From positions 1-29,760 of the IMG/VR virus record IMGVR_UViG_3300034022_002171: a DNA stretch of 29,760 nucleotides; one strand, written 5' to 3'. The notes below the pieces were generated by a model. The model was not told the origin of the DNA, searched no databases, and was given only the letters and a program-made list of their open reading frames with translations. The stretch is from a virus. Shown in pieces: positions 1 to 29,760 of this stretch. Both the position numbers and the translations under genes were made by a program. Positions within the stretch are counted from its first letter, which is position 1, and each line of letters opens with the position of its first letter.

Positions 1-594
1 TCAAAAAGGAATGTCGTCATCATCAGCCGCGTCCGGTTTCAGCAGCGCCTCGATCTTCTTCTTCAGCCCCGCCGCGTCCTCATAGCGCTCTTCCTTCACC
101 GCTTTGGCCATCTCCGCCGTCAGCTTCGAAGTATCCGCCGCAGAGGCCTTGCGTTTGGGCGCGTTCTTGATGTTGAAAAACACCGCCCAGATCCGCTTCA
201 CGCTCGCCCCTTCCAGCGCAGGCACATCCAGACCGCGTTCTTTGCAAAGCTCAGCCAGTTTAAAGCGTGCCTGCCGCTCCGGGTTGGTGTCCGCTTTGAT
301 GGCACTCTCCAAAGCCCTCTTGGTGCGTCCCATCAGCATCAGGAACCGCGCCTCGATCAGCTCAAAGTCACCATTCACCGCTTCACTGATCCGCCGCCCG
401 CAGGCCTCGATGCTTTCCCGCTGCCGAAACTCCTTCTCCGTCTCGCCCTCGATCGCACCTTTGGCCGTCAGAAAAACAAACGCTTCCTTCGCCAGTTGCG
501 CAAGGTAGCCCTTCTGGCCCGGGCCTTTGGAGCCCTGACCCGTCAACGGCCGCTGGGAACCGCGATAACTGGGGAAAGGAAATTTCTTTTTCAT
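1..594 (-). CDS. Protein with UVR-like motif and SSB-like acidic C-terminal tip
   Basis: Not a family I can name. The 197-residue protein has a basic, Gly/Pro-rich start (residues 1-30), a helical middle, and a C-terminal section at about 157-186 that reads like the UVR motif of UvrB/UvrC (helix, E-R-Y-E-D-A-A core, K-K-I-E-A-L end). It finishes with D-D-D-D-I-P-F, the same kind of acidic tip that bacterial SSB uses to recruit repair and replication proteins. No OB fold is visible, so it is probably not an SSB itself. By inference it binds or decoys SSB partners or repair nucleases during replicative transposition. It is the last leftward early gene in the window. The start is ATG with a CACACACG leader and no Shine-Dalgarno site. 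The gene ends exactly at the window edge with TGA. Confidence 0.85.
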   Translation of the reverse strand: MKKKFPFPSYRGSQRPLTGQGSKGPGQKGYLAQLAKEAFVFLTAKGAIEGETEKEFRQRESIEACGRRISEAVNGDFELIEARFLMLMGRTKRALESAIKADTNPERQARFKLAELCKERGLDVPALEGASVKRIWAVFFNIKNAPKRKASAADTSKLTAEMAKAVKEERYEDAAGLKKKIEALLKPDAADDDDIPF

Positions 595-630
595 AAGCGT
601 GTGTGTGAGGGCGAGAGGTCAGGTTCCAAA

Positions 631-720
631 TCAGCGGCGCTTTTTCGCCACCGGAGATTTCAGCAGCAGCCGCGAGCGTCGAACGCTGGCGCGAATGGCG
701 CGGAGAGTCGCGGGGCTCAT
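631..720 (-). CDS. Possible 29-residue basic peptide
   Basis: A tiny open frame whose ATG overlaps the stop of the upstream membrane protein in an ATGA arrangement, which supports translational coupling. The product is strongly basic (about ten Arg/Lys in 29 residues, ending K-K-R-R) with a short hydrophobic stretch L-L-L. No function can be assigned. The overlap is the main argument that it is real; by length alone it could be chance. Confidence 0.35.
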   Translation of the reverse strand: MSPATLRAIRASVRRSRLLLKSPVAKKRR

Positions 721-890
721 GGCTTGGCCTCCAAAGCGTTGATCTGTTTCTTCCATTCTTGGTGCATCTCCTTGGCCCCGTTCAAAAAGCCGCGAGCGTA
801 TGAAATGACGCCCACGTTGATGATGAAAATCAGGCAAAGGATGGCCTGCAAAATGATGCTGCCGCGCGTGTGGGTGAAAGTGAAGATCAT
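717..890 (-). CDS. Small single-span membrane protein (57 aa)
   Basis: A 57-residue frame starting ATG at 890, which overlaps the stop of the upstream gene (ATGA), and ending in ATGA with the next tiny gene. Residues about 10-32 are hydrophobic (S-I-I-L-Q-A-I-L-C-L-I-F-I-I-N-V) and form one likely membrane span, followed by a charged tail with K-E-M-H-Q-E-W-K-K. Part of a coupled cluster of three very small genes between Gam and the UVR-like gene. The family is unknown; a membrane role (superinfection exclusion, lysis timing or host takeover) is only a guess. Confidence 0.6.
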   Translation of the reverse strand: MIFTFTHTRGSIILQAILCLIFIINVGVISYARGFLNGAKEMHQEWKKQINALEAKP

Positions 891-1123
891 AGCCGGGCCT
901 CCGTAGTCGTGGGTTCGTCTGCAGCGGATTGCTTGGCTTCTTCCGCACGCATCTGCTCCAGCACAGCGTCACAGCTTTGCAGGAAACCTTCCCGGGCCAG
1001 GTCGAGGCCGGAATTGCGCCCCGAATAGTAACTGCCCTTGTGAGTCAACCAAAGCAGCACCGCCAGCCAGGCCAGCACAAACACGATCTGAAAGACCGAT
1101 AAAGTGAGAGTGTAGGAATACAT
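887..1123 (-). CDS. Small membrane protein (78 aa), early cluster
   Basis: The start is the ATG at 1123, directly downstream of the Gam stop. Upstream in-frame sequence overlaps Gam and is not used. Residues about 4-26 (T-L-T-L-S-V-F-Q-I-V-F-V-L-A-W-L-A-V-L-L-W-L) form one membrane span. The remainder is a soluble, Glu/Ala-rich helical tail ending in T-T-T-E-A-R-L. The stop overlaps the next start as ATGA. It resembles the 57-residue downstream gene in design (short N-terminal span plus charged tail), which suggests the two products work together, but I do not recognise the family. Confidence 0.75.
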   Translation of the reverse strand: MYSYTLTLSVFQIVFVLAWLAVLLWLTHKGSYYSGRNSGLDLAREGFLQSCDAVLEQMRAEEAKQSAADEPTTTEARL

Positions 1124-1146
1124 AAAACAAATCTCCAGTTCGTAGT

Positions 1147-1770
1147 TTAAGCGACAGCGGACGCCCCCCCGCTGGTGGTCACCGCATCGCCCAGAGCCCG
1201 GGCGGTCTTGAGGTGAAAGCGTTCCACCTGCTCGATCTCGACACCCAGATCTGCCAGGCCTTCGCCCTCGGTTTTCCAGGTGCCCGTTTCGGCGTTCCAC
1301 TGGCCAAGGATCGACTCCTTATCCAGGCTCTCTTTCCAGCGCACGAACTGATCAGCCCAGTCCGCGTTATCGTGCTCCAGCAGCGCAATGAGCACCGCCT
1401 TTTGCGTCGTGCCTTTGGCCGTCGTCACCGTGGGATTCCCCGTGCGGAAAGCGATCTCATGGCCGTTGATCGTCGTCGCTTTGGCATCGCTCTTGAAGAG
1501 CATCTTGCGGTGGCGGCGGGCATAGTCTTCGATGGCATCGAAGAGTTCCTCCTTTTCCAGCCGCGTGCGCTCCATCTTCGCCGCGTGGCGTTCCATCACC
1601 GCCTTGATTTCAGCCTCCGCTTCCAGCGTCTGCCCCGCAAGGATCATTTCCGCCGTGCCAAAGCGGGAGATCGCTTCAGCAAAAGCCTTTTCATCGCGAA
1701 GCAGTTCATGGAGGCGGGCATTCTTGGCGCGCTTGGTGGCGGCAGTACGTTTGGTATTTGAGTCGGACAT
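1147..1770 (-). CDS. gam: Mu Gam-like host-nuclease inhibitor (DNA end-binding protein)
   Basis: The 207-residue protein matches the Phage_Mu_Gam layout: a charged helical N-terminal half rich in Glu/Lys/Arg (residues about 35-100), then a beta-rich section with G-H-E-I-A-F-R-T-G-N-P-T-V, a helix A-V-L-I-A-L-L-E, the K-E-S-L-D-K-E-S-I-L segment typical of the family, and a closing V-E-R-F-H-L-K strand. In Mu, Gam is a Ku-like dimer that binds free double-stranded ends and blocks exonucleases during early infection. The start was placed at ATG 1770 because the longer frame to 1899 runs into the upstream gene. A run of seven C (G on the coding strand) at 1164-1170 lies near the C-terminal end. 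The position after A and B agrees with the Mu early order. Confidence 0.87.
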   Translation of the reverse strand: MSDSNTKRTAATKRAKNARLHELLRDEKAFAEAISRFGTAEMILAGQTLEAEAEIKAVMERHAAKMERTRLEKEELFDAIEDYARRHRKMLFKSDAKATTINGHEIAFRTGNPTVTTAKGTTQKAVLIALLEHDNADWADQFVRWKESLDKESILGQWNAETGTWKTEGEGLADLGVEIEQVERFHLKTARALGDAVTTSGGASAVA

Positions 1771-1796
1771 AAATAAAAAGAGAGTAGGGATGTGAT

Positions 1797-2120
1797 TTAG
1801 CGGCGGAGTTTCTGACTGCGTTTGTATTGCGCTCTGGACATGGCCACGTAGGAGCGCCAGCCATGGCGGATGATCAGAAGCGCGTGATGCATGCAGCACG
1901 TAAGGGAGTAGCCGGAATGAAAACGGTTGGCGTCGATGGCAGCGACCATCTCGTCAGGAATGCGTGTGTTGTAGATCTGGCGGCTATAAACCCAGCCCAG
2001 AGCCCGCCATTTTTTCACCGCACGGATAACGCTCTCGCGGCACTCCTGTTCGATGTCGTCAAAGCGGCTGGAATAAATTGGGTGCATACCAGGCACCCAT
2101 TGGAAAGGGGCAGGTCTCAC
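1797..2120 (-). CDS. Hypothetical protein between MuB and Gam
   Basis: I chose the GTG start at 2120 because its GTG overlaps the MuB stop as GTGA and a GGGAGG Shine-Dalgarno-like site lies 8 bases upstream, one of the very few good sites in the window. The next option is ATG 2087 (96 residues). The 107-residue product is basic, with an I-E-Q-E-C-R-E-S-V-I-R-A-V-K-K-W helix, a Cys-Cys-Met-His-His cluster near residue 80 and a very basic tail (K-R-S-Q-K-L-R-R). The Cys/His cluster might bind a metal but no standard zinc motif is complete. Family and function are unknown. Confidence 0.75.
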   Translation of the reverse strand: MRPAPFQWVPGMHPIYSSRFDDIEQECRESVIRAVKKWRALGWVYSRQIYNTRIPDEMVAAIDANRFHSGYSLTCCMHHALLIIRHGWRSYVAMSRAQYKRSQKLRR

Positions 2121-3130
2121 GCTGCTGTCCTCCCTTCGATTTCCGTCTGAGTCGCCGAGGTCAAATCTTCGAGCGTCACCGCCCGCGTAAACTTCTCCTC
2201 CGTCCACTGATCCCGCAGGCGGCGGCAGACTTCGCGGGTCAGGGCATAGAAGCCGTGCTTGGGACCATTGAGGCGCAGCAGCTCCGCCGCGCTGGCCAGA
2301 TCCGTTTTGGACATCGGCGCAGGCAGTCGGCGTTCCAGCAGCATCGTGATGTCAGCGCTGTGCAGCTTCAGCTTCACGCGGAAAGCCAGCCGATTGCGGA
2401 AGAGCTGCAGCGTTTCTTCAAACGCTTCACGCTCCACCCGCTTCAGCAGCGTGGGAATGGCGGCGAGGATCGCTTCCGTCTGGGTCTGGTTGATCAGAGA
2501 CTTCACCACATCCAGGCAGCGCGGGCCCAGGTGGTGGGCTTCTTCCAGAATCAGGCAGCGGCGTGTCGTGCGCAGCGTCTCTTCCACTTTGCGCTGGCGA
2601 CGCTCCGCATTGCGCGGGCCTTCTTCTTCCCCGAGATCCCGCAGCACCTGCCCCAGAAAAGCACAAGGGCTGTCCTTCCACGCCGCGCGGACTTCAGTCT
2701 CCACAATGCGCTTGCCGTAGATGTTGCGCACCACAGCCAGGCAGGACGATTTACCGCTGCCGCTTTCCCCTTCGATCACACCCACGCGGGCAATCGTCTT
2801 CGTCATCATCGCCCGGGTCAAACCCCGACGCACAGCGGACGGCCCGACCAGATCCGGAAACACAGGCTCCGGCCCTTCCTCCGCGCCGGCATCATTCAGC
2901 ACGTTCAAAACGCAGCGATAACTCTCCACGCGGTCCTCGACCTTCATTTCGGTAAAGTCGCGGTTCAGAATCTTACCGAAAGTCTTGTCAGAGCCGAGGC
3001 CCGCCGCCGCATGCCGGCGCATCAGTTCGCCCGTGCTCCAGCCTTTGGCATTTTGAATCTCCTGAATCATCAGAGCCAGGGTGTGAAGCTCGTTTTGCGC
3101 TTCGGTCGGTGTGGGTTTGGTCGTGGTCAT
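2117..3130 (-). CDS. MuB-like transposition AAA+ ATPase
   Basis: The 337-residue protein has the size and layout of Mu B (312 residues). An N-terminal helical region (about 15-60) could be the DNA-binding HTH. The ATPase core follows: Walker A G-E-S-G-S-G-K-S-S at 121-129, and Walker B C-L-I-L-E-E-A-H-H at 192-200. In Mu, B coats target DNA in an ATP-dependent manner, delivers it to the transposase and gives target immunity. It lies downstream of the transposase on the same strand, with one small gene in between, whereas in Mu A and B are adjacent. The leader is CACACACACGCTT-ATG without a Shine-Dalgarno site. It overlaps the following gene by GTGA. Confidence 0.93.
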   Translation of the reverse strand: MTTTKPTPTEAQNELHTLALMIQEIQNAKGWSTGELMRRHAAAGLGSDKTFGKILNRDFTEMKVEDRVESYRCVLNVLNDAGAEEGPEPVFPDLVGPSAVRRGLTRAMMTKTIARVGVIEGESGSGKSSCLAVVRNIYGKRIVETEVRAAWKDSPCAFLGQVLRDLGEEEGPRNAERRQRKVEETLRTTRRCLILEEAHHLGPRCLDVVKSLINQTQTEAILAAIPTLLKRVEREAFEETLQLFRNRLAFRVKLKLHSADITMLLERRLPAPMSKTDLASAAELLRLNGPKHGFYALTREVCRRLRDQWTEEKFTRAVTLEDLTSATQTEIEGRTAA

Positions 3131-3165
3131 AAGCGTGTGTGTGGGTAGTGGTCGTGGATCGAGTT

Positions 3166-3618
3166 TTAGCCGTTGATTTGCGCGAGCATTTGCTCCAAAG
3201 CCGCTCTGCTCGTTGGGTCCGTAAGAAGGTCTTTTGCCCTTCCACCAGCAGCGGACATGCTTTCAGCGATGCGCTTCCGTTCCTCTTTTTCATTCCACGC
3301 AACAGCAGCGCATTTATAAAACTGCTTGCCGATTTCTTTGAGAGGGAGGGTCAAAGTAACTTCGACTTTGATGTCGTGTTTATCCCAACAATTTGGGCGG
3401 CCCCAAGCAATGCTGCGGGGTTTGGCCAGGAGAGGTTTCAAAGCATCCTCCCACTGAGCGATAAGCTCTGCCCGCCGGGTGGCTTTTTCTTTTTCCTCAG
3501 CCGTGAATTTTTCGAAAGCGAGAAGATAAAGGGCTTCGATCACTTCAGATTTTTTAACTGGAGGGGCCATCGTGGGGAGAGCCAGTGCAGTCGATGTTTT
3601 CTTTTTGGGTATGCTCAT
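3166..3618 (-). CDS. Hypothetical protein between transposase and MuB
   Basis: A 150-residue charged protein with no recognised family. An N-terminal basic, Thr/Pro-rich tail (1-22) is followed by a helical region (K-S-E-V-I-E-A-L-Y-L-L-A-F-E-K), a central segment with W-G-R-P-N-C-W-D-K-H-D, a beta-like stretch K-V-E-V-T-L-T-L-P-L, and a C-terminal Ala/Glu/Lys helix. No membrane segment or signal is present. It sits in the A-to-B operon slot, so a role in replication or transposition is possible, but that is only context. The start ATG 3618 has a leader with ACACACACGACA, like the neighbouring MuB and first-gene leaders. Confidence 0.8.
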   Translation of the reverse strand: MSIPKKKTSTALALPTMAPPVKKSEVIEALYLLAFEKFTAEEKEKATRRAELIAQWEDALKPLLAKPRSIAWGRPNCWDKHDIKVEVTLTLPLKEIGKQFYKCAAVAWNEKEERKRIAESMSAAGGRAKDLLTDPTSRAALEQMLAQING

Positions 3619-3668
3619 TGTCGTGTGTGTTTTGGTCGTTTCGTTGTCTCTGTCTTCGGGTCAGGAAG

Positions 3669-5456
3669 TCAGAAAATCATGGCTCCGGCCTTCCGCCGTT
3701 CTTCGGCAGGATCAAAGGGCTCGGGATCAGGCGTGCGGCGGTCCATCACGGGCTCCGTGCTGGCGCGACGCGTGGTCTTAAAATCATCAGGCAGCAGCAT
3801 GCCGCCGCGTGTGCTGCGGGCCGGTTTGGCCGGGGTGCCAGAGCTGCCGCTGGCCGTGCGCAAGGTATTGCCCAGACCGTCTTGCGCGTGACTCTTGCGC
3901 ACCGCCCGCGCTGTCCCCGCGACGATGGCGCGGAACTCTCGGCGGACGGCCGCACGCTCATTTTTCCGGCCTTCAAAGTTCCCCTGGCCGCTCAAATCTT
4001 CTTGCGGGCGATCCGGCAGCCATTCAGCCAGGCCGATCAATTCGGCCCAGCCAAAGCCTTCACGATTCAAAGCGGACTCGTCATTGTTGAAGACATGACA
4101 GCCCTGCTCCGGATGCCCCGGGTGGAACGCCACCAGCACGCGGTGCCCGTGGTCCAGGTGATGGCTCAAACCTTCAGCACCATTGACACGGAAACGAAAG
4201 GACGTGGCGTAATGCGGGACTTTGATTTCAATCGCGCCCTGACGTACCATCGCCTGCTTTTTCACCGGGGCAAAAAGCCACCACTTGTCCGCCGGAACCT
4301 CACGCTTCACCGGAGTGCCATAAGCAGCGTCCGGCGTGATGAACTTGTTCCCTGCCTGATAGCTCTGCTTCGGCGTCTGGTTCTCTTCCGCCAAGGCTTT
4401 CGCCACAGCCTCCGCGCTTTCGTGAATGCTCCAGAACTTGCGCAGATCCGCCACATCCCCGTCCTGGGCACGCAGGTATTCTTTCGTCCCCATCTGGAAC
4501 TCACCGCGATACCGGCCAATACTGGTCACTCCACCATCCGGGCCGTGGGCTCTGCGATCCTGCGAATGATTGAAAGCGCCTTCAATGTCCGCTTTGCCAC
4601 GGGAGGAAAACTTCTGCCGAATGTGGAAGAGTTCTTCCATGCTGCCCCAGCGTTTGCCGTTGTCGCACTCCACGCCGAAGAGCCAGTTGTTGTCCCACAC
4701 GCCGCGCTCCACGCGCCACATCAAAGGCAGGCCAAATTCCGTGACCACATCGCGGAAATGATCGGCAATGTCTTCCACGCGGTACGCATCACGCTCGCGG
4801 CCCACATGGGTGAAGCCCAGCCATTTGTGACTGGCGTTTTCAATGGTTTTGAGGCTCTGGCGTCCCAGACGCTCCGTGCCCGTGCTCGGGTCAAAGTAGC
4901 GGAAAGGCTGGTTCTCGCTTTCGTCATCGCTGCTGTAAATCGTGCCCGGCGTATTCGGCCATTGGCTCCCGTCTTCCAGCACAATGAAATTGCCACGGCG
5001 CTCCGTGACTTCGATTTCACGAATGGCTTTCTCGCCACGGAAAACCGCACGCTCCGCATCCGTCACATGCAAAGCACGGCGGATGGACATCGGCCAGCTC
5101 GGGCGCTTATGCCGGGCCAGCGCACGCTCCCAGATACCCCGCACCGCTTCTGCGATCTCCGGGCGGCAGAGTTCATCTCGGAGAAACTCCTGCAGCGCCA
5201 GCGGCACCGAATCACGCACCAGGCGCCAGTAGCGCAGCCTGCGGATTTCTTCCTGCGTCAGTTCCACCAGCGTCGGCCGTCCACGCTGCTTTTCGGCACG
5301 GGGCTCTTCGCTCCCAGCGTCTTTCCACTTGTAATAATTTGCCCGGGAAACCCCCGCCCGCAGACAGGCCGCCCCGACCTGCATACCGCCCGCAACAAAC
5401 GCGTCTACGCTGGCAACAGCGAGACGTTTGGCAGGCATGGAGGCAGGCTTTGGCAT
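3669..5456 (-). CDS. MuA-like DDE transposase
   Basis: The 595-residue protein is close in size to Mu A (663). Residues about 10-45 form an HTH (V-G-A-A-C-L-R-A-G-V-S-R-A-N-Y-Y-K-W), and 60-150 a second DNA-binding region. The RNase H-like catalytic core runs from about 170 to 300. I place the first acid at D177/D178 (Y-S-S-D-D-E-S), the second at E250 (R-V-E-R-G-V-W) and the third at E292 (K-A-D-I-E-G-A-F-N), giving a D-E-E set instead of D-D-E. The C-terminal part (from about 370) would hold the Mu core beta-barrel and the MuB/ClpX-contacting tail. It catalyses integration and replicative transposition of the phage genome. The start ATG 5456 lies 7 bases past the stop of the preceding gene. 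Confidence 0.93.
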   Translation of the reverse strand: MPKPASMPAKRLAVASVDAFVAGGMQVGAACLRAGVSRANYYKWKDAGSEEPRAEKQRGRPTLVELTQEEIRRLRYWRLVRDSVPLALQEFLRDELCRPEIAEAVRGIWERALARHKRPSWPMSIRRALHVTDAERAVFRGEKAIREIEVTERRGNFIVLEDGSQWPNTPGTIYSSDDESENQPFRYFDPSTGTERLGRQSLKTIENASHKWLGFTHVGRERDAYRVEDIADHFRDVVTEFGLPLMWRVERGVWDNNWLFGVECDNGKRWGSMEELFHIRQKFSSRGKADIEGAFNHSQDRRAHGPDGGVTSIGRYRGEFQMGTKEYLRAQDGDVADLRKFWSIHESAEAVAKALAEENQTPKQSYQAGNKFITPDAAYGTPVKREVPADKWWLFAPVKKQAMVRQGAIEIKVPHYATSFRFRVNGAEGLSHHLDHGHRVLVAFHPGHPEQGCHVFNNDESALNREGFGWAELIGLAEWLPDRPQEDLSGQGNFEGRKNERAAVRREFRAIVAGTARAVRKSHAQDGLGNTLRTASGSSGTPAKPARSTRGGMLLPDDFKTTRRASTEPVMDRRTPDPEPFDPAEERRKAGAMIF

Positions 5457-5463
5457 GGCAGTT

Positions 5464-5742
5464 TTAGGCGTGGGTTTTCACAGCGTCGCGCAGGGCCAGC
5501 ATCAGCGTGCTTTGCACGATCAAGCCCTTGTCAGTGATCTCGACCTTGTAGCCGTTATCCGTGGGGCGGACTTCGGCCAGACCCGCCAGAACCAGACTGT
5601 TCAAAGGCCCGGGCGGTGACTTGCTGGCAGTCCCATAATTGGCACCCAGCAACGTGTGAATACGCTGCGACACACGCTTTCCAGCACACCCTAGATCCGC
5701 AGGGAGCAGGAGGCTATAATCGGTCAGTTCAAGGTCAGGCAT
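5464..5742 (-). CDS. Small winged-helix-like protein upstream of the transposase
   Basis: A 92-residue protein. The C-terminal half reads like the wing of a winged-helix domain: L-N-S-L-V-L-A-G-L-A-E-V-R, a turn with D-N-G, then Y-K-V-E-I-T-D-K-G-L-I-V. The N-terminal half contains R-V-S-Q-R-I-H-T-L-L, a possible recognition helix. It may bind DNA, for example the phage ends or an early operator, but this is inferred from pattern only. It ends 7 bases before the transposase start and is surely co-transcribed with it. Confidence 0.75.
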   Translation of the reverse strand: MPDLELTDYSLLLPADLGCAGKRVSQRIHTLLGANYGTASKSPPGPLNSLVLAGLAEVRPTDNGYKVEITDKGLIVQSTLMLALRDAVKTHA

Positions 5743-5776
5743 GAAGAGGGATGAAGGTTAGAAGTGGGCGGTCAGT

Positions 5777-6043
5777 TCAGCGCGGCGTGGTGGGTGGAAG
5801 CACTTCCGGCATGGCGATCCCCGAAGAGGCCGTTTCAGCGAAAAGCCCCGCGATGAATTGGTTCAGCATCTCCGTGCGCTCCCAGCGCCAGTCGGATTCC
5901 TGATTGCGCCCGTTCTTCTGGATGAAGACGTTCGCAGCCGTTTGCAGCTCGGCTGCGGTGAAGGTTTTGGCAGGTGGCGTGCCTTTTTGGTCCTTCCACT
6001 TTTTTTCCAGCCGTTCGTTTTCTGCGATTTCTTGGGCGGTCAT
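5777..6043 (-). CDS. Hypothetical 88-residue early protein
   Basis: The start is ATG 6043; sequence upstream of it overlaps the ParB-like gene end and is not used. The protein is charged and helical (A-E-N-E-R-L-E-K-K-W-K-D-Q-K near the start, F-T-A-A-E-L-Q-T-A-A-N-V-F-I in the middle, W-R-W-E-R-T-E-M-L-N later), with no membrane span. The family is unknown. Its leader has CACGACCCACGAAC, similar to the leaders of neighbouring early genes. Confidence 0.7.
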   Translation of the reverse strand: MTAQEIAENERLEKKWKDQKGTPPAKTFTAAELQTAANVFIQKNGRNQESDWRWERTEMLNQFIAGLFAETASSGIAMPEVLPPTTPR

Positions 6044-6066
6044 AAAATTAGTTCGTGGGTCGTGAA

Positions 6067-6957
6067 TTATTCGTCGTCTTCGCCTTCGGCGCTTTGGGCC
6101 ACGGCTTCGGTCAGGGTCAGCCTGAAGTCGGCAGGCAGTTGCTTGAGCCACATGCCCAAGGCATCCCGGGCGCAGTCGCGCTCCTCGGTGCTCCATTTGC
6201 CAAAGCTCTTCGCCACATTGCTCAGGGTGGAAAGCGGCCCCTGCATCGTGGTCCAGGAGATCTGCTTCTTCGGCTTGTCTTCCGTGGTCGTGGCGCCGGG
6301 GATTCCCGCCAGCACCGCGCCCAGACCATGGCCAATCCAGATCCCCGGCTCATGCTTTTCACGGAGCGTGGGGAGTTGCTCAAAGACGCGGTGGATCTTG
6401 ACGGCTTGGTCAATGAGATCGGCGGAGACACCGAAACGATCAGCGAGGCTTTGGGCGGTAATTCCGACTGAATCGGATTTTCCGGGCCTGCCTTTGGTAT
6501 TGCCAACTACCTGGGGATGAAGAGTGACCGCCAGCCAGGCGCGCTGGCCTTTGGTCCAATGCCGGCGGCCAATGACGGTGCCTTCCAGCAGCGCATGGCC
6601 TTCCTTGCGTGAAACCACACGAACCGGCACGGTGTCAAGGCATCGCTCAATAGCCCAGGCGGTGCGGTGGCGGCCATCCCAGGCGGTAACCCCCTCAGTG
6701 GCATCATTGCCATTGGTGAAGGTGACCGGGATGGGTTCTTGAATGCCAATGTCATCAAGGTGCAAATGCAGGGCGTCAATTTCATCGGCCAGAGTCTTGC
6801 CTTCCTGGCGGAGATCTGCTTTGGCAGACTCCAGGAACCGGGAGGCAACGTCATTCATCATCGGCACAGCAGTGAGTGCAGAAGAGAAAACCAGAAGGTT
6901 GGGATCGACCTGCAGAATGCGTGCAGTCGGAGGAAAAGCGGTGTCAGATTTGGGCAT
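6067..6957 (-). CDS. ParB-like nuclease/HTH domain protein
   Basis: A 296-residue protein with a ParB/sulfiredoxin-like fold in the first half: the signature W-D-G-R-H-R-T-A-W-A at about 92-101, preceded by E-P-I-P-V-T-F and followed by V-P-V-R-V-V. A ParB-type HTH follows (I-T-A-Q-S-L-A-D-R-F-G-V-S-A-D-L-I-D-Q-A at about 165-184). Phage ParB-like proteins act in DNA binding, segregation or as DNases or CTPases; which applies here cannot be told. The linker just before the HTH (G-K-S-D-S-V-G-I) is encoded by the palindromic repeat also found in the repressor gene. The C-terminal end is acidic (E-G-E-D-D-E). The leader is CCCCCTCACGACC-ATG. Confidence 0.8.
   Translation of the reverse strand: MPKSDTAFPPTARILQVDPNLLVFSSALTAVPMMNDVASRFLESAKADLRQEGKTLADEIDALHLHLDDIGIQEPIPVTFTNGNDATEGVTAWDGRHRTAWAIERCLDTVPVRVVSRKEGHALLEGTVIGRRHWTKGQRAWLAVTLHPQVVGNTKGRPGKSDSVGITAQSLADRFGVSADLIDQAVKIHRVFEQLPTLREKHEPGIWIGHGLGAVLAGIPGATTTEDKPKKQISWTTMQGPLSTLSNVAKSFGKWSTEERDCARDALGMWLKQLPADFRLTLTEAVAQSAEGEDDE
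6463..6477 (+). repeat. Palindromic repeat copy 1 (TCCGA-CTGAA-TCGGA)
   Basis: A 15-base hairpin-forming repeat with 5-bp arms and the loop CTGAA, inside the ParB-like gene and opposite to its reading direction. The flanking bases to the right (TTTTCCGGGCCTG) resemble those after the third copy at 8791 (TTTTCGGACCTG), so the shared unit is longer than the palindrome itself. Confidence 0.8.
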
Positions 6958-6978
6958 GGTCGTGAGGGGGAAAGCGAT

Positions 6979-7215
6979 TTACCAGCGGGGTTCGTCTGCA
7001 AAGCCAGAAGCCATGACCAGAGCCAGGGCGATCATGAGGCCGATGCCGAGAATGGCTTGAAGCAGCTCTGGCGTGATGAACCCGCTGCGGTCACGCAGGT
7101 GGTTTTTCGGCGTGGCCACTTTGCGGTGCCAGTCAGCTTCATGAGTGCAGAAACAGAACCAGATGAGCAGCGCAGCAGGCGGCGCGAAGGTGAGGAAAAG
7201 GGCGAGGTAATACAT
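6979..7215 (-). CDS. Two-span membrane protein (78 aa)
   Basis: Two hydrophobic stretches, about residues 3-25 (Y-L-A-L-F-L-T-F-A-P-P-A-A-L-L-I-W-F-C-F) and 52-70 (L-L-Q-A-I-L-G-I-G-L-M-I-A-L-A-L-V-M-A), are separated by a basic loop H-R-K-V-A-T-P-K-N-H-L-R-D-R. It starts 5 bases after the stop of another tiny membrane protein. Holin-like size and topology are possible, but it lies in the early region rather than next to the lysin, so a role in exclusion or host-membrane takeover is as likely. Unknown family. Confidence 0.7.
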   Translation of the reverse strand: MYYLALFLTFAPPAALLIWFCFCTHEADWHRKVATPKNHLRDRSGFITPELLQAILGIGLMIALALVMASGFADEPRW

Positions 7216-7220
7216 GGCGT

Positions 7221-7346
7221 TCAGCGGTTGGGGAGAAGGATGAAAAGCGCGGCCAGCATGAGCAGGCTGATAAACCAGACGGCAGTCTGCTCACCCGTGG
7301 CAGGGTTCGCCGCCAGCAAGGCGCATAAGATAGAGTGGTAGGACAT
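7221..7346 (-). CDS. Tiny single-span membrane protein (41 aa)
   Basis: I take ATG 7346 as the start because it lies 4 bases after the upstream stop; the longer frame overlaps that gene. The product is 41 residues with one span, V-W-F-I-S-L-L-M-L-A-A-L-F-I-L-L, at about 24-38, and ends P-N-R. It sits directly before the two-span membrane protein, 5 bases apart. Function unknown. Confidence 0.6.
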   Translation of the reverse strand: MSYHSILCALLAANPATGEQTAVWFISLLMLAALFILLPNR

Positions 7347-7350
7347 GGTA

Positions 7351-7545
7351 TTAGGATAAACGGGTGGTGGGCGGATTGGCCAGGAGAGCCCAGTCAACGC
7401 GGGCTTGAGACGCCCAGAAGCGGGCACCTTCACGGTCGCCACGCTTGAGGGCGGTCAGGGCGCAGTCTTTGCAGCCGAGAAAGTTCAGACCCCGCTTCAG
7501 AAAAGCGATGCGGCCCGGGGTGACTTGGGGAACGTTCATGGTCAT
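7351..7545 (-). CDS. Hypothetical 64-residue protein
   Basis: The frame is open to 7596, but the first 17 codons would cross a strong hairpin and overlap the previous stop, so I prefer ATG 7545 (or 7539, three codons apart by an ATGACCATG start). The product is basic, with C-K-D-C and an Ala-rich helix (A-L-T-A-L-K-R-G-D-R-E-G-A-R-F-W-A). The pattern A-L-x-A-L-K-R-G-D-x-x-G-A-R resembles a TPR-like helix pair. Function unknown. Confidence 0.65.
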   Translation of the reverse strand: MTMNVPQVTPGRIAFLKRGLNFLGCKDCALTALKRGDREGARFWASQARVDWALLANPPTTRLS

Positions 7546-7560
7546 CAGTGGGGAAAGGGG

Positions 7561-7582
7561 CTCCGGGCCTTGCGGCCCGGAG
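7561..7582. other. Perfect 9-bp hairpin between two early genes
   Basis: CTCCGGGCC, a TTGC loop, and GGCCCGGAG form an uninterrupted 9-bp GC-rich stem in the gap between the coiled-coil gene (7590-8042) and the gene starting at 7545. No T-run follows it on either strand, so it is not a canonical intrinsic terminator. It may instead attenuate or protect the leftward mRNA. Confidence 0.6.
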
Positions 7583-7589
7583 CTGGGGT

Positions 7590-8042
7590 TTACCATTTGA
7601 GGTGCAGCCAGTTGCGAATCTGGCTCATGACCGGCAGCTTCATGGGGATGGCTTTGCGTGGGTCCAGCGGCAGGCGCAGATGCACGGCATCGGTCGTGGC
7701 CACGACGGCAGGCGTTTGAAAGCCTGTGGTGTGGTCGCGGATGTGGGCCGTCTTGGTCTCTTTGCAGTGCTGGCGTTCAGCCAGGCGTTGCTTGGATTCC
7801 ACCGCCAGCCGTGCTTCAGCTTCAAGCCATACCTGGGAGGCATGGTTGTGAAGCTTCAGGTTGGCGGCTTCGACTTCGGCTTCCAGTTGCTTGATCCGGG
7901 CCGCTTGCGCGTCCTCAACCGCAAGGTCAGGGAGCACAGCAGGGGCCGGAGTCCGCATGCGGCGCAGAGTCAGAGACGCAGCGGGCAGTTGGGAGCGCGT
8001 GGAGCGCAGAGGGCTTCTCAGGGTGATCGTGTTCGTTCTCAT
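7590..8042 (-). CDS. Hypothetical protein with central coiled coil (150 aa)
   Basis: A basic N-terminal end (residues 1-30, many Thr/Arg/Leu) leads into a long helical section at about 38-95 with heptad-like spacing (A-R-I-K-Q-L-E-A-E-V-E-A-A-N-L-K-L). The C-terminal part contains H-L-R-L-P-L-D-P-R-K-A-I-P-M-K-L and ends near W-L-H-L-K-W. No enzyme motif is visible. It lies early in the leftward operon. The leader CCCACACACGAAAC-ATG is of the same type as those of the first gene and MuB. Confidence 0.7.
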   Translation of the reverse strand: MRTNTITLRSPLRSTRSQLPAASLTLRRMRTPAPAVLPDLAVEDAQAARIKQLEAEVEAANLKLHNHASQVWLEAEARLAVESKQRLAERQHCKETKTAHIRDHTTGFQTPAVVATTDAVHLRLPLDPRKAIPMKLPVMSQIRNWLHLKW

Positions 8043-8092
8043 GTTTCGTGTGTGGGTCGTTGCGTTCTCCCCGGGGTCAGCGGGGAAAGGGA

Positions 8093-8305
8093 TCAGGCGG
8101 CGTTGGCGAAGAGATTGCGGAAGTGGAGTTGCAGGCCCTCGGCATCGCGGATGGCCTTGGCTAGATCCTGAGCGTTGCGGCTGGTCTCGGGATCTTGCTC
8201 AGCCGTAATCTGGGCAATGCCTTCGAAGACATCCGCACGCTCGACAGGCGGCAGGGATTCAGCACCACGGATGGCAGCGGCGATCAAAGGAGTGAGCAGC
8301 TTCAT
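8093..8305 (-). CDS. Small hypothetical protein after the Ner-like gene
   Basis: A 70-residue acidic helical protein starting at ATG 8305, which overlaps the TGA of the HTH gene (ATGA), so the two are translationally coupled. The sequence has two predicted helices around E-R-A-D-V-F-E-G-I-A-Q-I and R-N-A-Q-D-L-A-K-A-I-R-D-A. Coupling to the first early regulator suggests a helper or anti-repressor role, but the family is not known to me. Confidence 0.7.
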   Translation of the reverse strand: MKLLTPLIAAAIRGAESLPPVERADVFEGIAQITAEQDPETSRNAQDLAKAIRDAEGLQLHFRNLFANAA

Positions 8306-8502
8306 GCCAGTGCCTCCCGAATGCGTTTTTGGACGGCTGGCATCATCGTGGGATGATTGATGGCAATGCTCACCGTGTTACGAGCAAGCTCCAACTGGGA
8401 TGCCAGCTTTGTGACGCTCAGCTTCTTCCTCAGCAGGCGTGTCTTGGCCCACAATGTGAAATTGCCTTGCAAATGTTTGGTTTGTGACTTAGCGGTTGCC
8501 AT
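8302..8502 (-). CDS. Ner/Cro-like early HTH regulator
   Basis: The 66-residue protein is mostly one HTH: S-V-T-K-L-A-S-Q-L-E-L-A-R-N-T-V-S-I-A-I at about 29-48, with a basic start and a short helical end. Its position, first gene of the leftward early operon and divergent from the repressor by about 34 bases, is that of Ner in Mu and Cro in lambdoid phages. Those proteins shut down repressor and early transcription during lytic growth. This role is inferred from position and size. A TTTGTGAC motif occurs inside the gene and another overlaps its first codons. Confidence 0.85.
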   Translation of the reverse strand: MATAKSQTKHLQGNFTLWAKTRLLRKKLSVTKLASQLELARNTVSIAINHPTMMPAVQKRIREALA

Positions 8503-8621
8503 GTTCGGTCGCTATGTGTAACAAATCGTGCAAAGCATGCAAGAAGAAAATGACTCATTTGTGAACTTTCCTCAAAAATTAAGCACGCTTCGTGAACATT
8601 TAGGGCTGAATCAGTCACAAA
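8408..8621. promoter_or_regulatory. Cluster of TTTGTGA half-sites around the switch (candidate operators)
   Basis: TTTGTGAC occurs at 8408-8415 and 8481-8488, TTTGTGAA at 8558-8565, and GTCACAAA (the reverse complement) at 8614-8621. A degenerate TTCGTGAA lies at 8589-8596. Four exact or near-exact copies in 214 bases around the divergent start region is more than I would expect by chance and fits operator half-sites for the repressor or Ner-like protein. Two copies lie inside the repressor gene and one well inside the Ner-like gene. Confidence 0.35.
8496..8524 (+). promoter_or_regulatory. Candidate repressor promoter
   Basis: TTGCCA (8496-8501, five of six matches to the -35 consensus), a 17-base spacer, and TAACAA (8519-8524, a weak -10). 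Transcription would begin near 8531, only about six bases before ATG 8537, giving a nearly leaderless repressor mRNA like lambda cI from PRM. The -10 element is weak, so this is tentative. Confidence 0.3.
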
Positions 8622-9499
8622 TGGGGCAGCGTCTTGGCGTTTCACGTAACCTCGTGAGCATGATGGAGAACGAAGACCCGGGGCAAAACCGGCCTCCGTC
8701 CCGGGCGGTGAAGCTGCTTTTTGATCAGCTTTGGCAGTCCGCTTTTGGGCACGGAGCGAAAACTCCGACTGAATCGGAGTTTTCGGATAATCCGACTGAA
8801 TCGGATTTTCGGACCTGGGAAACCCTGGCTTCCTACAATACCGGCGGAAGAGCCAAACTGAAGCAGCTACGGGAGGCCAAGGGCCTGACCCCAAAGCAGC
8901 TCGCGGAGTTGGTGGGCTATTCTTTGGGCGTGTACCAGAACATCGAAGAGGGCCACTCCAACATGTCCCGCAAGATGGCGGAGAAAGTGGCCCAAGCTCT
9001 CGGCTGTGAGGTGGACGGTCTGCTCAATGGCAGTGATCACCCGCCCGCCAACGGCACACATCATGGCACGGTGGGCGAGACGCCAGACCTCAATATGCCG
9101 CCCGGGCAGAAAGCGCGCTTTGTGCCGCTGCTCTCCATGGCGCAGTGTGGGAGCATGATGGCCTACAATGATGACGCCTACGATCACAGCGGCTTCATTG
9201 CGCAAAACCCCAAAGACAGCAAAGCTTTCGCCGTCACGCTGGCCGGAGATTCCATGGTGCCCGACTTCCGCCCAGGGGATACCGCCATCATTTACCCTTC
9301 CACTGAGCCCCGCAATGGCACCGTGGTCATCGCCCGGTTGAATGAAGACAATGGCGGAGACGTGATGTTGAAGCTCTACCAAAAAGCCGGAAACTCCGTG
9401 ACCCTCTCCAGCTACAATCCCGCGTACCCACCCATGACTTTCCCACGCGACGCTTTCCTGTGGATCTATCCCGTCGCCAGTGTGACCCGAGTTTTATAA
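8537..9499 (+). CDS. Phage repressor with two HTH domains and S24 autoprotease
   Basis: A 320-residue regulator. An XRE-type HTH at about 12-60 (L-N-Q-S-Q-M-G-Q-R-L-G-V-S-R-N-L-V-S-M-M) is followed by a linker at 77-91 made of two copies of P-T-E-S-(E/D)-F, a second XRE-type HTH at about 105-163 (T-P-K-Q-L-A-E-L-V-G-Y-S-L-G-V-Y-Q-N-I-E), and a LexA/UmuD-type S24 domain at about 200-320. The serine is S239 in A-G-D-S-M-V-P-D, the lysine probably K289 in V-M-L-K-L-Y. Cleavage is likely at Cys204-Gly205, which lies 35 residues before the serine, the same spacing as in LexA. RecA-stimulated self-cleavage and prophage induction are inferred. ATG 8537 was preferred; GTG 8528 would add three residues. 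Confidence 0.93.
   Translation: MQEENDSFVNFPQKLSTLREHLGLNQSQMGQRLGVSRNLVSMMENEDPGQNRPPSRAVKLLFDQLWQSAFGHGAKTPTESEFSDNPTESDFRTWETLASYNTGGRAKLKQLREAKGLTPKQLAELVGYSLGVYQNIEEGHSNMSRKMAEKVAQALGCEVDGLLNGSDHPPANGTHHGTVGETPDLNMPPGQKARFVPLLSMAQCGSMMAYNDDAYDHSGFIAQNPKDSKAFAVTLAGDSMVPDFRPGDTAIIYPSTEPRNGTVVIARLNEDNGGDVMLKLYQKAGNSVTLSSYNPAYPPMTFPRDAFLWIYPVASVTRVL
8758..8813 (+). repeat. Tandem palindromic repeats (copies 2 and 3) in the repressor linker
   Basis: Copy 2 extends to a perfect 27-base palindrome (8758-8784: GAAAACTCCGA, loop CTGAA, TCGGAGTTTTC). Copy 3 is at 8789-8807 with 7-bp arms and the same loop. The unit TCCGACTGAATCGGA plus TTTTCGGA repeats with a 27-base period, so it stays in frame and encodes P-T-E-S-E-F-S-D-N then P-T-E-S-D-F. 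It lies exactly between the two HTH domains. Confidence 0.85.
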
Positions 9500-9520
9500 A
9501 ATACTTCTCCCTCCATCGTT

Positions 9521-10207
9521 ATGAAAGGCTGCTTTAAATTCGTCGTCATTCTTGCCGTGCTGATCATCGGCGCAAGTTTTGCCCGGTACCACTTGATGCT
9601 GACTCCCACGCAGAGGCAGGCTGAAAGGGAGCACGCTGCGCTGGTGGGAAAAGAAGAGACTCTCGCAGCGGAAGACGCAGCCAAAACGGCAGAGGCCCAG
9701 TTGGCAGTCAAGGCAGAGAAAAACAAGGACGATCAGGAGCGCGTCAACGCTTTGAAACCTGAGTTCATCACATGGCTGCAACGCAACGCAGGTGCAGAAA
9801 CAGCGCGCTTTAATGGGGACGTTCTCGAAGTAAAATTTACCCAGGCGTGGGCTTCCAAAGATGAGGCCAGGGTGAAGGCGGAATCTTTGGCTCATGCTTG
9901 GCGCCTACGCAGCGGTCTCACAGAAGCAGAATGCGCCATCTACTGGGGAAACGAGATCTACGCCAAAGGGGCGGATAGTGGGCCAGTTCCAGAAATTTAT
10001 CTGGCCAGGGTGATGGCTGAAACGATCCAAAAACAACAAGACAAAGATGCCGCCGCGCTGGTGGCGATGAAAGGCAAAACCTTCGCAGAGATCGAAGGTA
10101 CGCACGGAGCGGCGATCACGAAGAGCAAGGAAACGGGCTGGGCAGAGTTCCAGACCTTTCGCGCCCGGTTTGAGAATGGGAAAGTGGCTGAAGTGAGCGT
10201 GAAGTAA
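9521..10207 (+). CDS. Membrane-anchored protein next to the repressor
   Basis: A 228-residue protein with an N-terminal membrane anchor or uncleaved signal (residues 5-22: F-K-F-V-V-I-L-A-V-L-I-I-G-A-S-F-A), a long Ala/Glu/Lys helix at about 30-75 likely to form a coiled coil, and a mixed alpha/beta C-terminal half (W-L-Q-R-N-A-G-A-E-T-A-R-F, later V-A-E-V-S-V). No known domain recognised. It follows the repressor by 21 bases on the same strand, before the late genes, so it may be expressed from the repressor transcript in the lysogen. A role in superinfection exclusion or host fitness is a guess from position. Confidence 0.8.
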   Translation: MKGCFKFVVILAVLIIGASFARYHLMLTPTQRQAEREHAALVGKEETLAAEDAAKTAEAQLAVKAEKNKDDQERVNALKPEFITWLQRNAGAETARFNGDVLEVKFTQAWASKDEARVKAESLAHAWRLRSGLTEAECAIYWGNEIYAKGADSGPVPEIYLARVMAETIQKQQDKDAAALVAMKGKTFAEIEGTHGAAITKSKETGWAEFQTFRARFENGKVAEVSVK

Positions 10208-10260
10208 TCCTTCACCCCACGCCGCCGCGCGTCGCGTGAGGGTCGCGGCACTTTCGCGGC

Positions 10261-11331
10261 GTGTCCAAACTCACGCTCCACACCTTCCGCGTTTCCGCTA
10301 CTCCGCTTTATGCCGGTGGTGAGGCTCCGCCTTCGCGGCTGGTCGTGCTGCCCTGGGGGGTGAACAAATCCCGCCGGGGCGATTTCATTGTCGATGCCCT
10401 CACGGCCCAAGTTTTCGCGGAGAATCAGAACCGCAACCGCATCGACGGCAAAGTCGCGCTCGACTTTGAGCACAACACTTTGCCGGGCACTCCGGCTTAT
10501 GAATCGAGCAGCGAGCCAAGGCCTATTGCCGCCTGGGCGCTGTGCAGTGTCATTGAAGGCGAAGGCATCGTCTATGAAGACATCGAATGGACGCCCGATG
10601 GCTTGAGCGCCTGGGAGCGCAAGCTCTACCAAGACCTCAGCCCCGCACCAGTGCGTGGCAAGGATGGCAAAACCGTCATCGCCCTGCATTCCACCGCGCT
10701 CTGCCGCCATGGCGAGCTTGAAGGCTTAACCATCGACCACGCCGCCGCGCCGAAAGCCCTGGCCGCTTACTTTGATGCCCTCTCAGCCGACATCACCCTT
10801 CCAACATCCACGCCCCTCACTCCACCCATGAAACTGAAGCTCATCGCACTACTCGCCGCCCTCGGTGTCACTCTTGATCCGAACGCCGACGAAGCCACCA
10901 CCTCTGCCGCTCTCGACTCCGCCATGGGCAAGCTCAAGAAAGAAGAAACGCCTGCCGGTGAAGCCGAAGGCATGAGCGCGGAGATGAAAGGTTTCCGCAC
11001 CGAGATCGCCCAGGGCAAAAAAGAACTGGAGCAGGGACGCAAAGATCTGCTGATCACCAAGGCCACGCAGGAAGGCAAAGTGATCCCACTTTCCGCTGCG
11101 GGCATCGAAGCGACGCCGCTCTCCGCCCTGACCGAACTCGTCGGCAACCTCAAGCCCGGTGCGGTGCCTCTCAAAAAGAAGACCGTGGACGGCCAAGAGA
11201 TCACCGAAGACGCCGGCCAGCCGGAAGCCCTGAGCGCGGACGAGATCAAGATCATGCGCAATTGCGGCCTGAGCGAAGCCGAGATCGAGGCTGAAAAAGC
11301 CAAATCCAAACCGACTGCCACCGCCGCCTAA
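10261..11331 (+). CDS. Mu I-like prohead protease with C-terminal scaffold
   Basis: The 356-residue protein follows the Mu I family: R-L-V-V-L-P-W-G at about 26-33, the D-F-E-H segment at 68-71 (the conserved D-x-E-H of the family), then P-I-A-A-W-A, D-I-E-W-T-P-D-G at 107-114, and Y-Q-D-L-S-P-A-P. It processes the scaffold and matures proheads. From about residue 190 the protein is helical and charged with M-K-G-F-R-T-E-I-A-Q-G-K-K-E-L-E-Q, typical of the scaffold portion (Mu Z is the in-frame C-terminal product of I). The start is GTG 10261. A 120-base gap with no gene follows; I see only C-rich sequence there, leading into the next start. Confidence 0.88.
   Translation: MSKLTLHTFRVSATPLYAGGEAPPSRLVVLPWGVNKSRRGDFIVDALTAQVFAENQNRNRIDGKVALDFEHNTLPGTPAYESSSEPRPIAAWALCSVIEGEGIVYEDIEWTPDGLSAWERKLYQDLSPAPVRGKDGKTVIALHSTALCRHGELEGLTIDHAAAPKALAAYFDALSADITLPTSTPLTPPMKLKLIALLAALGVTLDPNADEATTSAALDSAMGKLKKEETPAGEAEGMSAEMKGFRTEIAQGKKELEQGRKDLLITKATQEGKVIPLSAAGIEATPLSALTELVGNLKPGAVPLKKKTVDGQEITEDAGQPEALSADEIKIMRNCGLSEAEIEAEKAKSKPTATAA
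10828..11331 (+). CDS. Possible internal scaffold product of the protease gene
   Basis: Met190 of the protease frame (ATG 10828) is preceded by CCCCTCACTCCACCC, which closely resembles the leader of the 13167 gene (TTCCTCACCCACCC). It marks the boundary between the protease domain and the scaffold-like helical part, at M-K-L-K-L-I-A-L-L-A-A-L-G. Translation from here would give a 167-residue scaffold, as in Mu where gene Z is nested in gene I. This rests on leader similarity and family precedent. Confidence 0.4.
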   Translation: MKLKLIALLAALGVTLDPNADEATTSAALDSAMGKLKKEETPAGEAEGMSAEMKGFRTEIAQGKKELEQGRKDLLITKATQEGKVIPLSAAGIEATPLSALTELVGNLKPGAVPLKKKTVDGQEITEDAGQPEALSADEIKIMRNCGLSEAEIEAEKAKSKPTATAA

Positions 11332-11450
11332 AAACCCCTCTTCCGCTGTCCTCACCTTTCCCGCACGCCTCAACGCGCCAAAACGCCCCCGCGAGGCCCC
11401 GCGAGCCCTCTCAGAAGCCAGTCCCCATCCCTTAACTCACCTCCTCCGCC

Positions 11451-12056
11451 ATGTCCGCCGCCACCGTCTCCCAGACCATTGATTCCCGCCAGGGCAAGAA
11501 GATCGCCTTTCTTGCCGCCTCTCTCACCGCCGTCAAACTGCTCGCAGGCGTCCTTTGGGCACGCACAGCGGCGGGATACATCACCCATGCCACAGATGCC
11601 ACCGGCCTGAAGGTCGTCGGCATCGGGGCCGAAGAAACCGACAACACCGATGGCGCCAGCGGTGCTCTCGATTGCGTCGTCGAAACCGGCATCTTCAAAC
11701 TGGCGAACAGCGGAAGCAATGCCGTGACCGATGCCCACATCGGCCTCGCCTGCTTCGTGGAAGACAATCAAACCGTCGCTTCCGTCGCGGGCACCTACAG
11801 TGTCGTGGCAGGTAGTGTGGTCAAAGTGGATTCGGACGGCGTCTGGGTCGCTGTGGGCGCTGAAAACGTCATCGAACCCGGTGCCGCGATCACCGCTCTG
11901 GCCGCGCTCACCAGCACGAATGGCGTCATGGCCGCTGCTGCTGACGATGCAGCGGTGAAAGTCGAAGGCGAGAAGATCGGCGACGATGTGCGCGCCGTTC
12001 ACGCCACCCTCACGGATGTCATCACCCGCCTGAAGGCCAAAGGCCTCCTCAAGTAA
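11451..12056 (+). CDS. Head decoration-like protein between protease and capsid protein
   Basis: The 201-residue protein has an Ala-rich N-terminal region and a beta-rich middle (V-V-G-I-G-A-E-E-T-D-N, F-K-L-A-N-S-G-S-N-A-V-T-D-A-H-I-G), followed by V-V-K-V-D-S-D-G-V-W-V-A-V-G and a helical end. This alternating beta/turn pattern and its position just before the capsid gene suggest a capsid decoration or cement protein. I cannot name the family firmly. Unlike the 13167 product it has no signal peptide. Confidence 0.8.
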   Translation: MSAATVSQTIDSRQGKKIAFLAASLTAVKLLAGVLWARTAAGYITHATDATGLKVVGIGAEETDNTDGASGALDCVVETGIFKLANSGSNAVTDAHIGLACFVEDNQTVASVAGTYSVVAGSVVKVDSDGVWVAVGAENVIEPGAAITALAALTSTNGVMAAAADDAAVKVEGEKIGDDVRAVHATLTDVITRLKAKGLLK

Positions 12057-12111
12057 ACCCTCTCCACATTCCGAAACGTCCACCCTTTAACTTTAACGCC
12101 ACCCCACTCCT

Positions 12112-13068
12112 ATGGAAGTCACCGCCGCCAATCTCGCTGGAATCAACAAGTCATTCCAGGCCAAGTTCAACACCGCACGGGCCGCTGTCACGGCCTTCTA
12201 CAAGCTCTTTTGCATGGAGTGCCCCAGCACCGCCGGCGAAAACGTTTATGGCTACCTGGCCGATCTCCCGCAGATCAGCAAAGTCACCAGTGAATACATC
12301 CGCAAGCGCCTGCAAACGCTGGGCTACCGCCTGACCAATGAGAAGTTCGGCGGCATCCTCGAAGTGAAGCGTGAAAGCATCGAGGACGATCAGTACGGCA
12401 TGTTTGGCAATGTGGCCTCCCAGTGGGGTGCCCGTGCCGCCCAGGTGCCTGACCTTGAGCTTCTCCAGCTTTTCGTGAACGCCTTCAGTGCCACCAAGGG
12501 CAAGGACTACACCGGCAGCGCCTTCTTCGCCGCCGGCAAGAAAGCCCACAGCAAAGCCACGGCCTTCACCAACTTGGACACCAAGAAGCTTTCGGCCGCG
12601 AACTTCCAGACGGCTTTGGCTGCCCTGGTGGAACGCAAGGATGCCGAAGGCGTGCCGCTCTTCCTCGGGCAGAACTCGCAGCAGCTTTACCTCGTGGTCA
12701 CCTCGGACGATCAGTCCCTCGCTGAAAGCATCGTGGCAGCCCAGTTCCTCGCGGGCGGTGCCAACAACACGAACTACAACAAGGCCAAGCTCGTCGTGCT
12801 GCCAGGTTTGAAGACCCTCGCGCAGACCAGCGCCGTCATCAATGATGCCGATGCCCTGCCATGGTTCCTGCTCGACTGCTCGCAGCCGGTGAAGCCGCTG
12901 ATCTATCAGCCCCGCACTGCCTTTGAGCTGACCCCAAGCTTCCAGCTCACCGGAGACCGTGTCTTCAATGAAGACGTGTTCCAGTGGAAAGCCCGTGGCC
13001 GCATGGCCCTCGGTTATGGACTGCCAGAGTACGCATTCGGTTCCACCGGTGCTGACGCTGCAGCATAA
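12112..13068 (+). CDS. Major capsid protein, Mu gpT-like
   Basis: The 318-residue protein matches the Mu-like gpT family: an N-terminal helix with I-N-K-S-F-Q-A-K-F-N, the Y-G-Y-L-A-D-L-P-Q segment, G-Y-R-L-T-N-E-K-F-G-G-I-L-E-V, and the highly conserved S-I-E-D-D-Q-Y-G-M-F near residue 95. The rest has the HK97-fold spine helix and beta strands, ending near A-L-G-Y-G. It forms the icosahedral shell. The leader is ACGCCACCCCACTCCT-ATG. It follows protease and decoration genes as in Mu-like head modules. Confidence 0.93.
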   Translation: MEVTAANLAGINKSFQAKFNTARAAVTAFYKLFCMECPSTAGENVYGYLADLPQISKVTSEYIRKRLQTLGYRLTNEKFGGILEVKRESIEDDQYGMFGNVASQWGARAAQVPDLELLQLFVNAFSATKGKDYTGSAFFAAGKKAHSKATAFTNLDTKKLSAANFQTALAALVERKDAEGVPLFLGQNSQQLYLVVTSDDQSLAESIVAAQFLAGGANNTNYNKAKLVVLPGLKTLAQTSAVINDADALPWFLLDCSQPVKPLIYQPRTAFELTPSFQLTGDRVFNEDVFQWKARGRMALGYGLPEYAFGSTGADAAA

Positions 13069-13100
13069 GCCGGAATCGTCTGAATCATTCCAATGCCATC

Positions 13101-13122
13101 GGCTGTGTCGAAAGACACGGCC
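13101..13122 (+). other. 9-bp hairpin with GAAA tetraloop after the capsid gene
   Basis: GGCTGTGTC, loop GAAA, GACACGGCC: a 9-bp stem with one G-U pair, capped by a stable GNRA tetraloop, 33 bases after the capsid stop. No U-run follows (CTTTGGC), so it may stabilise the capsid mRNA 3' end or partially terminate, rather than being a strong terminator. It is the only clear structure in the 98-base gap. Confidence 0.6.
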
Positions 13123-13166
13123 TTTGGCAGTACAGGCCAAGCCTTTCACCTCTTCCTCACCCACCC

Positions 13167-13661
13167 ATGAAATTCCCCTCGATCTCCCGTCTGCTGTTCG
13201 CCGTCTGCCTGCTGGCTTTGAGCCTGACACCGCCGTGCTTTGCCACGGATCTGACGATCACTTCAACCAGCGTCACGCCCGGAGCCAATGCGGTCATCCG
13301 CGAAGCCTTTGCAGGCGCGGCCATCACGGCGGGCAAAGTGGTGTACAAAAGCTCCACGGATGGCAAGCTCTACCTGGCCGATGGCGACAGTGCCACCGCC
13401 ACCGTGCGTGATGCCGTGGGCATCGCCATTGTCACCGGCGCCATTGGCTCCAAGATCGCCTACGTCATCGAAGACGATGATCTGACCATCGGAGCCACCG
13501 TCGCCAATGGCACCGTTTACGTCCTGAGCGCCACTGCGGGCGGCATTGCCCCGGTAGCCGATTTGACCACCGGCTGGTATCCCACCGTCATTGCCGTGGG
13601 GAAGTCGAGCACCAAGATCGCCTTCAAGGCCCGGCCTATCCGCAGTGCCACCGCGCTCTGA
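13167..13661 (+). CDS. DUF2190-like capsid cement protein with Sec signal peptide
   Basis: The mature part (from about residue 27) reads like the DUF2190/capsid cement family: I-T-A-G-K-V-V-Y-K near residue 53, D-A-V-G-I-A-I-V-T-G, then N-G-T-V-Y-V-L-S and G-W-Y-P-T-V-I-A-V-G-K. These proteins trim the capsid surface. Unusually, residues 1-26 form a textbook signal peptide: a basic start, the hydrophobic core L-L-F-A-V-C-L-L-A-L-S-L, then P-C-F-A followed by T-D. There is no later Met near the mature start, so the signal is not a start-codon error. Either the protein is exported, or the family call is wrong and it is a periplasmic protein. Confidence 0.75.
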   Translation: MKFPSISRLLFAVCLLALSLTPPCFATDLTITSTSVTPGANAVIREAFAGAAITAGKVVYKSSTDGKLYLADGDSATATVRDAVGIAIVTGAIGSKIAYVIEDDDLTIGATVANGTVYVLSATAGGIAPVADLTTGWYPTVIAVGKSSTKIAFKARPIRSATAL

Positions 13662-13707
13662 TCCTGCCTGAGTCTCAAGTTTCACGTTTCCAAACTGACC
13701 GCACGCC

Positions 13708-14178
13708 ATGCCTGAAGATTCTCCACCCGCTCCCGTTTTGCCGACACCCGCCCCCGCCCCAAAGCCTGGACGGCCACCTTCCCGGCGCGTGCCGGTCAGG
13801 CCTCAGCCTTCGCCCTCGGGGCCTTTGGCAGGCACTCCCATCACCACGACCCGCCGCAGTTTGCCCCCCGGCATTCCAGCGGGCATGGAGGATCTCATCA
13901 ACACCCCGCAGACACTCCCAGCTCCGGTCGTCATCCGTCATCCCAGCTTTGCCCCGCTGACCAGCCAACAGAACGCCGTGCGTACCATGGCCGCCCAATT
14001 GCGCAGCCAGCTCATCAACGCCGTGAATCAAGGCGAAGCCACGCTGAAGGTCATCAGCTCCGCCACCGCTCTCTTTCAAGGTGTGGACGCAGAGCTTCTC
14101 AAAGCCGAAGGCATCGACCTCGAACGCATCGCCCAATTCCGCGCCGGTATCGAATCCACCCTGGCCCTCACTCAGTAA
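13708..14178 (+). CDS. Proline-rich hypothetical head-region protein
   Basis: The 156-residue protein has an extended, disordered N-terminal half (residues 1-70, over a third proline with basic patches P-S-R-R-V-P-V-R-P) and a helical C-terminal half (Q-N-A-V-R-T-M-A-A-Q-L-R-S-Q-L-I-N-A-V). No family recognised. It sits between the cement-like protein and the DUF1320 protein, so a head or neck accessory role is likely from context. It ends 9 bases before the next gene. Confidence 0.75.
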   Translation: MPEDSPPAPVLPTPAPAPKPGRPPSRRVPVRPQPSPSGPLAGTPITTTRRSLPPGIPAGMEDLINTPQTLPAPVVIRHPSFAPLTSQQNAVRTMAAQLRSQLINAVNQGEATLKVISSATALFQGVDAELLKAEGIDLERIAQFRAGIESTLALTQ

Positions 14179-14187
14179 GGCCAAACC

Positions 14188-14604
14188 ATGTACGCCGTCG
14201 CCGACGATCTCAAAGGCCTGATCCCCGAAGAATGGCTCATTGCCGCGACTTCAGACGCGGGCACTTCTGACGCCATCGCCGATGTGATCCAGACCGCTGA
14301 AGACGAAGTCAACAACTACGTCTCCCGCAAATACCCGCTGCCGCTGGATCTCACCACCGCTCTGGCCAATGCCGTGCCCACCTTGCGGCACATCACCCGT
14401 TATCTCGCCGCTGCCATCGCTTACGGCCGCCGTGGCATGCAGGCGGAGTTCCCCTGGACCGATCAGCTCAAGCGGATACGTGATGACCTTCAAGCCATCG
14501 CCAAAGGAGACATCGCCCTCTTTCCCACGCTGCAAACGACCAATACTGACGCCGTGGCCATCACTATGCCAAACCGCGCCCACAGCTCCAACATGAGCTG
14601 CTAA
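14188..14604 (+). CDS. DUF1320 / Mu gp36-like head completion protein
   Basis: The 138-residue protein has the family start M-Y-A-V-A-D-D-L-K, the motif A-E-D-E-V-N-N-Y-V-S-R-K-Y-P-L-P-L in the middle, then I-T-R-Y-L-A-A-A-I-A-Y and the loop around L-K-R-I-R-D-D-L-Q-A-I-A-K-G-D. This is the pattern of Mu gp36-type proteins, which join head and tail. Spacing to the previous gene is 9 bases. Confidence 0.88.
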   Translation: MYAVADDLKGLIPEEWLIAATSDAGTSDAIADVIQTAEDEVNNYVSRKYPLPLDLTTALANAVPTLRHITRYLAAAIAYGRRGMQAEFPWTDQLKRIRDDLQAIAKGDIALFPTLQTTNTDAVAITMPNRAHSSNMSC

Positions 14605-14634
14605 GCCCCCGCCAGCTCCCCGCACACACAAACC

Positions 14635-15390
14635 ATGGAAGCCGACCGCATCCTTCTCGCGCTTGAGGCTTATCTTGGACCCAAAGTCACAGCGGCCGGC
14701 GGATCATTGCAGATCTGTGACAACCCCTGGGAAGTCGTGGACCTCCTCAAAGTCACCCCCGAAAAGTGGCGGCTGATCCTCTCCTTTGAGGACGAGGAAA
14801 GCGTTGAGCAGTTCAATCGCGGCGGCTGGACATCGGGACTCTTCACGCTCTACGTGCAGATGCACAAAGGCTTTGCCAGCAATCGAGGCGAGACCATTTA
14901 TAAAACGACCCCCGCAGGCCGTGTCAGCCTCACGAAAATGACTGGCCAGATCCGGCAATGGATGCGCAACATCCAGTTTCCCGACAATGACGACATCGCC
15001 AAAGACGACCACAGCCACTTTGCCTTTACCGGCGCGAGCTGGGTGGACGGCACCGATCAAAAAGACAAGCCCTGGCGCGTCCGCCGGATGGACTTCAAGT
15101 TGATTTACGCCCTCGATGATCCCGCCAGCGATGCAGATCCAGACGGCGAAAACATCGCCATTCCCGACGCCTTCCAGATCACCGGAGTAAGTGATGACGG
15201 CAGCTTCTACATCGTCTGCCTGCAGGGCACTCCCGTGGGCCGCGTGCCCCGCTTTGAAACCGATGAAGCCGACCCCGCCGGCGTCGGCACCGGCTGGCGC
15301 ATTGGCGCTGTGGCCGTAGACCCCACCTTCTACGTCGTGCATCTCTCGGGTGTGCCCGATGGCCGCATTGAGCGCTTCGAAGCAGAGTGA
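14635..15390 (+). CDS. Tail completion-like protein with duplicated C-terminal module
   Basis: A 251-residue protein. The first ~165 residues (E-A-Y-L-G-P-K-V near the start, W-R-L-I-L-S-F-E-D-E-E, F-T-L-Y-V-Q-M-H-K-G, M-D-F-K-L-I-Y-A at about 158-165) are in the position of the Mu gp37-type tail terminator. The C-terminal ~75 residues hold two related units: I-T-G-V-S-D-D-G-S-F-Y-I-V-C-L-Q-G-T-P-V-G-R and I-G-A-V-A-V-D-P-T-F-Y-V-V-H-L-S-G-V-P-D-G-R. This duplication is probably an added module. Leader: CCGCACACACAAACC-ATG, with no Shine-Dalgarno site. Confidence 0.72.
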   Translation: MEADRILLALEAYLGPKVTAAGGSLQICDNPWEVVDLLKVTPEKWRLILSFEDEESVEQFNRGGWTSGLFTLYVQMHKGFASNRGETIYKTTPAGRVSLTKMTGQIRQWMRNIQFPDNDDIAKDDHSHFAFTGASWVDGTDQKDKPWRVRRMDFKLIYALDDPASDADPDGENIAIPDAFQITGVSDDGSFYIVCLQGTPVGRVPRFETDEADPAGVGTGWRIGAVAVDPTFYVVHLSGVPDGRIERFEAE

Positions 15391-15435
15391 ACCACCCCGC
15401 CGCTTCTCGCGGCCAGGCTCTGGCACTCTCCCGGC

Positions 15436-16995
15436 ATGCGTTTCGCGTTTGCCCTCCTGACTCTAACCCTCGGCCTCTGCCTGCCTGCCCTCGCAGGTGT
15501 GGGAGATGTCAAACTTGGCGTCATTGGAGAAAAGGGGGCCTTGGTGCCCGTGACCATCACCAAAACCAACAGCCGCGCCCTGGGCTGGAATAGCAGCGGT
15601 GTCTTTGGGCCGATTTCCATCTCCGGCGGCTCTGGCTCTTCCGACTGGCCCGACATCACCAACACGCCCACGACCCTGGCAGGCTATGGCATCACCGATT
15701 CCATCACCGCCGCACTGGCTGCCAGCACCTACCAGCCTCTGATTGGCACCGGCACTTTGGCGCTTTCCAAGCTCGCCACGGATCCTCTGGCCCGCGCCAA
15801 TCACACCGGCACCCAGGCCTGGTCAACCATCACAGGCACCCCCACGACTTTGGCAGGCTATGGCATCACCGATTCCATCACCGCTGCTCTTGCTGCCAGC
15901 ACCTACCAAACCATCATCACCGATGGCTCGCTTACCATCGCCCGCACCAATGGCTTGCAAGCCGCGCTGGATGCCAAAGAATCGGCCCTCACGTTTTCCA
16001 CCGGGCTGACCCGGAGCACGAACACAATCACAGTCAACACCGCGCAGAACATTAGCAGGTTGGTCAATCTGACCGGCAACGGCTTCGTGAAAACCAGCGG
16101 CAGTGATGGCACTTTGGTCATAGATACAAATACCTACATCACCGGATCAACGAGCATCGGCGGAAACGGCGGAGCCGATGGAGGCAAGGTTGTGAAGTTT
16201 AATGGATATGGTGGTTTGAATACTTCTGCCGACCTTACATTTTATGCGGTCGGGGGGGGCACCACATCAATCACGGTTCCCGATTCAACTACCAGTTACG
16301 GTATTACATTGCCTCAGGGTAGCGGAACGCTCGCACTCACAAGTGATCTCACCGTTGGCAGCTTGTCAGGTTTCGGCACCGGAGTGAAAGATGCCTTGGC
16401 CATCAATGTGGGATCTGCAGGCGGTCCCGTTTTGTTCAATGGAGCGGGAGGCACTCCAAGTTCCATCACACTCACCAATGCCAGTGGCACTGCTTCAAGC
16501 CTTGTTGCGGGCTACGCCACCGCCGCCCGTGGATTGCAGACTTCCAGCACAACCGTTGCAGTATCCTCCGCCACGGCTCCCTCTGCAGGAATGCGCCTCA
16601 CTGCCACCAGCTCCACCGCTGGGGACTGGCAATACAACAAAGCTGAAATCGTCGTCGCTTGCTCTGACGAAGCCACCGCCCTCACCACCGGCACAGCCAA
16701 AGTCACCTTCCGCATGCCGCATGCGATGACTTTAACGAGTGTTCGTTTGCAGGTCAATACCGCCCCTACAGGCTCTGTGATCATCGTGGATGTAAAAGAA
16801 GCGGGAACGACCATCTTCAGCACCAAGCCGCAGATTGCCACCTCAGCATTCACCAGTGTCGGCGGTGCAGTCCCTGGTGTGATATCTGATACGACTCTGG
16901 CAGACGATGCCGAGATCACCATCAACCTCGATCAAATCGGCAGCACCATTGCCGGTAAAGGTTTGAAAGTCACCCTCATCGGCACGCGTCCATGA
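15436..16995 (+). CDS. Tail fibre-like protein with signal peptide
   Basis: A 519-residue repetitive protein. Residues 1-20 are a clear signal peptide (hydrophobic L-L-T-L-T-L-G-L-C-L-P-A-L-A, cleavage after A-L-A). From about 75 come two copies of the fibre-type unit T-L-A-G-Y-G-I-T-D-S-I-T-A-A-L-A-A-S-T-Y (58 residues apart), then beta-repeat shaft sequence. The C-terminal ~115 residues (F-R-M-P-H-A-M-T-L-T-S-V-R, later D-D-A-E-I-T-I-N-L-D-Q-I-G-S-T-I-A-G) resemble a widespread phage fibre tip likely to bind the receptor. A run of eight G at 16252-16259 and a locally AT-richer segment (about 16180-16330) suggest slippage and mosaic exchange. It overlaps the next gene by ATGA. Confidence 0.83.
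   Translation: MRFAFALLTLTLGLCLPALAGVGDVKLGVIGEKGALVPVTITKTNSRALGWNSSGVFGPISISGGSGSSDWPDITNTPTTLAGYGITDSITAALAASTYQPLIGTGTLALSKLATDPLARANHTGTQAWSTITGTPTTLAGYGITDSITAALAASTYQTIITDGSLTIARTNGLQAALDAKESALTFSTGLTRSTNTITVNTAQNISRLVNLTGNGFVKTSGSDGTLVIDTNTYITGSTSIGGNGGADGGKVVKFNGYGGLNTSADLTFYAVGGGTTSITVPDSTTSYGITLPQGSGTLALTSDLTVGSLSGFGTGVKDALAINVGSAGGPVLFNGAGGTPSSITLTNASGTASSLVAGYATAARGLQTSSTTVAVSSATAPSAGMRLTATSSTAGDWQYNKAEIVVACSDEATALTTGTAKVTFRMPHAMTLTSVRLQVNTAPTGSVIIVDVKEAGTTIFSTKPQIATSAFTSVGGAVPGVISDTTLADDAEITINLDQIGSTIAGKGLKVTLIGTRP
15667..15909 (+). repeat. Two 69-base direct repeats in the fibre gene
   Basis: Copies at 15667-15735 and 15841-15909 are 174 bases (58 codons) apart, in frame, and differ at a handful of silent-looking positions (for example CTGGC versus TTGGC). 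They encode the same P-T-T-L-A-G-Y-G-I-T-D-S-I-T-A-A-L-A-A-S unit. They could recombine to shorten or lengthen the fibre shaft. Confidence 0.85.
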
Positions 16996-17765
16996 AAACA
17001 CTGTCCTGCCTTCTCCAATCCATCGCCTGCCTCTGGCTTGCCATGGGCATGGCGTCCACGCTCCATGGCGGTGTGATCATCAATAGTTACCGCTTTGTGA
17101 CCGCTGGCGGCGGCGGTGGCACAGATCCCTCTTTCGCCAGCGTCGTTTTACTCCTTCATGGTGAAGGAGCGGATCAGAGCACCACCTTTACGGACAGCAG
17201 TACGGGCGCTCGCCCCATCTCGCAATTTGGCAATTCTGAACTCGACACCGCCGAGTATAAATATGGCACCGCCAGCATCAAATTTGACGGCACCGGCGAC
17301 TACATCACCGCCCCCTCTTCCACTGACTGGAACTTTGGTAACGGCGATTTCACTGTTGAATTTTGGATCAAATGGAATGCGTTTCCAGCCGCTTCAGGCA
17401 CCATTATAGGTAACTACCCTGGAACGTGGGCGCTGCAATACCGGCCTGACACGTCCAACAAGATCAATTGGTATAACGGCAGCTCGCTTTATTCAGCCTC
17501 GCTCTCACTATCTACCGGAATATGGTATCACTTTGCAGTCTGCCGAAGTGGCTCCAGCCTGCGCATTTTTGTCGATGGAGGTCAAAGCGGGGCAACAGCA
17601 ACGGACAGCACCAATTACAACTCAACTAACTCGTTGACTATTGGCGAGCTTCGAGCCCTTGGGCAAAACATTAACGGCTGGCTGGATGACATCCGCATCA
17701 CCAAAGGCGTGGGCCGTTACACGTCCAACTTTACACCACCCACTGCCGCTTTCCCCGACTCATGA
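16992..17765 (+). CDS. Secreted or virion LamG/ConA-like lectin-domain protein
   Basis: The 257-residue protein has a hydrophobic leader (residues 7-25, C-L-L-Q-S-I-A-C-L-W-L-A-M-G-M-A-S), a Gly-rich hinge G-G-G-G-G, and one concanavalin-like (Laminin_G_3) domain at about 45-250: L-L-L-H-G-E-G-A, Y-G-T-A-S-I-K-F-D-G-T-G-D-Y, F-T-V-E-F-W-I-K, W-Y-H-F-A-V-C-R, L-R-I-F-V-D-G, and W-L-D-D-I-R-I-T-K-G. Such domains bind sugars and are common on phage appendages. It overlaps the fibre stop (ATGA) and the following gene start, so the three are translated together and likely form one adhesion module. Confidence 0.88.
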   Translation: MKTLSCLLQSIACLWLAMGMASTLHGGVIINSYRFVTAGGGGGTDPSFASVVLLLHGEGADQSTTFTDSSTGARPISQFGNSELDTAEYKYGTASIKFDGTGDYITAPSSTDWNFGNGDFTVEFWIKWNAFPAASGTIIGNYPGTWALQYRPDTSNKINWYNGSSLYSASLSLSTGIWYHFAVCRSGSSLRIFVDGGQSGATATDSTNYNSTNSLTIGELRALGQNINGWLDDIRITKGVGRYTSNFTPPTAAFPDS

Positions 17766-18229
17766 AACTGCTCTACGATACCAGCACGCAGCTTTTTAAG
17801 CCCTACACGAATCGCTTGGGAGAGGAAATCGTCGGACTCGATCCCATCTATCGCGTTTACGAACTTGCCCAAAGTGATCCTCCTTCAGCGGTCCCAGAAG
17901 GCCACCACCTGGAAGCCACGGAGGAAATCAACCACGAAACCCGTACCATTAAGCGCGGCTGGAACGTGGTTGAAAACACCCCACTGCCAGTGCCTGAAGC
18001 GGAGCGCTACAAGGTGAAAGGCTTTCTTATTCGCAGCGGCATCCCCTTGGAAAGCATCCCCGGGCGTATTGCTTCGGTCACGGCTGAAGGCCCTGAACGT
18101 GAAGAGGCCCTTATGCGCTGGTTTGAGGTGCCCACTTTTCCCAAAGAACACCCGCTGGTGACCGCCGTCGCTGCCGCCCTTAATCTCGATCTTGATCAAG
18201 TCTGGGACAGCATTCTTGCCATCGAATAA
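17762..18229 (+). CDS. Small protein of the fibre module (possible fibre chaperone)
   Basis: A 155-residue soluble protein coupled to the lectin gene by an ATGA overlap. The first ~75 residues (L-L-Y-D-T-S-T-Q-L-F, Y-R-V-Y-E-L, P-P-S-A-V-P-E-G-H, I-K-R-G-W-N-V-V) resemble short phage proteins that lie after tail fibres. The C-terminal part is helical. Position and size fit a tail-fibre assembly chaperone, but I see no decisive family signature. About 54 non-coding C-rich bases follow before the next gene. Confidence 0.6.
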   Translation: MKLLYDTSTQLFKPYTNRLGEEIVGLDPIYRVYELAQSDPPSAVPEGHHLEATEEINHETRTIKRGWNVVENTPLPVPEAERYKVKGFLIRSGIPLESIPGRIASVTAEGPEREEALMRWFEVPTFPKEHPLVTAVAAALNLDLDQVWDSILAIE

Positions 18230-18283
18230 CCGCCCCGCTTTTTCCCTTTCCACTCATCCCAACCCCGCCCCCACCCACCTCTT

Positions 18284-18670
18284 ATGTCCGTACCCATCAA
18301 AGCCATTGGCAATCAAAACATCCTCCTCGGCACCTGCGCCCTGGGCGAAACCTTCGGCCAGATCGAAAGCGCCAACGAGCAGCTCCTCGCGGATCTCGAA
18401 TACATCAAAGACTGCTGCGGCGGCAACCAGACGGTGCTCCTGCTCAATGAGCGCTTTGAGCTGTCCATGACCGTCATCCTCAGCAGTACAGCGGTGATGC
18501 CAGAACTGGCTGATGACATCAGCTTCCCCACCGCCGGCATCACGGGCCAGATCACCGAACGCGGACGCAAATGGGAAGCGGGCGGCGTCGTCAAGATGGA
18601 CCTCAAAGCCTTCCATTGGAAGAGCCTCGGCAGCGAGCCCGCCGTGGGCACCATTGATTGCGGTTCGTAA
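18284..18670 (+). CDS. Candidate tail tube protein
   Basis: A 128-residue protein with an N-terminal beta segment, a C-C-G-G-N loop near residue 45, beta-rich L-L-N-E-R-F-E-L-S-M-T-V-I-L-S-S and a closing A-G-G-V-V-K-M-D-L-K-A-F-H-W. Beta-rich build and position directly before the frameshifted chaperone and tape measure suggest a tail tube protein. It is small for that role. This is an inference from gene order, since no sheath or other tube candidate is present. Confidence 0.5.
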   Translation: MSVPIKAIGNQNILLGTCALGETFGQIESANEQLLADLEYIKDCCGGNQTVLLLNERFELSMTVILSSTAVMPELADDISFPTAGITGQITERGRKWEAGGVVKMDLKAFHWKSLGSEPAVGTIDCGS

Positions 18671-18698
18671 TCTCTGACCCCAGACCCTGCACACACAC

Positions 18699-19241
18699 AT
18701 GACCACACCTTCACGACCCACCGTCAGAGCTGCTGAAGTCGAGCAAATGGAAGCCGTCGCAGGTTTCCACGCCGGCCAGGAAGCCAGAGCCACGGGCTAT
18801 CACCCCGAGGCCATGCGCGCCCTGGGCGGCTACGGTAAAACCACGCGCATCAATGATGAGCTGGAACTGCTCCCGCTTTCCCTGCAGGTGCAGCTCTGCC
18901 TCATGGAGCACACGAAGCTTTATCAGTCTGCGGACGCTCCGCAGACTCAGTTCGACACGCTCTACGGCCTCAAACAGCTCACCCGCCTGGCTTACTGCTT
19001 CTCGGACCCCGAGGCAGCTTTTGAGACTCTGACCCAGCCCGATGAAGCCGACGACAAACGCCGCTTCTTTGACCGTGAGAGCTTCGCTCTGGCGCGGCAT
19101 TTCCAGAGCGCGGAAGAGATCGATCTTCTGACCCGGCACATCGAAAAAGAGATGGGCCTGCTCGAAGCCGCCAATCCACCGCTGCCCAAAGCCGCTGAAA
19201 AAAAAAGGGCGAGGGCGAAGCCGGTGAACTCGCGGCGCTGA
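18699..19241 (+). CDS. Tail assembly chaperone, short (zero-frame) product
   Basis: A 180-residue helical protein between the tube candidate and the tape measure, in the position of the conserved G gene. It has a helical core (I-N-D-E-L-E-L-L-P-L-S-L-Q-V-Q-L-C-L-M-E-H) and a basic tail K-K-R-A-R-A-K-P. The A9 run at 19198-19206 lies 36 bases before the stop, and the -1 frame is open beyond it. In dsDNA phages this gene pair makes two products that load onto the tape measure before tube assembly. Leader: CTGCACACACAC-ATG. Confidence 0.82.
   Translation: MTTPSRPTVRAAEVEQMEAVAGFHAGQEARATGYHPEAMRALGGYGKTTRINDELELLPLSLQVQLCLMEHTKLYQSADAPQTQFDTLYGLKQLTRLAYCFSDPEAAFETLTQPDEADDKRRFFDRESFALARHFQSAEEIDLLTRHIEKEMGLLEAANPPLPKAAEKKRARAKPVNSRR
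19198..19206 (+). promoter_or_regulatory. Slippery site for -1 programmed frameshift (A9)
   Basis: Nine A residues followed by GGG. In the zero frame the codons are GAA-AAA-AAA-AGG, so A-AAA-AAA (19199-19205) is a classic -1 slippery heptamer. After slipping, reading resumes at 19205 (AAG-GGC-GAG). A GC-rich region that can pair (for example CTGCCC with GGGCAG at 19250-19266) lies downstream, though farther than usual for a stimulator. Confidence 0.8.
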
Positions 19242-19525
19242 TCAGCGGCCTGCCCAGTGCGGGCAGTCCCGGTTGTGGCTGGGTTTTGGCCTATGTCGAA
19301 AACCTGATCCATGAGCACCATTTCACGCTGCCAGACGTGATGCTCAAACTGCGCCTCGCCGCCGGTCTGCATCTGCTGGAAGCGCGCGCGGCCCGTATCG
19401 CCCCGGATCACAGCATCGGGTATGTGGAAAGAGCCATCATGCACGCCCGTGCTGCGGTGCGTGTTTGGTATGAAGAGCGCTTTGAAATCATCCCCACCCC
19501 GCCACGCATACGCGCTCCGGTTTGA
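19205..19525 (+). CDS. Frameshift extension of the tail assembly chaperone (GT-type)
   Basis: In the -1 frame relative to the upstream chaperone, the sequence is open from the A9 site to TGA at 19523-19525. The fusion would be about 275 residues (169 from the first frame plus 106). The extension reads G-E-G-E-A-G-E-L-A-A-L-I-S-G-L-P, then W-V-L-A-Y-V-E-N-L-I-H-E-H-H-F-T-L-P, and an Arg/Ala-rich helical end. The first Met in this frame is far inside (ATG 19286) and has no good leader, which favours frameshifting over independent initiation. Position directly before the tape measure fits the T part of G/GT. Confidence 0.75.
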   Translation, partial: KGEGEAGELAALISGLPSAGSPGCGWVLAYVENLIHEHHFTLPDVMLKLRLAAGLHLLEARAARIAPDHSIGYVERAIMHARAAVRVWYEERFEIIPTPPRIRAPV

Positions 19526-19551
19526 CACAGTGGTCCTTTCTGCCCTGACCC

Positions 19552-21447
19552 ATGAACGCTCTGGAATACGCCATCAAACTCGACTCCACCCAAGCCGTGG
19601 CGGCGATGGAGCGTTTTCAGATCACCGCCCAGAATGTGAACATCCACATGGGCAACATGGGCAAAGGCGCGGGCGTAGCCAGTGGAGGCATGTCCCGCTG
19701 GGCCACGGCGGCGGGCGTTGCTTTGGCCGCATCGGCAGCTCTGGCCGCTGGCTTTGCTGCTTTGGCCTCAGCCACCTTGGCCGCAGTGAATGGTCTTTCA
19801 GGCGCGGCCAAATTTGAGCAGACATCCATCGCTTTTAAAACCCTGACCGGCAGCGCCGAAACGGCGAAGAAGGTCATGGAGGAGATTAGCAGGATGGCCA
19901 TCGACACGCCCATGAAGGAAGGGCAGCTTCAAGGCGCGGCCAAAGCCATGCTCGCAGCCCGTGTGCCGGCAGAGCAGCTCAAAGGCGAACTCCTCGCCAT
20001 GGGCAACATCGCCAGTGCCACCGGGGGTGATATTGAGCGGCTTTCTTCAGTCTATGCTCAGGTGGCGGGCAAAGGAAAACTCTACGCCGAAGAGCTGCAG
20101 CAGTTTGTGGAGCAGGGCGCGGGCGAGCTCCGCCAGGCCGTGGCTCAATCCATGGGGGTGACCACCGCCAAACTCATGGACCTCATGAGCGAAGGCAAAG
20201 TCGGCTTCTCCGATCTTCAGCAGGCCATTCAATCACTCGCGGGCGCGGGCGGCAAATGGGGTGAAGCCATGGGAGAGCAAAGCCGCACCACCATCGGCCT
20301 GCTTTCCTCCCTGTGGGATTCCGTCAATAAAATCACCCGCCTGCTGGCCCAGCCCATCAATGACGGGCCGATCAAAGCCTGGCTTAGTACAGCCGTCAGT
20401 GTGGCCACTCAGGCAGCGCAAGTCATCGAATACGCGATGGCCAATAACAAAGGCGGCGAGGCGCTGGAAAACGCCCTCATTCTCGGTGCCAAACTGGGCA
20501 TCAATGCGCTGATCGAGTTCGTGGCCTCCATTCCAGGCAAGATCAAAGGGGTGCTGCAAAAGATCAGCCAGGCGATTCAGGCGGCCTTCAGCGGCAAGTT
20601 TGACCTGGCCAAGACACTCTTCGGCAGTTTCGACATGTCGAAAATGCAGTTCGACACCACGGAGCAGAAGGATTTTTTCCAAGGTCTGATCAATGGCGCG
20701 AAAGCTGCCGATCAGGCGAACAAAAGCATTGAATCCATCACTGGAAAGTCAGCCAAATCCACAGCGGATAAACCCGCCGCCGGCGCGGACTGGGCCAAAC
20801 AGCTCGACTCCAAAGAAGAGAGCAAAGCGAAGTCTTCCGCCAAAGGCGATGACGACCGCAAAAAGCGCGCTCAGGACATGGCGCAAAACCGCAATGGCAT
20901 CATGGGAGAGATCGCCATGCTCCAGTCCCTTGTCACCGGCAACAATGCCAAAGCCGACGCCATCGACCGCGCCGTACGCATTCAGAAATACCAGCTCGAA
21001 ATCATGCGCCAGACCGGCGCCAGTGAAGAGAAAGCCCTGGAGCTGGCCAAGAAGAAAGCCGGACTCGAAGACCGCCTCAATGGCAAAATTTCCCGCATCG
21101 GCGGCGTGAGTGAGAGGCGCATGATGGGCGGGGAAACGGGCTCCCTTTCCAAAGGCGGATCACTGACCAAAGGCGGCGGGCTCGCAGGCTTTGACCGCCT
21201 GCAGGAAAAAATCTGGGAGCCCACCAGCGCGGATCAAATCCCGGACGGCTACAGCAAAAAAAGGCCCATCCCTAAATTCATGGATGGCCTTTCCAATCGT
21301 GGCGCCATCCCAGTCGGCCCCAGCTTCAACCGCGCCCTGGGCTCCAACCCAAACAAGACCACCGAAAACGACCGCGCCGCAACGGATCCAAACCTGACCA
21401 TGCTGGGAAAAATCCACTCTGAACTGACCCGCATCCGCACCGCATGA
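19552..21447 (+). CDS. Tape measure protein
   Basis: The 631-residue protein has the typical N-terminal tape-measure domain: Gly/Ala-rich hydrophobic helices at about 50-80 (A-A-G-V-A-L-A-A-S-A-A-L-A-A-G-F), then F-E-Q-T-S-I-A-F-K-T-L-T-G-S-A-E-T-A and Q-G-A-A-K-A-M-L-A-A at about 85-145, and G-K-L-Y-A-E-E-L-Q-Q-F-V-E-Q-G near 175-190. The later part has a charged Lys/Asp-rich linker (about 400-450) and a helical section. At about 1.5 Angstrom per residue it predicts a tail near 95 nm, plausible for a non-contractile tail. It overlaps the next gene by ATGA. Confidence 0.93.
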   Translation: MNALEYAIKLDSTQAVAAMERFQITAQNVNIHMGNMGKGAGVASGGMSRWATAAGVALAASAALAAGFAALASATLAAVNGLSGAAKFEQTSIAFKTLTGSAETAKKVMEEISRMAIDTPMKEGQLQGAAKAMLAARVPAEQLKGELLAMGNIASATGGDIERLSSVYAQVAGKGKLYAEELQQFVEQGAGELRQAVAQSMGVTTAKLMDLMSEGKVGFSDLQQAIQSLAGAGGKWGEAMGEQSRTTIGLLSSLWDSVNKITRLLAQPINDGPIKAWLSTAVSVATQAAQVIEYAMANNKGGEALENALILGAKLGINALIEFVASIPGKIKGVLQKISQAIQAAFSGKFDLAKTLFGSFDMSKMQFDTTEQKDFFQGLINGAKAADQANKSIESITGKSAKSTADKPAAGADWAKQLDSKEESKAKSSAKGDDDRKKRAQDMAQNRNGIMGEIAMLQSLVTGNNAKADAIDRAVRIQKYQLEIMRQTGASEEKALELAKKKAGLEDRLNGKISRIGGVSERRMMGGETGSLSKGGSLTKGGGLAGFDRLQEKIWEPTSADQIPDGYSKKRPIPKFMDGLSNRGAIPVGPSFNRALGSNPNKTTENDRAATDPNLTMLGKIHSELTRIRTA

Positions 21448-22091
21448 GTTTCACCCGCGTCATTGGCAAACAGCCCCCGACCGATCAGGCCATTCAGATC
21501 GAATGCCCGCTGCTCGAACAGCCCGCCACAGGCTGGGACATGCTGCAGGAAAAGTTTTGGGTGCCGCATCCTTACTGGTTCAAGCGTGGCGACATCCGCG
21601 AAGGCCCGGCGCCAGAAGGCGGTACCTTCATTGTGCAGGAAAGCCGCGTGACGGGCTACAAAGCAGGCAGGCCCATTGTGGAAGTAAGCTCCATCGGCAT
21701 CGCCCTGCAGGACGGCAAAGATTACAAACTGGAAGGCAGCGCCAGCATCAGCGAAGACTTGAGCCTGGCCAGTGGGGATGCGGGATTCCCCACGATTTGG
21801 CGCAAGGCCTATCCGCGTGTCACGAAGCTGTGGGTCAGTCTGACAACGCCCTCCATTTACGGGCATGTGGGAATCGCTTACGCCCCACCTGAAACTTTCG
21901 GCATCAGCAACCATTCGTGGTACATGACTTGGGTGGATGCCACCAACTGGACCGCCAGTGGCTGGATGGGGGAAAGCCGTGTGCCCCAGCAGCTCCCCGG
22001 TTCCAAAGCCTGCCTGGTCACTGACACCTGGATCTATGACCCGGGCAATGAAGACCGCGACGGTGTGCCGGGCCACATCATTTATCTATGA
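21444..22091 (+). CDS. Tail-tip-region protein 1
   Basis: A 215-residue protein, rich in Trp and aromatic residues (W-V-P-H-P-Y-W-F-K-R-G-D, W-Y-M-T-W-V-D-A-T-N-W), probably beta-rich. It overlaps both the tape measure stop and the next start (ATGA each), so it is translated with them. Located where distal tail or tip proteins are expected. Family not recognised. Confidence 0.78.
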   Translation: MSFTRVIGKQPPTDQAIQIECPLLEQPATGWDMLQEKFWVPHPYWFKRGDIREGPAPEGGTFIVQESRVTGYKAGRPIVEVSSIGIALQDGKDYKLEGSASISEDLSLASGDAGFPTIWRKAYPRVTKLWVSLTTPSIYGHVGIAYAPPETFGISNHSWYMTWVDATNWTASGWMGESRVPQQLPGSKACLVTDTWIYDPGNEDRDGVPGHIIYL

Positions 22092-22708
22092 GGCTTCCCG
22101 CATGGCTCTCCCGCTTTAGCGGCACGAACAGCACCCGGCTGGATGCCGCTGACGATTTAAGCATTGTCAAAATGGGCACCCTGCGCGCCATGCTGGCCCG
22201 CGTGGTGCGTTTGATCCCTTCACCCGGTGTCAGCCTTGGCAGGCATTACGGCAGTGATGGAGACATCTGGTACCTGCCAGAGGGCAGCGGCGGTGGTGAC
22301 AGCACCCATCCCTTCAAGGTCACCAAAACCGGCACCGATCTTTTCACCGTGCAGTCGGGCACCTGTGAAGGCATTACCATCGCTACGGAAGAAATCGACG
22401 TGGGTTCAACGCGGCCCTGTTCCATTCTCGCTTACCCGCAGTACACCCTCGGCATTGATTCGGGCGTTTTCGTCAACACCATGGCGGTCAGATCAGGATC
22501 GTATGCCCCCGTGCTGGAGACCAGCACCTCTATTTTTAGCGATGTGGACAGCGGCATCACATCCGCTGGTAATCAGGCCCGGGCATTGATCGCGTACATT
22601 CTCGAAGACGATGTGATCGTTCAGATCGCCAAAGGGAACATCTTTGGAACCTGGGCAGACGCAGGCCTGACCGGCGCCGCTGCCGGCCACTTCAACAAAA
22701 ACGGATGA
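22088..22708 (+). CDS. Tail-tip-region protein 2
   Basis: A 206-residue protein: a short basic amphipathic start (R-L-P-A-W-L-S-R-F), an acidic L-D-A-A-D-D-L-S section, then beta-like sequence with Gly-rich turns (G-S-G-G-G-D-S) and F-K-V-T-K-T-G-T-D-L-F-T-V-Q-S-G-T. That last stretch resembles trimeric fibre/baseplate strands. Position suggests the tail tip. No family assigned. Confidence 0.75.
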   Translation: MRLPAWLSRFSGTNSTRLDAADDLSIVKMGTLRAMLARVVRLIPSPGVSLGRHYGSDGDIWYLPEGSGGGDSTHPFKVTKTGTDLFTVQSGTCEGITIATEEIDVGSTRPCSILAYPQYTLGIDSGVFVNTMAVRSGSYAPVLETSTSIFSDVDSGITSAGNQARALIAYILEDDVIVQIAKGNIFGTWADAGLTGAAAGHFNKNG

Positions 22709-22709
22709 C

Positions 22710-23180
22710 ATGCTCTTCTCCCGCGTCTCATGCCTGAAGATCAGCTACACCGTGGCCAATTATCCGGCGGACGATGTGGACCTCGAAGCCTGGTACAATC
22801 TCGGACGCCCCCAGACCGCCTATCACACGCTCAAAGGATCAGCGGCAGACATGGACTGGCCGCAAGGGGCTTTCACCTTTCCATTTCCGGACGCCCTTGG
22901 CTTTGGCAACCAGCTCCTCACCGATGGCGGCGGGCATGAATACGGCATCAAGTTTTGGAGCATCTCCGCAGAGCCAGGCAAAATCCCGGGCAAGCTCACC
23001 GTGGCCAGTTACCACAATGACAACGGTGATGATGCCGACCCCGACAACCTCCAAGACTTCGACCTGACCACCGGTTCCTGGGACACCGGAGAGCTGCCCG
23101 TTTTTGACACCGATGGCACTCAGCTCTGGCGCTATCCCCTCATACGCTGGGTGCCCATCAATCTCATCTCTCTGCTCTGA
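22710..23180 (+). CDS. Tail-tip-region protein 3
   Basis: A 156-residue, acidic, aromatic-rich, likely beta protein (F-T-F-P-F-P-D-A-L-G-F-G, Y-G-I-K-F-W-S-I). It has an Asp/Asn-rich loop (D-N-G-D-D-A-D-P-D-N) that could bind calcium, though no complete EF-hand is visible. It starts one base after the previous stop and ends one base before the next start. Likely a tail-tip or host-contact component by context only. Confidence 0.73.
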   Translation: MLFSRVSCLKISYTVANYPADDVDLEAWYNLGRPQTAYHTLKGSAADMDWPQGAFTFPFPDALGFGNQLLTDGGGHEYGIKFWSISAEPGKIPGKLTVASYHNDNGDDADPDNLQDFDLTTGSWDTGELPVFDTDGTQLWRYPLIRWVPINLISLL

Positions 23181-23181
23181 T

Positions 23182-23544
23182 ATGTTTGACTCCCCCTGGC
23201 TCATTCTCGCCCTGCTTTTGCTGGGCTGTTTCCTGCTCTTCTTTCTGCTGGGCATGGGCCTGCATGCCTGGATCAAAGTCCTCGAATACTGGAAGGGCAA
23301 AAGCTTCGACCTCTCCCAGTTCGTCACGCAAGCCCAGCTCGCGGCGATGAAGAGCGATCGAGACCTGCAAATCAAGACCACCTTTGAGCTGCTCACGATC
23401 AAGATCGACCACGTCAGCAAGACCATGGACAACCTCGACAAAGATCTCCGGCAGGTGCGCGGAGACATGCCCAGCCTGCATCATGCAGTCGGAGTGGTGG
23501 AAGGCAGGGACGATGCTGAAGCCCGCGCCAAACCTCGCCGCTGA
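23182..23544 (+). CDS. Membrane protein with coiled coil, start of lysis region
   Basis: ATG 23182 was chosen because it follows the upstream stop by one base. Residues 6-28 form one membrane span (L-I-L-A-L-L-L-L-G-C-F-L-L-F-F-L-L-G-M), followed by a soluble helix at about 45-100 (I-K-I-D-H-V-S-K-T-M-D-N-L-D-K-D-L) that looks like a coiled coil, and a basic tail. It could be a holin or an inner-membrane spanin-like protein paired with the lipoprotein gene at 24460; both are inferences. The 54-base gap that follows is GC-rich with imperfect inverted repeats. Confidence 0.72.
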   Translation: MFDSPWLILALLLLGCFLLFFLLGMGLHAWIKVLEYWKGKSFDLSQFVTQAQLAAMKSDRDLQIKTTFELLTIKIDHVSKTMDNLDKDLRQVRGDMPSLHHAVGVVEGRDDAEARAKPRR

Positions 23545-23598
23545 CCTTTCGCGCCCACGCCGCCGTGATGGCGCGGCTGCCACGCGGAGAGTCCGCGT

Positions 23599-23874
23599 AT
23601 GCCTCTCACAGACCAAGAAGCCCGCGAAGAACTCCGTTATGCCGTCCGCCGTTACCTCGCGGCGCGCCCACAAGCGGCATTGACCCTCGATATGATCAGG
23701 CACGGCCTGCGTCTGAAAGGTATCAACGTGGAGGAAGCGGATCTTAGTGCAGCGCTGACTTTTTGGATGAATGACACGCCAGCCCAGGTCATGGGCCACA
23801 AGCGCAAGCATAGCTCAATCGAAAGCTACCAGATCAGCACCGCCGGCATCGTGGCCGATGAACGCGGGGAATAA
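23599..23874 (+). CDS. Small winged-helix-like protein
   Basis: The 91-residue protein reads as a winged helix: helix A-R-E-E-L-R-Y-A-V-R-R-Y-L, helix T-L-D-M-I-R-H-G-L-R, helix E-A-D-L-S-A-A-L-T-F-W, then a beta wing S-S-I-E-S-Y-Q-I-S-T-A-G-I. Small proteins of this kind are found in phage lysis and structural regions, function unknown. It is followed 4 bases later by the hydrolase gene. Confidence 0.65.
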   Translation: MPLTDQEAREELRYAVRRYLAARPQAALTLDMIRHGLRLKGINVEEADLSAALTFWMNDTPAQVMGHKRKHSSIESYQISTAGIVADERGE

Positions 23875-23878
23875 GACC

Positions 23879-24463
23879 ATGCAAGTCTTCCTCTTCATCA
23901 ACGGCATTCTGACCCGCCCCGGAGAGTCCAAAAACTGGACAGCGCGTGCTGTGACGTGGACCCACATCAACACGCCGCACAAAGCCGAGAAGATCGAATA
24001 CTTCACCACTGTGCTGCAGCGCCCGCTCAACAACGCAGCCCGTGCCGAAAAGCTCGCCACCACCTTGGATTACTACCTCAAAGCTGGTTTCGAAGTCACC
24101 ATCGCCGCCCACAGCAACGGGGCCGATGTGGCGCTTGATGCCTTGAAGTCCCGCGCCTGGCCCAAGATCAAAGCCCTGCACCTCATCAGCGCCGCCAACG
24201 AAGCCGACTTCAACAAAAACGGACTCAATCAATCCCTCGATCGCATCGCCGATCTGAACGTCTGGATTGCGGAGAACGACTGGGCTTTGGCTCTGGCCAA
24301 TACCCTCCCCGGAAAGCTCCTCGGTTACGGCACCCTTGGCAGACGCGGCCCCATCAATGCCCGCCGTCCCGTGAACGTCCGCCGCGCCGCCTTTGGCCAT
24401 GGCGACTGGTTTGCCGCCGATCAACTCGACCACACCCTTCAATTCATCACCCGCAGCGCATGA
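23879..24463 (+). CDS. Alpha/beta hydrolase in the lysis cassette
   Basis: The 194-residue protein has an alpha/beta-hydrolase pattern: the N-terminal strand V-F-L-F-I-N-G-I (residues 3-10), the nucleophile elbow A-H-S-N-G at 77-81 with S79, the candidate acid D134 in A-E-N-D-W and the candidate base H174 in G-H-G-D-W-F. It is likely a lipase or esterase. The start is ATG 23879, shortly after the previous stop, and its own stop overlaps the lipoprotein start (ATGA). Lying between a membrane protein and the lysin suggests that it helps break the envelope, in the way LysB does in mycobacteriophages; that parallel is an inference. There is no signal peptide. Confidence 0.78.
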   Translation: MQVFLFINGILTRPGESKNWTARAVTWTHINTPHKAEKIEYFTTVLQRPLNNAARAEKLATTLDYYLKAGFEVTIAAHSNGADVALDALKSRAWPKIKALHLISAANEADFNKNGLNQSLDRIADLNVWIAENDWALALANTLPGKLLGYGTLGRRGPINARRPVNVRRAAFGHGDWFAADQLDHTLQFITRSA

Positions 24464-24717
24464 AAGCCTTCTTCATCATTCGGACCGGTATCCTCTTCGT
24501 CCTCGCGCTCTCGCTGGCCCTCACAAGCTGCGCCCCGCCAAACCTGACACCAGCCCAGCAAGAGCAGCTCATCACCGCCGAGACCAACGGCTTCAAAACC
24601 CTGCTGGCGGCCGGTGCGGGTTATGCGACCGGCGGCACGGCTGGCGCAGTCATCGCAGGCGGCACTCAAGCCATCCGCAATCACAGCAGCAAAAACCCCC
24701 AACGCATCACGCCATGA
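24460..24717 (+). CDS. Small lipoprotein of the lysis cassette (spanin-like)
   Basis: The 85-residue protein has a lipoprotein signal: a basic start, hydrophobic I-L-F-V-L-A-L-S-L-A, and lipobox L-T-S-C with Cys24. The mature part is short, with a Pro-rich start (P-P-N-L-T-P-A-Q-Q) and a glycine-rich hydrophobic stretch (A-A-G-A-G-Y-A-T-G-G-T-A-G-A-V-I-A-G-G). It overlaps the hydrolase stop and the lysin start. In Gram-negative phages an outer-membrane lipoprotein next to the lysin is often the o-spanin; the Gly-rich segment is atypical for that. Confidence 0.8.
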   Translation: MKAFFIIRTGILFVLALSLALTSCAPPNLTPAQQEQLITAETNGFKTLLAAGAGYATGGTAGAVIAGGTQAIRNHSSKNPQRITP

Positions 24718-25262
24718 ACCCTTTGGCCGATCAATACGAAAAGCAGTTCAAGGCCTGCGTCATCCTCCCCGGCAAAAAAGCCGTGGTGCAGAAAGCCGCC
24801 GCCCGCATCCTTGCCAATCGCGCCCGCTACGAAGCTCTGGCCCAGACCTTCACACGCCTGCCGTGGTGGGTAGTCGGCATCCTGCATTCTTTGGAGTGCA
24901 ATGGCCGCTTTGATCAGCACCTTCACAACGGCGACCCTCTCACCGCCCGCACCGTAAACGTACCTGCAGGCCACCCCAAAAAAGGCAAAGCCCCCTTCAC
25001 CTGGGAAGCCAGCGCCCGGGATGCCATCATCACCGATGGCTTGGATCTTGTCACCGACTGGAGCCCTGGCAGTGCCTTGATCGCCTTGGAACTCTATAAC
25101 GGCCCCGGGTATCGCCGCCGTGGCGTGCCCTCGCCTTATCTGTGGTCCTTCACCGATCAGTACAAGGCCGGGAAATACACCGCCGATGGCAAATACGATC
25201 CCAAAGCCATCAGCCAGCAGGCCGGATGTGCGGCCCTCATGAAACTCCTTTTGCCCTCCTAA
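24714..25262 (+). CDS. Endolysin, lysozyme-like muramidase
   Basis: The 182-residue protein matches a lysozyme-family group of phage and bacterial peptidoglycan hydrolases: W-W-V-V-G-I-L-H-S-L-E-C-N-G at 51-64 with E61 as the likely catalytic acid, then F-D-Q-H-L-H-N-G-D-P-L-T-A-R-T-V-N-V-P-A near 66-85, P-F-T-W-E-A-S-A-R-D-A, and Y-N-G-P-G-Y-R-R-R-G then S-P-Y-L-W-S-F-T near the end. No signal peptide, so it relies on a holin. About 100 bases follow before the next small gene, holding a short GC hairpin (25275-25288) but no clear terminator. Confidence 0.87.
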   Translation: MNPLADQYEKQFKACVILPGKKAVVQKAAARILANRARYEALAQTFTRLPWWVVGILHSLECNGRFDQHLHNGDPLTARTVNVPAGHPKKGKAPFTWEASARDAIITDGLDLVTDWSPGSALIALELYNGPGYRRRGVPSPYLWSFTDQYKAGKYTADGKYDPKAISQQAGCAALMKLLLPS

Positions 25263-25364
25263 ACAACTTTCGTGGGCGGTGTCCCGCCGCCGCAAGGCTC
25301 GGGGAGGTTTTTATGGTTTCCCTCGCTATGCGCCGCCCACGATCTCTTTCCTTTCTCCCCACTC

Positions 25365-25532
25365 ATGCGCTTTTTCTTCGGAGATAATGAAGACAACTTC
25401 GTCCTGATCCCCACGGTCATCGTGCAGCTCGGGCGCTGCCAAGGGTGCGGCAAAGTGGCAGGGATCTGCCTTTTGCTTTCATGGCTCAACATTGAAGTCG
25501 GCCTCGAAATTCCCTTCAATCATCATGACTGA
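25365..25532 (+). CDS. Small 55-residue phage protein before the terminase
   Basis: The start ATG 25365 follows a C-rich leader (CTTTCTCCCCACTC). The product has a C-G-R-C-Q-G-C-G-like cysteine cluster (C-Q-G-C) and a hydrophobic end (I-C-L-L-L-S-W-L-N-I-E-V-G-L-E-I). Short proteins of this general style occur near lysis and terminase genes of many phages. Its stop overlaps the small terminase start (ATGACTGA), which supports it being real. Confidence 0.65.
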   Translation: MRFFFGDNEDNFVLIPTVIVQLGRCQGCGKVAGICLLLSWLNIEVGLEIPFNHHD

Positions 25533-26208
25533 CACCACCCCCTCGCGCTCCAAAATCGGCGCATTGCCGCACCGCCTTCGCGAGCAGGTAAACCACCGCC
25601 TTCTCGACGGCCAGGTCGATTCTGAAATCCTGCCATGGCTCAATGAAATGCCCGTGGTCCAGGAGCGCATGAAAGCCCGCTTCAATGGCGAGCCCATCAG
25701 CAGCATGAACCTCAGCGCCTGGCGCACCGGCCAGTATCAAATCTGGATCGTTGAGCGCAAGGAAATCGCCGCCACCAAAGAACTCGCGGAGTTCTCCGAA
25801 GGCCTCGCTGAAGCCGCAGGCGGCAACATGAGTGCCGGTGCCAAAGCCATCGCCACCGGGCGCATCATGCAGCGGCTGCAAAGCATGGGAGAGGGCACGG
25901 ATCTCGAAGCCCTGCTCGACACCGTGAAGGCCATCAAGGATCTGCACAAAGGCGACATCGACGCCCAGAAAATCGGCCTTGAACGCACCAAAGTGGGGCA
26001 GGCAGAGCGCCAGCTCGTTTTGGCTGAAGACAAATTCCGCCTTGAGACCGCCGGTTTGATCCTGCAGCACATCGCCGACGCCGAAGTACAGCGCATCGCC
26101 GCCAGCAAGGAAAGCCAGCCGGTGAAGATGGATCAGCTCATTCTCCATATCTGGGGCAAACGCCCCGACCAACCCGCCGCCCTGAACTCCAAGGGACCGC
26201 CACCTTAA
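25525..26208 (+). CDS. Small terminase-like protein (DUF3486 type)
   Basis: A 227-residue protein. The N-terminal HTH-like region (S-K-I-G-A-L-P-H-R-L-R-E-Q-V-N-H-R-L-L-D-G at about 8-28, then N-L-S-A-W-R-T-G-Q-Y) has the pattern of the DUF3486 family, the Mu-type small terminase subunit. A long helical section follows (A-K-A-I-A-T-G-R-I-M-Q-R-L-Q-S-M-G, then D-K-F-R-L-E-T-A-G-L-I-L-Q-H-I). It recognises phage DNA and starts packaging. It is followed by the 26214-26290 inverted repeat and then the large terminase. Confidence 0.83.
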   Translation: MTDTTPSRSKIGALPHRLREQVNHRLLDGQVDSEILPWLNEMPVVQERMKARFNGEPISSMNLSAWRTGQYQIWIVERKEIAATKELAEFSEGLAEAAGGNMSAGAKAIATGRIMQRLQSMGEGTDLEALLDTVKAIKDLHKGDIDAQKIGLERTKVGQAERQLVLAEDKFRLETAGLILQHIADAEVQRIAASKESQPVKMDQLILHIWGKRPDQPAALNSKGPPP

Positions 26209-26213
26209 AACTT

Positions 26214-26290
26214 CAGCGCTGAGGTAGGGCCGGGAGTGATCCCGCCCGGGGTCGTGTGTGGCTCTTCATTGGTCGTGTACCTCAGCGCTG
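26214..26290. repeat. Perfect 13-bp inverted repeat between terminase genes
   Basis: CAGCGCTGAGGTA at 26214-26226 and TACCTCAGCGCTG at 26278-26290 are exact reverse complements, 51 bases apart. Between them lies a smaller hairpin CGGGA-GTGA-TCCCG and a C/G-rich stretch. The outer arms contain the self-complementary CAGCGCTG. It occupies almost the whole 95-base gap between the small and large terminase genes. It may be a terminator-like RNA structure, a DNA signal for packaging, or a small mobile or regulatory element. Confidence 0.75.
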
Positions 26291-26303
26291 CTTAATCTTT
26301 GAC

Positions 26304-27251
26304 ATGTCCGCCGAGATTCCAGCTCCTTTGATCGCCCTCCGCAAATACGCGGAAGATCCCTTCTGGAATGACACGGATGGCATGCAGTTCTGGCTCTGGC
26401 GCCGGCAGGCCGGTAAATCGTTTACGGCCGCCAACAAAGCCCTCCGCCGCATGATGGAAGTCCCGGGCCTGAGCAGCTTCTTTGTTTCCGCTTCCGTCTC
26501 CCTGGGCACCGAGTTTGTCCGCAAAGAATCCGAGGTCTGGACCAAAGTCCTCAGTGAAATGAAACGCCGCGCCAAAGAGGCTGGTCAGGAACTGCACACC
26601 TACGCCCAGGACAAAGGCAAGCTGCTCGAATTTGACCACACAGACATCGACACCCTGAGCGAAATCTTTGAGGCCCAGAAGCTCGAAACCCGCATCTATC
26701 ACGACCGCACGACGTACAGCCGTAGCCGTGTGATCGCCCCAAACCCAGACACCGCCGTTGGCTGGACCGGTGACATCTGGCTCGATGAAGTCGGGCGCAT
26801 GCCCATGTTTAAAGAGGTGCTGGAAGCCGTGCTGCCGTTCATGAGCAGCAACAAAATCTTCCGCCTTCTCGCCATCACAACGCCACCTCCGGAGGATGAT
26901 CATTACTCCTGGGAACTCTTCGCCCCGACCGCAGGCCAGGAGTTTCGCCCCAACGAACGCGGCAACTACTACATCAGCCAGGCCGGATACAAAGTACACC
27001 GCGTGGACGCCTGGGACGCCGCCGCCGCCGGGATCTCGATGTACGATGACATCACTCGTCTGCCTTTGAGCCCCGAAGAGCACCGCGCCAAAGCCTACGA
27101 CAAACAAGCCTGGGACCGCAACTTCGCCCTGAAATTCATCACCGGCGGTCAGGCGGCCGTCAGCCTGAACGACATCAACCGCGCCATGACCGATCCCCGC
27201 GCCGGGGTGGCTTTGGACATCACTGAAAGGCTTGTCGCGATACCGTCATGA
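26304..27251 (+). CDS. Large terminase, ATPase half (split gene)
   Basis: The 315-residue protein has the terminase motor core: Walker A-like R-R-Q-A-G-K-S at 33-39, Walker B D-I-W-L-D-E-V-G at 157-164, and a coupling motif L-A-I-T-T-P-P at 189-195. It ends shortly after V-S-L-N-D-I-N-R-A-M at about 288-297, just where the linker to the nuclease domain should be. The RNase H-like nuclease is encoded by a separate downstream gene. Full-length Mu-type large terminases are about 550 residues, so this is half. Its TGA overlaps the 56-residue insert gene (ATGA). It powers DNA packaging. Confidence 0.88.
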   Translation: MSAEIPAPLIALRKYAEDPFWNDTDGMQFWLWRRQAGKSFTAANKALRRMMEVPGLSSFFVSASVSLGTEFVRKESEVWTKVLSEMKRRAKEAGQELHTYAQDKGKLLEFDHTDIDTLSEIFEAQKLETRIYHDRTTYSRSRVIAPNPDTAVGWTGDIWLDEVGRMPMFKEVLEAVLPFMSSNKIFRLLAITTPPPEDDHYSWELFAPTAGQEFRPNERGNYYISQAGYKVHRVDAWDAAAAGISMYDDITRLPLSPEEHRAKAYDKQAWDRNFALKFITGGQAAVSLNDINRAMTDPRAGVALDITERLVAIPS

Positions 27252-27418
27252 AAGCAGCACGCACAATTTTAAACAGGGTCGAAGTCAATGAAGCCCTCCT
27301 CACTTACACGGTTCAAAACCCTGAGGATACTGACCGGCGGCTATCCATCATTGAAGATAATCTTAATGAACTAGAGCGGAGCCTCCGCCGCCTGCAGAGT
27401 GCCAAACGCAAACCGTGA
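27248..27418 (+). CDS. 56-residue gene inserted between the terminase halves
   Basis: An open frame too short for typical gene calling but strongly supported by context: its ATG overlaps the ATPase stop (ATGA), and its TGA overlaps the nuclease GTG start (GTGA). The product is charged and helical, with R-R-L-S-I-I-E-D-N-L-N-E-L-E-R-S-L-R-R-L heptads suggesting a coiled coil. Codons such as ATT, TTA, CTA and AAT make it more AT-rich than its neighbours, hinting at later acquisition. Family unknown; a bridge between the two terminase parts is an attractive guess. Confidence 0.75.
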   Translation: MKAARTILNRVEVNEALLTYTVQNPEDTDRRLSIIEDNLNELERSLRRLQSAKRKP

Positions 27419-28131
27419 ACGACTTCCTCTCCATCCGCGATGCCTTTCCAGCCTCCGTCCTCGACTTCCTGCAGGACGGAGAGCTGACCCTTGGCATCGA
27501 CTTGGGCACGACGGAGAACAAGAAGAGCAATCCCACGGCCTTCGCCCTGCTCGAAAAGATCGGCCTGAAGCGCTACATGCGTCTGGCTGCCCGCTTTAAA
27601 ACGGGCCAGCGGGACGTGATTGAGGGCGTGATCGTCCGCCTTTTGGACCTGCTCGATCGCCGCGAGCGAAAGCTCCGCGTTATCATCATGGACGCCAGCA
27701 ACGAGCGTCTGACCGCCGGGGACATCGCCCAGGATCTGAGCGGACGCGTCTCCATGCGTGCCGCCGTGCTCAGCACCACGCGCATTGTTTATGGCGAAAA
27801 AGTCAGCCTCAAAACCTACATTTCCAGCCTCGTTGTCACCCATTTGGAAGACGGGCGGCTGATCCTGCCCCCCGCTGAATGGATCAAAAAGGACTTCCGC
27901 CAGATCATTCGTGAGAAAGGCGGCTTCAACGCTGCCGTGGCTGAAGACGGCGCGCACGCTGACCTTTTCTGTGCCACCGGTCTGGCTCTGGATGGTTTCG
28001 ACACCGATGGCCCCATCGAAGCCGCCGGCGTCTCCACCTCAGACCTCGGACGCCGTGCCGATGATGACGACGAAGCCGAAGACGCCCGCGAAGGCCTCGG
28101 AGCCTGGCTGAACCGCATGCTCGGCTGCTAA
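27415..28131 (+). CDS. Large terminase, nuclease half (RNase H-like)
   Basis: The 238-residue protein begins with a GTG that overlaps the previous stop. The RNase H-like core has L-G-I-D-L-G-T-T-E-N-K-K-S at 26-38 with D29, V-I-I-M-D-A-S-N-E-R at 89-98 with D93, and E-D-G-A-H-A-D-L-F near 177-185 with D178/D183 as candidates for the last metal ligand. This is the headful-type nuclease that cuts phage and flanking host DNA in Mu-type packaging. The acidic section D-D-D-D-E-A-E-D near the end precedes a short basic/aromatic tail. It has no in-frame continuity with the ATPase half (a TGA lies upstream in its frame). Confidence 0.87.
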   Translation: MNDFLSIRDAFPASVLDFLQDGELTLGIDLGTTENKKSNPTAFALLEKIGLKRYMRLAARFKTGQRDVIEGVIVRLLDLLDRRERKLRVIIMDASNERLTAGDIAQDLSGRVSMRAAVLSTTRIVYGEKVSLKTYISSLVVTHLEDGRLILPPAEWIKKDFRQIIREKGGFNAAVAEDGAHADLFCATGLALDGFDTDGPIEAAGVSTSDLGRRADDDDEAEDAREGLGAWLNRMLGC

Positions 28132-28146
28132 CCTTTCCACACGACC

Positions 28147-29760
28147 ATGAACATTCCCTATCTCGACAAACTCTTCAGGCTTTTCCGCCCGAACCAGACC
28201 AAGACCACCGGCGCCGTGGGCTTCAACGAAGAGGCTTTCACCGCCAATTCGATGACGGTGGACAAGCTCCATTCCATCCTCCGCGAGGCCGAAATGGGCA
28301 ATGTGGACCGCCTTTTTGCCCTTTATCGCGATATTTTGGGCGGTCATAGCCATCTGCAGAGCGAGTTCAACACCCGCAAACTGGCCGTGCTGGGAGATCC
28401 GATCTCCTTTGTCCCGCGTGACGAAAACCGCCCCGAAGACGTGCTGGCTGCCAAAGCCTGCGAGCGCCTCAAGAAATGCGACACCTGGGATCTGGGCCGC
28501 AACCATCTCCTGAACGGCACACTCTACCCGCTGGCCATCGTCGAGAAGATCTTCAAGCCCGCCGAACCCAACGAACTCGGACTCCGCTACGATCTTGCGG
28601 AGCTTTCGCCCGTCAAATATCAGGCCATCACCTTCCAAGACCGCGCCCGTCTGCAGCTCTGGGACTTCGACGAAGCCACCGGCATGCGCCTGGCCTGCAA
28701 GAGCACCCCTGAGCCTGAGCAGTTCATTATTCACCGTGGGCACCTTCTCACCATGCTGCCCGATTCATGGGGGGGGCCGCTCCGCGCCTGCCTCTTCTGG
28801 TGGCTTTTCAGCGTGATGGACCGCGACTGGTGGATTCGCTTTTTAGCCCGCTTTGGCACCCCTTTCATCGTCGGCAAATACAACAGCGCCAACGTGAAGG
28901 ACAAAAACACGCTGGTGAACGCCTTCTCCGCCGCCAGCCAGCTCTTTGCACTGGTCACGAATAGAGAGACCGAAATCGAGGTCCATAAAGTGGACAGCAG
29001 CTCTCACGGCGATGCCTTCCAGAAAATGCATGAGATCGCCAACCGCGAGATCAGCAAGCTCATTCTCGGGCAGACGATGACCAGCGAAGCCCAGTCTTCC
29101 GGCATTGGCGGGGCACAGGCCACGGTACACAATCAGGTGCGTGGCGATATCAAGCAGTTCGACGCCACCACTTTGGGCAAGACTCTCGAAGGCCAGCTCT
29201 GCAAGCAGTTCCTCGCCATCAACGGCCTGACCGGCAGCGTCAAGATCATCACCGGCAGCAGCGGACCTGAAGAAATCAAAGCTGCCGCCGAAGTGGTGAA
29301 AAGCGCCTCTGAATCCGGCCTGCAGCTCACCGATGCCGGGGTCCAGCAGTTCTCCGAGATCGCAGGCCTGCCCTTCCAGCGCGCCCCCATGCCCACCGCG
29401 CCCGCTTTGCCCTCCGGCCTGAGTGCAGACTTCTGGCCCACGCCAGCCTGGACGCGGCATCTCCGCCCCGCGACACCCCCGCAACCCCTCAGCGCCGGCG
29501 TCGCGGCACTCCCCGACTACCTGCCAACCGACGCCGAACTTGATTCCATCGCCGCCGCCGGCGCAGAGCCCCTGGCCGCCGCCTTTCGCGGCATCTATGC
29601 CCCCGTCCGCCAACTGATCCTCACCAGCTCCAGCCCCGCCGACCTCGAAGCCCGCCTCCGCCACTGGTACGCCGACCACAACCCCGAAGCCGCCGCCGAA
29701 CTCATCGCTGAAGCCCTGACCGCCTACGCCGCCAACGGCGCCGCTGCCGTTAGACGCTAG
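28147..29760 (+). CDS. Portal protein, Mu gp29-like (DUF935)
   Basis: The 537-residue protein is near the length of Mu gp29 (512). Features of the family include D-R-L-F-A-L-Y-R-D-I-L at about 54-64, H-L-Q-S-E-F-N-T-R-K-L-A-V near 72-84, F-W-W-L-F-S-V-M-D-R-D-W-W near 218-230 and the G-T-P-F-I-V-G-K-Y segment. The long middle helix around residues 285-330 (I-L-G-Q-T-M-T-S-E-A) is also typical. The dodecameric portal sits at the capsid vertex and binds the terminase. An eight-G run at 28769-28776 encodes W-G-G. The C-terminal ~100 residues are Ala/Pro-rich. It ends exactly at the window edge. Leader: CTTTCCACACGACC-ATG. Confidence 0.93.
   Translation: MNIPYLDKLFRLFRPNQTKTTGAVGFNEEAFTANSMTVDKLHSILREAEMGNVDRLFALYRDILGGHSHLQSEFNTRKLAVLGDPISFVPRDENRPEDVLAAKACERLKKCDTWDLGRNHLLNGTLYPLAIVEKIFKPAEPNELGLRYDLAELSPVKYQAITFQDRARLQLWDFDEATGMRLACKSTPEPEQFIIHRGHLLTMLPDSWGGPLRACLFWWLFSVMDRDWWIRFLARFGTPFIVGKYNSANVKDKNTLVNAFSAASQLFALVTNRETEIEVHKVDSSSHGDAFQKMHEIANREISKLILGQTMTSEAQSSGIGGAQATVHNQVRGDIKQFDATTLGKTLEGQLCKQFLAINGLTGSVKIITGSSGPEEIKAAAEVVKSASESGLQLTDAGVQQFSEIAGLPFQRAPMPTAPALPSGLSADFWPTPAWTRHLRPATPPQPLSAGVAALPDYLPTDAELDSIAAAGAEPLAAAFRGIYAPVRQLILTSSSPADLEARLRHWYADHNPEAAAELIAEALTAYAANGAAAVRR

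Follow-up and report, generated by a model that had tools for sequence, protein, structure and literature searches.

Separate genes for the ATPase and nuclease halves of the large terminase in a clade of verrucomicrobial Mu-like phages

The large terminase of a clade of Mu-like phages of Verrucomicrobiota is very probably a two-protein enzyme, in which the gene was split essentially once into an ATPase and a nuclease gene and the joint between them was later open to cargo genes, including a 56-codon open reading frame designated here as X. Comparison of sequences establishes the split, its conservation throughout the clade, the catalytic residues, a ribosome-binding site at the joint and the turnover of the cargo. 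The window, which is the whole 29,760-nucleotide (29.8 kb) stretch analysed, is an IMG/VR virus record with MuA- and MuB-like transposition genes. The gene set of a Mu-like transposable phage is present (phrog_310, phrog_296, Portal_Mu, a Mu-type protease and a major head protein), and the genes for the transposition proteins, protease, capsid, tape measure and portal are all open. The order at the right end is small terminase, ATPase, X, nuclease and portal, all on the plus strand. The terminase small subunit (25525..26208, start probably ATG) matches PHROG 426 (terminase small subunit, E 2.9e-6), and the ATPase half of the large subunit (26304..27251, 315 aa) matches Terminase_6N (E 1.3e-4) and PHROG 2 (E 2.5e-9). 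X (27248..27418, pI 9.5) lies between the halves, and is followed by the RNase H-like nuclease half (27415..28131, 238 aa, GTG start) and a Mu-type portal protein (DUF935; 28147..29760; Portal_Mu, E 5e-59), the final gene of the record. The portal seems to be the last or nearly the last phage gene at the prophage right end in the window and in L090, L097, L101 and L108, and host-type genes were seen by eye to begin between a few hundred bases and about 1 kb past it in prophages, the first of these in L101 being a Dam-like methylase. In the window and in three provirus records of Geminisphaera, the record stops at, or at most 3 nt from, the portal stop codon. In contrast to Mu, some 15 kb separate the head genes (protease and capsid) from the terminase downstream.

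Close-relative scans with the ATPase, nuclease or transposase as single queries gave no matches; the family was opened by an alignment of the portal, and a profile of the ATPase was next searched against about 1,150 genomes drawn from the host phylum and from two orders within it. All taxon-named genome loci from the portal alignment belonged to Verrucomicrobiota or the related Kiritimatiellota. After removal of duplicates, 59 distinct verrucomicrobial Mu-like terminase loci with both domains were retained, 29 of them fused and 30 split, and the split loci comprised 16 with nothing between the halves (L124 and L006 among them) and 14 with one or more genes there. Three split-type prophages are carried by the cultured Geminisphaera colitermitum TAV2. 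The loci come from prophage or metagenome records throughout, and some of these may be defective; those with a split are from many assemblies, isolates included. A tree built on both domains needs two changes for the split or fused state and shows a deep and diverse split clade; the reading with the fewest events would be essentially a single split, before the clade radiated, and a single re-fusion, in L168. The L168 terminase (genome G722) is one frame nested within the split clade, has the split-type tail AIDLAGQDV in its linker, and has neither a ribosome-binding site nor a start codon at the junction, and is an apparent natural re-fusion. The sister of the window ATPase is L124 (support 100/97), which is split and has no cargo. 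An earlier note on this DNA had named, as grounds for giving up its reading, relatives in which the small gene is absent and the terminase reads as one frame; the near relatives present the opposite, with the small gene absent and the split kept. Of the 67 Mu-like portal loci outside the clade that could be assessed, 66 are preceded by a frame of at least 400 codons, which by this length criterion only is as expected for a fused terminase, and the sole exception (L057) is truncated by the contig start. Domain shuffling or looser coupling after the split was considered and left no sign, the rank correlation between ATPase and nuclease identity being 0.66 in split and 0.55 in fused loci. Separate nuclease genes with no recognisable ATPase in the record or genome were observed at L112:3084-5441, L086:4833-5396 and L089:2632-3348, and in L112 a tape-measure-like gene is followed directly by the nuclease.

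Both halves were modelled because the sequence-family matches were only marginal, that to Terminase_6N included; the match to Terminase_6C (E 0.11) was below the cutoff. The AlphaFold model of the ATPase (pLDDT 84.6) matched the P74-26 ATPase domain (Z 19), residues 122-360 of T4 gp17 (Z 16.7) and other large terminase ATPases, and that of the nuclease (pLDDT 87.6) matched the G20c TerL nuclease (Z 17.2), residues 379-561 of T4 gp17 (Z 15.3) and the Sf6 and herpesvirus terminase nucleases. The model alignments map the break between T4 gp17 residues 360 and 379, which is the hinge. Walker A (QAGKS), Walker B (LDE) and motif III are all kept in the window ATPase, and the Walker A lysine, the Walker B aspartate and glutamate, and nuclease residues D29, E97, H181 and D183 are found in 30 of 30 split loci. 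The second protein is recognised as an RNase H-like nuclease with an acidic metal site from the G20c fold match and the conserved D29, E97 and D183, and the first as a TerL ATPase half from Terminase_6N, the P74-26 and T4 gp17 fold matches and the invariant residues; the single polypeptide with both domains that characterises TerL is replaced by two genes in different frames at all 30 split loci. Walker A is GKS in all 30 split ATPases and GKT in most fused relatives and serves as a lineage marker. In the nuclease motif DATNE, the aspartate four residues ahead of the invariant glutamate is leucine (ILATNER or VLATSER) in L091, L094 and L122. The window nuclease has a tree branch of 1.82, versus 0.63 for the window ATPase, and a best identity of 38%, and the window ATPase is 63% identical to that of L124; being far more divergent than the ATPase, this nuclease may have been exchanged at the joint or may be evolving fast.

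The overlaps at the joint are ATGA between ATPase and X and GTGA between X and nuclease (4 nt each), the three genes occupy frames 0, 2 and 1, and upstream the nuclease frame is closed at 27369. The genes, their overlaps and the upstream stop described in the earlier note are confirmed. In 27 of the 30 split loci the ATPase gene ends in ATGA or GTGA. In most split relatives the end of the ATPase gene also encodes a GGAGG/AGGAGGT ribosome-binding site, the split-type tail ITEEV or ITEAV being read in the DNA as GAGGAGGT or GGAGG. The summed anti-Shine-Dalgarno match at the ATPase end was 138, versus 92.6 +/- 10.5 for synonymous shuffles (0 of 2000, P < 1/2000) and 33 at random internal positions, and because it exceeds both, the ATPase end is seemingly shaped as a ribosome-binding site for the next gene. 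The ITE(E/A)(V/I) tail is absent from fused relatives, as is the site that it encodes in most split loci. In the window the ATPase C-terminal tail at this position (VALDITERLVAIPS, 27206..27251) has lost the site, and no Shine-Dalgarno match was found before X or before the nuclease. Gaps of more than 130 nt occur at the small terminase/ATPase joint in 9 of 27 split loci (L093, L100, L126, L180 and L181 are among those with large gaps) and at the nuclease/portal joint in 1 of 27; the idea that the ATPase/nuclease joint is an exclusive insertion slot was ruled out by the former, and the slot is frequent, not exclusive.

The genes between the halves are mostly different ones, and include a C5-cytosine methyltransferase (L007), an MT-A70 methyltransferase (L093), an N6/N4 methyltransferase with a second ORF (L180), a Gp49-like protein (L115), and small orphans (window, L087, L090/L097, L091, L094, L106, L122, L133 and L181). 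The three DNA methyltransferases are unrelated to one another, and the intervening genes in L007 and L180 are 1.2-2.1 kb. Cargo ORFs of 50-75 codons are each weak as gene predictions on their own. Each of the 17 cargo ORFs has a lower GC3 than either terminase gene, in one case by 0.001 only, and the presence of cargo changed at least 9 times within the split clade on the tree. A guess that the 231-aa cargo of L181 is a glycosyltransferase was unconfirmed by Pfam or PHROGs. In the unrelated Mu-like Faecalibacterium phage Mushu, an annotated DNA methyltransferase (L003:2312-2977) is located between an intact terminase and the portal. When relatives were searched for the three-gene arrangement of the window, the split proved to be clade-wide, but a gene between the halves was present in only 14 of 30.

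X has a GC3 of 0.51 versus 0.75 in the ATPase and nuclease genes, in agreement with the more AT-rich codon use noticed earlier. Under a Markov model that kept length and ends constant, the frame stayed open as far as the exact GTGA in 11.5% of cases, and on its own evidence X could be a chance ORF; it is likely to be a real gene because the other cargo-bearing relatives share the same anatomy. No homologues of X were found in phages, plasmids, viral contigs, 387 host-order genomes or the other cargo slots (the last search having no positive control), and its origin as a duplicated terminase fragment was rejected, there being no DNA similarity. The temperate-phage genes known as 'morons' share odd codon use, patchiness and varied functions with X and the other joint genes, and X is patchy in presence and unlike its surroundings in base composition (L124 without X, cargo in 14 of 30 loci, GC3 in 17 of 17 ORFs). 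Unlike morons, the slot here is between the halves of one motor and 4-nt overlaps take the place of an own promoter; a consensus scan for a promoter and terminator of X gave nothing above chance, with one promoter-like match only in 25400-28300, about the number due to chance. X is most likely an orphan cargo gene. Because 16 split loci have no gene between the halves and others have different genes, X is, as judged from the comparison of loci, not what caused the split, and not a general coupling protein either.

The earlier note had offered two interpretations of the small gene, and neither was supported, although the split itself was upheld as genuine. One was that a mobile element had been inserted and tidied up; neither an intron or ribozyme match (Rfam, E <= 1) nor convincing flanking repeats were found at the interruption, and most joints have an embedded ribosome-binding site. 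The other was a coupling protein, and a dedicated coupling or regulatory subunit bridging ATPase and nuclease is considered quite unlikely. The position of X, its exact overlaps on both sides and its small, basic product would suit such a role, and the unusual divergence of the window nuclease could reflect co-adaptation; however, more than half of the split relatives (16 of 30, including L124) have no such gene, no relative of X was found in the other cargo slots or any searched collection, and several cargos have unrelated enzyme functions.

The long nuclease branch and the lack of a Shine-Dalgarno match suggest that the terminase copy in the window could be diverging or decaying. That the split as such marks a decaying prophage or satellite with a dispensable nuclease seems very unlikely. 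The lost ribosome-binding site before X and the nuclease-bearing records with no recognisable ATPase (L086, L089, L112) are as decay would predict, but the catalytic residues are invariant in 30 of 30 split loci, the transposition, protease, capsid, tape measure and portal genes of the window are still open, and the split clade is deep and diverse.

Production of a minority fused terminase by ribosomal -1 frameshifting at the ATGA overlaps, with the fused form doing the work, is held to be highly improbable. In relatives with direct overlaps the nuclease is in the -1 frame, which in several is open for 140-960 nt upstream, and a frameshift fusion may occur in those where this frame extends far upstream. 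Against this, two -1 shifts are required for a single product in the window because the nuclease frame is closed at 27369, and X lies in between; genes of 1.2-2.1 kb intervene in L007 and L180, the Shine-Dalgarno sequence at most split joints is expected for initiation, and no slippery site was seen by eye on the junctions. That one gene is broken by a mistake in assembly or sequencing, or by the remnant of an intron or intein, can be practically dismissed: introns and inteins are both known in terminase genes (PMC11878797, PMC7156551), but there are 30 loci split at the domain boundary in many assemblies, isolates included, which bears out the earlier view that this is no sequencing frameshift, and the stop/start overlaps are conserved, Rfam gave no match, X (56 aa) matches no intein family, and neither an intein nor a typical group I intron would fit into 164 nt.

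The preferred reading is that the clade encodes its large terminase as two proteins. The ATPase motor would end at the hinge and the nuclease would be translated separately, from a start overlapping or shortly after the preceding gene. The Shine-Dalgarno sequence in the last ATPase codons would serve the next gene in most members; stop-start overlaps alone remain in the window, where translational coupling is assumed. The two proteins would most likely meet non-covalently at the portal, doing the job that one chain does in other phages. The single ancestral split would later have let genes settle in the joint, and X would have been gained as cargo on the branch of the window. We infer that both proteins assemble and package DNA and that X is dispensable for packaging.

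The two folds, the catalytic motifs and their order are those of T4 gp17, P74-26, G20c, D6E and Sf6, but T4 gp17 and other large subunits are one polypeptide, whereas here there are two genes, often with a third between them. The fused verrucomicrobial Mu-like terminases (L008, L113, L136 and others) are homologous throughout and likewise have small terminase and Mu-type portal neighbours, but are a single frame without the split-type tail. The large terminase gene is also interrupted in SIOphi (PMC11878797) and Mic1 (PMC7156551), where the mature product is one protein; here there is no splicing element and each part has its own start. In reviews, the two-domain chain is regarded as universal among tailed phages (PMC7824862), and the hinge as essential for translocation on the ground that gp17, once split, no longer pumps (PMC3012670, PMC9958956). 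When T4 gp17 was split at the linker, the ATPase and nuclease activities were kept and translocation was lost (PMC3012670). No published naturally split terminase was found in a literature search of open-licence papers.

Because the break matches the hinge where the T4 split abolished translocation, the clade would have to work without a covalent hinge or couple its parts non-covalently. By this analogy, either the interface between the domains would be stronger, or the ATPase ring would translocate on its own and the nuclease would act only in cutting. On balance, a natural two-polypeptide motor, stable in the clade and with no covalent hinge, is favoured, in which either the ATPase ring translocates alone and the nuclease is recruited to cut, or the two are coupled by surface contacts only. 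The clade keeps the domains separate, has apparently re-fused them once, and tolerates foreign genes in the hinge. These natural parts, including the fused L168, make the role of the nuclease domain as a covalent lever in DNA pumping directly testable.
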